Shown here piece by piece: positions 1 to 53,886 of a stretch of 53,886 nt of DNA. Positions within the stretch are counted from its first letter, which is position 1. Each line of letters opens with the position of its first letter. The stretch is from positions 1 to 53,886 of the forward strand of contig JAFSNR010000036.1 in NCBI GenBank assembly GCA_017443345.1. The letters are read 5' to 3'. The notes beneath the pieces are model-generated. The model had not been told where the DNA came from and ran no database searches. It saw only the letters and a program-made list of their open reading frames with translations. This DNA is from Prevotella sp. GTDB lineage: Bacteria > Bacteroidota > Bacteroidia > Bacteroidales > Bacteroidaceae. The translations under genes were made by a program, and so were the position numbers.

Positions 1-254
1 GAGTCGATGCCCCAGGTTTCCGTCTTGCCTGACTCCAGTTCATATACATGTTTCACGGAGGTCTTGATGCCCTCAATGGGCTTGCCCGCCTCGTCTGTAA
101 CGATGCCTTTCAAGTTCCAGGTGGCGGTTGGCACGCCGTACTCGCAGATTATGGGATCTTCCCCATTATCGCTCAGACTACAGGCTTCGAAGCCCAAGAC
201 AGTGAGCAGTGCGCTCAAGATGGCATTATACCATCGTTTTACTCTTACTTTCAT
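1..254 (-). CDS. Radical SAM-associated putative lipoprotein, 3' end cut by window edge
   Basis: The first 84 codons of a gene read leftwards off the window. The ATG is at 254-252. The product has a basic start (MKVRVKRW), a hydrophobic stretch and a lipobox-like end with Cys at residue 25 (GFEAC), so it is probably a lipoprotein. It is followed by the phrase CEYGVPTA and a carboxypeptidase-regulatory-like module (KGIVTDEAGKPIEGI). This pattern matches the small lipoproteins of the Bacteroidota rSAM/lipoprotein pair, whose partner is a radical SAM enzyme encoded next door. The partner would lie to the left, outside the window. Function of the pair is not known. The 163 bp between this gene and the next one to the right hold no convincing gene. 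Confidence 0.7.
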   Translation of the reverse strand, partial: MKVRVKRWYNAILSALLTVLGFEACSLSDNGEDPIICEYGVPTATWNLKGIVTDEAGKPIEGIKTSVKHVYELESGKTETWGID

Positions 255-417
255 ATAAACGTTTTTTAATTTCAACTTTTACTATTATAACTGGAAAAAG
301 TAAAAAACACTGCATCCGAAGACGATTATTTTTGATTATTTAACGTTTAACTCTTCTCAATGCTTTCCATTTTGCGTATGCCCGTAAAGCTTTTTGCGCC
401 AAGGCCTTTCATTGAAA

Positions 418-1125
418 TCAAACTCCTTGAAAGGTAAAGAATCTTTCGGCGATGTCGGAATAACAGTAGAATCGCGTACTGCGGGTCTTGATGACATCGG
501 TATGGAAATGGCGTTCTTGCTGCATCTGGCATAACGATTGCCATGAGGCTGAGAACGAACGGTTATAGGCTGTGGCTAGAAGGCGAACCTGCTGTTCTTT
601 CGACACTTGCTGTAATTGGGGAAGACGGAGCTGTTGCAGGCGGATGAAGATGGCGAGGTATCGGCACTGCCCTTCCTCCGTGCTGAGACGACGCACACGA
701 CTGCGACGCGCCTCGGCATTGTCAGCCAGATTGAACGAGAAGCCGTATTCCTGTGCCAGAGGAGATAAGTTCCAAGCCTGTTCTACATCCTCGGCAAACG
801 ATGGTTTCATCTGAAACCGTCCTACGGAGAAGTCTGCGCCCTCCCTGCCCTTGATGACATACAATCCATTGACAGCCGTCTTCTCAATCTCATCCTTCCA
901 TCTGGAATAGCGGATGAGTTCAGGAAAGACGATGGCCTCAGCCATACGACTGTCGACACCAAAGAGGTCGAACTCCTTCTTCCAATCCTCGTGGTGCTCA
1001 CGGACATATTGCTCTGCTTCCGTCCAGTCAGTGCCGAAGACCTTCTGGTAATTGACTGAAAAAGCTGTGGCGCTGCCCGTCACGAGCAGGAGCCACAGCA
1101 TAAAAAAGTATTTGACGTTTAACAT
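418..1125 (-). CDS. Secreted protein, possible lysozyme/transglycosylase-like fold
   Basis: A 235-residue protein with an N-terminal signal peptide (about residues 1-22). Residues 60-120 loosely resemble a soluble lytic transglycosylase core: a candidate acidic catalytic residue Glu69 in the phrase VFPELIRYS, then GRFQMKPSF at 102-110, which recalls the GLMQ-type motif of that fold. The rest has no motif I recognise. It begins immediately after the stop of the upstream secreted protein (the genes abut with no gap), so the two are very likely co-transcribed and perhaps act together at the cell envelope. The transglycosylase reading is an inference from a short pattern and could be wrong; secreted protein of unknown function is the safe call. 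Confidence 0.6.
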   Translation of the reverse strand: MLNVKYFFMLWLLLVTGSATAFSVNYQKVFGTDWTEAEQYVREHHEDWKKEFDLFGVDSRMAEAIVFPELIRYSRWKDEIEKTAVNGLYVIKGREGADFSVGRFQMKPSFAEDVEQAWNLSPLAQEYGFSFNLADNAEARRSRVRRLSTEEGQCRYLAIFIRLQQLRLPQLQQVSKEQQVRLLATAYNRSFSASWQSLCQMQQERHFHTDVIKTRSTRFYCYSDIAERFFTFQGV

Positions 1126-2733
1126 TTACAACTTATAGGTACACTTCACGATATCGCCCTCACTGAGGATGATCCACTCCAGCGCATTGTCCTTTACAGT
1201 GAAGGCAATAGGAGAGAATGTTGTCATGCCGTTGACAATCAGTTCGCCTGTCTTACTGTATTCCACCAAGCGCAGGCCACTGCGGCTCTTGTAGGTGCCA
1301 TAAGGCGGATTGTTCGTGCTGGCACTCTTCAGGCGCTGGTCTGCCTGTTTGTTGATTCTCTCCAGCTCACTCTCGCTGATCTTGCGGAACTTGCCGTTCT
1401 CCACAACGCCATACTCCCTCTCGCTGCCCAAGCCTTTATCGGCCAAGAGAGGCCAGCTGCTACCGGCCTTGAAGCCATCGACACCACCCATGAAGCCGCG
1501 ACACTCCCACAGTCCGAAGCTCCAGCCTTCGGGCAGTGAGTAAAGAGTCTCCATGCATACGGGCTGTGCATCCAGTTCCGGCAGTTCCTTATAAGCCTCG
1601 TCGAGCAGGTTGCCCACCATGATGACGGCATTCAGGTCCATGCGTCCTACGGCGCACTCTGGCAGGTCGCCGCTGTCAACGACCTCCTTCGACAGACGGG
1701 CATACTCTGCGGCAAACTTCTTAGCCTCGGCAATCTGGCGCTGCAGCGAAGCACGATACTCTTTGGCGGCCTCCAGACGATACTTATAAAGCATTTCATC
1801 AGCCTCAGCATAGAGGGCATCCACCTTGGCGGCATCGTCCGTAGCACATATCTGGTCGTACAGTTTCTTCAGTTTGCTGTTGTATTTCCTGCCGATGCCG
1901 TCATAGCTGTGCTGCTCTTCGCGCTCCATAGCCTTTACGTAGTCCTGAATCAGTTTGCCCAGTTTAGCCTCATAGCCACTGAGCGCAGCTGTCATCTGAT
2001 TCATCTGTTTGCTGAAGTTGCCAGCATTCATGGCCATCTTCTGCATCTTCTGCACGAACTCCGGATGGGCCTTGATATAAGCCTCCTGCTCCTTCTCGCT
2101 CATCTTCTCGAAGCGGGCCATCTCAGCCTGGTCCATACCCTCACTACCCATAATCTTCATCATGACCTTGTCCTGAATGGGCTTCTTCTTCGACTCAGGG
2201 GCATTCTCGTCGTTCAGGATGGCCATCTCCTCTTTTGTCAGACCGAACATGTTCTGAATCTTGTTTTCCCACTTCTCGCGTAACGCTTCCATCTCTGCGT
2301 CGGAACACTCGTCGGTGCCTTTCTGCAGCTGTTCGGCACGCAGGGTGACAGCGGCAATCTTCTGTGTATAGGCATCACGCTCCTCCATCGTGCTGCGTGC
2401 CATCTTCTCGGCAGATGGCAGAGCCGGAAGCTCCTTCATCAGGGCTGCTGCTGTGGATGCCGAACTTGGAGTGATGGTGCCGTCCCACGTGATGGTTGAT
2501 GTCTTGCGCTTGGGCACGATGTCGTCGCCCTGGGCCACAGTCAGGTTTGATGGATCGGCAGGTTCGTCGCTGTCGGCATCCTGCTGCTCTTCACTCTCTT
2601 CATTCTCTGTACCTTTGGTGCTGCTGACAGCGGCCTGGGCCTTCTGCTTCAGTTTTTTAAGGAATCCCTGTGCATTGGCATCTGCCGTACTGAGCATCAG
2701 CAGTGCTGCCATTATGAAAAACATCTTCTTCAT
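1126..2733 (-). CDS. Secreted helical protein of unknown function
   Basis: A 535-residue protein with a clear signal peptide ending near residue 21 (ADANAQ). After it comes a short basic helix (GFLKKLKQKAQ), an acidic low-complexity linker (about residues 40-62), then a long, charged, largely helical middle section rich in Lys, Glu and Met (about 90-350), and a compact C-terminal part with aromatic residues and Gly turns. I recognise no named domain. The basic helix after the signal peptide is also present in the OmpA-family protein at 4106-5434 (GWLGRLKDKA), and both genes carry the same palindrome upstream, so they may belong to one secreted set controlled by the nearby two-component system. 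First gene of a two-gene unit with the protein at 418-1125. Confidence 0.7.
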   Translation of the reverse strand: MKKMFFIMAALLMLSTADANAQGFLKKLKQKAQAAVSSTKGTENEESEEQQDADSDEPADPSNLTVAQGDDIVPKRKTSTITWDGTITPSSASTAAALMKELPALPSAEKMARSTMEERDAYTQKIAAVTLRAEQLQKGTDECSDAEMEALREKWENKIQNMFGLTKEEMAILNDENAPESKKKPIQDKVMMKIMGSEGMDQAEMARFEKMSEKEQEAYIKAHPEFVQKMQKMAMNAGNFSKQMNQMTAALSGYEAKLGKLIQDYVKAMEREEQHSYDGIGRKYNSKLKKLYDQICATDDAAKVDALYAEADEMLYKYRLEAAKEYRASLQRQIAEAKKFAAEYARLSKEVVDSGDLPECAVGRMDLNAVIMVGNLLDEAYKELPELDAQPVCMETLYSLPEGWSFGLWECRGFMGGVDGFKAGSSWPLLADKGLGSEREYGVVENGKFRKISESELERINKQADQRLKSASTNNPPYGTYKSRSGLRLVEYSKTGELIVNGMTTFSPIAFTVKDNALEWIILSEGDIVKCTYKL

Positions 2734-2767
2734 AAGCGTTGTAATTTTAAATTAATATTGTTAAGTG

Positions 2768-2854
2768 CAAAGGTAGTTATTTCTCCCCGCTTTTGATCAA
2801 TCCTAAAAGGTGGAAATACATGGAAAGCCGTAATTTTCCACCTATTTGGGTGGA
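2768..2854 (-). promoter_or_regulatory. Promoter with CCACCC...GGGTGG palindromes
   Basis: A -7 box TACCTTTG (minus strand, 2768-2775) lies upstream of the 535-residue gene. A good inverted repeat TCCACC-6-GGTGGA sits at 2837-2854. A degenerate copy of the same 16-mer (9 of 14 specified bases) sits at 2798-2813, its near end 23 bp from the -7 box, the same spacing as the palindrome in front of the minus-strand promoter at 5471. I infer binding by the response regulator encoded at 7491-8114. Confidence 0.6.
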
Positions 2855-2958
2855 GAATGGTTTTGTCAGCTAAAGCACCTGCCTTTCTTACTTAAAGAAT
2901 CTTAAAAACAGGCTCATTATTTAATTTGCATAATTTAATTTGCATAATTGGAATAATT

Positions 2959-3138
2959 TACATCACCTCAGGCGCATTCGTCAGGAAGCACAGTTTGAAG
3001 TCAGCAAGTGCCGTTCAGTCAGCAGCGAAACGCCTGTTGGAAATCGATATGATTACAAAAGCGGGGCAGACTTATACTGTGTCTGACCCGCTTCTCCGTA
3101 TTTGGATTAGAAAAAGGATTACTTGTTACTTGGCATGA
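2959..3138 (+). pseudogene. C-terminal remnant of an AAA-type ATP-binding protein
   Basis: About 60 codons whose translation (key phrases FVRKHSLKSASAVQSA, LLEIDMITK, YTVSDPLLRIWIRK) closely follows the winged-helix C-terminus of the Bacteroidota ATP-binding proteins with archaeal-type AAA ATPase domains, in which the pattern is S-A-S-S-V-Q followed by Asp-Pro-aromatic and Trp-Leu. The ATPase domain with its Walker motifs is absent: upstream sequence is AT-rich and runs into the promoter of the opposite-strand gene. The fragment ends at a stop overlapping the 3' end of the lipoprotein gene at 3119. It is best read as a decayed leftover of a deleted gene. An ATG exists at 2926 but nothing suggests expression. 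Confidence 0.6.
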
Positions 3139-4045
3139 AGCGGTAGTCGATGTGGCAGCCGAAGTCACCGATGCGGTCGTCGGTCATCGCCATCATCATG
3201 AACTTCTTGCCGTCCTTCTCTACCATATAGCTGCGCACCTTGTCGGCCTTCAACTGCTCGGCAGTCATTTCCTTGCCACTGAAGGTATGATAGCACTTCA
3301 CGCCCTTGGCCTCCAGCACGTCAGCCAGTTTGTCGTGGATGGCATCCATATCACCCTCTGCAAGTTGGTGGTCGCCATAGAATCCCACAGTAATAGTGCC
3401 ACCAGTAGCACCAGCATTGATGTTCACCCTTCTGACACTAGGGATGCCACTCAGGTCTTCAGCCTTGACACCTAAGGCCTCAAACGATCCCTCAGACTCC
3501 AGCTTGTTCTTCATCTGACCAAGTGACACGGTGAAGTTGTACTCGATATAATACTGCTCGTCACGCTCCACCACCTCGAAGGCAGGGTTAGACTCTTCGG
3601 CGTAATATTCGAAATCCATCGTGTGCTCGAAGTCGAAACCCATCCTCAGCGTCTTGTCGCTCTTCTCCTCAGGCTGATACAGGATAGCGTCCAAGTCGCT
3701 ACGGCCATTGTCGATACGCTCCTGAGTGTACGAGGGTACACGGAAGCCCTTCTCTTTCAACGCCTTTACCCAAGCCTGCATCTCCTCCTTGGTCACACCG
3801 TTATAGTAGACCCTGTACTGATACGACTGGTCTTCGTCAGTAAGCTGTGTAAAGACGATACGTCCTTTGGTCTCGATCTCGGGGATGCCGTACTTGTCGT
3901 AGATTGCTGCAGGCCACTTGCCATCCTCCAGGCCAGAGGCATTACTACTTGATTCACCACTTGAGCTGCTGCCGCCACTCTTTCCTCCGCAGGCCGTCAG
4001 TGCGAGGGCTGCGATACACATCAGTGCGATACTTAATTTCTTCAT
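3119..4045 (-). CDS. Putative lipoprotein of unknown function
   Basis: A 308-residue protein with a signal peptide and lipobox (LALTAC, Cys about residue 19), followed by a Gly/Ser-rich flexible linker typical of surface or periplasmic lipoproteins. The remainder alternates short strands and helices and is rich in charged residues; the segment with GIPEIETKGRIVF and YNGVTKEEMQAWVKALKEKGF looks like a small alpha/beta repeat. No named family recognised. It lies 60 bp downstream of the OmpA-family gene, separated by a hairpin at 4063-4090 that probably reduces read-through, so its expression is likely linked to the palindrome-bearing promoter at 5471-5516. Confidence 0.65.
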   Translation of the reverse strand: MKKLSIALMCIAALALTACGGKSGGSSSSGESSSNASGLEDGKWPAAIYDKYGIPEIETKGRIVFTQLTDEDQSYQYRVYYNGVTKEEMQAWVKALKEKGFRVPSYTQERIDNGRSDLDAILYQPEEKSDKTLRMGFDFEHTMDFEYYAEESNPAFEVVERDEQYYIEYNFTVSLGQMKNKLESEGSFEALGVKAEDLSGIPSVRRVNINAGATGGTITVGFYGDHQLAEGDMDAIHDKLADVLEAKGVKCYHTFSGKEMTAEQLKADKVRSYMVEKDGKKFMMMAMTDDRIGDFGCHIDYRFMPSNK

Positions 4046-4062
4046 AAATGGTTGGTTTAATA

Positions 4063-4090
4063 AAGTGCGCAGGAAATTCCCTGCGCACTT
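4063..4090 (-). terminator. Intergenic hairpin (terminator or attenuator)
   Basis: A perfect 11-bp stem (AAGTGCGCAGG pairing with CCTGCGCACTT) closes a 6-nt loop between the OmpA-family gene and the downstream lipoprotein gene. In the minus direction the stem is followed by a short run of A and T without a long U tract, so partial termination or mRNA end protection is more likely than full termination. Confidence 0.55.
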
Positions 4091-4105
4091 ATGATTAATG
4101 GGTTA

Positions 4106-5434
4106 TTACTTCTTAATGAACTCTACGCGGCGGTTCTTGGCGCGACCTTCGTCAGTCTTGTTGTCAGCGACGGGTTCGTGGGAGCCCTTGCCAACGGGAC
4201 GGAGGTTGAAAGGATCGCAGCCGAGACCTTCGAGGGCCTTGACGACGGCCTCAGCACGTTGCTGAGAGAGGGGGTCGTTGATGGCGTCGGAGCCCTGATT
4301 GTCCGTATGGCCCTGCACCTCGAAACGTGCACTCGGGTTCTTCTTCATATACTCTGCCACCTTCTGAATTTCCTCCATCGACTCTGGCTTCAGCGTTGCC
4401 TTGCCTGTCTCGAAGAGAATGTTGTTGGTGACGAACTTACCCGTTTCTTGGATGGCCTTCTCAACGGCTGCGACTTTTGCGTCAATATCAGTCTCCTGAC
4501 GCTGATAGAGCTCAACGGCGCCCTTGGCAATCACCACGTTACGCAGGTAAACCACTCTATCTCCATCACCGCCACTTGCTTCTATCGTCAGCCATCCTGC
4601 ACCAGACTTGGCATTAGGCACGTTGATAACACGCTTACCATCAACATAGAACTTAATGGCACGCTTGTTGAACGACAGGGCGAAGTGGTGCCAGCGACCA
4701 TCATAGATGGTAGCACAGTCATTAGCACGAGAATGTCCTTCCCTATTGTCATAATCATCTGCGGTCGGACGCGTATAATTACAGTTAACGGACGTCGTCT
4801 TATAATAGTAGTTATAATCAATTTTAAACAGAGACTGGCCCTGTGGCATATTCTCATTCATAATGTCAAGGTCTGCACCGACTCCAGTAATGTCATTTCT
4901 GTTCTTATACAACATGTCATATTCTACTGTAAACACATCGCCCAGGTAGTTCTTAATACCATCCTTGACAAGCGGAGTTATAAGACAACCACCACTACAG
5001 TCCATAGCGATGCACGTCTGGCCATTAATAGTAGCAACCTCAGCATTACCATTCAACAAGTCCCACTTGGAGGGGAACTCGCCAACCTGCTCGCCCTGCA
5101 CGTTGTCCTCGAACATCACGACGCCGCCACGAACAAAGTCGTTCTTAACTGAACCTACGGTTGCTTCGGGTTCATCCTGTCCTGTTACCTCAGCGTCCTC
5201 ATAGTCGGCATCGTCGTTGTTGGACTTGCTTTTCTTGGACGACTTGCTGGAGGAGTCGGGGTTCATGGCGTCGTCGACGGCTCGTTCCGTCTTGCGCTCC
5301 ACATTGTTCTCCACCGTGCGCTTGGCAGCATCAACAGCCTTGTCCTTCAACCTGCCGAGCCAACCCTGAGCCTCAGCACCCATTGCACACATGAATACCA
5401 TCATTAGGATGGTTAATAGTCTTCTTACGTTCAT
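4106..5434 (-). CDS. OmpA-family protein with a concanavalin-like middle domain
   Basis: A 442-residue exported protein. Residues 1-22 form a signal peptide (ending AEAQ). A short basic helix and a charged Ser/Lys/Asp linker follow (about 24-90). The middle (about 105-290) has the pattern of a beta-sandwich of the LamG/laminin-like type, including WHHFALSFNKRAIKFYVDGKRV. The C-terminal 110 residues are an OmpA domain that binds peptidoglycan: NILFETGKATL, then FEVQGHTDNQG, LSQQRAEAV and GRAKNRRVEF. It probably links the outer membrane or a surface ligand to the cell wall. Transcribed divergently from the histidine kinase gene, with a shared, palindrome-containing intergenic region, which suggests it is a target of that two-component system. 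Confidence 0.85.
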   Translation of the reverse strand: MNVRRLLTILMMVFMCAMGAEAQGWLGRLKDKAVDAAKRTVENNVERKTERAVDDAMNPDSSSKSSKKSKSNNDDADYEDAEVTGQDEPEATVGSVKNDFVRGGVVMFEDNVQGEQVGEFPSKWDLLNGNAEVATINGQTCIAMDCSGGCLITPLVKDGIKNYLGDVFTVEYDMLYKNRNDITGVGADLDIMNENMPQGQSLFKIDYNYYYKTTSVNCNYTRPTADDYDNREGHSRANDCATIYDGRWHHFALSFNKRAIKFYVDGKRVINVPNAKSGAGWLTIEASGGDGDRVVYLRNVVIAKGAVELYQRQETDIDAKVAAVEKAIQETGKFVTNNILFETGKATLKPESMEEIQKVAEYMKKNPSARFEVQGHTDNQGSDAINDPLSQQRAEAVVKALEGLGCDPFNLRPVGKGSHEPVADNKTDEGRAKNRRVEFIKK

Positions 5435-5470
5435 AGTCTTCTGTTTTGTTTTTTAATGATTACGATGCCA

Positions 5471-5516
5471 CAAAGATAGGTAAAATAATCCGTCCTGCAG
5501 CCACCCAAATGGGTGG
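5471..5516 (-). promoter_or_regulatory. Promoter of the OmpA-family gene with operator palindrome
   Basis: The minus-strand -7 box TATCTTTG is at 5471-5478. A perfect 7-2-7 palindrome CCACCCAaaTGGGTGG occupies 5501-5516, covering the position expected for the -33 element (22 bases between palindrome and box). That placement fits activation by a bound regulator. Confidence 0.7.
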
Positions 5517-5540
5517 ATTTGCAGTAGAGGGATAAATTTT

Positions 5541-5585
5541 CCACCCATCTGGGTGGTGGAATCTCTAAATTATTCAGTATCTTTG
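5541..5585 (+). promoter_or_regulatory. Promoter of the histidine kinase operon with operator palindrome
   Basis: A second perfect 7-2-7 palindrome, CCACCCAtcTGGGTGG (5541-5556), precedes the plus-strand -7 box TATCTTTG (5578-5585) by 21 bases. The arrangement mirrors the divergent promoter at 5471-5516, implying autoregulation of the two-component operon. Confidence 0.7.
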
Positions 5586-5607
5586 CCGACAAATAGTAAC
5601 AATAACG

Positions 5608-7494
5608 ATGAATCACCTCAACCTCAAACCTCTGCTGCTGTGCATGCTTACCCTGCTGCACCTGTCGGCTAATGCCTATTTCGACCACCGCAACGCAAAG
5701 GTGGACTCGCTTGAAACGGTGCTTAAGACAAAGGGAACATCGCTCAGCGACGAAGAACGACTGCGCATCTACGGCGACTTGGTGCGCGGCTATCTGGGCC
5801 GCGACACCAAGAAACACACCTACTACTGCCACGAAGCCCTCGCCCTGACTTACAAACTGAACGGGCTGAACATGCGTGAGAACATCCTCTACCAGATGGG
5901 ATTGAGCCATTACGGCAGAGACGAGTTCGAACAGGCCGAACGCTACTTCCTGTGGGCGCTGGCCGTCACCGACTCGATGGTAGGCGACAAGCGGTACAAG
6001 GCATCGGACATCGACGACAACCGCTCGCAGCTATACGGTGCCTTAGGCAACCTCTACAACGTACAGGACAAGGCCCTGCTTGCCATCGACTACTACCAGA
6101 AGGCGCTACCCATCTTCGAAAAGCACGGCTGGTTGGAGTCGCAGACCATCCTGCACCACAACGTTGCCGAACTGTGGCTCTCGATGGGCAACAACGACAA
6201 GGCCAAGACGGAGTATCAGAAAGCCATCGAGACGGGCAACGCCTCAGGCGACTCGCTGATGATGGTCTTGCCTCGCAAGGGACTGGTGAAGGTATGGATG
6301 AACGAGGGCGACTACGAACAGGCCCGACAGACGCTGTTGCCTGCCTACGAATACTACCGCGCCCACCAGCAAGAGGAGCACAACGACTACGCCGAGGTGC
6401 TGGCCGGAATGACGAAGCTCAGCCTGATGGAGGGCCACGAAGACCTGCCGAAAGCCGAAGCCTACGCCAAGGAGGCACTGACTCTGGACGACGGGATGCT
6501 GATGACGGAGACACGCTGCGACATCTACGCCGCCGCCACGATGGTGGAGATGCAACGGGGCCGCTGGCAGCAGGCTCTGGAATACGCCCTGAAGTCGGTA
6601 CACGAGAACGACAGCGACGCCACCTTCAGCGACGTGGGCTGCTACGAGCTGCTGGCAAACATCTATATGCAGTTAGGGCAGAAGGAGAAGGCCAGACTAT
6701 ATATAAAAAAGGTACGCACGATGATGGAGCGATTCTCGACCCATAACTATCAGAGCGGACTGTCGCAGATGGAAGTGCTCTATCAGACCAAGGAGAAAGA
6801 AGCACAGATCAAGGCACTCAACAAGGAACAGAATCTCTTCCGCTGGCTATTAGCGGCAACCATCGGCCTGTTGGCAGCATTAGCGCTGATATTGGTCTTC
6901 CGCCTGCAGGCTCATCGTCGCCAGAAGGCACTCTTGGCAGCCAAAGTTTCGCTCGACACAGAAACAAAGGAGCGCAGCATCCTCGCCCGTGACCTGCACG
7001 ACTCCTTGGGCAGTATGCTCTCACTGTTAAGACTGAAGTTAGAGACGAAAGACGAGGAGGCACTGCCCCTGCTCGACAAGACGATCGTGGAACTTCGGAG
7101 AACAGCCCATCACCTGATGCCAGAAGAACTGCTGAAAGGCGGACTGAGCTCGGCCCTGCATGATTTTGCAGTCAGTATTCCTGGGGCATCCTTCCAGACG
7201 GTTGGAGAGATTCATCTGAGCAAAGAGATCGAACTGGTGCTTTACCGTTGTGCCTACGAACTGGTGAACAATGCCATCAAACATGCGCAGGCCAGCCACA
7301 TCAACATCCAACTGATGCAGGAGCCTCAACAGGTGACACTCTCCGTCGGCGATGACGGAACAGGCACAAAGACGATGAATGAGGGTATGGGACTGAAAAA
7401 TATCAGAGAACGTATCGCCACTTATAACGGCACCGTCAACATGGTCAGTACCGAAGAGAACGGAACAGAAATCAATATCACCCTGCCATTATGA
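5608..7494 (+). CDS. TPR-containing sensor histidine kinase
   Basis: A 628-residue membrane kinase. A signal peptide (about 1-23) is followed by a periplasmic tetratricopeptide-repeat region (about 60-400), one transmembrane helix near 410-433 (LLAATIGLLAALALILVF), a short linker, and a HisKA_3-type dimerisation domain with the phospho-acceptor His464 in DLHDSLGSML. The ATPase domain follows, with NNAIKHA (N box), DDGTG (G1) and GMGLKNIRERI (G2). This is the NarL/DesK-type class that pairs with LuxR-family regulators. The gene overlaps the response regulator by 4 bp, so the two are translationally coupled. The periplasmic TPR sensor suggests a protein or envelope-derived signal; the actual signal is unknown. 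Confidence 0.9.
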   Translation: MNHLNLKPLLLCMLTLLHLSANAYFDHRNAKVDSLETVLKTKGTSLSDEERLRIYGDLVRGYLGRDTKKHTYYCHEALALTYKLNGLNMRENILYQMGLSHYGRDEFEQAERYFLWALAVTDSMVGDKRYKASDIDDNRSQLYGALGNLYNVQDKALLAIDYYQKALPIFEKHGWLESQTILHHNVAELWLSMGNNDKAKTEYQKAIETGNASGDSLMMVLPRKGLVKVWMNEGDYEQARQTLLPAYEYYRAHQQEEHNDYAEVLAGMTKLSLMEGHEDLPKAEAYAKEALTLDDGMLMTETRCDIYAAATMVEMQRGRWQQALEYALKSVHENDSDATFSDVGCYELLANIYMQLGQKEKARLYIKKVRTMMERFSTHNYQSGLSQMEVLYQTKEKEAQIKALNKEQNLFRWLLAATIGLLAALALILVFRLQAHRRQKALLAAKVSLDTETKERSILARDLHDSLGSMLSLLRLKLETKDEEALPLLDKTIVELRRTAHHLMPEELLKGGLSSALHDFAVSIPGASFQTVGEIHLSKEIELVLYRCAYELVNNAIKHAQASHINIQLMQEPQQVTLSVGDDGTGTKTMNEGMGLKNIRERIATYNGTVNMVSTEENGTEINITLPL

Positions 7495-8114
7495 AGAAAT
7501 ATCTCATTGACGTCTATATCGTAGATGACCACAAGATGGTATGTGAAGGCATCTCAGACCTGATCAACCAAAGCAGACAAGCGCATGTCAGCTATACCTT
7601 CAACACGCTGAATGCCTGTTGGCAAGCACTCGAACAGCGGCGCCCTGACGTGTTGCTGCTCGACCTCTCCATGCCAGATGGCGACGGTATTGCGTTCTGT
7701 CAGAGGATCGTTAGGGACTATCCCAAAGTGAAGGTCATCGCACTGACCATCCACGATGAATATTCGATGATTCAAAGGATGATGGACTGTGGCGCCCATG
7801 GTTACGTACTCAAGAGTTCTTCCAGCGAAGAACTGATTGAAGCCATCAACAGCGTATGGCAGGGACGACAGTATGTATCACCGCTGGTGACTGACATCCT
7901 GCGTGAGGGGCAGGCAAGAAGTGTTGTCCTCTCTGAAGTCGAAAAGAGCATCCTGCGACTCATCTGCGACGGACTGACGAATCCGCAAATAGCTGTCCAG
8001 CTGAGACTTAGCACGGAAACGGTGAACTGGTATCGCAAACGTCTGTTGGCGAAATTCGAGGTTAAGAACAGCATCGGACTGGTTAAGAAGGTCCTGGAAC
8101 AAAAACTGGTGTAA
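7491..8114 (+). CDS. NarL/LuxR-family response regulator
   Basis: A 207-residue regulator. The receiver domain (about 1-125) has the acidic pocket (VDDHK), the phospho-acceptor Asp58 in LLLDLSMPDGDG, the conserved Thr (ALTIHDE) and Lys (VLKSSS). The C-terminal LuxR-type helix-turn-helix (about 140-200) contains the GLTNPQIAVQLRLSTETVNWY pattern apart from one Trp in place of the more usual Lys/His. It is the cognate partner of the kinase encoded immediately upstream. Dimeric NarL-type regulators bind short palindromes, which fits the CCACCCAnnTGGGTGG sites at 5501, 5541 and 2838; that assignment is inferred from location. Confidence 0.92.
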   Translation: MKKYLIDVYIVDDHKMVCEGISDLINQSRQAHVSYTFNTLNACWQALEQRRPDVLLLDLSMPDGDGIAFCQRIVRDYPKVKVIALTIHDEYSMIQRMMDCGAHGYVLKSSSSEELIEAINSVWQGRQYVSPLVTDILREGQARSVVLSEVEKSILRLICDGLTNPQIAVQLRLSTETVNWYRKRLLAKFEVKNSIGLVKKVLEQKLV

Positions 8115-8119
8115 ATGAA

Positions 8120-8139
8120 GGGGCCAAGCTAAGAGCCCC
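8120..8139. terminator. Weak convergent-gene hairpin
   Basis: A short GGGGC...GCCCC stem with a 10-nt loop lies between the convergent response regulator and CotH genes. It is followed by TCAGTTATTT in the plus direction. Short stem, so low confidence. Confidence 0.35.
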
Positions 8140-8144
8140 CTCAG

Positions 8145-9533
8145 TTATTTCGCGATATATTTCTTCCCGTTTCTAAGATAGATGCCCTTCTGGGGAATGC
8201 TCACTCGCTGGCCTTGCAGATTGTAGATGACGTCGTCAGTATCTGTATGAGCGATGACGGAGTGGATGCCGCTCACAGTGGCTGACATCTCTTCGACGGC
8301 CTGATTCATCCAAGCTTTTCTGCGAGTAAGCCAGGCGATAATGCCACGAGTCCTGTCGCTGGCAGTCCTGCGATTCTCATCCCAAAGCTGGTTGTCGAGC
8401 TCTACGGATTGGTCGAAAGCAGGCGCTTCTTCTGATGTAGCATAATCCTCGAGATAGCTGAATAGCTGATCGAAGATTGTTGGGGAGAGTTCATTCCACT
8501 TGGCGATATAGGCTTTGATAAAAGCCTCATTACTGAGCAGATATTCATAGAAGAACCATCTGTACTCATGAACAGAACCCCACTGTTCTTGACATACAAA
8601 GATCATATCAAAGTCCCAAAGCAAGGCAAAAGCGACTTTCGTCTGATCTGAATTGTCAAATTTTGAAAGATAGAAGTTTGAGCCTCCTGCATCCATATTG
8701 CCAAGAATATCTTGGGCCAAAAGCCATGTGACAAAGGAGTTGACATCAATATAATCAGCATAAGTACCATCCTTGATAGACGATTCCACTTGATGAATCA
8801 TTTCCGTGAAATAGGATCTTGTCTCCTCTGTAAAATCGTTTTCATCGGGGTACTTGAAAGTGTAGTTCATAGGATGCCTTTTCAAGGAACTTTCCACGTA
8901 TACACTCTCGTTCCACCAATAGGCATCAAATTCGAATATAAAGCCTGTTTTATCCACATTCAGACGACATCTGCTATTTCTTTTCACGGATTCACACAGC
9001 ATATACAATCCCTTGTATTCGCCATTCAGAATCAGGTTGACATACTCGTATGCAGGTGTCCATTGCATACCACATAGCTCGTTCAACTTAAAGCCGGTTT
9101 TGGCACTAAGGCTTTCATCGAGAATCAGCAACCAGTCTTTGTCTGAGTACTTGGCATCGTCTCCCCTTAACAACAGATCCGCTTTCTTTTGGAGTTTAAT
9201 CTTGTAGGGTTTCTTTTTGGCCAACGCTGTTGTGTTACCTCTGATTCTGATTGTCATGCCACTGACATCCTCCAGATAGTCTTCGCTGTCATATAAAACC
9301 CTTCCCCCCTTCATCATCCTAAGCCTTCCAGGTACCTTCGTCGCATTCTTGATAGCGTATCCCTTAACCCCATCTGGAGGCGTAGCACCCTCATAGACAG
9401 GCATTTCGCCATTGACGGTCTCAATCTCCAGCACAGTCAGATTGATGGCATAGATCTGTTGCAGACTGATGGCATCATCTGCCCTCGTGGCAATCGCCGT
9501 GATGAGGAATATGAATAGGAATACGCTTCTCAT
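8145..9533 (-). CDS. CotH-family (protein kinase-like fold) secreted protein
   Basis: A 462-residue exported protein. I chose the ATG at 9533 (MRSVFLFIF), which gives a normal signal peptide and begins 1 bp after the upstream stop; a TTG at 9545 would overlap. The CotH kinase pattern is present in order: IRGNTTA, KKPYKIKLQKK, DWLLILDESL, NLILNGEYKGLYMLCESV, then GNMDAGGSNFYL and FALLWDFDMIF, the last two carrying the candidate catalytic/metal Asp residues. The C-terminal segment VIYNLQGQRVS..GIYLRNGKKYI is the short tail seen on many Prevotella exported proteins. CotH in Bacillus spores is a protein kinase; the role of Bacteroidota members is not established. Confidence 0.85.
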   Translation of the reverse strand: MRSVFLFIFLITAIATRADDAISLQQIYAINLTVLEIETVNGEMPVYEGATPPDGVKGYAIKNATKVPGRLRMMKGGRVLYDSEDYLEDVSGMTIRIRGNTTALAKKKPYKIKLQKKADLLLRGDDAKYSDKDWLLILDESLSAKTGFKLNELCGMQWTPAYEYVNLILNGEYKGLYMLCESVKRNSRCRLNVDKTGFIFEFDAYWWNESVYVESSLKRHPMNYTFKYPDENDFTEETRSYFTEMIHQVESSIKDGTYADYIDVNSFVTWLLAQDILGNMDAGGSNFYLSKFDNSDQTKVAFALLWDFDMIFVCQEQWGSVHEYRWFFYEYLLSNEAFIKAYIAKWNELSPTIFDQLFSYLEDYATSEEAPAFDQSVELDNQLWDENRRTASDRTRGIIAWLTRRKAWMNQAVEEMSATVSGIHSVIAHTDTDDVIYNLQGQRVSIPQKGIYLRNGKKYIAK

Positions 9534-9534
9534 A

Positions 9535-11682
9535 TTATCTTTCAACGAGTTTATAGATGTGACCAGAGGTCTTGCGATCGCTCTCGAAGTCGAACTGCTG
9601 ATTACTCAGGGCCCTGCCCAGTTTCTCATACGACGTCTTGGGGTCGTAGTTGGCATAGCGGTTTTTCAGCAGTTCGCCGATTTCGTTCAGTCCCCACCAT
9701 CTGCCTTCATCAGCCTTGGGCTTACGGAAGGTCTCACCAATCATCTCCACCAGATCGTTCAGTCTTTGGTAGGGCTCATTTTCCTTGATCAGCGTGGCAA
9801 TCTCCTCGTTGTTCAGCCAGAAACGCTCGCCTTGATTGAAGAGATGGAGGGCCTGGGCATAGAGCTGGCGATGGTAGAGATTGTCCTCGAAATCGATGTT
9901 TTTGCCCTGCTCAATAGCTACGCAGACGAAACGTCTTGAACCCGTCGGATCCACGAGGGGCTTCTGCTGGTTGGTGGTACCAATAAACGAGGTGTATCTG
10001 CGGAACTGCTTGATAGTCTTGCCGTAGGGAGGACGGAACTTCACTTCGGCTGACGACAGCAGGTATTTCAACACGATCTGTTGCGACGAGGTGGTCTTGT
10101 CGAACTCGTCGATGTTGATCAGTGCAAACATCGTGAGGGCGATGTTCAGGTCGAACTCGTTCTTAAAGTTGATCTTGTCGTTGTAGTAGTCGCGCAGTTC
10201 TGGAGGCAGGAGAATCTTGCAGAAACGGGTCTTTCCACAACCCTGACGACCAATCAGCAGAGGCGTTAACGCATTGCCAGTCAACTGCTTATCGCTCTCA
10301 CGCCATTGAGCCACCATACCGATAAGCCACATTCTCAGGTACTTCTCCCAATGAGGCTGCGAGGTGGGCACTCGGGCTGCCAGTTCCTTGATATAGTCGT
10401 GTCCGTCCCATTTCGGCAGTTTGTTGAGCCAGGTGTTCACTGGGTCGTATTGTTCGATGCGTGTGGAGTCGATAAAGCGGTTCACGTCCCTGTCCCACGA
10501 TTTCAGTCCCAGCTCCGTCGCCCTCATCGTCATGTCGTTGCGCACCTCCTCCGTCAGTGGCTTAAATGTCTGATCGTCAGAGTATTTCTCGCGATATTCA
10601 GCCACACCCGTCATCAGGTTTTTGCGCATTTCGAAGTTCTCGTTCAGGAAGATTTCCGTCTTCATCATCTGCAACGTGTCCTTGGGAATGCTCTGAAGGG
10701 GTTTGATCTTGTGCTTCTTCATGTAGTCCTCCTGCAGACTGACGGCATAGACAATCTCGAACGTCTTCTTCACCAACAACTTATCTGTATTCAGCACGGG
10801 GTGCTCCATCGTCATGCCCTGGGCATAGGCCAACGGGATGCCTTCGTTCAGACAGAGAGTCGCAATCTGCATCAGCAGCGTCTCCAGGCGATCCTCGTCG
10901 GGCAGTTCGAAATAACGGCCTAAGACGGTGCCCACGATGAACTCCCATTCCAATCGATAGGTCCGCTTCACGGTGCGTCCAGGCATCAGTCGGTCACTCT
11001 CTCGCGAGATGCTAACAGGCTGAGGCTCATCGTGTTGTTTCGTATCGGCATAGAAAGGGCGGGCATCAGGATTGAAGCCCATTTCAGGGTCAGCACTCAC
11101 ATAGACCGTCCTGTCGAGACGAGGCTCCAGATACTCGATATTGAAATCGAACTGGTTCATATAGGCTCGCCGTGCCGTCTGATAGAGATTCAGATGGAAC
11201 TGCCGTATTTCGTCGTCTGTCTGAGGGAGTAGTGGCGCTTCTGACTTCTCAGCAGGGTCCTGTTCTGGGAACAACTGACCTCTGCACACAATCTTCACGC
11301 TCTTGCCAGACGCACCCAAGAAGGTCATCAACGTTTCAGGCATCTTTTTCGCCTGATCTCTCACTTCAACAGCCTTTTCGTAGGAAGGCAGATTGTTCAC
11401 CTCGACCACAATCAGTCCGTTGTAGGCCAGAATACGTCGCTCATTCTTGTACTTGTCGAACTCCTGAGCAAAGCAGATGCGCTCCAACTTGATACCGCCT
11501 TGCCAGTTGGTCAAAATCTGTCCATCTGCCTGACGCTCCTTGCTCATCAGGTGGTACACCTCTCTTAAATGGGTCACGGTATGCTTGCGCCAACCACTCT
11601 GAATGGCACCAGCCACTTCTTCAATCGAGTAGCGGCTGAACACTTCCTTCTCTCCTTTTGTTCGAATCAGGGTTATTTTCAT
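9535..11682 (-). CDS. BT4734-type primase-like plus VapE helicase-like protein
   Basis: A 715-residue protein in two parts. The N-terminal about 190 residues (MKITLIRTK..., HTVTHLREVY, GLIVVEVNNL) match the BT4734/BF3469 N-terminal domain. The C-terminal half is a VapE-type P-loop ATPase: Walker A in GRQGCGKTRF near residue 477, Walker B in LINIDEFDK near 520, and a sensor-like GTTNQQKPLVDPTGSRRF. Such proteins resemble the primase/helicase of phages, satellites and integrated elements and are found in many Bacteroidota genomes beside HU-like proteins and amidases. Here the partner HU-like gene is divergent, and the 811-bp gap between them is packed with symmetric repeats. The substrate is probably DNA; the cellular role is unknown. 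Confidence 0.82.
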   Translation of the reverse strand: MKITLIRTKGEKEVFSRYSIEEVAGAIQSGWRKHTVTHLREVYHLMSKERQADGQILTNWQGGIKLERICFAQEFDKYKNERRILAYNGLIVVEVNNLPSYEKAVEVRDQAKKMPETLMTFLGASGKSVKIVCRGQLFPEQDPAEKSEAPLLPQTDDEIRQFHLNLYQTARRAYMNQFDFNIEYLEPRLDRTVYVSADPEMGFNPDARPFYADTKQHDEPQPVSISRESDRLMPGRTVKRTYRLEWEFIVGTVLGRYFELPDEDRLETLLMQIATLCLNEGIPLAYAQGMTMEHPVLNTDKLLVKKTFEIVYAVSLQEDYMKKHKIKPLQSIPKDTLQMMKTEIFLNENFEMRKNLMTGVAEYREKYSDDQTFKPLTEEVRNDMTMRATELGLKSWDRDVNRFIDSTRIEQYDPVNTWLNKLPKWDGHDYIKELAARVPTSQPHWEKYLRMWLIGMVAQWRESDKQLTGNALTPLLIGRQGCGKTRFCKILLPPELRDYYNDKINFKNEFDLNIALTMFALINIDEFDKTTSSQQIVLKYLLSSAEVKFRPPYGKTIKQFRRYTSFIGTTNQQKPLVDPTGSRRFVCVAIEQGKNIDFEDNLYHRQLYAQALHLFNQGERFWLNNEEIATLIKENEPYQRLNDLVEMIGETFRKPKADEGRWWGLNEIGELLKNRYANYDPKTSYEKLGRALSNQQFDFESDRKTSGHIYKLVER

Positions 11683-11714
11683 ATTTTGTAGTGCAATTTT
11701 GATGTTCTAGGGTG

Positions 11715-11722
11715 CAAAGATA
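11715..11722 (-). promoter_or_regulatory. -7 box for the VapE-like gene
   Basis: TATCTTTG on the minus strand, 32 bp upstream of the ATG of the VapE-like gene. No clear TTTG at the -33 position, so activation by a bound factor is possible. Confidence 0.5.
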
Positions 11723-11773
11723 CAAAAAATATCACAAATAATTGCAGGAATTTTATAGAATTTTTTCGAATAT

Positions 11774-12344
11774 TACTGACATCCGACATAATTTTTCTTA
11801 TATATAATTGATTATCAATTGGATAATGATTAGAATTGATTTATTATACTGACATAAAACCAACATAAAACCGACATAAAACCGACATAAAACCGACATT
11901 CTACTGACATATAATCGATATCGACCCTACTCCATCGACATCAGATGGATGCCAATTCTCTCCTGCCCTTGTCGCAAATCTCATATTGGCATATCAATAG
12001 CTTGTCTACGTATCTTCGTTAATAAATTCTCTAGAGAATTGAAGCGATACATGCCTTCTCGCAATTGAAGAACCCCCATCTAATCGTTGAATTCTCTAGA
12101 GAATTGATTGACTACTCCTAAGAGATAGGTTGCTGAAGTCCGTTTTTCGTTTTGCTCGCATAGGCTATCAATCAATACCCTATTATAGCTGACAGTTCAT
12201 CAAGAAACACCTCGTTATATGCTGGTCGTATGCTGGTTTTATGTCAGTATTATGTCGGTTTTATGTCAGTATATTGGCTACAAAAATTTACATATATGCT
12301 TGATTATAAGTGAAATAATAATCAAACCATGTCGGATGTCAGTA
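11774..12344. repeat. Nested inverted repeats with 11-bp iteron arrays, origin-like
   Basis: This AT-rich, gene-free region between the VapE-like and HU-like genes has three levels of symmetry about a centre near 12060. Outer arms: TACTGACATCCGACAT at 11774-11789 and its exact reverse complement at 12329-12344. Middle: six tandem 11-mers of type CCGACATAAAA at 11849-11914 and five tandem 11-mers in the opposite orientation (TTTTATGTCGG type) at 12215-12269. Inner: two AATTCTCTAGAGAATT palindromes. The 11-bp period places sites on one face of the helix, as in iteron or cooperative protein-binding arrays. AT-rich stretches flank the arrays. The whole intergenic region 11683-12493 contains no credible ORF. 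A replication origin, a segregation site or a large operator are all possible. Confidence 0.85.
12025..12105. promoter_or_regulatory. Paired AATTCTCTAGAGAATT palindromes
   Basis: Two exact copies of the 16-bp perfect palindrome at 12025-12040 and 12090-12105, 65 bp apart (about six helical turns). A third copy with two differences (12449-12464) sits in the promoter of the HU-like gene. This is the pattern expected for a dimeric DNA-binding protein able to loop DNA or autoregulate. Confidence 0.7.
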
Positions 12345-12448
12345 TATTTTTGAGTTTTTGATAAATAAATTTATTATTTGGACGTTGAATGATGCATCTT
12401 CGAGCTCACAATTTTTAAAAATTGTGATAATTTTCGCTACTTGTATTG

Positions 12449-12475
12449 GATTCTCTAGAAAATTGTGTATCTTTG
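12449..12475 (+). promoter_or_regulatory. Promoter of the HU-like gene with operator copy
   Basis: The -7 box TATCTTTG is at 12468-12475. Immediately upstream, 12449-12464 is a near copy (14 of 16) of the AATTCTCTAGAGAATT palindrome, placed in the -33 to -7 spacer where a bound protein would block RNA polymerase. TSS would fall near 12482, giving a leader of about 12 nt. Confidence 0.65.
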
Positions 12476-12493
12476 CACAAAAACCAAGAAATT

Positions 12494-12889
12494 ATGAGAT
12501 ACAGAATCAAGAAAGAAACCAAGCCCACACTGCCCACATTCGGCAAATACAAGGCTGTAGCAGTTCACAACCAGACCATTGAGAGCAGAGAACTCTATGA
12601 AGAGGCTGCCAGACGTAGTGGAGTCAGCGGAGGCGTCCTTGAAGGACTGATGATGACCGTGGCAGAGACCGTCCGTCGTCATCTGAAGAATGGCGACAAA
12701 GTGCGCCTCAAGGACTTCGGCCTGCTCAAACTCGAGATCGAGAGCGAAAAGGTCGACAATCTCAAGGACTTCCGTGCCAAGAAACACATCCGAGGCGTCC
12801 GCCTCCATTTCATCCCCTCCAGCGAAAACGGCTCCCCCGAACTCTACAAAGACATCACCTTCGAGAAAGACAAGAATTTCGTGGAATAA
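12494..12889 (+). CDS. HU-like DNA-binding protein (HU-HIG type)
   Basis: A 131-residue protein; I take the ATG at 12494 (MRYRIKKETKP), just downstream of the promoter, because codons before it overlap the -7 box. The fold pattern is that of the Bacteroidota HU-related family: an N-terminal strand, SGVSGGVLEGLMMTVAETVRRHLKNGDKVRLKDFG (about residues 45-75; helix-helix-strand of HU), then the basic strand hairpin region with KKHIRGVRLHFIP. It lacks the canonical HU tip sequence but keeps the dimerisation core. It stands divergent to the VapE-like gene across the repeat region, and is the obvious candidate to bind those repeats or the CTAG-centred palindromes, including its own promoter. Confidence 0.85.
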   Translation: MRYRIKKETKPTLPTFGKYKAVAVHNQTIESRELYEEAARRSGVSGGVLEGLMMTVAETVRRHLKNGDKVRLKDFGLLKLEIESEKVDNLKDFRAKKHIRGVRLHFIPSSENGSPELYKDITFEKDKNFVE

Positions 12890-12987
12890 TTAATAAAACT
12901 GATGTTTAGGTATAACGATAAAAAATGCAAAAATACAGCTCACAATGAATGTAGTTTGCTAAATTATTCTTATATTTGCCACAAATT

Positions 12988-13587
12988 ATGGCAGATAAAC
13001 ATCTCTATATTATCAGTGGACCTAATGGCGCAGGTAAGACAACGGCATCTTATACCGTGTTACCCAAGATTCTGCAATGCAAAGAGTTTGTAAATGCAGA
13101 TGAGATTGCTCGTGGGCTGTCACCATTTAATCCAGGATCAGTAGCAATTGAGGCTGGCCGATTGATGTTAAAACGAATTAGCGAATTACTACAGAAGAAT
13201 GAAAGTTTTTCTATAGAGACCACTCTCTCTACTCGTTCGTATTTTCGTCTGGTTGAAAAATCTCATCAACAAGGATATGATGTGACACTTCTCTATTTCT
13301 GGTTGATATCACCACAACAAGCTATAGAGCGAGTTGCTGAACGTGTTGCCAAAGGTGGTCACGACATTCCAAAAGATATTATTATCCGTAGATATTGGGA
13401 AGGGTTGGACAATCTGTTTAAGATTTATATGCCTATAGTGGATACTTGGATTCTTGTGAACAATAGCGAAACTCCAAGGTCCATTGTTGCCACAGGTGGC
13501 AGGGATCAGGAAACATCAATAAAAGATAATGAACATTTTAAATTAATAGAAGAATATGTCAAACGCAGAACATCTTCAAATGGTTGA
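12988..13587 (+). CDS. Zeta-toxin-family P-loop kinase
   Basis: A 199-residue protein starting at the ATG at 12988 (MADKHLYII). It has a Walker A loop GPNGAGKTT at 11-19, the zeta-toxin-like phrase FVNADEIARGLSPFNP near 38-53 (acidic residue for catalysis), FSIETTLSTR near 75-85 (substrate-binding segment) and RVAERVAKGGHDIPKD-x-IIRRY in the lid region. Family members phosphorylate UDP-sugars or other small substrates; in epsilon/zeta systems this blocks cell wall synthesis. A TATATTTG box at 12971-12978 lies so close to the start that the mRNA would be leaderless or nearly so. The gene ends inside a small downstream ORF that may be its partner. Confidence 0.8.
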   Translation: MADKHLYIISGPNGAGKTTASYTVLPKILQCKEFVNADEIARGLSPFNPGSVAIEAGRLMLKRISELLQKNESFSIETTLSTRSYFRLVEKSHQQGYDVTLLYFWLISPQQAIERVAERVAKGGHDIPKDIIIRRYWEGLDNLFKIYMPIVDTWILVNNSETPRSIVATGGRDQETSIKDNEHFKLIEEYVKRRTSSNG

Positions 13588-13717
13588 GAAAATAACCAAC
13601 GGTTTAAAGATAGCCGAACGGGAAATGCTGGAAGAGAAAGCACGGAATAATGAATCTGTTATCGTCTGTGGTGACGATAAGGTGATTCGTCGTATTCCTG
13701 CCAAGAATTTCTTATAG
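13556..13717 (+). CDS. Small protein overlapping the zeta-type toxin gene, candidate antitoxin
   Basis: A 53-codon ORF whose ATG (13556) lies inside the end of the zeta-type gene, a 32-bp overlap in another frame, implying translational coupling. The product has an N-terminal helix (about residues 4-32, with EHLQMVEKI and GLKIAEREMLEEKA), then two short strands (ESVIVCGD and KVIRRIPAKNFL). Acidic helix plus a short strand pair is typical of small partner proteins encoded next to zeta-like kinases in Bacteroidota. The canonical epsilon antitoxin is a three-helix protein and does not match, so the antitoxin role is inferred from position and size only. Confidence 0.55.
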   Translation: MSNAEHLQMVEKITNGLKIAEREMLEEKARNNESVIVCGDDKVIRRIPAKNFL

Positions 13718-13759
13718 ACACCAAAGATTCTTTGAATAATCTAAAAATTGAATGGCATT

Positions 13760-14866
13760 ATGAAAGTAGGAATTCCAAAAGAGATTAAGAACAATGAGAA
13801 CCGCGTTGGTATGACGCCAGCGGGAGTGGCAGAACTGGTACGTCGTGGACACGAGGTGAGTGTACAGCATACTGCTGGTGAGGGCAGCGGATTCTCTGAC
13901 GATGAGTATGTGAAGGCTGGTGCAAGGATCCTGCCAACCATCGAGGCCGTGTATCGTGAGTGCGACATGATAGTAAAGGTGAAGGAGCCCATCGAGTCTG
14001 AGTATGAACTGGTTCGCAAGGGGCAATTGCTCTTTACCTATTTCCATTTCGCATGCGAGAAGGAACTCACAGACGCGATGCTGAAGAGCGGAGCCGTTTG
14101 TCTGGCTTACGAGACAGTGCAGTTGCCTAATGGCTATCTGCCTCTGTTGCAGCCTATGAGTGAGGTGGCTGGACGTATGGCAACGCTTAATGGAGCCTAT
14201 TATCTGCAGAAGACCAAGGGCGGAAAGGGCAAGCTGATAAGTGGTGTACCAGGAGTAAGTCCTGCAAAGGTACTGGTTCTTGGCGGTGGTGTCGTTGGTG
14301 AGGCTGCAGCGATGATGGCTGCTGGTCTTGGAGCCGATGTAACGATTGCCGATATCTCCCTGCCAAGACTGCGCCAGCTCGACATCGAGACGCCAGCCAA
14401 TGTGCATACCCTCTATTCGTCAGAGCATAATATCCGTCAGGTGTTGCCAACGGTAGATATCGTTGTGGGTAGTGTGCTGGTGCCTGGCGACAAGACTCCA
14501 CACCTTATTACTAAGGAGATGCTGAAACTGATGGAGCCAGGAACGGTGCTCGTGGATGTGGCTATCGATCAGGGAGGCTGTTTCGAGACATCAAGACCTA
14601 CCACACACAGCGATCCTGTATATATCAAAGACGGTATCGTGCATTATTGCGTAGCAAATATTCCTGGAGCTGTGCCCAATACCTCGACATGGGCTCTGAC
14701 AAATGCCACACTTCGCTATGCCGTAGCATTAGCAGATAAGGGTTGGCAGAAGGCCTGTAAGGATGATGCGGCACTGGCCAAGGGCCTGAATATTGTAGAT
14801 GGAAAGGTGGTGTTCAAGGCTGTTGCCGATGTCTTTGGATTGCCCTACGAGCCACTGGCATTGTAA
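13760..14866 (+). CDS. ald: Alanine dehydrogenase
   Basis: A 368-residue enzyme, full length for the family, that interconverts L-alanine and pyruvate plus ammonia using NAD. Start ATG at 13760 gives the classic MKVGIPKEIKNNENRVG. Seen in order: VKVKEP with the substrate-binding Lys (about 75), FTYFHFA with the catalytic His (about 96), and the Rossmann motif VLGGGVVGEAAA (about 169-180). GTVLVDVAIDQGGCFETSRPTTH and YCVANIPGAVPNTST complete the active site. Single gene with its own upstream region; likely links nitrogen assimilation and alanine catabolism. Downstream gene is convergent. Confidence 0.95.
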   Translation: MKVGIPKEIKNNENRVGMTPAGVAELVRRGHEVSVQHTAGEGSGFSDDEYVKAGARILPTIEAVYRECDMIVKVKEPIESEYELVRKGQLLFTYFHFACEKELTDAMLKSGAVCLAYETVQLPNGYLPLLQPMSEVAGRMATLNGAYYLQKTKGGKGKLISGVPGVSPAKVLVLGGGVVGEAAAMMAAGLGADVTIADISLPRLRQLDIETPANVHTLYSSEHNIRQVLPTVDIVVGSVLVPGDKTPHLITKEMLKLMEPGTVLVDVAIDQGGCFETSRPTTHSDPVYIKDGIVHYCVANIPGAVPNTSTWALTNATLRYAVALADKGWQKACKDDAALAKGLNIVDGKVVFKAVADVFGLPYEPLAL

Positions 14867-14890
14867 GATGGTCGAGGACTTCCCCATGAG

Positions 14891-15790
14891 TTAGTGCTTC
14901 TTATCAGCGAGGTACATGCCTACGAGGATAAAGAAGGTACCCAGGAGGAACCAGACGGTAATCTGTTCGTGGAGTAGCCACCAGGCAAAAAGAATGGTGG
15001 TGATAGGGTTGAAATAGACCCAATTGGTGGCGAGGACGGCTCCCAGCTTGCTGATGACCCAGTTCCAGAGGATGAAACAGATCATCGAGGCCACAACGCT
15101 CAGGAAAAGGAGGTTCCAAAGCACATCTGGACGCAGAAGGACATCGATCAAGGGGAATCCTGGCACGATGATATAATAAGGTATGATCGTGAGGAGTCCG
15201 TAGAAGAACACTTTTCGTGTAATAAACAAGGATGAGTAACGCTCTGTGGCTGGTTTCATCAGCAGGGAATAAACGGCCCAACACAGACAGGCAGCAAAGG
15301 CCAGCATATCGCCCAAAGGCGAAAGATGGAGCACAAAATGCCCATTCAGCACCACCACAGCCATACCCAAACAAGCCAAGACAGAGCCCAGGGCCTGCAG
15401 CTTGCTGATTCGCTCAGAGTGGCGATAGACAATGGCAAAGAGCAACATCGCGAACAACGGACAGGAACAGACGATGAGCGAGGTGTTGGTGGCTGTGGTG
15501 TAGAGCATGGCTGCATTCTCAGCCAGAAAATACACAGAACCACCCGTAACGCCCAACAACACCATCAGCAGCTCGTCCTTCCACGAGGAAGCGAAAAGCG
15601 AAAAGTGATAAGTGAAAAGTGAGTAACCCAGCAAAAGCACATAGGCAATGAGAAATCTCAGCGTAAAGATCTGGGCTGGCGACAAGCCGTTCTGGAGCAG
15701 CATCTTCGTGAAGACGAACGTGCTGCCCCAGATGGCCACCGTCAGGAAAGCGACGAGATGATAGCCTAAATTATTGTTTCTTGATTTCAA
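14891..15790 (-). CDS. EamA-family (DMT) transporter
   Basis: A 299-residue integral membrane protein with about ten predicted transmembrane helices arranged as two EamA repeats (first starts VAIWGSTFVFTKMLL; second starts GDMLAFAACLCWAVYSLLMKP). Drug/metabolite transporters of this class export amino acids or metabolites. It is the last gene of the Phe/Tyr operon and overlaps the tyrA-type gene by 20 bp, so an aromatic amino acid or precursor exporter is plausible but unproven. The start appears to be TTG at 15790; no in-frame ATG lies ahead of the first helix. Residues about 56-67 are encoded by a 35-bp tandem heptamer tract (15591-15625), which looks like an inserted simple sequence in the loop between helices 2 and 3. 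Confidence 0.85.
   Translation of the reverse strand: MKSRNNNLGYHLVAFLTVAIWGSTFVFTKMLLQNGLSPAQIFTLRFLIAYVLLLGYSLFTYHFSLFASSWKDELLMVLLGVTGGSVYFLAENAAMLYTTATNTSLIVCSCPLFAMLLFAIVYRHSERISKLQALGSVLACLGMAVVVLNGHFVLHLSPLGDMLAFAACLCWAVYSLLMKPATERYSSLFITRKVFFYGLLTIIPYYIIVPGFPLIDVLLRPDVLWNLLFLSVVASMICFILWNWVISKLGAVLATNWVYFNPITTILFAWWLLHEQITVWFLLGTFFILVGMYLADKKH
15591..15625. repeat. Five tandem heptamers inside the EamA gene
   Basis: Five consecutive 7-mers of the type GYGAWAA (GCGAAAA, GCGAAAA, GTGATAA, GTGAAAA, GTGAGTA) fall inside the coding region and are translated as an aromatic/Ser-rich loop. Same tract style as at 30294, 46283 and 53431. Confidence 0.8.
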
Positions 15791-16568
15791 TATCGCGCTT
15801 GACGTTGTTACGGATCTTCGTCAGGTAACCCTTCATACCCTCTGCATCCTTATTGTCTATAATCTCGAGCAGCTCCTTCAGTTCAGTACGGATCTGAGAT
15901 ACCTGGTCGTGGGTATAAGGGTTAAAGAGGATTTCCTGAAGCAGATAGTCGTCCTCATTGAGCACGCCCTTGGCAATGCGCATGTGACGCTTGAAGGTGG
16001 TACCAGGAGCATCCTGATGCTTCATCACAGCAGCGAAGACAAACGTCGATACAAACGGGATTGACAGCGAGTAAGCCACTGTCTTATCGTGCTCCTCGAA
16101 AGTGTACTCGTAGATATTGAGTCCTAGCTTCTGATAGAGATCCTTGAAGAAGATACGTCCCATGTAGTCGCCCTCGCTGATGATGATGGCATTCTCCTCG
16201 GAGAGTTGCTGCAGGTTGGCGAACGTAGGACCAAACATCGGGTGGGTAGACACATAGCGCATGCCAGTACTCTCATAGAATTCCTTCAGATCCGTCTTCA
16301 CAGAGGCGATATCGCTGATGATACACTCCTTGGGCAGATAGGGAATCACTTCTTCAAATACAGGAATGGTATACTTCAGGGTTACTGCATTGATCAGCAA
16401 CTCGGGCTTAAACTCCTTGATCTCGTCGTACGAGGTGAAACGCTGACAATTGTATGTAAAACGCATCCTTTTAGGGTCGCGTTCATAGACGGCCACCTCA
16501 TGTTCGAAACTCAGCAGGTCGATGAAGAAACTTCCCATCTTGCCTGCACCCATGACTAATATTTTCAT
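15771..16568 (-). CDS. tyrA: Prephenate dehydrogenase
   Basis: A 265-residue NAD(P)-dependent enzyme of the tyrosine branch that oxidatively decarboxylates prephenate to 4-hydroxyphenylpyruvate. Start ATG at 16568 gives MKILVMGAGKMG with the Rossmann GxGxMG at once; a TTG at 16577 would add three residues of no use. Diagnostic phrases: ISDIASVK, the active-site STHPMFGP (conserved His), and FEEHDKTVAYSLSIP in the helical dimerisation domain. No ACT domain, so feedback control probably comes from elsewhere, for example the attenuator at 19804. Fourth gene of the operon. Confidence 0.9.
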   Translation of the reverse strand: MKILVMGAGKMGSFFIDLLSFEHEVAVYERDPKRMRFTYNCQRFTSYDEIKEFKPELLINAVTLKYTIPVFEEVIPYLPKECIISDIASVKTDLKEFYESTGMRYVSTHPMFGPTFANLQQLSEENAIIISEGDYMGRIFFKDLYQKLGLNIYEYTFEEHDKTVAYSLSIPFVSTFVFAAVMKHQDAPGTTFKRHMRIAKGVLNEDDYLLQEILFNPYTHDQVSQIRTELKELLEIIDNKDAEGMKGYLTKIRNNVKRDIEIKKQ

Positions 16569-16587
16569 AGAATTCAAATTTTGAGTG

Positions 16588-16670
16588 ATTAGGGGTTAGA
16601 GATTACCTCAAACACTCCTATTTTTCTGGGTTTACCAGCATTTCTCTAACCACTAACCTCTAACCCCTAA
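16588..16670. repeat. Intergenic inverted heptamer repeat between aroF-type and tyrA genes
   Basis: TTAGGGGTTAGAG (16589-16601) and its exact reverse complement CTCTAACCCCTAA (16658-16670) flank a 56-bp spacer. Inside, the sequence continues in 7-base steps (TCTAACC, ACTAACC, TCTAACC, CCTAACT). The transcript could form a long hairpin inside the operon, perhaps tuning downstream expression. Confidence 0.65.
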
Positions 16671-17735
16671 CTACTTATTAATTATCTCAATTTGTTGGCG
16701 GACGCTCTCTTCGTGGATATTCTCGAAGACGTGGGCGACGAACTCTGGGTCCATGCCACAGAGCGAACCCTGGGCTCCACGCTTGTTCAGGATCTCATTG
16801 TAACGGTTGGCCTGAAGGACGGTCATGTTGTGCTCCTTCTTGTACTGACCAATCTCGCGACACACCTTCATACGCTTTGCGAGCAGGTCCATCAGCTGGT
16901 TGTCGAGCTCATCAATTTGCTTACGCAACTGAGTTATACCCTCTGTGGTGGTCTTCTCATCACGGATAACGAGCAGAGAGAGAATGTAGTCAAGTACATC
17001 AGGCGTTACCTGCTGTTTAGCATCGCTCCAAGCCTTATCAGGATCGCAGTGACTCTCAACAATCAGACCATCGAAACCAAGGTCCATTGCCTGCTGACAG
17101 AGAGGTGCAATCAGTTCACGACGACCTCCAATGTGAGAGGGGTCGCTGATGATCGGCAGATCAGGAATACGACGACGCAGTTCGATGGGAATCTGCCACA
17201 TCGGAGCATTACGGTAGATCTTCTGCTCATAGCTGGAGAAACCACGATGGATGGCTCCCAAACGCTTGATACCAGCCTGGTTCAGACGCTCCAAGGCACC
17301 AATCCAGAGTTCGATGTCAGGGTTCACAGGGTTCTTCACAAACACAGGTACATCAACACCCTTCAGGGCATCGGCAATGGCCTGCATGGCAAAGGGATTG
17401 GCTGAGGTACGGGCACCAATCCACAGGATGTCGATACCATACTTCAGACACAGCTCCACGTGTTCAGGAGTAGCCACCTCAGTAGCGACCAGCATCTTGG
17501 TATCATCCTTCACCTGCTTCAGCCAGACGAGGGCAGGCTCACCATGACCCTCGAAGCCACCTGGTTTCGTACGAGGTTTCCATACACCAGCACGGAAGTT
17601 GTGACAGCCTTTCATGGCCAGTTCACGGGCTGTAGTCATCACTTGTTCCTCAGTCTCTGCAGAGCAAGGGCCTGCAATCACGAAGGGACGTTCATTGTCA
17701 CTCGGTAAATTCAATGGTGCTAATTCCAGTTCCAT
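16671..17735 (-). CDS. Bifunctional DAHP synthase/chorismate mutase
   Basis: A 354-residue two-domain enzyme. Residues 1 to about 255 are a 3-deoxy-7-phosphoheptulonate synthase of the KDOPS-like type: FVIAGPCSAE, FRAGVWKPRT, WIGARTSANP, KNPVNPD, AIHRGFS, SDPSHIGG and ESHCDPDKAWSD. Residues about 262-354 form an AroQ-type chorismate mutase (ITQLRKQIDELDNQLMDLLAKR). It therefore catalyses the first step of the shikimate pathway and the chorismate-to-prephenate step, bracketing the pathway. The fusion is the usual Bacteroidota arrangement and the mutase domain often controls the synthase. Two bases separate it from the aminotransferase gene. Confidence 0.93.
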   Translation of the reverse strand: MELELAPLNLPSDNERPFVIAGPCSAETEEQVMTTARELAMKGCHNFRAGVWKPRTKPGGFEGHGEPALVWLKQVKDDTKMLVATEVATPEHVELCLKYGIDILWIGARTSANPFAMQAIADALKGVDVPVFVKNPVNPDIELWIGALERLNQAGIKRLGAIHRGFSSYEQKIYRNAPMWQIPIELRRRIPDLPIISDPSHIGGRRELIAPLCQQAMDLGFDGLIVESHCDPDKAWSDAKQQVTPDVLDYILSLLVIRDEKTTTEGITQLRKQIDELDNQLMDLLAKRMKVCREIGQYKKEHNMTVLQANRYNEILNKRGAQGSLCGMDPEFVAHVFENIHEESVRQQIEIINK

Positions 17736-17737
17736 AA

Positions 17738-18898
17738 TTATATCGTTTTTTTAATTCTTTCTAATGCTTCCTTGATTTTTTCTTCTTTCGCACAGAGGGA
17801 GATGCGGATATAACGCTCGCCATTAGAGCCGAAGATAAAGCCTGGGGTGATGAAGACACGGGCTTCGTGGAGAACCTTTTCTGTCAGGTCTTCTACATTC
17901 TGGATGTCTGCAGGAATCTTTCCCCAAAGGAACATTCCCACCTGATTCTTGTCGTAGGTACAACCCAAGACATCCATGATCTTCTCAGCCCACTGACGAC
18001 GACGGGCATAGGTTTCGATATTGAACTCGCGATGCCAAGCCTCATCATTCTTATATGCCTCAGCAGCAGCGAGTTGGATACCACGGAAGGTACCGCTCTC
18101 GATATTCGACTGTACCTTAAGTATCCATGAGATAAACTCAGCATTCGTAGCGCAAAGACCCACACGCCAGCCTGGCATATTATGACTCTTCGACATCGAG
18201 TTGAACTCGATACAGCACTCCTTCGCACCAGGCACCTGGAGGATACTAAGATGCTCCTCGCTGAGGATAAAGCTGTAGGGGTTGTCATTCACCACCACGA
18301 TACTATGCTCTTGGGCAAACTTCACCAGTCGCTCATAAGTTGCACGCTGGGCACGACCACCAGTCGGCATATTGGGATAGTTGGTCCACATGAGCTTCAC
18401 CCGTGAGAGATCCATCTTCTCAAGTTCCTCAAAATCAGGCTGCCAGCCATTATCCTCACGAAGATTGTAATTCACAATCTTCGCACCAAGAATCTTAGAT
18501 AAAGATGTATAGGTGGGATAGCCAGGATTAGGCACCAACACCTCGTCGCCAGGATTCACGAAGGCGAGCGTCACATGTAGGATACCCTCTTTAGAACCAA
18601 TCAAAGGCAAAACCTCCGTCTTTGCATCGAGATCGACACCATACCAACGCTTATAGAATCCACACATAGCCTCACGAAGCTCTGGTGTACCCTGTGTAGG
18701 CTGATAACCATGAGCATTGGGTTGACGAGCCACCTCACAGAGTTTCTCGATGGTCTGCTCTGATGGGGGCATGTCAGGACTGCCGATGGCAAGGCTGATG
18801 ATGTCCTTACCCTCTGCATTCATCTGGGCTACTTCCTTTAATTTCCTACTGAAATAGTACTCCTGTACTAAACTCAATCTGTCTGCTGGTTGTATCAT
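17738..18898 (-). CDS. PLP-dependent aminotransferase, probably aromatic
   Basis: A 386-residue class I/II aminotransferase. Visible motifs: GSPDMPPS, the phosphate-binding region LIGSKEGI, NPGYPTY, the NYPNMPTGG segment, and the PLP-binding Lys237 in NSMSKSHNMPGWRVG. Its place between the prephenate dehydratase and DAHP synthase/chorismate mutase genes indicates transamination of phenylpyruvate and 4-hydroxyphenylpyruvate to Phe and Tyr; a role with prephenate itself is also possible. Substrate range cannot be read from the sequence. Nineteen base pairs separate it from the prephenate dehydratase gene. Confidence 0.88.
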   Translation of the reverse strand: MIQPADRLSLVQEYYFSRKLKEVAQMNAEGKDIISLAIGSPDMPPSEQTIEKLCEVARQPNAHGYQPTQGTPELREAMCGFYKRWYGVDLDAKTEVLPLIGSKEGILHVTLAFVNPGDEVLVPNPGYPTYTSLSKILGAKIVNYNLREDNGWQPDFEELEKMDLSRVKLMWTNYPNMPTGGRAQRATYERLVKFAQEHSIVVVNDNPYSFILSEEHLSILQVPGAKECCIEFNSMSKSHNMPGWRVGLCATNAEFISWILKVQSNIESGTFRGIQLAAAEAYKNDEAWHREFNIETYARRRQWAEKIMDVLGCTYDKNQVGMFLWGKIPADIQNVEDLTEKVLHEARVFITPGFIFGSNGERYIRISLCAKEEKIKEALERIKKTI

Positions 18899-18916
18899 AA
18901 CTTCAATTCTTCAATT

Positions 18917-19759
18917 CTAGTTTGTCTGTCTCCCGTCTTTATATTCTCCTAAAATCTTTAAGTCATTTGTAAGTGGAATAATCGCATCGATCGACTGACG
19001 GTATCGTGTCAGATCGTTGTACATCACATCGACATAGAACAGATACTCCCACTCTCGTCCGATAATTGGCAGCGACTGAATCTTCGTCAGGTTGATCTTG
19101 TAGAATGAGAGAATCGCGAGCACATGAGAGAGCGAACCTTCCTCATGAGGCAACGAGAAGACGATGCTCGACTTATTAGCCTCTGTCAGAGGACGCAGCA
19201 TATCGGCCTTATTGGGATTCGACACCACGAGGAAACGGGTGAAGTTGTGCTTGTTGTCCTCGATATGGTTTTCGAGCACCTTCAGACCATAGAGTTTGGC
19301 GGCTTCAGCATGACAGATGGCAGCCCAACCTTTCTTCTGTCCCTCAGCAATCATCTTGGCAGAACCTGCTGTATCCTCGGCCTCCACATTCTTCAGTTGG
19401 GGATGCTGGGCCAGGAACTGACGACACTGCATCAGTGCCACAGGATGAGAGTGGACCTCAGTGATCGTATCCCAGTCATCCTCAGGCAAGCAGCAGATAC
19501 AGTGCGAGATATGCAGTTTGTGCTCTCCAACGATTGTGGTTCCTGAGTCGCGCAACAGCTCGTAGTTGTGCAACAGCGAACCAGCAATGGTATTCTCGAT
19601 GGCGAGCATGCCAATGGCGGTGGGATCCTGTTTGATGTTGGCAAAGACTTGCTCGAAGGTTGAACAACAAATCAACTGTATCTGTTCTCCTTCGAAATAC
19701 AGGTGTGCCGCGATATCGTGGAACGACCCGATCAGTCCTTGTATGGCGATTCTCTTCAT
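18917..19759 (-). CDS. pheA: Prephenate dehydratase with ACT domain
   Basis: A 280-residue enzyme converting prephenate to phenylpyruvate. The catalytic region (about 1-185) has AIENTIAGSLLHNY and the conserved NFTRFLVVS with the Thr-Arg-Phe triad. The C-terminal ACT domain (about 195-275) includes GSLSHVLAILSFYKINLTKIQSLP, the Phe-binding loop; the usual Glu-Ser-Arg-Pro is replaced by Gln-Ser-Leu-Pro, so Phe feedback may be altered. First gene of the aromatic operon; the mRNA leader just upstream encodes a Tyr/Phe-rich peptide and a terminator hairpin, so transcription is probably controlled by aminoacyl-tRNA supply. Confidence 0.92.
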   Translation of the reverse strand: MKRIAIQGLIGSFHDIAAHLYFEGEQIQLICCSTFEQVFANIKQDPTAIGMLAIENTIAGSLLHNYELLRDSGTTIVGEHKLHISHCICCLPEDDWDTITEVHSHPVALMQCRQFLAQHPQLKNVEAEDTAGSAKMIAEGQKKGWAAICHAEAAKLYGLKVLENHIEDNKHNFTRFLVVSNPNKADMLRPLTEANKSSIVFSLPHEEGSLSHVLAILSFYKINLTKIQSLPIIGREWEYLFYVDVMYNDLTRYRQSIDAIIPLTNDLKILGEYKDGRQTN

Positions 19760-19803
19760 TTTCTTATTTTACTTTTTTACCTTTTTACTTTTTTACCTTC
19801 AAT

Positions 19804-19838
19804 AAAAAACTCCGCTTTCACCTTGTTGTGAAGCGGAG
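19804..19838 (-). terminator. Attenuator terminator of the Phe/Tyr operon
   Basis: In the transcript, CTCCGCTTCAC pairs with GTGAAAGCGGAG (one bulged A) around a 6-nt loop, followed by six U. It lies between the leader peptide and pheA. The 5' arm of this terminator is also perfectly complementary over 10 bases to GTGAAGCGGA at 19889-19898 within the leader peptide codons, giving a mutually exclusive antiterminator. Confidence 0.88.
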
Positions 19839-19845
19839 CCTTATT

Positions 19846-19876
19846 TCAATTCTTCAATTTTTCAATTCTTCAATTT
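19846..19876. repeat. Period-8 TTCAATTC tract
   Basis: Alternating 8-mers TTCAATTC / TTCAATTT repeated about four times between the leader peptide stop and the terminator. A similar period-8 tract (TTTTTACC type) is at 19771-19798. Part of the dispersed short-period repeat family of this genome region. Confidence 0.6.
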
Positions 19877-19953
19877 TACTTACGGCCTTCCGCTTCACAA
19901 TTGCTTGCAAAGTAAAAGTAATAGCCGTAAAAGTAAGCGTTCAACTTTGACAT
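19876..19953 (-). CDS. Phe/Tyr leader peptide
   Basis: A 25-codon ORF (ATG 19953, TAA 19876) whose residues 6-16 read AYFYGYYFYFA: five Tyr and four Phe in eleven residues. It starts about 21 nt after the predicted transcription start and ends just before an attenuator terminator and pheA. This is the classic layout of ribosome-mediated attenuation: stalling at Tyr or Phe codons leaves the segment at 19889-19898 free to pair with the 5' arm of the terminator, allowing read-through; fast translation covers it and the terminator forms. Confidence 0.9.
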   Translation of the reverse strand: MSKLNAYFYGYYFYFASNCEAEGRK

Positions 19954-19980
19954 AATTCTCGTTTTTGTCGTTATCGGCTG

Positions 19981-20012
19981 CAAAATTATCATATTTCTGC
20001 GAAACAAACAAA
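19981..20012 (-). promoter_or_regulatory. Promoter of the Phe/Tyr operon
   Basis: Minus-strand TTTG (20009-20012) and TAATTTTG (19981-19988) with a 20-base spacer match the Bacteroidota -33/-7 consensus. The start site would be near 19974, in front of the leader peptide. Confidence 0.75.
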
Positions 20013-20055
20013 TATTTTGCAAGAAAAATTGCATTTCTGCTTACATTTTTCTATT

Positions 20056-20781
20056 TCACAGCTTGAATCGGCGCCAAATCCACCTGGGAATGCGTCTCCA
20101 GAACATGGTCAGCAGATGGTATCGCCAATCAATCACAGCAATATGCTTCTCACTCTTGATGGCTGCCACAATATCCCTGGCCACCTGTTCAGGCTTCAGC
20201 ATCATTGGATATTTAAAATCGCCTGAAAGTAGGGCTGTATCCACGAAGCCAGGACGGATATCCGTAAACTTAATGTTCAGTCCCCGTTGATGGGCCTGTT
20301 GCTCTAATGCCTGCAGATAGACATTCTGCATCGCTTTCGTCGCAGAATAGGCAGGAGCAGGTCCTAGTCCCTTCGTACCAGCTATCGAGGTGATGGCAGC
20401 GATATGTCCACCACCATTCTCCGCAAAGTAACGATAGGCTGCGCCAATCATCTTTGTAAAACCAAGGGCATTCGTGCGGACGGTGGCCAACTCGGGCTCC
20501 TCGGCCAACTCCCTATTCTGCTTACCAATACCTGATGCGTAGAAGAACAGGTCCATGCCACCTATCCTTTTTATTAAGAGACTCAGCTGGTCCGTAGCAC
20601 TACTCGTCGTCACATCGATCTTAGCCACCTTCACTCTGTCGGGCGTCTCATGCATCGTCGCCAACAAAAGCCCTTCACGACGGGCTGCCAGTCCTACTGT
20701 CCAACCCTCATTGATCAGGATCCGAGCCACTTCCTTACCAATACCAGAAGAGGCACCTATCACTATCGCCCTTTTCGTCAT
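20056..20781 (-). CDS. Short-chain dehydrogenase/reductase
   Basis: A 241-residue SDR-family NAD(P)-dependent oxidoreductase. The nucleotide-binding motif GASSGIGKE is at the N-terminus, followed by AARREG, and the catalytic Ser-Tyr-Lys set in ITSIAG and YSATKAM. I chose the ATG at 20781, which overlaps the upstream HD-domain gene by 4 bp (ATGA); an in-frame ATG nine bases earlier is possible. The C-terminus is basic and aromatic (RRIPRWIWRRFKL), perhaps membrane-associated. Substrate unknown. Confidence 0.88.
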   Translation of the reverse strand: MTKRAIVIGASSGIGKEVARILINEGWTVGLAARREGLLLATMHETPDRVKVAKIDVTTSSATDQLSLLIKRIGGMDLFFYASGIGKQNRELAEEPELATVRTNALGFTKMIGAAYRYFAENGGGHIAAITSIAGTKGLGPAPAYSATKAMQNVYLQALEQQAHQRGLNIKFTDIRPGFVDTALLSGDFKYPMMLKPEQVARDIVAAIKSEKHIAVIDWRYHLLTMFWRRIPRWIWRRFKL

Positions 20782-21431
20782 GCTCCCCATTGTTCTAACA
20801 TCTCATCACGTTCCAAATCACTAATCAAGATCTCTGCCAATGCCTCAATCATCTCCACAGGCACCAGAAAACGCTGATCACTACTGTGGGGATTGATGGC
20901 CTGGAGGAAATGTCCCATCTCATCCTTATAGACAACCTTCATCCGATTGTCCCCTCCTTCATCCCCAGAACAAGAATAGGCTACATTCGCCAAACGGTCA
21001 CAGAGTTTCACAAACGGGGCATAGGGCGTTTCGCGAATACCTTTGTAGTACTTCTCCCCTGCCCTCTCTGCACGTGTACGCCCTTTATCATTGGTCAGCG
21101 CATAGACTACCTCCGTAGCCATCAGGGCCTGTTCTTCCGTCAACACGTTCCTGGCCTGACGCATCACGTCGTTATAGGTCAGTCGCGCATCCTCGATACT
21201 GTCGTGAAAAAAACCTGCAAAGAACAAGGGCAACACGTCGTCCTCCACAGCACAGACCAGATGACCATACTCCCTGACACCTTCCACCACCATATCCAGA
21301 TGGTATCCATAAGGCAGATTATCGCCATAAATCTGATTCACGCTCTGATGCAACTCATGGGCTGCTTTGCGCATCTGTTCAATCTTGTCCGCGTACTGAT
21401 TCTGATATGTCTGAAACTCCTCTTTAGTCAT
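20778..21431 (-). CDS. HD-domain phosphohydrolase
   Basis: A 217-residue protein with an HD metal-dependent hydrolase pattern: His in GYHLDMV, FFHDSIED, and KLCDRLANV. This arrangement is that of the RelA/SpoT hydrolase-like and related nucleotide phosphohydrolases. No synthetase domain is present, so it could be a small alarmone hydrolase or another nucleotidase. Overlaps the SDR gene by 4 bp; operon with it. Confidence 0.8.
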   Translation of the reverse strand: MTKEEFQTYQNQYADKIEQMRKAAHELHQSVNQIYGDNLPYGYHLDMVVEGVREYGHLVCAVEDDVLPLFFAGFFHDSIEDARLTYNDVMRQARNVLTEEQALMATEVVYALTNDKGRTRAERAGEKYYKGIRETPYAPFVKLCDRLANVAYSCSGDEGGDNRMKVVYKDEMGHFLQAINPHSSDQRFLVPVEMIEALAEILISDLERDEMLEQWGA

Positions 21432-21449
21432 AAAGATATTTGGTATTAA

Positions 21450-21968
21450 CTATTTAACCACAAAACCGTTCTTAGTCCTGCGAAAGGCATCCTGACGGAG
21501 ATCGCCTTTGACGAGGTCAAAGTAGGTGGCTGGATTCCTGGGATTCCCATTCACACGGGTTTCGAAATGCAGATGGGGTGTAGAGGCTCGACCTGTCTGC
21601 CCTGTGAGGGCGATGGCTTGTCCAGCTCGGACCCTGGCACCCTTTTTGACAAGGTTTTTCGAGTTGTGTGCATAGTAGGTCTCCAGTCCGTTGGCATGTT
21701 TGATACGTACCAGATTGCCATAGCCCGAGAAAGGGCCTGAAAAAACGACCTCCCCATCGAAGGCTGCATAGATCCTATCCTTGTTCTTCGTCTTGAGATC
21801 CACCCCCGTATGGCGCCTACCGTCACGTTGTCCATAGGGACTGATGACCTTCGCCCCTGGCAGAGGGAAGTACCACTTGCCAGTGTCTCCTGTTTCTGTC
21901 GGATAGTTGCGATGAGAGCAACCCGACAACAGCAACAGGAGACCCAGTAGTGGTAGAAGCCGTTTCAT
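21450..21968 (-). CDS. M23-family peptidase lipoprotein
   Basis: A 172-residue lipoprotein. ATG at 21968 gives MKRLLPLLGLLLLLSGC with lipobox Cys17. The LytM/M23 metal site is complete: HTGVD (HxxxD) and PHLHFE (HxH), with GYGNLVRIKH and TGRAST between. Such enzymes cut peptidoglycan cross-links or serve as inactive activators; here the ligands look intact. It follows the C1 peptidase gene by 15 bp on the same strand. Confidence 0.9.
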   Translation of the reverse strand: MKRLLPLLGLLLLLSGCSHRNYPTETGDTGKWYFPLPGAKVISPYGQRDGRRHTGVDLKTKNKDRIYAAFDGEVVFSGPFSGYGNLVRIKHANGLETYYAHNSKNLVKKGARVRAGQAIALTGQTGRASTPHLHFETRVNGNPRNPATYFDLVKGDLRQDAFRRTKNGFVVK

Positions 21969-21983
21969 CAACAAAGCTCGTCT

Positions 21984-23372
21984 TTATTCGTCAGGCAGGA
22001 AGAGCGGATCCTCAGGCATCAGCATCACAGGCTTGCCGTCAGCTGCCTTCAGGATATTCTCTGGCACATACTTCTTGTCGACCACCAGACGGAACATATA
22101 CTCACGGAACCAGCGATCAGTCATGATCAGACAACCCTGCTGTCCCCAGGTGGCACCCCATGAGTTCTCCACCTTCCACTTGATGGCTTTCCCACTCTCA
22201 TCGAGATCGACTGCCGTCAGAGTCATCGCGTGGGTAGAGCCACTGTCGAACGTCGAGATACGCTGGGCTTTGTCCATACCAAAGGTGGTACCAAAGAGTG
22301 AACCATAGTCAAAGTTCTCCGTATCGGCATAGCCACGCTTACGATCGAGGAACTTACCCACATCGTAACTGCTATACATCTTACGACCATCCTTCAGGGA
22401 GGCAATGGCCATCTGCTCGATGTCCTCCATAGGCAGGTTCACGTATTTCCAGTTGTGACCATCGTAGGTATGACGATCGTACTCTACCTCGTAGGTCTTG
22501 TAATACGGACGACGAGGATCGTTCATCGCCATGATGAAAGTACCATTGATAGGACCTCCCACGACTTCCTTGGCAAACTGCAACGGGGTGTACTCCTTAG
22601 CTGGTGCCATGGCTTTGCCATCCTTATCCTTAAAGGCATAGGTGAACGTCTGGACAGGTTCGCCGATCGTGAGACTAAGGATGCGATAGACCTCAGAGAG
22701 CATCCGGGTCTTGGCCTTGTTGATATCAGTAGCCGATTTCTTCGCTGCCACCATATCTCGCAACTGGAGTCCGAACTCACGCAGTTTCGACGCAACGATC
22801 CTGGCTGCCATCGAGGTGTTGTCGCTGGAATACGACTCAGGCATCACCTCAGAGGGTACCAGACCATATTTGTCGACTAGGTCGGAAACGCCACAGAATG
22901 TACCACCATCGTTGATGGGATGATGGAAGAAGAACTGCACACGCTGATGATCGATGGGCTCCTTGGCCGTATCGATGGCACCCTGCAACATCAGATTGGC
23001 CTTCTCGAGCTGATCCCAGAAGAAGAGATAAGCCTGTGAGAACTCCATATTGACTGAATCGCGCTGGGCCAGATTGGAACGCAACACATTCAGTCCGCTG
23101 AACATCCAGCAGCGACCTGATGACTTCTGGTCTGTAATCGACTGCTTGGGCGTCTCTACACTGAAATAGGTATCGAGGGCACGGGCATTCTGATGATTCT
23201 TGGCCAGTGCGTCGATGCTGTTAGCGGCAATGGCATTGGCAATAGCACGGTTGACAGGCTGCTGACTACGCTGGATCTCACGTAACATCTCCTGTGAGAT
23301 ACCTCCCGTCTGAGCCTGAGCCGACACCAGAAAAGCCGACAGACAAGCTGTTAGGATCAAGTTTCGTCTCAT
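21984..23372 (-). CDS. C1-family (bleomycin hydrolase/aminopeptidase C-like) peptidase
   Basis: A 462-residue cysteine peptidase with a signal peptide (ending SAQAQ). Catalytic Cys in SSGRCWMFSGLNVLR, catalytic His in GSTHAMTLTAVD, and Asn in VENSWG, the papain-fold triad in the order and spacing of aminopeptidase C. Unlike the cytosolic family members this one carries an export signal, as is common in Bacteroidota. Its ATG overlaps the stop of the M48 gene by 4 bp, so the two peptidases and the M23 gene form one unit. Confidence 0.9.
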   Translation of the reverse strand: MRRNLILTACLSAFLVSAQAQTGGISQEMLREIQRSQQPVNRAIANAIAANSIDALAKNHQNARALDTYFSVETPKQSITDQKSSGRCWMFSGLNVLRSNLAQRDSVNMEFSQAYLFFWDQLEKANLMLQGAIDTAKEPIDHQRVQFFFHHPINDGGTFCGVSDLVDKYGLVPSEVMPESYSSDNTSMAARIVASKLREFGLQLRDMVAAKKSATDINKAKTRMLSEVYRILSLTIGEPVQTFTYAFKDKDGKAMAPAKEYTPLQFAKEVVGGPINGTFIMAMNDPRRPYYKTYEVEYDRHTYDGHNWKYVNLPMEDIEQMAIASLKDGRKMYSSYDVGKFLDRKRGYADTENFDYGSLFGTTFGMDKAQRISTFDSGSTHAMTLTAVDLDESGKAIKWKVENSWGATWGQQGCLIMTDRWFREYMFRLVVDKKYVPENILKAADGKPVMLMPEDPLFLPDE

Positions 23373-24268
23373 TTCTTAGTCGTTTTCTTTGTGGTTATTG
23401 TCTTCTTTGTTGTTGTCTGCTTAGTTGTTGTGGCCTTGGCAGCAGTGGTAGTTGTCGTCTTGGGCTTGTAGTACTTCTGAGCCTCAGGCAACCACCCCTG
23501 AATCTGCTTGATACGGGTGGCATCTGAGGGGTGATCGCTCAGGAACTCAGCTGTCTGGTTCTTCGACGATGCAGCCATACGCTGCCAGAACGTGACAGCA
23601 GCCTGGGGATCATAACCAGCCATCGCTGCGAAGATCAGTCCCATGTGGTCGGCCTCACTCTCGTGATTACAAGAATATTTCAGGTTGCTGAAGTTAAAGC
23701 CCTGGGCAGCAACGGCCTGGATAATCGAGGTCGTGCTTGTTCCCAAACCCATACCACCAAGGACAGCGGCACCAATCTGCATACCATACTGCTGCTTCAT
23801 CTGGGTACTCATCTGCTCAGCTGAGTGACGGGCTACGGCATGGGCAATCTCATGACCCAACACAATGGCCAACGAGGCCTCATCCTGGGTGACAGGCAGG
23901 ATGCCCTCATAGACACAGATCAGTCCACCAGGCATACACCAGGCATTCACCTGATTGTCCTGCACGAGATTGAACTGCCACTTGTAGTACTGCAGATCGT
24001 TCTGCAGACCTGCCGAGGTCAGATAGTTGGTGACGGCATTGGCCAGGTTCTGGCCTACCCTTTTCACCATCGCCGTATTGGCGGCATTCGTAGAGAGTTT
24101 GGCACTCTTCATGAAATCCTGATACTGCTGAGTGGAGAGGCTGAGGATATCACCATCGCTCACCATCAGACTCTGCTGACGCCCTGTAATGGGCACTGTG
24201 TTGGTCGTACCGCAGCTGACGAGCACTGCAGCCACCAATGACATAAGAATAATCTTTAAACTTTTCAT
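23369..24268 (-). CDS. M48-family metallopeptidase lipoprotein
   Basis: A 299-residue protein, lipobox Cys about residue 19 (AVLVSC). Zinc site HEIAH in VLGHEIAHAVARHSA and the third ligand in NHESEADHMG; a WQRM-A segment and DHPSDATRIKQI follow, as in the BepA/LoiP-like periplasmic peptidases of outer-membrane quality control. The last about 32 residues are a Thr/Lys-rich low-complexity tail, unusual for the family and possibly wall- or DNA-binding or simply disordered. Confidence 0.9.
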   Translation of the reverse strand: MKSLKIILMSLVAAVLVSCGTTNTVPITGRQQSLMVSDGDILSLSTQQYQDFMKSAKLSTNAANTAMVKRVGQNLANAVTNYLTSAGLQNDLQYYKWQFNLVQDNQVNAWCMPGGLICVYEGILPVTQDEASLAIVLGHEIAHAVARHSAEQMSTQMKQQYGMQIGAAVLGGMGLGTSTTSIIQAVAAQGFNFSNLKYSCNHESEADHMGLIFAAMAGYDPQAAVTFWQRMAASSKNQTAEFLSDHPSDATRIKQIQGWLPEAQKYYKPKTTTTTAAKATTTKQTTTKKTITTKKTTKK

Positions 24269-24340
24269 CTTTTTTGCTAATTATTGGTTTCTGACTGCAA
24301 AATAAGCAAAAAAAAATGAGACTGACAAATTTTAGGCATA

Positions 24341-24370
24341 AAAAGAGAGGCATTCCTCGCGGAATGCCTC
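24341..24370 (-). terminator. Rho-independent terminator
   Basis: Perfect 10-bp stem (GAGGCATTCC / GGAATGCCTC) with a 4-nt loop, followed on the minus strand by TCTTTTTA. It ends the transcript of the 120-residue protein gene at 24398. Confidence 0.85.
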
Positions 24371-24397
24371 CAAATTACAAATTTTCTACTAACTTTC

Positions 24398-24760
24398 TTA
24401 TTTTACGAGACCACGGTTATTAAGCGTGGTGTTCAACAGTGTGAGATAAGTACGCATCTGCTTGTCGTTCAGCACGTAACGCATCCACTTAACATCGTTC
24501 TCGATGGCACGGTCTACAAGAGCCTTGCGATCGCTGCTACCATACTGAGCAGCAAACATCAGCTCAGAAGCAAACGTGTGGTGAATCTCAGCTACAGCTT
24601 CCTTCTGGTCGTCTGCCAGATTCAGTGCTGATGAGAGCTTATTCATATTTACATTCAACTCGTAAGCCTCAACGTTGTTAACACTGGCTGCGTTCTCACC
24701 TTCGGCAAATGCGGTTGTCATACTCAGCATTGCTACTAATGTCAAAAACATCTTTTTCAT
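24398..24760 (-). CDS. Small secreted helical protein
   Basis: A 120-residue protein with a signal peptide (ending TAFAEG). The mature part is helical: ELNVNMNKLSSALNLADDQKEAVAEIHHTFASELMFA followed by two more helices and KQMRTYLTLLNTTLNNRG. The LxLxxxQ...E pattern recalls periplasmic CpxP/Spy-like chaperone helices, but the LTXXQ motif is not exact. Monocistronic, with strong promoter and terminator and a structured leader, so probably highly expressed. Function unknown. Confidence 0.75.
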   Translation of the reverse strand: MKKMFLTLVAMLSMTTAFAEGENAASVNNVEAYELNVNMNKLSSALNLADDQKEAVAEIHHTFASELMFAAQYGSSDRKALVDRAIENDVKWMRYVLNDKQMRTYLTLLNTTLNNRGLVK

Positions 24761-24801
24761 CTTTTTACCCTTTCTTAATTTTAATGTTACCCTAAAAACA
24801 T

Positions 24802-24846
24802 GAGCCCTTTTGGCTTACGCCGCATTCCCGATTAACGGGACAGCTC
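24802..24846 (-). ncRNA. Candidate structured mRNA leader (three-way junction)
   Basis: The about 110-nt 5' leader of the 120-residue gene contains UGAGC...GCUCA closing a junction with two short hairpins: CCCG-UUAAU-CGGG and GGC-GUAA-GCC (a GNRA loop). Compact, GC-rich structure in an AT-rich leader suggests a cis-regulatory RNA or an mRNA-stabilising element. I do not recognise it as a known riboswitch class. Confidence 0.45.
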
Positions 24847-24876
24847 AAATATCCTGTTTTATGTCTTTTGACGGTG

Positions 24877-24907
24877 CAAAGGTACGGTGATTTTTTGATT
24901 TGCGCAA
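24877..24907 (-). promoter_or_regulatory. Promoter for the 120-residue secreted protein
   Basis: Minus-strand TTG (24905-24907), 20-base spacer, and TACCTTTG (24877-24884). Predicted start near 24870, giving the long structured leader. Confidence 0.65.
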
Positions 24908-25027
24908 GCGTTTACGTAAAATTGTGCGCGTTAACAGCCCTTTTGTTGACGCATATCAAATAAACGCGATAATAAGGTTTTTTTCATATTTTTTTTGCAA
25001 AGTAGCCCTTTTTTCGGGGAAAATGCG

Positions 25028-25035
25028 TACCTTTG
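25028..25035 (+). promoter_or_regulatory. -7 box for the SlyD-like gene
   Basis: TACCTTTG, 35 bp upstream of the ATG at 25071. The -33 region is a T-rich tract without an exact TTTG at the preferred spacing. Confidence 0.5.
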
Positions 25036-25070
25036 TCCCCCAAATCAATATATTATATATAATAAGGTAT

Positions 25071-25673
25071 ATGGAAGAGAAGAAAAACAAGTTCATGTCG
25101 GTGGTTTACCAGCTTTACAGCATCACCGACGGTGAAAAGAATCTGGAGGAACAGACTGGCGACGAGCGTCCATTTGAGTTTATCACAGGCTTCAGCATTG
25201 CCCTTGACGCCTTCGAGCAGCAGGTGATGAAGCTGGACAAGGGTGCCAAGTTCGATTTTGTTCTCCAGCCATCAGAGGCTTTTGGAGAGTTTGAGCCAGA
25301 GGGCATACATAAGCTGAGTCGTGATGTTTTCACGATTAACGGTCATTTCGACCACGAGAATATCTTCGAGGGTGCCGTTATCACCCTGATGGACAATGAA
25401 GACCATCAGTTCATGGCAAAAGTCAAGAAGATCGAAGAAGACGGTGTCACGATCGATACCAACCACCCTCTCGCAGGCAAGACCTTGAATTTCACAGGAA
25501 CGGTCATTGAGAATCGTGACGCCACTGACGAGGAGATACAGCACCTGATCAAGCATCTGACAGGCGGCTGCGGGCACCACCATGGGGGGTGCAACTGCGA
25601 TGACTGTCAGAAAGATGGCTGCGAAGGCCATCATCACCACGATGAAGGCTGCGGCTGCGGACATTGTCACTAA
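25071..25673 (+). CDS. SlyD-like FKBP-type peptidyl-prolyl isomerase
   Basis: A 200-residue protein from the ATG at 25071 (MEEKKNKF); an upstream extension would overlap the promoter. The FKBP/IF-chaperone arrangement of SlyD is visible: [48 protein letters not shown], the inserted IF domain (about 85-150) and [15 protein letters not shown]. The C-terminal about 40 residues are His/Cys-rich ([28 protein letters not shown]), a metal-binding tail like that of SlyD, which delivers nickel and binds zinc or copper. Cytosolic folding helper and metal reservoir. Chorismate synthase gene follows 8 bp later. Confidence 0.92.
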
Positions 25674-25681
25674 TTCAACTT

Positions 25682-26755
25682 ATGAATACATTTGGTAACA
25701 TATTCAGGCTGACCACGTTTGGCGAGAGCCACGGAGAGGCTATCGGAGGTGTCATCGACGGCATGCCCGCAGGCATCGATATCGATCTGGATTTCATTCA
25801 AAGCGAGCTTAACCGTCGTCGCCCTGGACAGAGCAAGATCACCACCTCGCGTCAAGAGGCCGATCAAGTGGAACTGTTGAGCGGTGTCTTCGAGGGGAAA
25901 TCCACAGGATGCCCCATCGGCTTCATCGTTCGTAACACCAACCAGCACTCTCAGGACTACGAGAATATGCGCTGCCTCTACCGCCCCTCACATGCAGACT
26001 ATACCTACCAGCAGAAATACGGTATACGTGACCATCGTGGAGGCGGGCGGTCTTCTGCCCGTATTACCATCAGCCGCTGCGTAGGCGGAGCGCTGGCCAA
26101 ACTGGTGCTCAACCAACTGGGAATCAGTGTACAGGCATATACTTCGCAGGTTGGCGACATAGCCTTGGAGCGCGATTACCATCTGTATGACCTCTCGAAG
26201 ACCGAGACGAACGCTGTGCGCTGTCCCGACGAAGAGAAAGCTGCCCAGATGGAAGCCCTGATCAGTAAGCTAAAGGCTGAGGGCGACACCATCGGGGGCA
26301 TCATCACCTGTGTTGTCAAAGGCTGTCCCGCAGGTCTTGGAGAACCCGAGTTCGGCAAGCTCCATGCAGCCTTAGGCTCAGCGATGCTGAGCATCAATGC
26401 CGTAAAAGGATTTGAATATGGTGAGGGATTCGCAGGTGTCACCGCTCGAGGTTCCGAGCAGAATGATGTCTTCCGCTGCGTCAACGGTGAGGTGACAACA
26501 GATACGAATCATAGTGGAGGTATTCAGGGAGGTATTTCCAACGGCCAGGATATCTACTTCCGTGTGGCCTTCAAACCCGTAGCAACCATCCTATCAGAAC
26601 AGGAGACCATCGATACGGAGGGCACCCCCACCCGATTCACTGCTCATGGGCGGCACGATCCCTGTGTTCTGCCTCGCGCCGTACCCGTAGTCGAGGCGAT
26701 GGCTGCAATGACGATTTTGGACTATTATCTTGTTAACAAAATGTTAAAACGGTAA
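25682..26755 (+). CDS. aroC: Chorismate synthase
   Basis: A 357-residue enzyme making chorismate from EPSP with reduced FMN. ATG at 25682 gives [18 protein letters not shown], the first signature; [12 protein letters not shown] and the C-terminal [18 protein letters not shown] are the others. Length is typical. It supplies the substrate for the chorismate mutase encoded at 16671 but lies outside that operon, in tandem with slyD. Confidence 0.96.
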
Positions 26756-26792
26756 CAAATGTATACGTTTTGCAAGAAAAGTTGGTTTTTTT

Positions 26793-26824
26793 TTTGGAGG
26801 ATAGTCGAATAAATCGTATATTTG
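26793..26824 (+). promoter_or_regulatory. Consensus promoter without a downstream ORF
   Basis: TTTG (26793-26796), a 20-base spacer and TATATTTG (26817-26824) form the best match to the Bacteroidota promoter consensus in the window. No ORF follows before a strong hairpin at 26896, pointing to a small RNA. Confidence 0.75.
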
Positions 26825-26830
26825 CAAAAG

Positions 26831-26926
26831 CATTGGTGGGTTTGTGAAAATCCCAATATGCTTTAGTTAAGTCTAGTTTAGTTTTTGTGTTGGTTGAGGG
26901 CTGTCAGTTGACAGCCCTCAAATTTT
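26831..26926 (+). ncRNA. Candidate small RNA of about 95 nt
   Basis: Bounded by a consensus promoter and a rho-independent terminator, with no start codon plus ORF of useful length. The 5' part folds as a hairpin (AGCAU pairing with AUGCU, GG with CC, apical loop around UUUGUGAAAAU), then an unstructured U/A-rich linker (26861-26895) and the terminator stem. I do not recognise a known family (too short for 6S RNA or tmRNA). Confidence 0.6.
26896..26926 (+). terminator. Terminator of the candidate small RNA
   Basis: An 11-bp perfect inverted repeat GAGGGCTGTCA / TGACAGCCCTC followed by AAATTTTA. Nearly the same stem sequence occurs in the terminator at 26947, which ends the opposing operon. 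Confidence 0.8.
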
Positions 26927-26941
26927 ATGATGTTTGCCTGC

Positions 26942-26968
26942 GAAAAAGGGCTGCCAATTGGCAGCCCT
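26942..26968 (-). terminator. Terminator of the VgrG-PAAR operon
   Basis: AGGGCTGCCAA / TTGGCAGCCCT (26947-26968) is a perfect inverted repeat; on the minus strand it is followed by TTTTTCG, a good U tract. Located 10 bp after the stop of the PAAR-like gene. Confidence 0.85.
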
Positions 26969-26977
26969 AAATGTTAT

Positions 26978-27370
26978 TCATTTTACATTCGCTTTGGCAG
27001 CGTTTCCTGGATTTTTAATTGAGATAATTCCATTCCACATACACGAACACGTGCAACTGTCGGTCAGGGCTGGCGTATTCTTCACCTTCATCTGCACACT
27101 GCCTGGCGCCCAAGCCGACGTGATGGCGGGAACACAGGGTTGCGGTGTCAATGTTCCCATAGCAGCAGATGTAGCCGAAGCCACCTGAGGATTTGTTATA
27201 GACTGACACATACCAAAAGTAGGAATATTCGTACCAGGCGCCATATCCTGAATCGTCGCCATTAACATATTACCACATTTAGGTCGCGTTGGATCAGCAA
27301 CAGCCAGAGATGTTGGTGCCGTACCAAAACTACATTGGAGCATTGCTCCTGTCGTTACAAGCTTTCCCAT
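26978..27370 (-). CDS. PAAR-like (DUF4280) spike-tip protein
   Basis: A 130-residue protein, MGKLVTTGAMLQCSFGTAP at the start and many Cys, Pro and Gly residues (CGNMLMATIQDMAPGTNIPTFGMC is the typical central stretch; CTCSCMW near the end). This is the DUF4280 family of PAAR-like proteins, which cap VgrG spikes in type VI and related injection systems and bind metal through Cys/His. It is the last gene of a six-gene operon that also encodes a VgrG-like spike, which supports the tip role. No C-terminal effector extension is present, so it may carry a separate cargo or act only as a tip. Confidence 0.88.
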   Translation of the reverse strand: MGKLVTTGAMLQCSFGTAPTSLAVADPTRPKCGNMLMATIQDMAPGTNIPTFGMCQSITNPQVASATSAAMGTLTPQPCVPAITSAWAPGSVQMKVKNTPALTDSCTCSCMWNGIISIKNPGNAAKANVK

Positions 27371-27379
27371 ATTACTTTT

Positions 27380-29131
27380 TTATTTTAGATTGTTATTATT
27401 ATCGGTATCTGCTATAAAGATTGCCAGCATGGTGAGATCATCGCTCTGCTGGGTATCACCGACGAAATCATGAACGGCTTGTGCCATCCCCTCTATCAGT
27501 TCTTTCGGAGAAAGTCGCCCAGACTGAAGGGCACGATTCGCCTCTTCGAGAATGCCTTTTTCGCTGAACATCTTCTTGTCTGCATTGAAGGCCTCATTGA
27601 GTCCATCGGTATAAAGCAGGATTGTAGTCTGCGGTTCTATGATGACTTCCTGAGTCTTATACGAGGTATTACGAACAGCCCCAACGGGGAATATACGATT
27701 TACGGGCAGCAGACTGACCTCGCGATGGATGATAACAGGTGCCTCGTGGCCGGCATTGCAGTAGCGCAACAAGCCCGAACTGAGGTCGAGAACACCGACG
27801 AACAGCGTAACGAACATGTGCTGATGGTTATTCTCGCTCAGATTATGGTTCATCTGCGAAACGATGCGGTCGGGCATACACTCATCAGAAGAGTAGGCTC
27901 GAAACAGGCTCTTAGTCACCGTCATGAACAGGGCACCTGGTACACCCTTACCACTAACATCACCGATGCAGAAGAAAAGCTGATCATCGCGCACGAAGAA
28001 GTCGTAGAGGTCGCCTCCTACTTCCCTGGCGGGATCGATACTGGCATAGATGTCGAAATCCAGACGCTCTGGGAAGTCATCGGGCAACATCGACATCTGG
28101 ATGTTACGGGCGATACGCAGTTCGCTCTCTATGCGCTCTTTCTGAGTGGTCACTTCCTCCAGCTCGTCGTAGGCCTTTTTCAGCTGACGCATCTGAAGCA
28201 GACGCCTATAGATATAGGCCGACAGGATCACGGCTATAATAAAAAGACCGCATACGATGACAATCAGCATCACCCGCTGATGGTGCAGCTGCAGGGTCGA
28301 AGTTTCATTCTCAGCACGAGCAACTTCAAGCTCCAGAGCATTCATCTCAGTGAGTTTGCGCATTTCCTCATTGTACTGTTTGTCTGTCCAGGCCTTATAC
28401 ACCCTGAATGAGTCGATAGCCTCCTGATTCCGTCCTAATCCGTCGTAGGCAGCTATCTTGAACATTAGCCTTTCTGCTTTATTCGTGATCTTCTCAGCCA
28501 GGTCCAGCAACCTCTGATAGTCGTGCGTGAACTCAGCATGATGGCACTCTGTGCTGGTGTTTACATCGCCTTTGTAATGGTTGCTTCTGATAGCGTCGTG
28601 CATCTGTCCGTAGTATTTCATAAACCTTGCAGTATCAAGGGGTTCTATTCCAGCTACAGCCTCGCACTTCATAGACAGCAGCGCTATACGGTCTTCACTA
28701 CTCCATGCAGAATACTTCAGGGCGTTGTCTAAGGCCTGAATGGCTTTTTCCCCTTGACCTCTATCGTTATAGATATCTGTCAGGAAATCATAGACTTGTA
28801 TCATCGGCTTCATCGCAGGGAGATTACGTTTCTTGTAATCGATGGATTGGAGCATCAATTCTTCTGCGCGTTCAGACAGTCCCATATCCTTAGCGATATG
28901 AGCACTGAGATAGGTCACCATGAAGAAACCGTATTTGCTGTCGTGCCTGTCAGCATAGTCTCTCATTTCGCCAATCATGTCGAGGGCTTTCCTGCTACTG
29001 ACATTATCAAGGACATAAGTAATCTGATCATACCAGTTATTATAGAGCTGCTCTTCCTCTTCATCACTCTGAGCAGCCATCTGAGCTGAAAAGCACAGAC
29101 ACGATAAAAGCAAGATCAGATACTTCTTCAT
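27380..29131 (-). CDS. TPR/transmembrane SpoIIE-type protein phosphatase
   Basis: A 583-residue protein with signal peptide (ending QMAAQ), a periplasmic helical TPR-like region (about 25-285), one transmembrane helix near 290-312 (LIVIVCGLFIIAVILSAYIY), a coiled coil (about 315-345) and a C-terminal PP2C/SpoIIE domain. The phosphatase has its metal-binding Asp residues in REVGGDLYDFF and FFCIGDVSGKGVPGALFM, then RYCNAGHEAP and LLYTDGLNEA. SpoIIE phosphatases dephosphorylate STAS-domain antagonists; a STAS gene lies 21 bp upstream. The periplasmic sensor suggests that an envelope signal is relayed to the STAS protein. Embedded between VgrG-like and PAAR-like genes, so it probably governs deployment or assembly of the spike. 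Confidence 0.9.
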   Translation of the reverse strand: MKKYLILLLSCLCFSAQMAAQSDEEEEQLYNNWYDQITYVLDNVSSRKALDMIGEMRDYADRHDSKYGFFMVTYLSAHIAKDMGLSERAEELMLQSIDYKKRNLPAMKPMIQVYDFLTDIYNDRGQGEKAIQALDNALKYSAWSSEDRIALLSMKCEAVAGIEPLDTARFMKYYGQMHDAIRSNHYKGDVNTSTECHHAEFTHDYQRLLDLAEKITNKAERLMFKIAAYDGLGRNQEAIDSFRVYKAWTDKQYNEEMRKLTEMNALELEVARAENETSTLQLHHQRVMLIVIVCGLFIIAVILSAYIYRRLLQMRQLKKAYDELEEVTTQKERIESELRIARNIQMSMLPDDFPERLDFDIYASIDPAREVGGDLYDFFVRDDQLFFCIGDVSGKGVPGALFMTVTKSLFRAYSSDECMPDRIVSQMNHNLSENNHQHMFVTLFVGVLDLSSGLLRYCNAGHEAPVIIHREVSLLPVNRIFPVGAVRNTSYKTQEVIIEPQTTILLYTDGLNEAFNADKKMFSEKGILEEANRALQSGRLSPKELIEGMAQAVHDFVGDTQQSDDLTMLAIFIADTDNNNNLK

Positions 29132-29152
29132 AAGGATTATTCTGGCTAAAGA

Positions 29153-29617
29153 TCAGTCTTCCTGCCCCATCTTCATACTATAGCAGACCACATCGTTGTT
29201 CGCTGCAAAGACATCGAGACCCTTTTTCCGTTCCTTGGTAAACTGTCCGATTTCACCCAGTTCCAGATCACATAATTTTCTTTTCCGATACAGCTCTTTA
29301 TTCCTGACGCTCTCTTCAAACTTGATGACAGAGGTCATCCCGACGTGATCAAGCACCTCATAGATCTCCTTGGCACAATTTACGAACACGATCTCCGGCT
29401 GCTGCCCCAGATCCTGAAAAGCATAGAAGATGCATCGGATGCCGCTACTTGAGATGTAGATCAGCCCAGTGACATCGAACACGACTTTTTCTATGCCTTG
29501 ATTACGATATTTGGACAGCTCTTCCGTCAAAGCGGGGGCATTGCCGACTGAGAGTTCGTCATCCAGCAAGACGTTTAGCGTCGAGCCGTCTTTCTTCACT
29601 TCGAAGTTATTTTCCAT
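29153..29617 (-). CDS. STAS-domain protein (anti-sigma factor antagonist-like)
   Basis: A 154-residue protein. Residues 1-105 form a STAS domain: LNVLLDDELSVGNAPALTEEL, then VVFDVTGLIYISSSGIRCIF with the conserved phosphorylatable Ser in SSSG. In partner switching this Ser is phosphorylated by an anti-sigma kinase and released by a SpoIIE phosphatase, encoded next. An about 50-residue C-terminal extension (rich in Lys, Glu, with KERKKGLDVFAANNDVV) is beyond the usual STAS size. No HATPase-type kinase or sigma factor is encoded in the operon, so the third partner is missing or elsewhere. Confidence 0.88.
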   Translation of the reverse strand: MENNFEVKKDGSTLNVLLDDELSVGNAPALTEELSKYRNQGIEKVVFDVTGLIYISSSGIRCIFYAFQDLGQQPEIVFVNCAKEIYEVLDHVGMTSVIKFEESVRNKELYRKRKLCDLELGEIGQFTKERKKGLDVFAANNDVVCYSMKMGQED

Positions 29618-29636
29618 CCTGTTCTATCATTTATTT

Positions 29637-30278
29637 CTAAATCATATTGATCTGATCCAGCCAGTTATTATGGGCCTCCTCGATGTCCTTCAACTTTTGG
29701 TCACGCAACTTGTCGCGATGTTCCTCTGTCTTCTGGGTGAGTTTATCAATGACTTTCTTCATACCATCGATATCTTCTTCAGGCTCACCTACCGACAGAA
29801 TCGCAATCTCTGCCTTCGCCTTGTCAATGGCAGCCTCCATCAGCGTCTTACACTCCTGATAACAAATATCAACGGCATCCTTCAGGGCATCGTAGCGATT
29901 ATCGTTCACATCCGGCATTGTCAGCTCGATGTAGCGCACGTCGTGCTCCTTCATCTCGATGTTCTCGTCAGGGCTCTGGATCTTAAAGGAGTCTATCTTC
30001 TGCTTGAACTCCGGATGCACCCGAGCGACGCCATCCATGATAGCCTTGATATCATCGTCATATTTTGGCACGATCCAGATGTGATAGTCGTCCTTTTTGG
30101 CGCACGAGGCCACCTGCTCCAGGTTCTTCGGTGAGCCTTCGATCATGACTTTGACGGGTATCAATGAGGCAGCTTCTGACTTGATACACAGATTGAGATA
30201 GCGGAAGTTCAACATTGCCACATAGCCTTTGAGCTTCTCGTACAACTGGTCATATTGATTGGATATAGCACGTTTCAT
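29637..30278 (-). CDS. Divergent ribosome-recycling-factor-like protein
   Basis: A 213-residue protein that follows the ribosome recycling factor (RRF) pattern. An N-terminal helix leads to AASLIPVKVMIEGSPKNLEQ and VAS (residues 36-58), matching the RRF stretch A-S-P-S-L-x-V-x-Y-G-T-P-x-L-x-Q-x-A-S. DDYHIWIVPKYDDDIKAIMDGV (63-84) matches the next strand and helix. IELTMPDVNDNRYDALKDAV (117-136) matches the L-P-P-L-T-E-E-R-R-x-L segment, and EPEEDIDGMKKVIDKLTQKTEE (165-186) the last helix. The Arg-rich R-N-x-R-R-D-A-N-D of true RRF is replaced by EAAIDKAKA, so ribosome contacts are probably lost. A conserved fold with new use is the likely reading; it sits between the beta-helix protein and STAS genes. 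Certainty moderate. Confidence 0.6.
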   Translation of the reverse strand: MKRAISNQYDQLYEKLKGYVAMLNFRYLNLCIKSEAASLIPVKVMIEGSPKNLEQVASCAKKDDYHIWIVPKYDDDIKAIMDGVARVHPEFKQKIDSFKIQSPDENIEMKEHDVRYIELTMPDVNDNRYDALKDAVDICYQECKTLMEAAIDKAKAEIAILSVGEPEEDIDGMKKVIDKLTQKTEEHRDKLRDQKLKDIEEAHNNWLDQINMI

Positions 30279-30293
30279 ATCTTTTTCTCTTTA

Positions 30294-30335
30294 AACTATA
30301 AACTATTCATTTTCACTCATCACTTTTCACTTCCT
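30294..30335. repeat. Heptamer tract across the end of the 656-residue gene
   Basis: Six 7-mers (AACTATA, AACTATT, CATTTTC, ACTCATC, ACTTTTC, ACTTCCT) run across the stop codon at 30313. The last residues of the beta-helix-like protein (EEVKSDE) are encoded by it. Confidence 0.7.
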
Positions 30336-32283
30336 CGATGCTCAACTTGGCACTCAGACTGCCGCCGCCACCGCCGCCACCGGCAGCAGCACCGTCGTCG
30401 ATACTTGGCGACTTGAAGGCACTCTTGGCCTCCAGGCCATCGAAGGATCCCTTCGGAGCCTTGAGTTCGCCCTTGACCTCAGTCTTGTCGTTGATAGTGG
30501 TAGCACCAAAGATTTCGGTCTTGCTGCCGCCCACAGAGGCGTTGCCGCCGTCGAGCTGTACCACAGCCTTGCCCTCGCCCTGCTGGGCCTCGAAGGTCTT
30601 GTCGGCAAAGAGTCCCATCTCTTCCGATACGGCCTGCAGCTTCTTCGACTTGATGTCTTTCGACTTCGAGCCTACGAACATCTTCTCGCTGACGAGTGTC
30701 ATCGTGCTGCCTGCGGCGAGTGCAGAGTCTGTCAGCTTCTCCTTATCCACATCCATCGACTTGGCGCTGATGGCCTTTGCGTTCAGGTTGATGCTACCTG
30801 TAGCCTTGCCCTCGGCATCGGCTGCCAGCACGTCGGTCTTCTCGGCACGAATGGCAATCTTACCGTCCTTCGTCAGAGCCTTCATCTTCGGCTGACCGTC
30901 GGCCACCTCGTAGTCGAGGCTCTCTACGGTGAAGTTCTTCGACCTGAAGATCACATCGCCTTCAGCAGTATATTCGCCCTTGGTGACGTTACCATCGTCG
31001 TCATGTTCGATATTCTTCGGATTCGTGGTAGCCACCTCGATGGTCTTGGCGGTAATCGATACCTTGCTGTCGGCAGTCAGTTCCTTCTCAGTGAAGAGAC
31101 CGTCCTTCGCCTCATAGTCGATCGCCTCAATGTTGACATTCTTCGAGGTGATGGATACGCTACCCGTCGCATTCTGGTTCTGACCTTCGTTTTCTGAACT
31201 GATGGCCATCAGGTTGATGTTCTCTGTACGAACGGAGAAGTTGCTGCCCTCCACGAGCTTACCCTCATCGTCCATCATCGACACACCCATTCTCGGCGTG
31301 CGAATCCTGATGCCTGCCTCCAGATTCGTGTGCAGGTTGCCGTCGCCGTCGGCAGTAGCTACGTTGATGCTCTCGGCCTTAATCTGAATCGAGGCGCCGG
31401 TGGTGTTCTGCTTGAAGTCGTCGCCTTCAGTGATGTTACCTTTCTCTGTCTCCAAGGCCTTCTTCTTTCTATTGGCCTCTGCCAGTTGGGAAATGGTGTT
31501 CACATACGTCATGGCGGTTCTGCAGAGCATGGGCAAAGCTGACTCCACCTGATCGTGAATATCAAGAATGTCGAGCGTGTTCACACGTCCTACCATCGCA
31601 TCGTCGGAATCCAACTCATACTCTTTATCGAGCAGCGCCTGCATCGTAGCGAATGCGCCGTCCACCGCCTGTTTCTGTGTAGCTTTCTGCTTCTCCAAAT
31701 CTGCAATCTGAGTGGTAAGGGCTGCTACAGAGTTCTCTATCTGTGTCTTACGCTTCTCACTGGATACTGCTGCCTCTATCTGCATCTCATTATCGGCATG
31801 GATACGGATACCGCCCTTGCCTGCCGATGCCGGATGCATGGAGAAGGCATCTGTGGCATCATCGCTCTCGAGCACGATGTTACAAGCCTGAGAAACAATC
31901 TCGGATGTGTCATATACAATATTCTCTACACCGTCGCTTCCCGGATCTACGGCTATCTGGCGGATGCTGGGAGCGCGGTTGACGATGTGACCGGTCTCGC
32001 CCACACCGTTGAGTTCCACCCCCTGACCCTTGATGATAACCTCACCCGTACAGCCTAACAGGTCGCCACTCTCATCCACATTACCGATAATCACTTTCGG
32101 TGCGGAGAGAATGAGACAGTTCTCGTCGCGATAGTACTTGAAGCCTTCCATCTCCTTATACAGGTCGGCCTTCATCTGCTGTATCTCTGCCTTCTGCTTG
32201 TGAATCTCTTCCAGGTCCTTCTGTACACAGTCCTGAAAATTGCCAAGCATGGTCTTCCAATCGTCAAATATATAGTCTGCCAT
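30313..32283 (-). CDS. Large beta-helix-like protein of the VgrG operon
   Basis: A 656-residue protein without signal peptide. An N-terminal coiled coil (about 1-45, IHKQKAEIQQMKADLYKEM) leads into short beta repeats (CLILSAPKVIIGNV, EVIIKGQGVELNGV), a helical insertion (about 175-285, with Cys in ALPMLCRTAM), then about ten beta-helix-like turns (about 290-560): KVSITAKTIEVA, DVIFRSKNFTVESL, KIAIRAEKTDVLA, SINLNAKAISAKS, TMTLVSEKMFVGS. It ends in a Gly run and acidic tail. The turns resemble the gp5/VgrG needle, so this may be a second spike, a scaffold or an elongated adaptor. I know no named family for the whole. The C-terminus is encoded in a heptamer tract. Confidence 0.7.
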   Translation of the reverse strand: MADYIFDDWKTMLGNFQDCVQKDLEEIHKQKAEIQQMKADLYKEMEGFKYYRDENCLILSAPKVIIGNVDESGDLLGCTGEVIIKGQGVELNGVGETGHIVNRAPSIRQIAVDPGSDGVENIVYDTSEIVSQACNIVLESDDATDAFSMHPASAGKGGIRIHADNEMQIEAAVSSEKRKTQIENSVAALTTQIADLEKQKATQKQAVDGAFATMQALLDKEYELDSDDAMVGRVNTLDILDIHDQVESALPMLCRTAMTYVNTISQLAEANRKKKALETEKGNITEGDDFKQNTTGASIQIKAESINVATADGDGNLHTNLEAGIRIRTPRMGVSMMDDEGKLVEGSNFSVRTENINLMAISSENEGQNQNATGSVSITSKNVNIEAIDYEAKDGLFTEKELTADSKVSITAKTIEVATTNPKNIEHDDDGNVTKGEYTAEGDVIFRSKNFTVESLDYEVADGQPKMKALTKDGKIAIRAEKTDVLAADAEGKATGSINLNAKAISAKSMDVDKEKLTDSALAAGSTMTLVSEKMFVGSKSKDIKSKKLQAVSEEMGLFADKTFEAQQGEGKAVVQLDGGNASVGGSKTEIFGATTINDKTEVKGELKAPKGSFDGLEAKSAFKSPSIDDGAAAGGGGGGGSLSAKLSIEEVKSDE

Positions 32284-32296
32284 AATTATTCTTTAT

Positions 32297-35200
32297 TTAA
32301 ATGTTATTCTGAATTAGATTCTCATCCACAACCGGTAACTCATCGCCAGCGTCGTTATTGTTATTACCGGGATCTTGATCGGCCGGCAACGCTTGATTGG
32401 CTCGTATAGTACTAAAGAGTTTATTCTGCACACTCTCGTTCAGTCTGTCATAAGCGCCCTGCTCCTTCTCACTGAGCAGTGCTCTCGTGATCTTACCCTG
32501 GTTGTGATGGGTTTCGAGCTTGCTGATGGTTCCGTCAGTCTTCATACTGTAGGTAGATCCTGTACCAAACAGTATCTGACCTGACTTAGCATTGGCCCAT
32601 GAGTAGTATTCCCTGAATGGCGTAGCCAGGTTTAAATTGTTCAGGTTGAGTCCCTCTACCACATCATCGAGCAGACTGGTAGCCTTCGCCATCGGTTTGG
32701 TAAACTGCAGGCTTCTCACATACAGGTTCCACATGGCTTCATTCTCCAGATCAGCGTCGGATGCCGGCTTCTGAGGTGTGGCTGCTATCTTGCTCTCCAC
32801 AATCTTGTTTCCATTAAGTTTGAACTTGATAGCCTTTGATTCCATTCCCCAGCCTTCAACAAGGTTCAAGGATATAAGGCGGATTAAGGCATCGCGATGG
32901 AATTTGTCATTTGTGATGGCACCATCTGTAAGATCTGCCCTCTCGTCAGTAATGGCGTCTTTGTCATCATAAGCGTACTTGAACATCGCAGAGTCCTTGC
33001 ACTTCTCTGCCGAGATGGCGGTTTGTAATGCCTTGATATAGTCGGCTGGCGCATCGCTCTCTCTTGGACCTATGCCGTATGCCGTCAGGTCGCCCAACTT
33101 CTGAGGCTCCGTGCGCAGCTTGGCAATGCTCTCCAGCAGCTCATTGGCCTTCTTAACCACGTCTGCCTTACATTTTTTACGTCTCTTCAGGATGTAGTTC
33201 TTCAGAGCCTCCTGCGACTTCCTGCTATATTTCGAGGCATTCGCATCGTCACCATTCTCTACCTGGAAGATGGCGAAACCGTCAACGTCATTGATGCTGT
33301 CAGCTTTACAAGTATTTGTAAAGCCCATGTCTGCTTCCTCAATTTTCTTCGTCTGTGGATCCCAGAACTTATTCTTGAGATCACCATAATGTCTGCAAAC
33401 CTCATCTGGGTTAATTGTGTTGCTGTAATCTCTAAGTTTGTTGATAGCCTTGTCCAATTCGTCTTCCTTAGAAATACATTTCTCATAACTCTTCTTATAA
33501 TTGGTTATCATCTTGTCGACGATCTTAGGTACAGCGTTGATAATATGTACCATCGCCGGCCCCATCTTGAGGGTTTGAGGGATTTCCTTATCAGTCAGTT
33601 TCTTGTCTCTCTCCTCAAGTTTCTTCGGATTCAGGTAGGCTGCATCGGGATATCCCGGCAAAGCACCTCCGGCACCGAGCTTGAGGTAACGGTTCGACTG
33701 AATGGTAAGTGCACCCTCCTGAGGCTTCCAGTACACTTCGATGAGCGATCGGATAAGCGAGAGATCGATCACGCTCTCCACCATGCTGGCCAGCTTCTTG
33801 GCAACCATTGTCTCCACATCATACATAAAGCTGAGGATATTGAACGCAGCTCCGTCACCGTATGTCGAGGCAAACTTGTTCCTGATGTTAGTACCTGAGG
33901 TAAGGGTCAGATTGTTGCCCGCCTCGATAGAAACGTTTTTGCCCCTGATACTGATATTGCCATTGGGGGCATTGATAGAGATGCCCGTAAAGGCATTGAT
34001 TGATACATTACCCCAAGGTGAGCTGATGTCGATAGCACGACGGTCGGTAGAGCCGCTGATTTTCCAGATGCCGTACTTGTCGCCCAGCTCCACACCTCCC
34101 TCGAAGGCTTTACTCATTTCATTGTCCGACCCAAAGAAGTCCGGTACATCAAGGAAACCGTTGACGAGACTCAGGCCTGGTGTGAAATTGGCCATAAAGG
34201 CGGTGGCGCCCTTACCTGTGCCCTCGTGTACCTTAATATATTCACCGTTGGGCGCCTGTATCACGGCAGATCCCGTCTTCAGTGAAACAGGAGTAGCCGT
34301 AGAGACAGCACCTACCACGAAGGGACGCTCCACGTTGTTGTTGGCATAGTTCACCAGCACTTTCTCGGCCAGATAATGCCTGCCGTGGACACCAGCCCCT
34401 GCAGGTCCTGATGAGGCAGCATAGATCAGCCAAGGGGTAGCATCCGACACATCTTGGCCTTTCAGGTCCGACGCCGCGATGGCCTCATACATCGGATTGA
34501 CAGATGTGAGCTGCCAAGGATATTTCAGACGTACACGGTTCTTCTTATTCGGATCATTCACATCTACCACCACAGCCACCTGTGGACCACTGGTACGGAT
34601 ATGTCCCGATGGAATCATTGTGGGGTAGAACAGCTTGTCTTCATTCATGCCAATGGCATTCACATAGAATACGAGTTTCTTGGAGGGCACCACAATCACA
34701 TCCGTATAATTCTCTATCTTGTAGGTATTGATGGTCTCCGACTTGGCAGTAATCCCACTGACGATATATAGTTTATCGTCTACCTTGATGAGCTGTCCGA
34801 TGTGCAGGTTTGGTGCATAGGTGTCATAATCAATAACAATGTTATTACGCTCTGCCATCATCTCACCAGTCAGAATGGCTGCGTAATCCTTAGCACCGAC
34901 AATGGGACTGGCTTCAGAGAACTGGTTTAAGGTCTTATTGCCATTACTATACTGCTCGTCAAGCATGGAGATATGTTCTTTCTTTTTCTTGAAATAAGCC
35001 TCATTGTGCTTATCGTTATATTGGCTGACCAAGGCCTCCTGTTGTGCCCACATAAGCAAGTCGTTGACAGCTGTGTCGAACATGAAGTTCATAATCGGCT
35101 TGTTGTTAGTAAGCACTTGGCCTACTTTACTTAACCAATAATAATCAGCACCGGCATCCATATCAGCCATGTTCTTGATGGTGGCAAAAACTTTGGCAGC

Positions 35201-36133
35201 ACCGTCTTTCTTCACAGTACTGTTCAGCACGTTGTTATCGTAAGGTGCTTCACACACGAACGTACCTGCGTTTTCCTGTTTAGGCTGAGCCGACGTACAG
35301 TCGTAGTAGGATATCGACTTGTAGCCGTCGATAATCTCCACGGCCTTGCTCTCGTCGGCATCGTAGCCGATGCGGAGTTTGCCGTCATAATAGTACATAA
35401 ACTCACCGTTGCGGTTAGTCGTACGCGCCAGCAGATCGTAGAAACTCTCGTTATACTGCACCAGATAAGGTATGATGTGCTCCTGCTTCCCTCTCAGCAA
35501 GTGTTTCATCTGGGTGGTGTCACACTTCACGCTCTCGTCCTTCACATAAGGCAACTTAAAGTTGGGCAACTCCTTCTTGAGGATGTCGCCGCCGAGCTTC
35601 TTAGCCGTGAATGAACGGCAGTACTGCGACAGCGTCAACAGCTTGTCGGGGCTGTAGATCTTCAGCATCACCTGCACCTTGTCGGGCTGCTTACAGGGGA
35701 TGAACTCGTGCACGTAGAAGTCCTCGCCCACAGTATAGGTCACTTCCTCGCTGTTCTCATTCCTGTTGCTAAAAGTCAGCGCCACCCGCTTATTGGCAAA
35801 CATATCGAAGAAGTCCACCTTGCTGAGGTTCACCTTCTGGGTAGTCCTGTCTATATTCGTCGGGGTGATCAGGATTTCAGCCTCTATCTCGTGAGGGCTG
35901 TACATCTTCTGCTGAAGCTGGAAGGTGCCAAGAGAGAGCGAGAAGTTCACATCCATAGTTCCTCCCTTTTCCCATTTTCCATCTTTGGAAGAAAGGTCCC
36001 TCTGTAGCAACGGCATCCGCTTGCTCAATTCACCATTAATCACGTCGTCTCCGACAGATATAGAGACGTCGGTCTTCTGCAACGGCATCCTGTTAATGAT
36101 GACCCCATAGATTGTCAATGTCAATTTCGCCAT
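32297..36133 (-). CDS. VgrG-like spike with a long C-terminal extension
   Basis: A 1278-residue protein. N-terminal gp27-like part (1 to about 490) contains the VgrG phrase YNESFYDLLARTTNRNGEFMYYYDG (about 224-250). The gp5-type OB fold follows near 510 (GPQVAVVVDVNDP, KNRVRLKYPWQ), then TPWLIYAASSGPAGAGVHG and VLVNYANNNVERPFVVGA. A beta-helix needle occupies about 700-760 (VSINAFTGISINAP, NISIRGKNVSIEAG, NLTLTSG). The last about 520 residues are mostly helical, with long charged segments, and are far beyond a typical VgrG (about 600-700 residues). They could be a delivered toxin, a cargo-binding platform or a structural arm. First gene of the operon; promoter box at 36161. No signal peptide, as expected for a spike. 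Confidence 0.88.
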   Translation of the reverse strand: MAKLTLTIYGVIINRMPLQKTDVSISVGDDVINGELSKRMPLLQRDLSSKDGKWEKGGTMDVNFSLSLGTFQLQQKMYSPHEIEAEILITPTNIDRTTQKVNLSKVDFFDMFANKRVALTFSNRNENSEEVTYTVGEDFYVHEFIPCKQPDKVQVMLKIYSPDKLLTLSQYCRSFTAKKLGGDILKKELPNFKLPYVKDESVKCDTTQMKHLLRGKQEHIIPYLVQYNESFYDLLARTTNRNGEFMYYYDGKLRIGYDADESKAVEIIDGYKSISYYDCTSAQPKQENAGTFVCEAPYDNNVLNSTVKKDGAAKVFATIKNMADMDAGADYYWLSKVGQVLTNNKPIMNFMFDTAVNDLLMWAQQEALVSQYNDKHNEAYFKKKKEHISMLDEQYSNGNKTLNQFSEASPIVGAKDYAAILTGEMMAERNNIVIDYDTYAPNLHIGQLIKVDDKLYIVSGITAKSETINTYKIENYTDVIVVPSKKLVFYVNAIGMNEDKLFYPTMIPSGHIRTSGPQVAVVVDVNDPNKKNRVRLKYPWQLTSVNPMYEAIAASDLKGQDVSDATPWLIYAASSGPAGAGVHGRHYLAEKVLVNYANNNVERPFVVGAVSTATPVSLKTGSAVIQAPNGEYIKVHEGTGKGATAFMANFTPGLSLVNGFLDVPDFFGSDNEMSKAFEGGVELGDKYGIWKISGSTDRRAIDISSPWGNVSINAFTGISINAPNGNISIRGKNVSIEAGNNLTLTSGTNIRNKFASTYGDGAAFNILSFMYDVETMVAKKLASMVESVIDLSLIRSLIEVYWKPQEGALTIQSNRYLKLGAGGALPGYPDAAYLNPKKLEERDKKLTDKEIPQTLKMGPAMVHIINAVPKIVDKMITNYKKSYEKCISKEDELDKAINKLRDYSNTINPDEVCRHYGDLKNKFWDPQTKKIEEADMGFTNTCKADSINDVDGFAIFQVENGDDANASKYSRKSQEALKNYILKRRKKCKADVVKKANELLESIAKLRTEPQKLGDLTAYGIGPRESDAPADYIKALQTAISAEKCKDSAMFKYAYDDKDAITDERADLTDGAITNDKFHRDALIRLISLNLVEGWGMESKAIKFKLNGNKIVESKIAATPQKPASDADLENEAMWNLYVRSLQFTKPMAKATSLLDDVVEGLNLNNLNLATPFREYYSWANAKSGQILFGTGSTYSMKTDGTISKLETHHNQGKITRALLSEKEQGAYDRLNESVQNKLFSTIRANQALPADQDPGNNNNDAGDELPVVDENLIQNNI

Positions 36134-36160
36134 AATATTTATATTTAGATTAGTCTACTG

Positions 36161-36168
36161 CAAAGGTA
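36161..36168 (-). promoter_or_regulatory. -7 box for the VgrG-PAAR operon
   Basis: TACCTTTG on the minus strand 27 bp upstream of the ATG at 36133; predicted 5' leader about 20 nt. No exact -33 TTTG at normal spacing, which would suit an activator-dependent promoter. An oppositely oriented TACCTTTG (36304-36311, plus strand) lies farther upstream without a downstream gene. Confidence 0.5.
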
Positions 36169-36394
36169 CACACATTTTTTTTAAATACCATACATTTTTA
36201 GACTTTTTCGTTTTTTTAACACTTTGCATCGTCCCGCCATTGCCTTTTTCGCTGAAGATTTCAGTCGATTCGCTGAACAGATTTGCTGGAGCGGAGATTC
36301 CGCCGTACCTTTGCATCGTCAAAACACATGAGAATAGTTTTTTCATACATAAGAATTGGTTATTGTTAGTTAGTTAATTTTGGTTAGTACAAAG

Positions 36395-36424
36395 TTCAGG
36401 GCCTGCAGCGATGCAAGCCCTGAA
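36395..36424. terminator. GC-rich intergenic hairpin
   Basis: TTCAGGGC / GCCCTGAA with an inner TGCA/TGCA stem, in the gene-free stretch 36134-36741. It is followed by TGCTTTTA in the plus direction. It could end transcripts from either side; no adjacent gene end makes this certain. Confidence 0.45.
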
Positions 36425-36449
36425 TGCTTTTATGCAGGAAATCAATCGC

Positions 36450-36624
36450 GCGCTCCAACGCTCCAACGCTCCATTTGGTGTTTTCTATATTCGCGCTTCA
36501 TGCTGATGTATTATATATAAATAATTTATATATATTATAATATATATAAATTTAATAAGATACTATATAGCCACTCAATGCAACAACGGAATTCGCAGAT
36601 GGAGCGTTGGAGCGTGGAGCGCAC
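36450..36624. repeat. Imperfect inverted repeat around an AT-rich core
   Basis: Left arm 36450-36474 (GCGCTCCAACG followed by CTCCAACGCTCCAT) and right arm 36599-36624, which reads ATGGAGCGTTGG then AGCGTGGAGCGC, are near reverse complements (one extra A in the left arm). They enclose about 125 bp dominated by TATATA. No ORF of quality lies inside. The layout resembles a miniature inverted-repeat element or a cruciform site, but no target-site duplication was identified. Confidence 0.6.
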
Positions 36625-36637
36625 AGCCGATCGGCGG

Positions 36638-36703
36638 TCGTTGGGAAGCTGATTGCCAATCGTTGGGAAGCTGATTGCCAATCGTTGGGAAGCTGATTGC
36701 CAA
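36638..36703. repeat. Three tandem 22-bp repeats
   Basis: Three exact copies of a 22-bp unit (TCGTTGGGAAGC then TGATTGCCAA), with the first bases of a fourth. Located 38 bp beyond the stop of pyrD. Translation in several frames gives repetitive peptides, but no start site or composition supports a gene. A minisatellite or regulatory array. Confidence 0.85.
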
Positions 36704-36741
36704 TCGTAGCCGACTTGTTTAGGTGGGGACCTCCATCGCAA

Positions 36742-37647
36742 TTACAGGGCACCGATGATCTCCTGGACGGAATGGCAGCCGTGAGCGTCGAGCCATGAGT
36801 TGATGCCGTCACGCACTTTGATGCTGACGGCGGGATCGAGGAAATTGGCGGTACCGATCTCGATGGCAGTGGCTCCAGCCATTAGGAACTCGATGGCATC
36901 CTTGGCAGAGCAGATGCCTCCCAATCCGATCACGGGGATCTTCACCGACTTGGCCACCTGATACACCATACGAAGGGCTACGGGCTTCACTGCGGGACCA
37001 GAAAGTCCGCCAGTGCCTATCGACAGCACCTTCCGGCGCTTCTCAATGTCGATGGCCATTCCCATCAGCGTATTGATGAGCGACACGCTGTCGGCGCCCT
37101 CAGCCTCGACAGCTCGCGCTATCTCGGTGATATCCGTCACATTGGGAGAGAGCTTTACAATCAGCGTCTTGTGATAACGCTCGCGGACGGCCTTCACCAC
37201 ACTCGAAGCACCTGCACAGGTGACGCCAAAGGCCATGCCGCCATCCTTCACATTAGGGCAGGAGATATTCAGCTCGATGGCCGGAATCCCGTCGAGCGCA
37301 TCGATGCGGGCGGCGCACTCGGCATAGTCATCGGGCGACGAACCACTGACGTTGACAATCATATTGGTATCAATGTCCTTGATCAGCGGATAGATGTGTT
37401 CACAGAAATAGTCGACACCTTTATTCTGAAGCCCCACGCAGTTGAGCATGCCGCTGGCAGTCTCAGCCATACGGGGGTAATCATTGCCCTCACGGGGACG
37501 AAGGGTAGTGCCCTTGACGATGATGCCGCCGATGCCGTCGAGGGGCACAAGGTCGGCAAACTCCAGTCCGTAGCCAAAGGTGCCCGATGCGGTCATCACG
37601 GGATTCTTCAGCTTTAAATCATTTATCTTTACTTCTAAACTTGCCAT
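36742..37647 (-). CDS. pyrD: Dihydroorotate dehydrogenase, catalytic subunit (class 1B)
   Basis: A 301-residue FMN enzyme of pyrimidine synthesis. Start [27 protein letters not shown]; the FMN/substrate site phrases [14 protein letters not shown] (class 1B with catalytic Cys in the loop near 130), [21 protein letters not shown] and [12 protein letters not shown] are present. The catalytic base Cys and the adjacent pyrK gene both point to the NAD-dependent 1B type. Overlaps pyrK by 13 bp. Confidence 0.95.
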
Positions 37648-38411
37648 AACAACTTACGAATATTAAACACAGGTCCATCCTTGCACACACACAGATTGCC
37701 CTCGGTGGTCTTCTCTACGCAACAGAGACAGGCACCAAGTCCGCACGCCATCAGATTCTCAAGCGACACCTCGCACTCCACATCAGCCTTACGAGCGAAA
37801 GCGGCAACGGCCTTCATCATCGGTGTTGGACCACAGGTGGCGATACGGGAGAACGACTCCTTCTGGAGCAGCGAATGATTGGTGACAAAGCCTTTCTCGC
37901 CCTCTGAGCCGTCCTCGGTCGTCACGTACACGCGCCCGAACTTTTTAAAATTATCGAGCATCAGCAGATCCTTAGCGGTGCGTGCACCAAGCAGGAAGGT
38001 GGGCGCAAAGCCCCTGGCAGCCATCTCGGCACCCATATAGAGCAAAGGAGCCACTCCGACACCACCACCCACGAGCAGAATCTTCTCGTCGCTCGACGAC
38101 GGCATCGTGAACCCATTGCCCAGAGGCAGCAGACAGTTAAGCAGGGCGCCAGGCTGCAGCTGAGCCAGCTTCTTGGTGCCTTCGCCAACGGCTGCAACCA
38201 GAAGCCACAGCTCGTTGTGCTCACGATCGACAAAATTGATGGATATAGGACGGCGCAGGAAAGTAGATGGGGAGCCGTCGACACGGATTTCGACAAACTG
38301 TCCAGGAAGCATCTCAGGCAGCGGCTGTTCGTCGGTTAGCCTGATCAGCACATAACGCTGATGAATCTGCTCTACAGACTTGACTCTCAGGTCGAGCAAA
38401 TATTTCTTCAT
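37635..38411 (-). CDS. pyrK: Dihydroorotate dehydrogenase electron-transfer subunit
   Basis: A 258-residue protein from ATG 38411 ([15 protein letters not shown]). FAD/NAD-binding ferredoxin-reductase fold: [12 protein letters not shown] (FAD), [14 protein letters not shown] (NAD), then a 2Fe-2S site with Cys residues in [13 protein letters not shown] and [11 protein letters not shown]. It passes electrons from PyrD to NAD. First gene of the pyrK-pyrD pair, preceded by a palindromic promoter. Confidence 0.94.
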
Positions 38412-38415
38412 AAAT

Positions 38416-38451
38416 GTTGTACCTTTGTTATTACGGCGACAAAGGTACAAC
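38416..38451 (-). promoter_or_regulatory. Palindromic promoter region of pyrK
   Basis: GTTGTACCTTTGT (38416-38428) and its exact reverse complement (38439-38451) with a 10-bp spacer. The right arm contains the minus-strand -7 box for pyrK (38440-38447). The left arm contains an equal box pointing right (38420-38427), which would transcribe antisense to the HTH gene. The left arm also lies in the pyrK mRNA leader. Confidence 0.6.
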
Positions 38452-38472
38452 TTTTATTTGAATCCACAAAAT

Positions 38473-38949
38473 TTATTTCTTAGCAGGCACGAAAGTGTCC
38501 CAAGTCTGATCGTCATAGAACACACGGATTTCAATCACACGGCGCTGAGGTTTGTCAACGATTTTTACCTCTTCTCGAACGATTTCTGGTCGTGTATTTC
38601 TTACACTATTGGAATTCTGGTACTGTGAAGCGGCATTTATCGGGGCAGGCGAGGCTTGCGAATCAAAATCGAGCATCATCGATCTTGGTCGTTGAGACTC
38701 TGTTGAGGGTGCTGAAGGGGCATCGTCAGCATCTTGATCAGTTTGATACATACTACCAGATCCAAACATCAGCCAATCAGTATTGATGTTAGGAATTTTC
38801 TTTTTAATGGCTTCCACGATGTTGAGGGTAGGGCGTGTGCGATCGTTGAAGATGCTGCTAAGGGTTGCGGCACCTACACCGATATAGTCAGCGAAGACCT
38901 GTTGGGTCATGTGCTGAGACTCCATAATCTGTCTGATTCGATCCTTCAT
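38473..38949 (-). CDS. XRE-type helix-turn-helix regulator
   Basis: A 158-residue protein. N-terminal HTH (about 1-65): RIRQIMESQHMTQQVFADYIGVGAATLSSIFNDRTRPTL has the classic Cro/C1-like pattern, followed by LNIVEAIKKKIPNINTDWLMFGSG. A disordered Ser/Pro/Asp linker (about 70-125) and a short basic C-terminal strand pair (KPQRRVIEIRVFYDDQTWDTF) complete it. The protein is widespread in Bacteroidota; target genes unknown. Its mRNA leader has a small hairpin that could be an autoregulatory site. Confidence 0.88.
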   Translation of the reverse strand: MKDRIRQIMESQHMTQQVFADYIGVGAATLSSIFNDRTRPTLNIVEAIKKKIPNINTDWLMFGSGSMYQTDQDADDAPSAPSTESQRPRSMMLDFDSQASPAPINAASQYQNSNSVRNTRPEIVREEVKIVDKPQRRVIEIRVFYDDQTWDTFVPAKK

Positions 38950-38971
38950 TTTATTATCGTATGTGTTTAAG

Positions 38972-39010
38972 GGGTGTTTTCACCCGTTTTTCTTTCAGTT
39001 TACAAAGGTA
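38972..39010 (-). promoter_or_regulatory. Promoter and leader hairpin of the HTH gene
   Basis: TACCTTTG on the minus strand at 39003-39010; predicted start near 38996. GGGTG-TTTT-CACCC (38972-38985) lies in the leader just downstream, in a position to serve as an operator or RNA hairpin. Confidence 0.5.
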
Positions 39011-39663
39011 AAACAAAAAAATGAAACACACAACAATTGTAGAGAGATTTTAAGAATTAATAATTTTAGTTTGCAATTCAATATTTGCAAATCAAAAGAT
39101 GGTAAATGTGAATATTCAGGTTTAGAATTACAAACACGAATTTAGATGATAAAACTCTTACAAAGGATTATTTGAATGGATTTCAGCTAACTAACTGGGT
39201 CTAAAATAGGTATTTATACAATTATATATCAAATATGGCGAATTATGCATCATTGTATATGTAAATCATCATTTATTTACGTGCAAACTGATGCACTTTT
39301 GCATAAAATGTTGGTTTTTAGATATTTATTATCCTAAAATAGCGGTTGTATATTTATTAGTATAGAATTTAAAATTGAAGAATTTAATAATACAAAGCAA
39401 AATTCCTTCTTTTAAATGGATGGTTTAGTATTTTAGATTTAGAATATGAAACCAAATATCTCGCGCCTTAAAATTCATATTTTAATATCAAAATTAAAAA
39501 AACAAAATCTTAAAGAAAGTGAAAACCGAATCGGAGGCTTCCAAAATCTCGTCATTTTGTCATTTTGCGCGTATTCTGTACGACGGGAAAGAATTCTGGA
39601 AATACGCGAGTTTCAGGGGCTCAGAAATGGCACGAAACGGCTGATATATGGGCATTTAGGCAC
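39011..39663. other. AT-rich stretch without a supported gene
   Basis: About 650 bp rich in A and T. An 83-codon open frame on the plus strand (39446-39697) lacks a ribosome-binding or promoter signal and has a Lys/Leu-rich, unremarkable product. A duplicated GTCATTTT occurs near 39550. Nothing else seen. Confidence 0.5.
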
Positions 39664-39696
39664 AAAAAAAGCGCTCACAAAAAGCGCTGTTTTTTG
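39664..39696 (-). terminator. Bidirectional terminator downstream of holA
   Basis: AGCGC stems flanked by A and T runs on both sides (AAAAAAAGCGCT ... AGCGCTGTTTTTT). On the minus strand it follows the holA stop by 28 bp and ends in TTTTTTT. Confidence 0.75.
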
Positions 39697-39724
39697 AAAT
39701 TCTAGCAACGAAAAAGTGGCGAAA

Positions 39725-40753
39725 TTAGTGCAAAATGTAAAAAATCAGTTCCTTCATAAGCTCCCCTGGAGGGGTATTTGGGTTGTCCAGACCCTTACTT
39801 TTTGCATCTATTTCACGTATCTTGGAAATAATCTGCATCACCTTCATGGCAGAGTAGTTTCTCATACCATTCATATACTCCTTCGCGCCCCATGCATTTC
39901 GCAATTCCAACCACTCTGCGACAGATTCCTGACTCTTATTATTGGGGGCATAATAGGCAATCATCAGATTCTGGAAGTAATTAAAGAGCATTGGGAGAAA
40001 CGAGTAGATACTACCTGCCTTAGGATTTTCGTCAAAATATTTGATTATCTGATTCGCCTTGAAGATATTTCGGTTCACAATGGCATCACGAAGTTCGTAA
40101 CCATTGAACTCCTTGCTCACTCCAATCTGGTCCTCCACGATCTGAGGAGTCACTCTCCTATCCTTCTCAGACAACGACAGGATCACTTTATCGAGCTCAC
40201 TGGTCAGACGACTCAAGTCGGCACCAATATTCTCTGCGATCATCTGCATCGATTTGGGGTCAATGCTGACCTCTCGGGCCTTCAGATACTTCTCGATGAA
40301 GCCTGGCAGCTCTCTTTCCTTCAGTTTATTGCTCTCGAAAAGCACGCCTGCAGCCTGGATATTCTTCACCAATTCCTTTTTCCGGCCGTCAATTTTGGCG
40401 TTTTTCAGGCACATCACGAGGATCGTAGAGCTCATTGGCGCCTTGAAATACTTCTCCAAAGCCTCCGTATTCTTGATATTCTGCGCTTCTTTCACAATCA
40501 GCACCTGATATTCGGACATCATGGGATAACGACGCGCCGCATCGGCTATCTGGGCTGCTGTCACATCGGATCCGAACAGGACCGTCTGGTTAAAATCACG
40601 CTCTTCAGGCTGTAAGACATGCTCTGCGATATAGTCGGCTATCTTGTCGATATAATAAGGTTCATCACCCACCAGATAATAGAGGGGAACGAACTTCCGC
40701 TCCTGCAAATCGTGCATGATACTCTGAAATGTGATATTTTTAGCCTCAGCCAT
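39725..40753 (-). CDS. holA: DNA polymerase III subunit delta
   Basis: A 342-residue clamp-loader subunit. The pattern VPLYYLVGDEPYYIDKIADYI at the N-terminus, FNQTVLFGSDVTAAQIADAAR, QVLIVKEAQNI, GADLSRLTSELDKVIL and the C-terminal helical collar domain (RDAIVNRNIFKANQIIKYF, GELMKELIFYIL) are those of the delta family. It opens the sliding clamp. Divergent from the HsdR-N-like gene through overlapping symmetric promoters. Confidence 0.92.
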   Translation of the reverse strand: MAEAKNITFQSIMHDLQERKFVPLYYLVGDEPYYIDKIADYIAEHVLQPEERDFNQTVLFGSDVTAAQIADAARRYPMMSEYQVLIVKEAQNIKNTEALEKYFKAPMSSTILVMCLKNAKIDGRKKELVKNIQAAGVLFESNKLKERELPGFIEKYLKAREVSIDPKSMQMIAENIGADLSRLTSELDKVILSLSEKDRRVTPQIVEDQIGVSKEFNGYELRDAIVNRNIFKANQIIKYFDENPKAGSIYSFLPMLFNYFQNLMIAYYAPNNKSQESVAEWLELRNAWGAKEYMNGMRNYSAMKVMQIISKIREIDAKSKGLDNPNTPPGELMKELIFYILH

Positions 40754-40775
40754 GATGTTTTTTCGAATAATATGT

Positions 40776-40796
40776 GTAACTTTGCTGCAAAGTTAC
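40776..40796. promoter_or_regulatory. Back-to-back overlapping promoters (holA / HsdR-N-like)
   Basis: GTAACTTTG-CTG-CAAAGTTAC: the left arm gives TAACTTTG pointing right (40777-40784), the right arm the same box pointing left (40788-40795). Both polymerases could not bind at once. The plus-strand ATG at 40801 is only 16 bp past its box, so that mRNA would be almost leaderless. Confidence 0.65.
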
Positions 40797-40800
40797 AAAA

Positions 40801-41250
40801 ATGTATCGATTAAACCTACCCCCATACCCTATAAAAGTTGTTGAGAGGGACAAAAAACAACTGATTTTCGATTTTTTGCGTCGAAAATATGTGGCGTTGA
40901 CTCCAGAAGAGTGGGTGCGCCAGCATTTTGTGCATTACCTGATTGACCATAAAGGATACCCCAAGGGACTGATGGGTAACGAGATTGAACTGCGGATCGG
41001 GGAAAAACGGCTCCGCTGCGACACCATATTATATAATAAGGAGACACAGCCAAGGATGATCATCGAATACAAGGCCCCTACGATACAATTACAGCAGAAG
41101 ACGTTCGACCAGATCTCGGTCTACAATCTTCTGCTGAAAGTGGATTATCTGATAGTGAGCAACGGGCTCCAGCACTATTGCTGCAAGATGGATTATCCCA
41201 ACCAAAAATATGAGTTTCTGGAGGAGATCCCAGACTATCAAATTTTATAA
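40801..41250 (+). CDS. HsdR N-terminal-like nuclease-fold protein
   Basis: A 149-residue protein consisting only of a type I restriction enzyme R-subunit N-terminal domain. The PD-(D/E)XK pattern is intact: Asp in LRCDTILYNK and Glu-x-Lys in RMIIEYKAPTI, with TFDQISVYNLLLKVDYLIVSNG after it. No motor or specificity subunits are nearby, and its habitual place beside holA in Bacteroidota suggests a housekeeping DNA-related role, not restriction. Confidence 0.85.
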   Translation: MYRLNLPPYPIKVVERDKKQLIFDFLRRKYVALTPEEWVRQHFVHYLIDHKGYPKGLMGNEIELRIGEKRLRCDTILYNKETQPRMIIEYKAPTIQLQQKTFDQISVYNLLLKVDYLIVSNGLQHYCCKMDYPNQKYEFLEEIPDYQIL

Positions 41251-41258
41251 CATTTCGA

Positions 41259-42113
41259 CTATACCATATCGTTGGCGTCAGTTACCTTCTTAGAGGTTGC
41301 CGACTTACGAATGGCGCGCTTACGCGTGGTCTTCTTCTCCTCTACGCCAGTCACCTTGTCGATCTTAACGCCAGCAAGTTCAGGATCAATCATGATACGA
41401 CCACAGTACTCACAAACAATGATTTTCTTGTGCATCTTGATGTCGAGCTGACGCTGGGGCGGAATCTTGTTGAAGCAACCACCACAGGCATCACGCTGTA
41501 CATAAACAACGCCCAGACCATTGCGCGCATTCTTTCGGATACGCTTGAAAGAAGTGAGCAGACGACTCTCGATCTTCGACTCGAGATCCTTGACCTTCTC
41601 CTTCAGCTTATCCTCCTCGGCACGTGTCTCGGTCATGATCTCCTCGAGTTCGCTACGCTTCACCTCCAGATCGTCCTGGCGCTCCTTGATAGCCTCCTCG
41701 TTCATCGCCATCTCGTTCTGCTTCTCCTGGATACGGGTGTTGGCCTCACGAATCTTCTTGTTGCAGAGCTCGATCTCCAATGTCTGGAACTCAATCTCCT
41801 TACTCAACGTGTCATACTCACGATTATTCTTTACATCGTCAAGCTGGCTCTTATAACGAGCTACACTGGCCTCAGCATCGGCAATCTCGCCTTTCTTCTG
41901 CGATACAGCCTTCTGGAACTCACTGATGTCGTTCTTGATTTTCTCAACACGTGTTGTCAGACCTTCGATCTCATCTTCAAGGTCCTGTACCTCGAGAGGA
42001 AGTTCACCTCTCAATGCTCTCTTCTCGTCGATAGCCGAGAGAGCTGTCTGAAGCTGATAAAGGGTCTTCAGTTTCTCTTCAACTGACAAGTCTGTAGGAT
42101 CTTTCTTTGCCAT
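41259..42113 (-). CDS. C4-type zinc-ribbon coiled-coil protein
   Basis: A 284-residue protein: a long antiparallel coiled coil (about 10-195), then a zinc ribbon with CGGCFNKIPP and CEYCGRIM (four Cys), then a basic C-terminal tail rich in Lys/Arg/Thr (about 255-284). This is the bacterial CdsZ/zf-RING_7-like family with roles proposed in translation or RNA binding. Co-directional with the Nif3-like gene, 12 bp downstream of it. Confidence 0.9.
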   Translation of the reverse strand: MAKKDPTDLSVEEKLKTLYQLQTALSAIDEKRALRGELPLEVQDLEDEIEGLTTRVEKIKNDISEFQKAVSQKKGEIADAEASVARYKSQLDDVKNNREYDTLSKEIEFQTLEIELCNKKIREANTRIQEKQNEMAMNEEAIKERQDDLEVKRSELEEIMTETRAEEDKLKEKVKDLESKIESRLLTSFKRIRKNARNGLGVVYVQRDACGGCFNKIPPQRQLDIKMHKKIIVCEYCGRIMIDPELAGVKIDKVTGVEEKKTTRKRAIRKSATSKKVTDANDMV

Positions 42114-42125
42114 AATTCTTTACGT

Positions 42126-42911
42126 TTATAAATATAATATTGGATTTGTATTCGTTTCTGCGATAAGCGCCTTGACACCAGGACAAGCCTCCTGGATAAT
42201 CGTCTGGAAGACCTCCGTCGTAAACTGCTCACTCTGATAATGGCCGATGACACAGATCTGGATTTTCTGCTCATAGCCGAAATACTGGTGGTAGTGCATC
42301 TCACCTGTGATAAAGGCGTCGGCACCCGTCTTCAGGGCCTCATCGAGCAGGAAATCCCCAGCTCCGCCACAGATAGCCACCTGACGGACAGGACGGCGAA
42401 GCAGTTCGTTGCACATGGCACACTCGACACCAAAGGCCTTCTTCACAGCCAGCACGAAATCATCGGCAGCTATCGGCTCTGGCAGCAAACCTGTCACACC
42501 ACTACCCGCCTCGATGCCGTCGACCTGCTTTGAAGCAAAAAACCGCACATCACTCAGCCCCAGTTTCTCAGCGATACGGTAATTCACCCCACCCTTCGCA
42601 TTGTCCATGTTCGTATGCATGGAGATGACACAGAGATGGTTCTCGATCACCTTCATCACCGTCCGCTGCACATCCGTCAGATCACTGATCGTCTTCAGTC
42701 CTCGGAAGAGCAGAGGATGATGGGATACAATGAGATTGCACCCCTTCATGATGGCCTCGTCGACGATACGTTCGTTGACGTCCAAACACAATAATGCCCC
42801 TGAAACCTCCGTCTCTGTCAGTCCAACTTGCAAGCCAGCATTGTCCCAGCTTTCCTGCAAGGGCAGAGGCGCGAAACGTTCAAGGGCGCTCAGCACTTCT
42901 TTTATTTTCAC
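42126..42911 (-). CDS. Nif3-like dinuclear metal protein
   Basis: A 261-residue protein (NIF3/DUF34 family). Motifs: ESWDNAGLQVG, VSHHPLLFRG with metal His residues, SMHTNMDNAKGGVN, and near the C-terminus ITGEMHYHQ and VIGHYQSEQ. The start appears to be GTG at 42911. A TAATTTTG box (42916-42923) ends only 4 bp before it, so the mRNA may begin at the start codon. Function: metal-binding hydrolase-like, exact substrate unsettled. Operon with the zinc-ribbon gene. Confidence 0.9.
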   Translation of the reverse strand: MKIKEVLSALERFAPLPLQESWDNAGLQVGLTETEVSGALLCLDVNERIVDEAIMKGCNLIVSHHPLLFRGLKTISDLTDVQRTVMKVIENHLCVISMHTNMDNAKGGVNYRIAEKLGLSDVRFFASKQVDGIEAGSGVTGLLPEPIAADDFVLAVKKAFGVECAMCNELLRRPVRQVAICGGAGDFLLDEALKTGADAFITGEMHYHQYFGYEQKIQICVIGHYQSEQFTTEVFQTIIQEACPGVKALIAETNTNPILYL

Positions 42912-42980
42912 GCTGCAAAATTACAAAGAAAAGCCGAGACATCGCCTCGGCCCATGCATTTATTAAAGGTTTTTAACTTT

Positions 42981-43844
42981 TCACCAGTCACTGAGGTCGG
43001 CCTTGGCCTCTACCCTCGCCTCTACAGCGTCATCCAACTCCGGGAAAAAGTCCATCTGCGTCAGCTTCTCTATCTCGTCCACCGTGCGCACGGCATCCTC
43101 CATCAGCTGTTTCTTGCCCTCGTTGCGATAGATGAATCCGATGGCTTTCTCCTTGCCCTGGCGACAGAGAATGACCTTGAAGAAGGCGTCAGGCACCCAC
43201 ACATGGTTCTTTCCGATCGTCTTCTGCTGTCCTTTCTCTGAGAAGATCGGACCACAGACGATGTCGATGGCACCATATCGCTGCGCCCATTCACGACAGA
43301 GGATCTCCAGATCATTCCATTCATACTTGTTCAACCCGTGGTTCTGCGGACATATATTAGTGAAAAGGAACGTCTGGCGCATCGCCTCCTCACTCCACTT
43401 GTTGTCGCCTGCAGGACACATGTGCCCACGGTCATAACGCGAGTTATAGTAGTCATTGTTCGTCGCACGCTTGCCTATAATGTCCGAATCCTCGGTGAAC
43501 ACCTGCATATTACGCCTGGCCTCTCCCCTCGTATGGCGCTCAGTCAGGTGCCACGCCACCCAGTTGGGCGTCTTCGACTTGCTATTGTACGAGGTGGTAT
43601 AGCCCGCTCGGTATAGTATCTGCTCAGGACGGTCCCTCAGCGGTGCAGGAATCTCGTACATCCTCACCGTCTTGGCCTTCTCACCACGGATTTTCTCGTT
43701 GCGAGCCTTTTTCTGTTCTGCCTGCTGACTCTGAGTTTCCGCATAGAGCGCATCAGCCACTTGAGCATTGGCCTCGTTCTGTCGACCCTTGCATGACAGC
43801 ATCGCCATCATCAGGGCCATGATCCAAACCATATTCTTATTCAT
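42981..43844 (-). CDS. Secreted DNA/RNA non-specific endonuclease (NucA type)
   Basis: A 287-residue lipoprotein-like protein (LMMAMLSC, lipobox Cys about 18). The beta-beta-alpha metal nuclease motif is clear: YDRGHMCPAGDNKW (catalytic His of DRGH), then TFLFTNICPQNHGLNKYEWNDLE with the metal-binding Asn. Probably degrades extracellular or periplasmic nucleic acid for nutrition. Downstream genes unrelated. Confidence 0.92.
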   Translation of the reverse strand: MNKNMVWIMALMMAMLSCKGRQNEANAQVADALYAETQSQQAEQKKARNEKIRGEKAKTVRMYEIPAPLRDRPEQILYRAGYTTSYNSKSKTPNWVAWHLTERHTRGEARRNMQVFTEDSDIIGKRATNNDYYNSRYDRGHMCPAGDNKWSEEAMRQTFLFTNICPQNHGLNKYEWNDLEILCREWAQRYGAIDIVCGPIFSEKGQQKTIGKNHVWVPDAFFKVILCRQGKEKAIGFIYRNEGKKQLMEDAVRTVDEIEKLTQMDFFPELDDAVEARVEAKADLSDW

Positions 43845-43856
43845 GACGTGAAAAAC

Positions 43857-44627
43857 TTAATCTTTACCAATCAACTTACCGTACTGATCAAAGAGGACAC
43901 GGTCGGAGAGAAACAGAATGATGGCAAGGGCGAGGACGGATACAGAGACACACGCCACTGCCATCAGCAGCATCACGACGAATGCGTTGATGGGTGACAG
44001 TCCGCCCATGAACAAGCCAACGAGCAACAGGGGCATCGCAGTCAGCGCGAGCACCCGCAGATTGGCCACTGAGGGCGAGACGACAGCTGCCAGCGCACGA
44101 CAGAGGAAGGGTCGCAACGCCTTGAAATGGGGGGCACCATTACCACGCAGGAACTCATACTGCTGTTCATCGGCCTTCAGGGCAGTGAGATAAGTACTCA
44201 GACCACGGATGGTCATCGCCGTGGCATGACCCATCAGGAGGGCCGTAACGGGCACGAACCAACGGGGATCGAACACCCTGACGGGCAGGGCGAGAGCCAG
44301 CAGCCACAGGGCCACGAAGGCGACACTCACCAACAGTCCGCCACTGACAGCCGGCAAGAGGTGCAGACCTTTCTGACTGCATCGCTTGAGCACAAGCCAC
44401 CCTGACCCGACAGCTATCACCACCAGCCACGCGATGAGCAGCCAGGGACTGTCGACCTTATACAGAGCCCATACCACGAGACAGAGCACTAAGAGCTGGG
44501 CACCCATACGAGCCACAGACAGAATGAACGTGCGGAGCATCTTGCGCTCCAGCAGATAGAGTGCCCCGGCAGGTATCAGCAGCAGGAGCAGCCCGACAAT
44601 CGTATGTAGTATCATTCCTTGATTCAT
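43857..44627 (-). CDS. FetB-like ABC transporter permease
   Basis: A 256-residue protein with about seven transmembrane helices, matching the UPF0014/FetB family: LLLLIPAGALYLLERKMLRTFILSVARMGAQLL, then ALLMGHATAMTIRGLSTYL, RALAAVVSPSVANLRVLALTAMPLLLVGLFMGGLSP. FetAB exports iron in E. coli. Three base pairs downstream of the ATPase gene. Confidence 0.85.
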   Translation of the reverse strand: MNQGMILHTIVGLLLLLIPAGALYLLERKMLRTFILSVARMGAQLLVLCLVVWALYKVDSPWLLIAWLVVIAVGSGWLVLKRCSQKGLHLLPAVSGGLLVSVAFVALWLLALALPVRVFDPRWFVPVTALLMGHATAMTIRGLSTYLTALKADEQQYEFLRGNGAPHFKALRPFLCRALAAVVSPSVANLRVLALTAMPLLLVGLFMGGLSPINAFVVMLLMAVACVSVSVLALAIILFLSDRVLFDQYGKLIGKD

Positions 44628-44630
44628 ATT

Positions 44631-45227
44631 CTAAAGTCTTTTCAGATGGATGACTTGGTCGGCATAGTCGATGAACTGAGGCTTGCGGCTGGCCACCAGG
44701 ACGGTCTTGCCCCCAGCAGCCTCACTGCGCAGCAGCTCCAGCATGCGGAGCGTCAGGTCAGAAGGGAGGAAGGCGGCTGGTTCATCGGCAATGATGATGG
44801 GTTTGCCACTGCCCTCGCTGAGTGTCTTTTCCGTCAGACGGAAGATCTCCTCTGGCGTGAGGGGCTCTGGTTGCTCTTCCTTACAGGCACGAGGCAACAG
44901 CTGATTCCAGACGGCATACTCGACAGCCTCACTCTCTGGCCACGAGGGCTCATTGAGCTGATGGGCCAACGACCTCATCTCCTGAGGCAGATAGACCATC
45001 AGACAACGGAATGCCTGAGATGAGTCAATGGTCAGCAGTTCGCCATCGACGCTCACAAAGCCGTCCGCAACAGGCAGAAACCCCATCAGCGTGCGCAGAA
45101 GCGTGGTCTTCCCCACCCCTTCATCGCCCGTGATACAGGTCAGCTGACCGTCCTTCGCCATGAAGGACAGCCTCTCTGCCAGCGTCTTTCCGCCGATGGT
45201 TATCGTTGCGTTCTTAACCTCTAACAT
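44631..45227 (-). CDS. FetA-like ABC transporter ATPase
   Basis: A 198-residue ATPase. Walker A GDEGVGKTTLL (about 35-45), Q loop in LPQEMRSL, Walker B PIIIADEPAAFL, and a switch His is not obvious (VLVASRKPQFIDYADQ has Arg-Lys in that place). The signature LSGGQ is degenerate (TLSEGSGKP). With the FetB-like permease it forms a two-gene transporter, perhaps for metal or thiol export. The changed signature and H loop leave open reduced ATPase activity. Confidence 0.8.
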   Translation of the reverse strand: MLEVKNATITIGGKTLAERLSFMAKDGQLTCITGDEGVGKTTLLRTLMGFLPVADGFVSVDGELLTIDSSQAFRCLMVYLPQEMRSLAHQLNEPSWPESEAVEYAVWNQLLPRACKEEQPEPLTPEEIFRLTEKTLSEGSGKPIIIADEPAAFLPSDLTLRMLELLRSEAAGGKTVLVASRKPQFIDYADQVIHLKRL

Positions 45228-45241
45228 CGTCTTTGTTTTTG

Positions 45242-45300
45242 CAAAAGTACAAAAAAAACTCTATTCACCATCAGTTTTTGTGCTTTTTTTCGTACCTTTG
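45242..45300. promoter_or_regulatory. Divergent promoters: FetA-like gene and agmatine deiminase
   Basis: TACTTTTG on the minus strand (45242-45249) serves the ABC genes; TACCTTTG on the plus strand (45293-45300) serves aguA, whose ATG at 45311 is 10 bp past the box, implying a very short leader. Confidence 0.55.
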
Positions 45301-45310
45301 CGCCAAAATT

Positions 45311-46303
45311 ATGAGTTTCGACAATAAACAACAATCTTCCCGATGGCGCCTGCCAGCAGAATGGGAGCTACAATGGGGCGTACAGCTGACATGGCCGCAT
45401 GCTGGTACAGACTGGGCGCCGATGCTCGATGAGATCACGGCTACCTACGAAGAGATGGCCCGTGAAATCGCCAGACGAGAGCAGCTGTTGGTTGTCGGAG
45501 AACCGAACAACGACACCTGGGCGCGCGATCATGGTTTCATCACCCTCGTCGACGATGAGGGGAACGCCCGCCTACTCGACTTCTGCTTCAACGGCTGGGG
45601 GGAGAAATTCCCTTCAGAACTCGACAATGCCATCAACCGCCGGATTTACGAGGAGGGAAAAGTAAAAGGCGAGTATAAGGACTGTCTCGACTTCGTACTC
45701 GAAGGCGGCTCCATCGAGAGCGACGGTAAAGGTACGGTGTTCACTACGACAGGTTGTCTGCTGGCCCCCCATCGCAACCAGCCTATGACACAGGCTGAGA
45801 TCGAAGAACGTCTCAAGCGTGAGCTCCATGCGGAGCGGATCGTCTGGATTGACTACGGTCATCTGACCGGCGATGATACCGACGGACATATCGACACCCT
45901 GGTACGCATCTGTCCTGATGACACCCTGTTGTATGTTGGCTGCAACGACCCTGACGACGAACAGTATAAGGATCTGCAGCTGATGAAAGCGCAGCTGGCA
46001 ACCTTCAGGACGCTCGACGGCAAGCCCTACAGACTGATAGAACTGCCCATGCCGAGACCCATCTACGATGAGGACGGTTACCGTCTGCCTGCCACCTATG
46101 CCAACTTCCTCGTCATCAACGGGGCCGTACTCTGTCCCACCTATGCCCAACCCGACCTCGACACAGAGGCACTACGGTTGATTGGTGAGGCATTCCCCGA
46201 CAGGGAGATCGTGGGCATCGATTGTAGAAGTGTGATCAAACAGCATGGCTCTCTGCACTGTTGCACCATGCAGTTTCCGATAGAAGTGAAAGGTGAAAAG
46301 TAA
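45311..46303 (+). CDS. aguA: Agmatine deiminase
   Basis: A 330-residue enzyme of the peptidyl-arginine/agmatine deiminase family, hydrolysing agmatine to N-carbamoylputrescine and ammonia. ATG at 45311 (MSFDNK). Catalytic set: Asp in TWARDHGF, Glu/His in VLEGGSIESDGKG and DTDGHIDTLVR, and Cys near the end in GSLHCCTMQ. Together with the next gene it makes putrescine. The last codons and stop lie in a heptamer tract (46283-46331). Confidence 0.92.
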   Translation: MSFDNKQQSSRWRLPAEWELQWGVQLTWPHAGTDWAPMLDEITATYEEMAREIARREQLLVVGEPNNDTWARDHGFITLVDDEGNARLLDFCFNGWGEKFPSELDNAINRRIYEEGKVKGEYKDCLDFVLEGGSIESDGKGTVFTTTGCLLAPHRNQPMTQAEIEERLKRELHAERIVWIDYGHLTGDDTDGHIDTLVRICPDDTLLYVGCNDPDDEQYKDLQLMKAQLATFRTLDGKPYRLIELPMPRPIYDEDGYRLPATYANFLVINGAVLCPTYAQPDLDTEALRLIGEAFPDREIVGIDCRSVIKQHGSLHCCTMQFPIEVKGEK

Positions 46304-46331
46304 ATAGTAAAAAATGAATAGTTGAGATGAG
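46283..46331. repeat. Heptamer tract spanning aguA stop and aguB start
   Basis: Seven 7-mers in step (GAAGTGA, AAGGTGA, AAAGTAA, ATAGTAA, AAAATGA, ATAGTTG, AGATGAG) cover the end of aguA (residues EVKGEK), the gap and the ATG of aguB. Confidence 0.7.
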
Positions 46332-47211
46332 AGAACTGAGAATAGGATTCCTGCAGCAGCACAACACTGCTGACACCAAAGACAACTTGCTCCGACTCGG
46401 TGAGGGCATACGCGACCTGGCAAAAAGGGGTGCACAGCTCATCGTACTACAGGAGCTGCACAACTCACTCTATTTCTGTCAGACAGAAAACGTCAACAAC
46501 TTCGACCTTGCGGAACCCATTCCCGGGCCCTCGACAAGCTTCTTTGGCGAACTGGCACAGAAATTCGGGGTGGTCATCGTCGCCTCACTCTTCGAGAAAC
46601 GCGCACCAGGACTGTATCACAATACAGCCGTCGTACTCGAGAAGGACGGACAGATTGCCGGCATCTACCGTAAGATGCACATCCCCGACGATCCAGCCTA
46701 CTACGAGAAGTTCTATTTCACCCCTGGCGACCTCGGATTCCACCCCATTGAGACGTCCGTAGGCAAACTCGGTGTGCTGGTCTGCTGGGATCAGTGGTAT
46801 CCCGAGGCAGCCCGCCTCATGGCCCTTCAGGGAGCTGAGATGCTGATCTACCCCACAGCCATCGGCTACGAGTCGAGCGACACGCCCGAGGAGCAGCAGC
46901 GTCAGCGCATGGCCTGGCAGACCGTCCAGCGCGGACATGCCGTAGCCAACGGCCTGCCCGTCATCACAGTCAACCGCGTGGGACATGAGCCCGATCCCTC
47001 TGGTCAGACGAACGGCATCCAGTTCTGGGGCACCTCCTTTGTGGCCGGACCTCAGGGCGAGCTCATCTATGAGGCCTCGACCGACGAAGAAGAGAGCATC
47101 ATCGTCGAGATGGACCTCGACCACTCAGAGCAGGTACGCCGCTGGTGGCCCTTCCTGCGCGACCGACGCATCGACGAATATACAGACATACTTAAAAGAT
47201 ACATAGATTAA
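46327..47211 (+). CDS. aguB: N-carbamoylputrescine amidase
   Basis: A 294-residue nitrilase-superfamily enzyme that converts N-carbamoylputrescine to putrescine, CO2 and ammonia. Catalytic triad: Glu in VLQELHN, Lys in YRKMHIPDDP, Cys in VLVCWDQWYPE. Family phrases YYEKFYFTPGDLGF and GTSFVAGPQGE agree. Follows aguA with 23 bp between. Confidence 0.94.
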   Translation: MRELRIGFLQQHNTADTKDNLLRLGEGIRDLAKRGAQLIVLQELHNSLYFCQTENVNNFDLAEPIPGPSTSFFGELAQKFGVVIVASLFEKRAPGLYHNTAVVLEKDGQIAGIYRKMHIPDDPAYYEKFYFTPGDLGFHPIETSVGKLGVLVCWDQWYPEAARLMALQGAEMLIYPTAIGYESSDTPEEQQRQRMAWQTVQRGHAVANGLPVITVNRVGHEPDPSGQTNGIQFWGTSFVAGPQGELIYEASTDEEESIIVEMDLDHSEQVRRWWPFLRDRRIDEYTDILKRYID

Positions 47212-47216
47212 AAAGG

Positions 47217-47975
47217 ATGAAAAAACTACTATCAGCACTTCTGGCGATTCTGCCACTGACAACGATGGCTCAAGACAAGCCCAAACCTTATATCGATGCC
47301 GCCCTCGTCAGTCACTACATGTGGCGCGGACAGGACCTTGGCAACGTGTGTTTCCAACCTGAGATAGGTATCGGCTGGAAAGGATTCGAATTATCTGCCG
47401 AAGGCAGTACAGGCTTTACCCGTAACGAGTTTGAGGAACTCGACATCCACCTGACGTATAATTACAAGGGGTTACTTGTCGGCCTCTCCGACATGTGGGT
47501 TGAAGATGCGACAGATAGTCGTTACTTCGTCTATCGCAGTAAGGAAACTGGTCACACGTTTGAAGGCAAGATCGGCTATGGATGTGACTATGGCTCGCTC
47601 ACATGGCATACGATTTTCGCCGGCAACGACTTTAGGGTCGACGGCAAGCGTGCCTACTCTACGTTCATCGAGTTGGCCATTCCTTTTAAGTTCTTCGACC
47701 TCGATTGGGACTTCCGTACTGGTCTCTGTCCGTGGGAAAGTTCAGGCGCAGTTCTTTACTATGAAGACCACGATGACAAAGGCAACGAGATCACCAGCAA
47801 TTATACTGCGTATAGCTATAACAGCGGTTTCGGTATCAATATGATATCTCTGCGCGCCACGAAGAATTTCCCGTTGGGCAAGAACTGGAAACTGCCAGTG
47901 TTCGTCGAACTCCACACGAACCCTGCCGCTGGGAGCGCCCGCATCCTGATGGGTATCAGCCTGGCCACCTTTTAA
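47217..47975 (+). CDS. Predicted outer-membrane beta-barrel protein
   Basis: A 252-residue protein with signal peptide (ending TTMAQ). Alternating hydrophobic/aromatic strands and short turns (YIDAALVSHYMWRGQDL, FELSAEGSTGFT, LDIHLTYNYKGLLVGLSD) end in a Phe C-terminus (ISLATF), as for outer-membrane barrels. YMWRGQ resembles the start of TorF-type porins. Five base pairs after aguB, so perhaps a channel serving polyamine metabolism, though position may be coincidental. Confidence 0.7.
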   Translation: MKKLLSALLAILPLTTMAQDKPKPYIDAALVSHYMWRGQDLGNVCFQPEIGIGWKGFELSAEGSTGFTRNEFEELDIHLTYNYKGLLVGLSDMWVEDATDSRYFVYRSKETGHTFEGKIGYGCDYGSLTWHTIFAGNDFRVDGKRAYSTFIELAIPFKFFDLDWDFRTGLCPWESSGAVLYYEDHDDKGNEITSNYTAYSYNSGFGINMISLRATKNFPLGKNWKLPVFVELHTNPAAGSARILMGISLATF

Positions 47976-48002
47976 AATTGCAAACTTCAAACAACCATAT
48001 TT

Positions 48003-50222
48003 ATGTCATATCTACTTAGATTCCAAGTCGTTGAAGAGGCCTTCAAGAAGAAGGCCGTAGAGGTAAATGCACCCTCAGAGCGACCTTCAGAGTATTTCGG
48101 AAAGTATGTATTCAATCGTCAGAAGATGTACAAATACCTGCCTGCCGAAGTCTATCAGAAACTCATCGATGTCATCGACAACGGTGCCCGTCTGGATCGC
48201 GGCATCGCCGACGAGGTGGCCATAGGCATGAAGCAATGGGCGCTGGAGATGGGCGCCACCCACTATACCCACTGGTTCCAGCCACTCACCGAGGGCACTG
48301 CCGAGAAGCACGACGCCTTCGTGGAGCACGACGGCAAGGGTGGCATGATCGAGAAGTTCTCGGGCAAGCTGCTCGTCCAGCAGGAGCCTGACGCTTCCAG
48401 CTTCCCCAACGGTGGCATCCGCAACACCTTCGAGGCGCGCGGCTACTCCGCCTGGGATCCCACGTCGCCCGTGTTCATCATCGACGACACACTCTGTATC
48501 CCCACCATCTTCATTTCCTATACGGGTGAGGCCCTCGACTACAAGGCACCGCTGCTTCGCTCCATCCACGCCGTAAACAAGGCTGCCAAGGAGGTGTGCG
48601 ACTACTTCTACGACGATGTCCGTAAGGTACAGGTGAACCTGGGTTGGGAACAGGAGTATTTCCTCGTTGACGAAGGCCTCTACTCTGCCCGCCCCGACCT
48701 GCTGATGACAGGCCGTACGCTGATGGGCCACGAGAGTGCCAAGAACCAGCAGATGGACGACCACTACTTCGGGACCATCCCCGATCGTGTGCAGGCCTTT
48801 ATGAAGGATCTGGAGATCCAGGCTTTGGAACTGGCCATCCCCTGCAAGACCCGCCACAACGAAGTGGCTCCTAACCAGTTCGAGTTGGCACCTATCTATG
48901 AGGAGTGTAATCTCGCCGTCGATCATAACATGCTGCTCATGTCACTCATGAAGCGCGTGGCCCGCAACCACGGTTTCCGCGTGCTGCTCCACGAAAAGCC
49001 CTTCGACGGTATCAACGGCTCGGGTAAGCACAACAACTGGAGTCTGACTGCCGATCGTACGGCTGCCGGCGAACATGGTGTGAAGGGCGTCCTGCTCCAT
49101 GCCCCTGGTAAGACCCCTGAGGAGAACCTCCGTTTCGTGACCTTCATCGTCGAGACGCTGATGGCCGTCTATCGCCACAACGGACTCCTGAAGGCCTCGA
49201 TCATGAGTGCCACCAATGCCCACCGTCTGGGAGGCAACGAGGCGCCCCCTGCCATTATCAGCTCCTTCCTCGGCAAACAGCTCACCGAACTGCTCGACCA
49301 TATCGAACTCTCTGACAAGGACGATCTGTTCGTGCTGAAAGGCAAACAGGGCATGGAGATCGATATCCCCCAGATTCCAGACCTCATCATCGACAATACC
49401 GACCGCAACCGCACGTCGCCCTTCGCCTTCACGGGTAACCGTTTCGAGTTCCGTGCACCGGGTTCGTCGGCCAACTGCGCCTCGGCCATGATTGCCCTGA
49501 ACTCAGCGATGGCAGAAGCCCTGCAGAACTTCAAGAAGCGTGTCGACGAGCGTGTGGGTAAGGGCGAAAGCAAGCTCTCAGCCATCATCGACGTGCTCCG
49601 CGAGGATATCAAGACCTGTAAGCCCATCCGTTTCGACGGCAACGGCTACAGCGATGAATGGGTGAAGGAGGCTGCCCGTCGTGGACTCGACGTCGAGAAA
49701 TCCTGTCCGAAGATCTTCGAGCACTATCTTGACGACTCAAGCATCGAGATGTTTGAGGCCACCAAGGTCATGAACCGCAAGGAGCTCGAGGCCCGCAACG
49801 AGGTGAAATGGGAGACCTACGTGAAGACCGTCCAGATCGAGGCCCGTGTGATGGGCGACCTCTCGATGAACCACATCATTCCCGTCTCCACCCACTATCA
49901 GTCACAGCTCATCAAGAACGTACAGGGCATGAAGGCCGTCTTCCCTGAGGATCAGGCCAACCGCCTCTCTGCCCGTAACATGAAGCTCATCCGTGAGATT
50001 GCCGAGCGCACGGAGCGCATCGAACAGCTCGTCGAGGACCTCACAGAGGCCCGTCGCGTCGCCAATCGCATCTACAACATCCACGAGCGGGCCATCGCCT
50101 ACCACGACACCGTCTGTCCCAAGATGGCGGCCATCCGTTACGAGACCGACCAGCTCGAGATGATTGTCGAGGACGGCCTCTGGTCACTCCCGAAGTACCG
50201 TGAGCTGCTGTTCATCCGATAA
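48003..50222 (+). CDS. glnN: Glutamine synthetase type III
   Basis: A 739-residue enzyme forming glutamine from glutamate and ammonia. Type III signatures: EYFGKYVFNR at the start, ATHYTHWFQPLT, KTRHNEVAPNQFE, LHEKPFDGINGSGKHNNWS, and NRTSPFAFTGNRFEFRAPGSS. Length about 730 is normal for GSIII and much longer than GSI. Likely the main ammonia-assimilating enzyme, in keeping with the ammonia-rich gut or rumen. Single gene; nearby aguA/aguB release ammonia. Confidence 0.95.
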   Translation: MSYLLRFQVVEEAFKKKAVEVNAPSERPSEYFGKYVFNRQKMYKYLPAEVYQKLIDVIDNGARLDRGIADEVAIGMKQWALEMGATHYTHWFQPLTEGTAEKHDAFVEHDGKGGMIEKFSGKLLVQQEPDASSFPNGGIRNTFEARGYSAWDPTSPVFIIDDTLCIPTIFISYTGEALDYKAPLLRSIHAVNKAAKEVCDYFYDDVRKVQVNLGWEQEYFLVDEGLYSARPDLLMTGRTLMGHESAKNQQMDDHYFGTIPDRVQAFMKDLEIQALELAIPCKTRHNEVAPNQFELAPIYEECNLAVDHNMLLMSLMKRVARNHGFRVLLHEKPFDGINGSGKHNNWSLTADRTAAGEHGVKGVLLHAPGKTPEENLRFVTFIVETLMAVYRHNGLLKASIMSATNAHRLGGNEAPPAIISSFLGKQLTELLDHIELSDKDDLFVLKGKQGMEIDIPQIPDLIIDNTDRNRTSPFAFTGNRFEFRAPGSSANCASAMIALNSAMAEALQNFKKRVDERVGKGESKLSAIIDVLREDIKTCKPIRFDGNGYSDEWVKEAARRGLDVEKSCPKIFEHYLDDSSIEMFEATKVMNRKELEARNEVKWETYVKTVQIEARVMGDLSMNHIIPVSTHYQSQLIKNVQGMKAVFPEDQANRLSARNMKLIREIAERTERIEQLVEDLTEARRVANRIYNIHERAIAYHDTVCPKMAAIRYETDQLEMIVEDGLWSLPKYRELLFIR

Positions 50223-50252
50223 ACGATTTTTCAACATTAAAACAAACGACTT

Positions 50253-52841
50253 ATGAAAAGACTAACTACTTGTATTTACTGTGCGTTCGTGGCTATCAGC
50301 CTGAACGCACAGATGTTGCCTTATCAGAACGCAGAACTGTCGGCAGCCGAGCGGGCCGATGACCTGCTCACCCGTCTGACCCTCGACGAGAAGGTCAGCC
50401 TCATGATGGATACCTCACCCGCCATCCCCCGTCTGGGCATCCCCCAGTTCCAGTGGTGGAACGAAGCCCTCCACGGTGTAGGGCGCAACGGTTTTGCCAC
50501 CGTTTTCCCCATCACCATGGGTATGGCCGCCTCGTGGGACGACGCCCTGCTCCATCAGGTGTTCACCGCCGTCAGCGACGAGGCCCGCGTGAAAGCCCAA
50601 CAGGCGAAACGCTCTGGCGACATCAAGCGCTACCAGAGTCTCTCCTTCTGGACGCCCAACATCAACATCTTCCGTGATCCCCGTTGGGGACGCGGCCAGG
50701 AAACCTATGGCGAAGACCCCTACCTCACTGCCAAGATGGGCCTTGCCGTGGTCCGCGGCCTCCAAGGCATGACCTACGACGGTCAATGGCTTGATGGGCA
50801 CTACAAGAAGCTCCTCGCTTGCGCCAAGCATTTCGCCGTACACAGCGGCCCCGAGTGGAACCGCCACACCTTCAACATCGAGAACCTGCCCGAGCGCGAC
50901 CTCTGGGAGACCTATCTGCCTGCCTTCAAGGCATTGGTACAGGAAGGTAAGGTGGCCGAGATCATGTGCGCCTACCAGCGCATCGACGGCCAGCCCTGTT
51001 GTTCGCAGACCCGCTACGAGCAGCAGATCTTGCGCGATGAGTGGGGCTTCGACGGACTGATCACCAGCGACTGCGGTGCCATCCGCGACTTCCTGCCCCA
51101 GTGGCATAACACCGCCAAGGACAACGCCGAGGCGTCGTCTCAGGCCGTACGCTCAGGTACCGACCTGGAGTGTGGCTCCGAATACAAGAGCCTGCCCATG
51201 GCCGTCCGTCGGGGTGACATCCAGGAAACCGATCTCGACCGCAGCCTGCGCCGTCTGCTCATCGCCCGCTTTGAGTTAGGCGATTTCGACAGCGATGACC
51301 TGAACCCTTGGACGAAGATTCCCGAGAGTGTCGTGGCCTGCGATGCCCATAAGCAACTGGCCCTCGACATGGCCCGCAAGAGCATCGTGCTCCTGAAGAA
51401 CGATGGTGTCCTGCCCTTGTCAAATAGTAAATTGTCAAATAGTCCAATTGCCGTGCTTGGTGCCAACGCTGTCGACTCCGTGATGATGTGGGGCAACTAC
51501 TCCGGTTTCGCCACGCAGACCGTCACGGCCTTCGAAGGCATCCAGCAACTGGCTCCTCAGGCACGCTTCATCAGTGGTTGCGGACTGACCCGCAACGAAG
51601 TCTTCGAGAGTCGCTTTGCCGAACTGAAGACACCGCTGGGCGGCCGTGGCATCCAGGCCACCTATTATAACAATACCGAGATGAAGGGCGCCCCCGCTGC
51701 CACCATCGATCTCACCTCGCCCATCATGCTCAGCAATGGCGGCAACACCGTCTTTGCCCCTGGCGTGAACCTTGAGAACTTCTCTGCCCGTCTCGACGCC
51801 ACTTTTATCCCTACCCGCGACGAGACCGTCATCTTCAACATCAATGGCGACGACAAGGTACGCCTTATTGTCAATGGCGACACCATCGTCAATATTTGGA
51901 AGATCAGGCAGCGTATACAGGGAGAACGGAAGGAGATGACGGTTAAGGCCGGACAGCACTATCGCCTTCAGATCGACTATGTCCAGGAGGGCGGCTTTGC
52001 CTTCCTCGGTTTCGACATCCAGCATAAGGTAGCCCCCAGCTTCGAAGAACTTCTGGCTCAGATAGGTTCGACGGAGACCGTCATCTTCGTGGGGGGCATC
52101 TCACCCAAACTCGAAGGCGAGGAGATGCGTGTGAACGAGGAAGGTTTCAAGGGAGGCGACCGCACCAGTATCGAACTGCCTAAGGCCCAGCGCGAAACGC
52201 TCGCTATGCTCCACAAGGCAGGCAAACGAGTCATCTTCGTCAACTGCTCAGGATCGGCGATGGCCCTCGTGCCCGAACTCGAATCCTGCGATGCCATCCT
52301 GCAGGCGTGGTACGGCGGCGAGCTGGGTGGACAAGCCCTCGCCGAGGTACTCTTTGGCGACTACAACCCATCGGGTCGTCTGCCCGTCACGTTCTACAAG
52401 AGTACCGACGACCTGCCCGACTTCCTCGACTACACGATGAAGAACCGTACCTATCGCTACTTCAAGGGCGAGCCGTTGTTCCCCTTCGGCTTCGGTCTCA
52501 GCTATACCACGTTCGAATACGAGAAGCCTGTTTATAAGAACAATCAGGTACAGGTGCGCGTTAAGAACACTGGCACCAAGGCAGGTCTCGAGACCGTGCA
52601 GGTCTATCTGCGCCAGCTGGCAGATCAGGAAGGCCCCCTGAAGAGCCTCCGTGCCTATAGTCAGGTACAGCTGCAGCCCGGTGAGACGAAGACCGTCAGC
52701 ATCGACCTGCCTCGCAGCAGCTTCGAGTTCTGGGATCCCCAGTCCAACACCATGCGCGTCCAGCCAGGCCGCTACGAACTGATGGTCGGCAAATCCAGCG
52801 CCGACAAGGATCTCAAAAAGATTCTCGTCACTATCAAATGA
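50253..52841 (+). CDS. GH3 beta-glycosidase with PA14 domain
   Basis: An 862-residue exported enzyme, signal peptide about 1-20. GH3 N-terminal barrel with FQWWNEALHGVGRNG, the nucleophile Asp273 in GLITSDCGAI; a GH3 C-terminal domain is split by a PA14 insert (about 465-590, IQATYYNNTEMKG, FIPTRDETVIFNINGDDKVRLIVNG). A fibronectin-like C-terminal domain follows (FPFGFGLSYTTFEYE, VQVYLRQ, GETKTVSIDLPR). The layout is that of Prevotella beta-xylosidase/glucosidases such as P. bryantii Xyl3A. Substrate likely xylo- or gluco-oligosaccharides. A 15-bp direct repeat (51420-51450) encodes the SNSKLSNSP loop. Confidence 0.9.
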   Translation: MKRLTTCIYCAFVAISLNAQMLPYQNAELSAAERADDLLTRLTLDEKVSLMMDTSPAIPRLGIPQFQWWNEALHGVGRNGFATVFPITMGMAASWDDALLHQVFTAVSDEARVKAQQAKRSGDIKRYQSLSFWTPNINIFRDPRWGRGQETYGEDPYLTAKMGLAVVRGLQGMTYDGQWLDGHYKKLLACAKHFAVHSGPEWNRHTFNIENLPERDLWETYLPAFKALVQEGKVAEIMCAYQRIDGQPCCSQTRYEQQILRDEWGFDGLITSDCGAIRDFLPQWHNTAKDNAEASSQAVRSGTDLECGSEYKSLPMAVRRGDIQETDLDRSLRRLLIARFELGDFDSDDLNPWTKIPESVVACDAHKQLALDMARKSIVLLKNDGVLPLSNSKLSNSPIAVLGANAVDSVMMWGNYSGFATQTVTAFEGIQQLAPQARFISGCGLTRNEVFESRFAELKTPLGGRGIQATYYNNTEMKGAPAATIDLTSPIMLSNGGNTVFAPGVNLENFSARLDATFIPTRDETVIFNINGDDKVRLIVNGDTIVNIWKIRQRIQGERKEMTVKAGQHYRLQIDYVQEGGFAFLGFDIQHKVAPSFEELLAQIGSTETVIFVGGISPKLEGEEMRVNEEGFKGGDRTSIELPKAQRETLAMLHKAGKRVIFVNCSGSAMALVPELESCDAILQAWYGGELGGQALAEVLFGDYNPSGRLPVTFYKSTDDLPDFLDYTMKNRTYRYFKGEPLFPFGFGLSYTTFEYEKPVYKNNQVQVRVKNTGTKAGLETVQVYLRQLADQEGPLKSLRAYSQVQLQPGETKTVSIDLPRSSFEFWDPQSNTMRVQPGRYELMVGKSSADKDLKKILVTIK

Positions 52842-52862
52842 TCATCAAATAGCTAGTGTAAT

Positions 52863-52894
52863 AATTATCCCCAACCGATTGGCTGGGGATAATT
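52863..52894. terminator. Strong bidirectional terminator
   Basis: Perfect 11-bp stem AATTATCCCCA / TGGGGATAATT with an inner CC/GG pair, between the convergent GH3 and amidase genes. A/T runs on both sides suit termination in both directions. Confidence 0.85.
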
Positions 52895-53320
52895 TCATTT
52901 AGGCTGTATGTCAACATACTCCTGGGCGACGTTCTCGATGCAGGGACAGTCCTTGAGGGGGTTGAGGTCGTGGTGGCCTAAGATCAGGGCGCGGGGGTAA
53001 CGCCGGTGAAGATCTTCGAGCAACTGTCGCATGGCAGCCTTCTGTTCAGCCGTTCGTGTGTCGGCGGGTTGACCACGGATGTCGAGCCCGCCCTCGTAGC
53101 AGACGCCGATCGAGTGGGCGTTGTGGTTCACGCAGTGGGCACCGACCATCCATTCCGGACGTCCTGGCTCAATCGTTCCGTCACGACGGATCACGTAGTG
53201 GTAGCCGATACCGAGGTGGAATCCCCTCTCGCGGTGCCAAGAATCGATCTGAGCCGCCGAACTCATCTGGTCAGGCCTCACTGCCGAACAATGAATAATA
53301 ATCAACGTTATAGTTCTCAT
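52895..53320 (-). CDS. N-acetylmuramoyl-L-alanine amidase
   Basis: A 141-residue amidase_2-type (T7 lysozyme-like) enzyme. ATG at 53320 (MRTITLIIIHCSAV), overlapping the smalltalk stop by 4 bp; a TTG nine bases earlier is less likely. Zinc ligands: His in IIIHCSA, His in LGHHDLN and Cys in KDCPCI; HYVIRRDGTIEPGRPEWMVGAHC and HSIGVCYEGG complete the site. No signal peptide. Family members cut the sugar-peptide bond of peptidoglycan; phage homologues are endolysins. Part of a triad with smalltalk and an HU-like gene. Confidence 0.92.
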   Translation of the reverse strand: MRTITLIIIHCSAVRPDQMSSAAQIDSWHRERGFHLGIGYHYVIRRDGTIEPGRPEWMVGAHCVNHNAHSIGVCYEGGLDIRGQPADTRTAEQKAAMRQLLEDLHRRYPRALILGHHDLNPLKDCPCIENVAQEYVDIQPK

Positions 53321-53421
53321 TTCATGCAACTCTGAACAAAAAATGTTGTAATCACGAGTGTGATGAGCGACCCTGTAAACTTCAGGATCTTTCCAATCTG
53401 TGAACGTTTAAACATAGTCAT
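53317..53421 (-). CDS. Smalltalk protein
   Basis: A 34-codon ORF (or 32 from the ATG at 53415): KRSQIGKILKFTGSLITL, then a hydrophobic stretch ending VQSCMK. The pattern (K-I-L-K-F..T..L..A/I-T-T..S-C) is the Bacteroidota smalltalk family, almost always next to an HU-like gene and an N-acetylmuramoyl-L-alanine amidase, as here. One short membrane helix with a Cys near the end. Role unknown; holin-like or lipid-anchored peptide are possibilities. Its TGA overlaps the amidase ATG. Confidence 0.8.
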   Translation of the reverse strand: MTMFKRSQIGKILKFTGSLITLVITTFFVQSCMK

Positions 53422-53430
53422 CTATTCTCT

Positions 53431-53472
53431 CTAAACTATAAACTCAGAATTCTTCATTCTTAATTCTTCATT
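53431..53472. repeat. Heptamer tract between the HU-like and smalltalk genes
   Basis: Six 7-mers (CTAAACT, ATAAACT, CAGAATT, CTTCATT, CTTAATT, CTTCATT) end at the stop codon of the HU-like gene. Confidence 0.65.
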
Positions 53473-53886
53473 TAATTGCCGAGGTCAAATCCACCGCTCT
53501 CGCCACCCTCTGAGCCGGAGCCGCTACCACTCTCTGAGCCGGATTCTGAGCCCGTCGAAGAATCCTCCTCCGGCTCGACATTCATCGAGTTGTCGTGGGT
53601 CTCCTCGAAGACAACGTCCTTCACCAGGGTCTTGGCGATGACGTACTTCTGCTTGATGGAGCCGTCGGGCTTTTTCTCCTGACCTACAACCACACGCTCG
53701 GTCTCGGGCTGGAACAGCACGCGACGTGTGGTGATCGTGGCCGCAGAACAATCCTCCTTCTTCAGGACACCGATGGCGGAGAATCCTACCTTGAAGATGC
53801 CGATACCGTTGAGGTGGATCTTCTGGCCCAACTCGAAGAAATGCTTCATCGCCTCACCCAACTCCTGCAGCACGGCGATGATGTCA
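53472..53886 (-). CDS. HU-like DNA-binding protein, 5' end cut by window edge
   Basis: The C-terminal 137 residues of a gene whose start lies to the right of the window; the open frame runs through to the last base (DIIAVLQELGEAMKHFF...). The pattern of HU-HIG-type proteins is seen: helix, then GQKIHLNGIGIFKVGFSAIG, then a strand region with KYVIAKTLVKDVVFEE. The last about 30 residues are a Ser/Gly/Glu low-complexity tail. First gene seen of the HU/smalltalk/amidase triad. It is a second HU-like gene, distinct from the one at 12494. Confidence 0.85.
   Translation of the reverse strand, partial: DIIAVLQELGEAMKHFFELGQKIHLNGIGIFKVGFSAIGVLKKEDCSAATITTRRVLFQPETERVVVGQEKKPDGSIKQKYVIAKTLVKDVVFEETHDNSMNVEPEEDSSTGSESGSESGSGSGSEGGESGGFDLGN

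What the first reader, a model, noticed from the sequence alone, without database searches (positions are those of the whole stretch)
26978..36133. VgrG-PAAR operon carrying a SpoIIE/STAS switch and an RRF-like protein
Six tightly packed co-directional genes (gaps 9-34 bp) combine an injection spike (VgrG-like, PAAR-like), a second beta-helix-like protein, an RRF-like protein and two of the three parts of a partner-switching circuit. The sheath, tube and baseplate genes are not in the window. A spike and its signalling phosphatase in one operon suggests that assembly or firing is governed by phosphorylation of the STAS protein, or that these proteins form a self-standing envelope device.
Basis: partly seen in the sequence, partly recalled or inferred. 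Interest (0 to 1): 0.88.

Follow-up and report, generated by a model that had tools for sequence, protein, structure and literature searches.

The report
T6SS spike cassette with phospho-switch
A gut bacterium related to rumen Prevotella carries spare tips for its molecular harpoon, several of them packaged with a sensor and an on/off switch protein, and in some the switch protein bears a short end-tag that elsewhere sits on a spike partner protein, which suggests that the cell chooses which tip to load by switching that protein.

Summary
In detail: six tightly packed minus-strand genes encode VgrG, a beta-helix-like protein (BHX), an RRF-like protein, STAS, a SpoIIE phosphatase and a DUF4280 PAAR-like tip. 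It is not a self-standing device: the same genome has a Bacteroidota-type T6SS locus and ten VgrG-BHX-RRF cassettes. The RRF-like protein belongs to the spike, not the switch. STAS and SpoIIE, sometimes with an RsbW-like kinase, accompany orphan cassettes in Prevotella relatives in many gene orders, with different sensors and from several SpoIIE lineages; STAS is beside 37 of 66 orphan and 0 of 20 main-locus cassettes. The six-gene order recurs in three other genomes, once at another site. Unexpectedly, long STAS proteins, the window's included, end in a ~16-residue peptide that otherwise ends RRF-like proteins: a model trained on RRF tails ranks 17 of 17 long STAS above 3,691 other frames, and RRF lacks the tail in 16 of 16 such cassettes, 9 of 9 further ones. 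I infer that the tail docks the spike and was handed to STAS, so that phosphorylation gates spike loading. Receptor, kinase and biochemistry are untested. No listed paper reports this.

The parts
32297..36133 (-). VgrG-like spike, 1278 aa; about the last 480 residues diverge more than the middle among the four window-type copies
   Evidence: Phage_base_V over cut-off, Phage_GPD and vgr_GE under cut-off; VgrG chains in PDB at E 0.0021 and 0.0088; identity profile
30313..32283 (-). BHX: 656-aa coiled-coil plus beta-repeat protein of the VgrG cassettes compared here (beta-helix-like by sequence pattern only)
   Evidence: family alignment A1, repeat count; no Pfam match at a cut-off, PDB matches only to coiled coils and the like
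29637..30278 (-). RRF-like protein, 213 aa, homologous to ribosome recycling factor; lacks the C-terminal tail that most relatives have
29153..29617 (-). STAS-domain switch protein, 154 aa, with the serine motif SSSG
   Evidence: Pfam STAS 54.2 bits; motif and alignment
29156..29209 (-). C-terminal tail of STAS (FAANNDVVCYSMKMGQED), like the tails of RRF-like proteins
27380..29131 (-). SpoIIE (PP2C) phosphatase, 583 aa; signal-peptide-like start and one hydrophobic segment by eye, weak TPR-like region, PP2C domain with GGDLYD, GDVSGKG and DDLT motifs
27419..27988 (-). SpoIIE/PP2C catalytic domain
   Evidence: PF07228, 160.4 bits
26978..27370 (-). DUF4280 PAAR-like spike tip, 130 aa
   Evidence: Pfam 99.3 bits; NCBIfam IglG model 22 bits, far below its cut-off of 200
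26947..26968 (.). G+C-rich hairpin just after the last gene, possible end of the unit (or terminator of the convergent aroC)
   Evidence: reported for the + strand; palindromic
36395..36424 (-). terminator-like hairpin between pyrD and vgrG

Best explanation
The operon is an orphan spike cassette of a Bacteroidota (type iii) T6SS with its own partner-switching circuit. VgrG, BHX and the PAAR-like protein form a spike that is fired by the main T6SS encoded elsewhere in the genome. The RRF-like protein is a spike adaptor; in most cassettes its C-terminal peptide docks the spike to a component common to all cassettes. In window-type cassettes that peptide sits on the STAS protein instead. STAS binds the spike or adaptor in one phosphorylation state only; a kinase (in trans here, in cis in some relatives) phosphorylates it, and the membrane SpoIIE phosphatase resets it when its sensor is triggered. 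So the sensor decides whether this spike, among about ten, is loaded. Shown by sequence: the gene cluster, the T6SS sheath and tube genes, the recurrent pairing, the shared tail and its absence from RRF when STAS has it, phosphatase motifs and serine motif. Inferred: one transcript, docking function, STAS-spike binding, direction of the switch, kinase identity, signal.
For: Ten RRF-like genes in the own genome, each in a VgrG-BHX-RRF cassette (in two, C77 and C114, the VgrG frame is split). 7 of 13 STAS and 7 of 21 SpoIIE genes lie within 3.5 kb of a cassette, 0.43 and 0.69 expected. Of 86 cassettes (80 database loci, own genome and two family genomes; 4 of 90 RRF genes dropped for want of a usable BHX: L191, L193, one of L176, one of C77; L128, L146, L151, L174 have no RRF gene) 37 have STAS within 2 kb: 0 of 20 with core T6SS genes near, 37 of 66 others. 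Gene orders vary. Sensors vary: Cache/HAMP, receiver, none, and the window's TPR-like one; the 31 cassette SpoIIE domains used are not one clade, at least 4 changes on well-supported branches. Tail model from 38 RRF tails: 17 of 17 long STAS above the best of 3,691 other frames, 0 of 27 short STAS; RRF tail in 0 of 16 long-STAS cassettes, 16 of 19 short-STAS and 39 of 49 no-STAS cassettes; in further cassettes 0 of 9 RRF and 10 of 10 STAS score above it. The tail is the best-kept part of these STAS (65% mean identity between five clade representatives, domain 46%, linker 22%). All 14 of 388 genus genomes with a tailed STAS are among the 31 with a T6SS-type RRF-like gene.
Against: No interaction, phosphorylation or secretion data. 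The window has no kinase; the own genome has six strong RsbW-like domains but none is shown to act on this STAS. Tree-corrected support for the tail handover is small: 5 independent contrasts on starred branches, of which on average 3.6 (strict motif) or 2.9 (looser motif) go the expected way, none the other way; too few for significance. Two of 24 tailed STAS (both in G335, a fragmented MAG) have no cassette on their stretch and one is at a contig edge. L137 and L193 carry tailed STAS with KGEG in place of the serine motif and no phosphatase in the 22-kb locus, so the tail does not always go with phosphorylation. RRF keeps the tail in 16 of 19 short-STAS and 39 of 49 no-STAS cassettes, so most cassettes are not gated this way; 10 of 49 no-STAS RRFs fail the tail model without any STAS to explain it (one, L148, is cut by its contig end upstream). 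A SpoIIE-like gene, without STAS, lies within 2.5 kb of 3 of the 20 main-locus cassettes. A loose regular expression also called a tail in one of the 9 further RRFs, L214.
Confidence: 0.5

Rival explanations
1. Transcriptional partner switching: STAS controls an RsbW-like kinase or other regulator, which in turn controls expression of this cassette or of the T6SS; the switch genes sit in the cassette for co-regulation only.
For: Canonical role of such modules (review passages). An AraC-type HTH protein lies between TssB and TssC in the own main locus and beside STAS in L118, L119 and L156. Short STAS proteins have no tail (0 of 27), so this may be right for that class.
Against: No sigma-factor gene recognised by eye among the neighbours in the ORF list (not searched by profile); the window's STAS carries the RRF-type tail, which a purely transcriptional switch would not need.
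Confidence: 0.27
2. The tail is a stability or export signal: it marks RRF, or STAS in window-type cassettes, for an ATPase or for secretion with the spike, so the switch protein is turned over or shot out.
For: Short conserved C-terminal peptides often are such signals (recalled); the tail is at the extreme C-terminus.
Against: Does not by itself explain why only one of the two proteins of a cassette bears it, nor the pairing with a phosphatase.
Confidence: 0.12
3. Hitch-hiking: STAS and SpoIIE are chance neighbours in recombination-prone cassettes.
For: Gene order is shuffled, VgrG is mosaic, and 14 of 21 SpoIIE genes of the genome are not within 3.5 kb of a cassette.
Against: 0.43 expected against 7 STAS in the own genome; recurrence in many orders and lineages; six-gene order kept at another site in L117; shared tail.
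Confidence: 0.04
4. Self-standing envelope injection device.
Against: Sheath TssC (334.6 bits), TssD and baseplate-like genes elsewhere in the genome, with a cassette of the same gene families inside that locus.
Confidence: 0.02

Closest known systems
Bacteroidota type iii T6SS and its VgrG/PAAR spike (PMC10781749, PMC4714493; passages seen)
   Same: TssC and TssD families, VgrG, DUF4280 tip; PMC10781749 names Prevotella among genera in which a fraction of species has it
   Different: The word SpoIIE occurs in neither text; STAS and phosphatase were looked for only in PMC4714493 and do not occur there. The BHX and RRF-like proteins are not mentioned in the passages seen
[quoted passage not shown] passages seen)
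   Same: Partner-switch proteins with a secretion system; [quoted passage not shown]
   Different: Type III, not type VI; the passages seen mention no switch per spike and no tail shared with a secretion-system protein
Pseudomonas HptB-PA3346-PA3347 pathway (PMC2904497; passages seen)
   Same: response regulator with PP2C output and an anti-anti-sigma-like protein, like the receiver-PP2C of L132
   Different: Acts on rsmY; the abstract calls control of T6SS HptB-independent
Orphan VgrG cassettes with adaptors or chaperones in Proteobacteria (recalled)
   Same: Several spikes per cell, each with dedicated partner genes
   Different: Those adaptors are other families (DUF4123, DUF1795, DUF2169; recalled); here an RRF homologue and a phospho-switch

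Membership tests
Bacteroidota type iii T6SS (genome level) | Sheath and tube (TssC, TssD) | tested here: met
   PF17541 334.6 bits and PF17642 90.3 bits on C72, both over cut-off
Bacteroidota type iii T6SS (genome level) | ClpV, TssE, TssK | tested here: inconclusive
   Clp-family ATPase (ClpV model TIGR03345 494 bits and ClpB model 599 bits, both below their cut-offs); GPW_gp25 34.3 bits over Pfam's cut-off but TssE model 30.5 bits below its own; TssK model 29.1 bits below cut-off
Bacteroidota type iii T6SS (genome level) | TssB, TssF, membrane complex | tested here: inconclusive
   Labelled by position and recall only; no T6SS family match for the ORFs tried
VgrG | gp27/gp5-like hub with OB domain | tested here: met
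   Phage_base_V over cut-off, Phage_GPD below it; VgrG models of NCBIfam below their cut-offs
PAAR-like DUF4280 | DUF4280 domain | tested here: met
   99.3 bits
Ribosome recycling factor fold | Sequence homology over both parts of RRF | tested here: met
   1eh1 E 7.9e-12 in two stretches, profile positions 8-86 and 115-198; window protein alone below Pfam's cut-off
Ribosome recycling factor (function) | Ribosome recycling | not testable with these tools
   Ten copies beside VgrG make this unlikely
Partner-switching module | SpoIIE phosphatase with metal-binding Asp motifs | tested here: met
   GGDLYD, GDVSGKG, DDLT in the window protein
Partner-switching module | STAS with phosphorylatable Ser | tested here: met
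   SSSG in the window; KGEG in L137 and L193; phosphorylation itself not testable
Partner-switching module | RsbW-like kinase in the unit | tested here: not met
   None labelled in the window operon; present in the C77 cassette and in five other long-STAS loci (L153, L155, L158, L159, L160)

The most novel reading that the evidence does not exclude
A docking peptide has moved from a spike adaptor (an RRF homologue) to a phospho-switch protein, turning constitutive loading of a T6SS spike into signal-gated loading; with up to four such cassettes in one genome (G547) beside others with short STAS or none, the bacterium chooses its spike post-translationally.
Probability: 0.42. Interest if true: 0.92.

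Novelty: new variant of a known kind. Interest (0 to 1): 0.8.

Why it matters
How a cell with many VgrGs decides which one to load is, to my knowledge, an open question. Here a spike can come with its own sensor phosphatase and STAS protein, and the shared tail names the part to test. If right, it would be a partner switch wired into a T6SS spike, which none of the papers listed in my searches reports, and a new use of the RRF fold. One carrier, Prevotella sp. ne3005 (L117, L142, L192), is by recall a cultured strain, so it could be tested.

Tried and rejected
Self-standing device: rejected after the main T6SS was found. RRF as part of the switch: rejected, it occurs in cassettes without STAS. 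Chance neighbourhood: disfavoured. Tail as a general feature of T6SS proteins: rejected; the VgrG, Hcp, TssC, TssK, PP2C and PAAR ends shown (up to 14 per family) differ, BHX often ends in a weakly similar SLSAKLKTED; a loose expression matched 215 of 2,526 other frames, among them 11 of 16 TssB and 10 of 17 TssF, which is why the profile score was used. The first profile was trained partly on two RRF ends of long-STAS cassettes (window, L116) by mistake; one search was trained without them. Tail as ligand of the cassette's own STAS: disfavoured, tails exist in cassettes without STAS. Order-wide search: tailed STAS and T6SS-type RRF-like genes were found in the own genome only among 393 (one further STAS hit, G636, stops before the tail), so the trait looks concentrated in Prevotella relatives, though one search also brought cassettes from Bacteroidales MAGs. 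Promoter scan with a Bacteroidetes-type pattern (recalled) gave no site on the minus strand just upstream of 36133.

Structure prediction: the RRF job stayed queued and failed; the BHX job was never accepted. No fold search was therefore run.

Literature: searches found no paper; one unrelated paper each; one search listed 10 of 11, 10 of 133 and 7 of 7. Among the papers listed none is titled or abstracted as joining T6SS with a SpoIIE/STAS switch in Bacteroidetes or RRF with VgrG; papers not listed were not seen.
Full report
What is in the window. Six ORFs on the minus strand, 36133 down to 26978, all with ATG starts and gaps of 13, 34, 19, 21 and 9 bp: VgrG (1278 aa), BHX (656 aa), RRF-like (213 aa), STAS (154 aa), SpoIIE with a weakly TPR-like N-terminal part (583 aa), DUF4280 PAAR-like (130 aa). 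Hairpins lie after the last gene and between pyrD and vgrG; gene names of the neighbours are by eye. The RRF label is weak for the window protein alone (27.1 bits, cut-off 29.7), but the family profile finds solved ribosome recycling factors at E 7.9e-12 in two stretches, and frames of about 190 aa that are probably the ordinary RRFs of genus genomes at E 1e-6 to 1e-9.

The machine it belongs to. The genome (4.16 Mb, 204 contigs, 92% complete) has a locus on contig C72 with TssC (334.6 bits), TssD, a Clp-family ATPase, a GPW_gp25/TssE-like and a weakly TssK-like gene, and inside it Hcp-adapter-VgrG-BHX-RRF-PAAR. The names TssB, TssF, Hcp, adapter and the membrane-complex names are mine, by position and recall. 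The RRF-like protein has ten copies in this genome, each in a VgrG-BHX-RRF cassette by the labels (VgrG frame split in two of them); the window is one. The finding's 'missing' parts are thus elsewhere.

The switch is a recurrent companion. In the own genome 7 of 13 STAS and 7 of 21 SpoIIE genes lie within 3.5 kb of a cassette (expected 0.43 and 0.69); within 2 kb it is 6 and 6; within 500 bp 6 of 13 STAS and, counted at one end of the phosphatase domain, 0 of 21 SpoIIE, since STAS or the sensor part lies between (two rows of C123 counted as one gene). Contig C77 alone holds four cassettes with switch genes, one with a kinase as well: VgrG-BHX-RRF-STAS-kinase-PP2C. The exact order VgrG-BHX-RRF-STAS-PP2C-PAAR is found in L116, L117 and L157, and, with VgrG beyond the contig's start, in L215. 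L116 and L157 share the chromosomal site aroC-cassette-pyrD with the window, so they are not independent of it; in L117 none of six flanking genes was found in its 22 kb, yet it has the same six genes in order.

Many arrangements. Besides that order there are STAS-VgrG-BHX-RRF-PP2C, PP2C-STAS-VgrG-BHX-RRF, VgrG-BHX-RRF-STAS-PP2C, the form with a kinase, forms with a fused PP2C-kinase, and others. Of 86 cassettes with a usable BHX-RRF pair (4 of 90 RRF genes dropped; four loci have no RRF gene), 37 have STAS within 2 kb (16 long, 21 short): none of the 20 with core T6SS genes nearby, 37 of the 66 others (Fisher p 3e-6, not corrected for kinship). A SpoIIE-like gene does lie within 2.5 kb of 3 of the 20. 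STAS and a dedicated Hcp-adapter pair tend to exclude each other: of the 66, 31 have STAS without Hcp, 22 Hcp without STAS, 6 both, 7 neither. On the BHX tree the STAS-or-PP2C label needs 11 changes and the long-STAS label 6. Sensors of the phosphatases scanned differ: Cache-HAMP, receiver, none, TPR-like in the window, and the 31 cassette phosphatase domains used mix with 14 from elsewhere (7 changes; at least 4 on starred branches).

The tail. Most RRF-like proteins end in a peptide such as AYSMKLGQEDIN or SMRLDADE. STAS proteins come as short (frames of 100-134 aa) and long (135-169 aa). All 17 long ones of this set end in a peptide such as FAANNDVVCYSMKMGQED (window). A position matrix trained only on 38 RRF tails from cassettes without a long STAS puts 17 of 17 long STAS above the highest of 3,691 other frames (9.0), and 0 of 27 short STAS; RRF proteins pass in 39 of 49 cassettes without STAS and 16 of 19 with short STAS (leave-one-out), and in 0 of 16 with long STAS. 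With a regular expression: RRF tail in 41 of 49, 16 of 19 and 0 of 16; Fisher p 3e-7 for long against short, not corrected for kinship. Corrected for kinship there are 5 contrasts, none against, too few for significance. Nine further long-STAS cassettes whose RRF end was not among the earlier ones, from unnamed genus genomes, gave 0 of 9 RRF above the threshold, and all 10 further STAS ends were above it. Two of the nine (L213, L216) have STAS ends identical to earlier ones, the lowest STAS score (L215, 9.1) is only just above 9.0, and the loose expression called one RRF tail (L214). Among the long STAS the tail is better kept (65% between five clade representatives) than the STAS domain (46%) or the linker (22%).

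Genus-wide test. In 388 genus genomes, 31 have a T6SS-type RRF-like gene (best E below 1e-20, counted from the table) and 14 have a full-length tailed STAS (profile matched to position 152 or beyond); all 14 are among the 31 (p 2e-17). Many of these genomes are probably those behind the 80 loci, so this is not independent. Of 24 tailed STAS, 20 have an RRF match within about 7 kb on the same contig and one more was found by reading the stretch (L202); one is at a contig edge (L199); two, both in G335, have none (L200, L201). One search scored at most 7 candidates a genome, so RRF copies can be missed there. Two regions with STAS relatives that lack the tail were read (L224, L226) and hold no cassette.

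How it most likely works. The tail is found on RRF-like proteins also in main T6SS loci, so its receptor should be common to all cassettes. In window-type cassettes RRF has lost it and STAS has it. The simplest reading is that the tail docks a spike complex to the machine, and that handing it to a protein whose binding is controlled by phosphorylation makes the docking conditional. Phosphatase motifs and the serine motif are intact in the window. The exceptions L137 and L193, with KGEG for SSSG and no phosphatase in the locus, would then be ungated. The kinase for the window STAS is not in the operon; the genome has six strong RsbW-like domains, one in the C77 cassette whose STAS is 53% identical to the window's. 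Whether phosphorylation permits or prevents loading cannot be told. Short-STAS cassettes mostly keep the RRF tail, so there the switch must act otherwise, perhaps on transcription.

Known or new. Type iii T6SS, VgrG/PAAR spikes and partner switches are all known. Bordetella's BtrU/V/W is the closest precedent of a partner switch in secretion (review passages). In Pseudomonas a response-regulator-PP2C/anti-anti-sigma pathway belongs to HptB signalling, and T6SS control was reported as HptB-independent (passages). Text searches for T6SS with SpoIIE, STAS, partner switching, RsbU/V/W and RRF listed no report of the pairing (one search showed only 10 of 133); most subscription papers and bioRxiv preprints are not in that library. 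I file it as a new variant of a known kind.

Noticed in passing
G000 contig C72 (L013:7853-8404) and L118, L119, L156: A coiled-coil protein with an AraC-type HTH lies between TssB and TssC in the main locus and beside STAS in three cassettes: possible output of the short-STAS switches.
   Followed up: partly
L124, L139, L140, L141, L143, L147, L149, L180: A Cache-sensor SpoIIE-like protein with altered PP2C motifs (SADFYD, GDVPGSN in the two printed, L139 and L180) lies downstream of an Hcp-VgrG cassette on the opposite strand, in six of the eight with ClpV further on; the seven in the tree are one clade.
   Followed up: partly
window 32297-36133 against L116, L117, L157: VgrG is mosaic: the first ~250 residues match L116 at 85-98% but L117 and L157 at 22-61%, the middle is more alike, the last ~480 diverge.
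   Followed up: no
L137, L193: Tailed STAS without the serine motif (KGEG) after an Hcp-adapter pair and without a phosphatase in the locus: perhaps natural ungated forms.
   Followed up: partly
G000:C72:23577-24446: After another orphan cassette lies a 289-aa membrane protein alike to the sensor part of cassette SpoIIE proteins, without a PP2C match.
   Followed up: no
G335:C112 (L200) and G335:C46 (L201): Tailed STAS next to a phosphatase or kinase but without any labelled spike gene on the stretch.
   Followed up: partly
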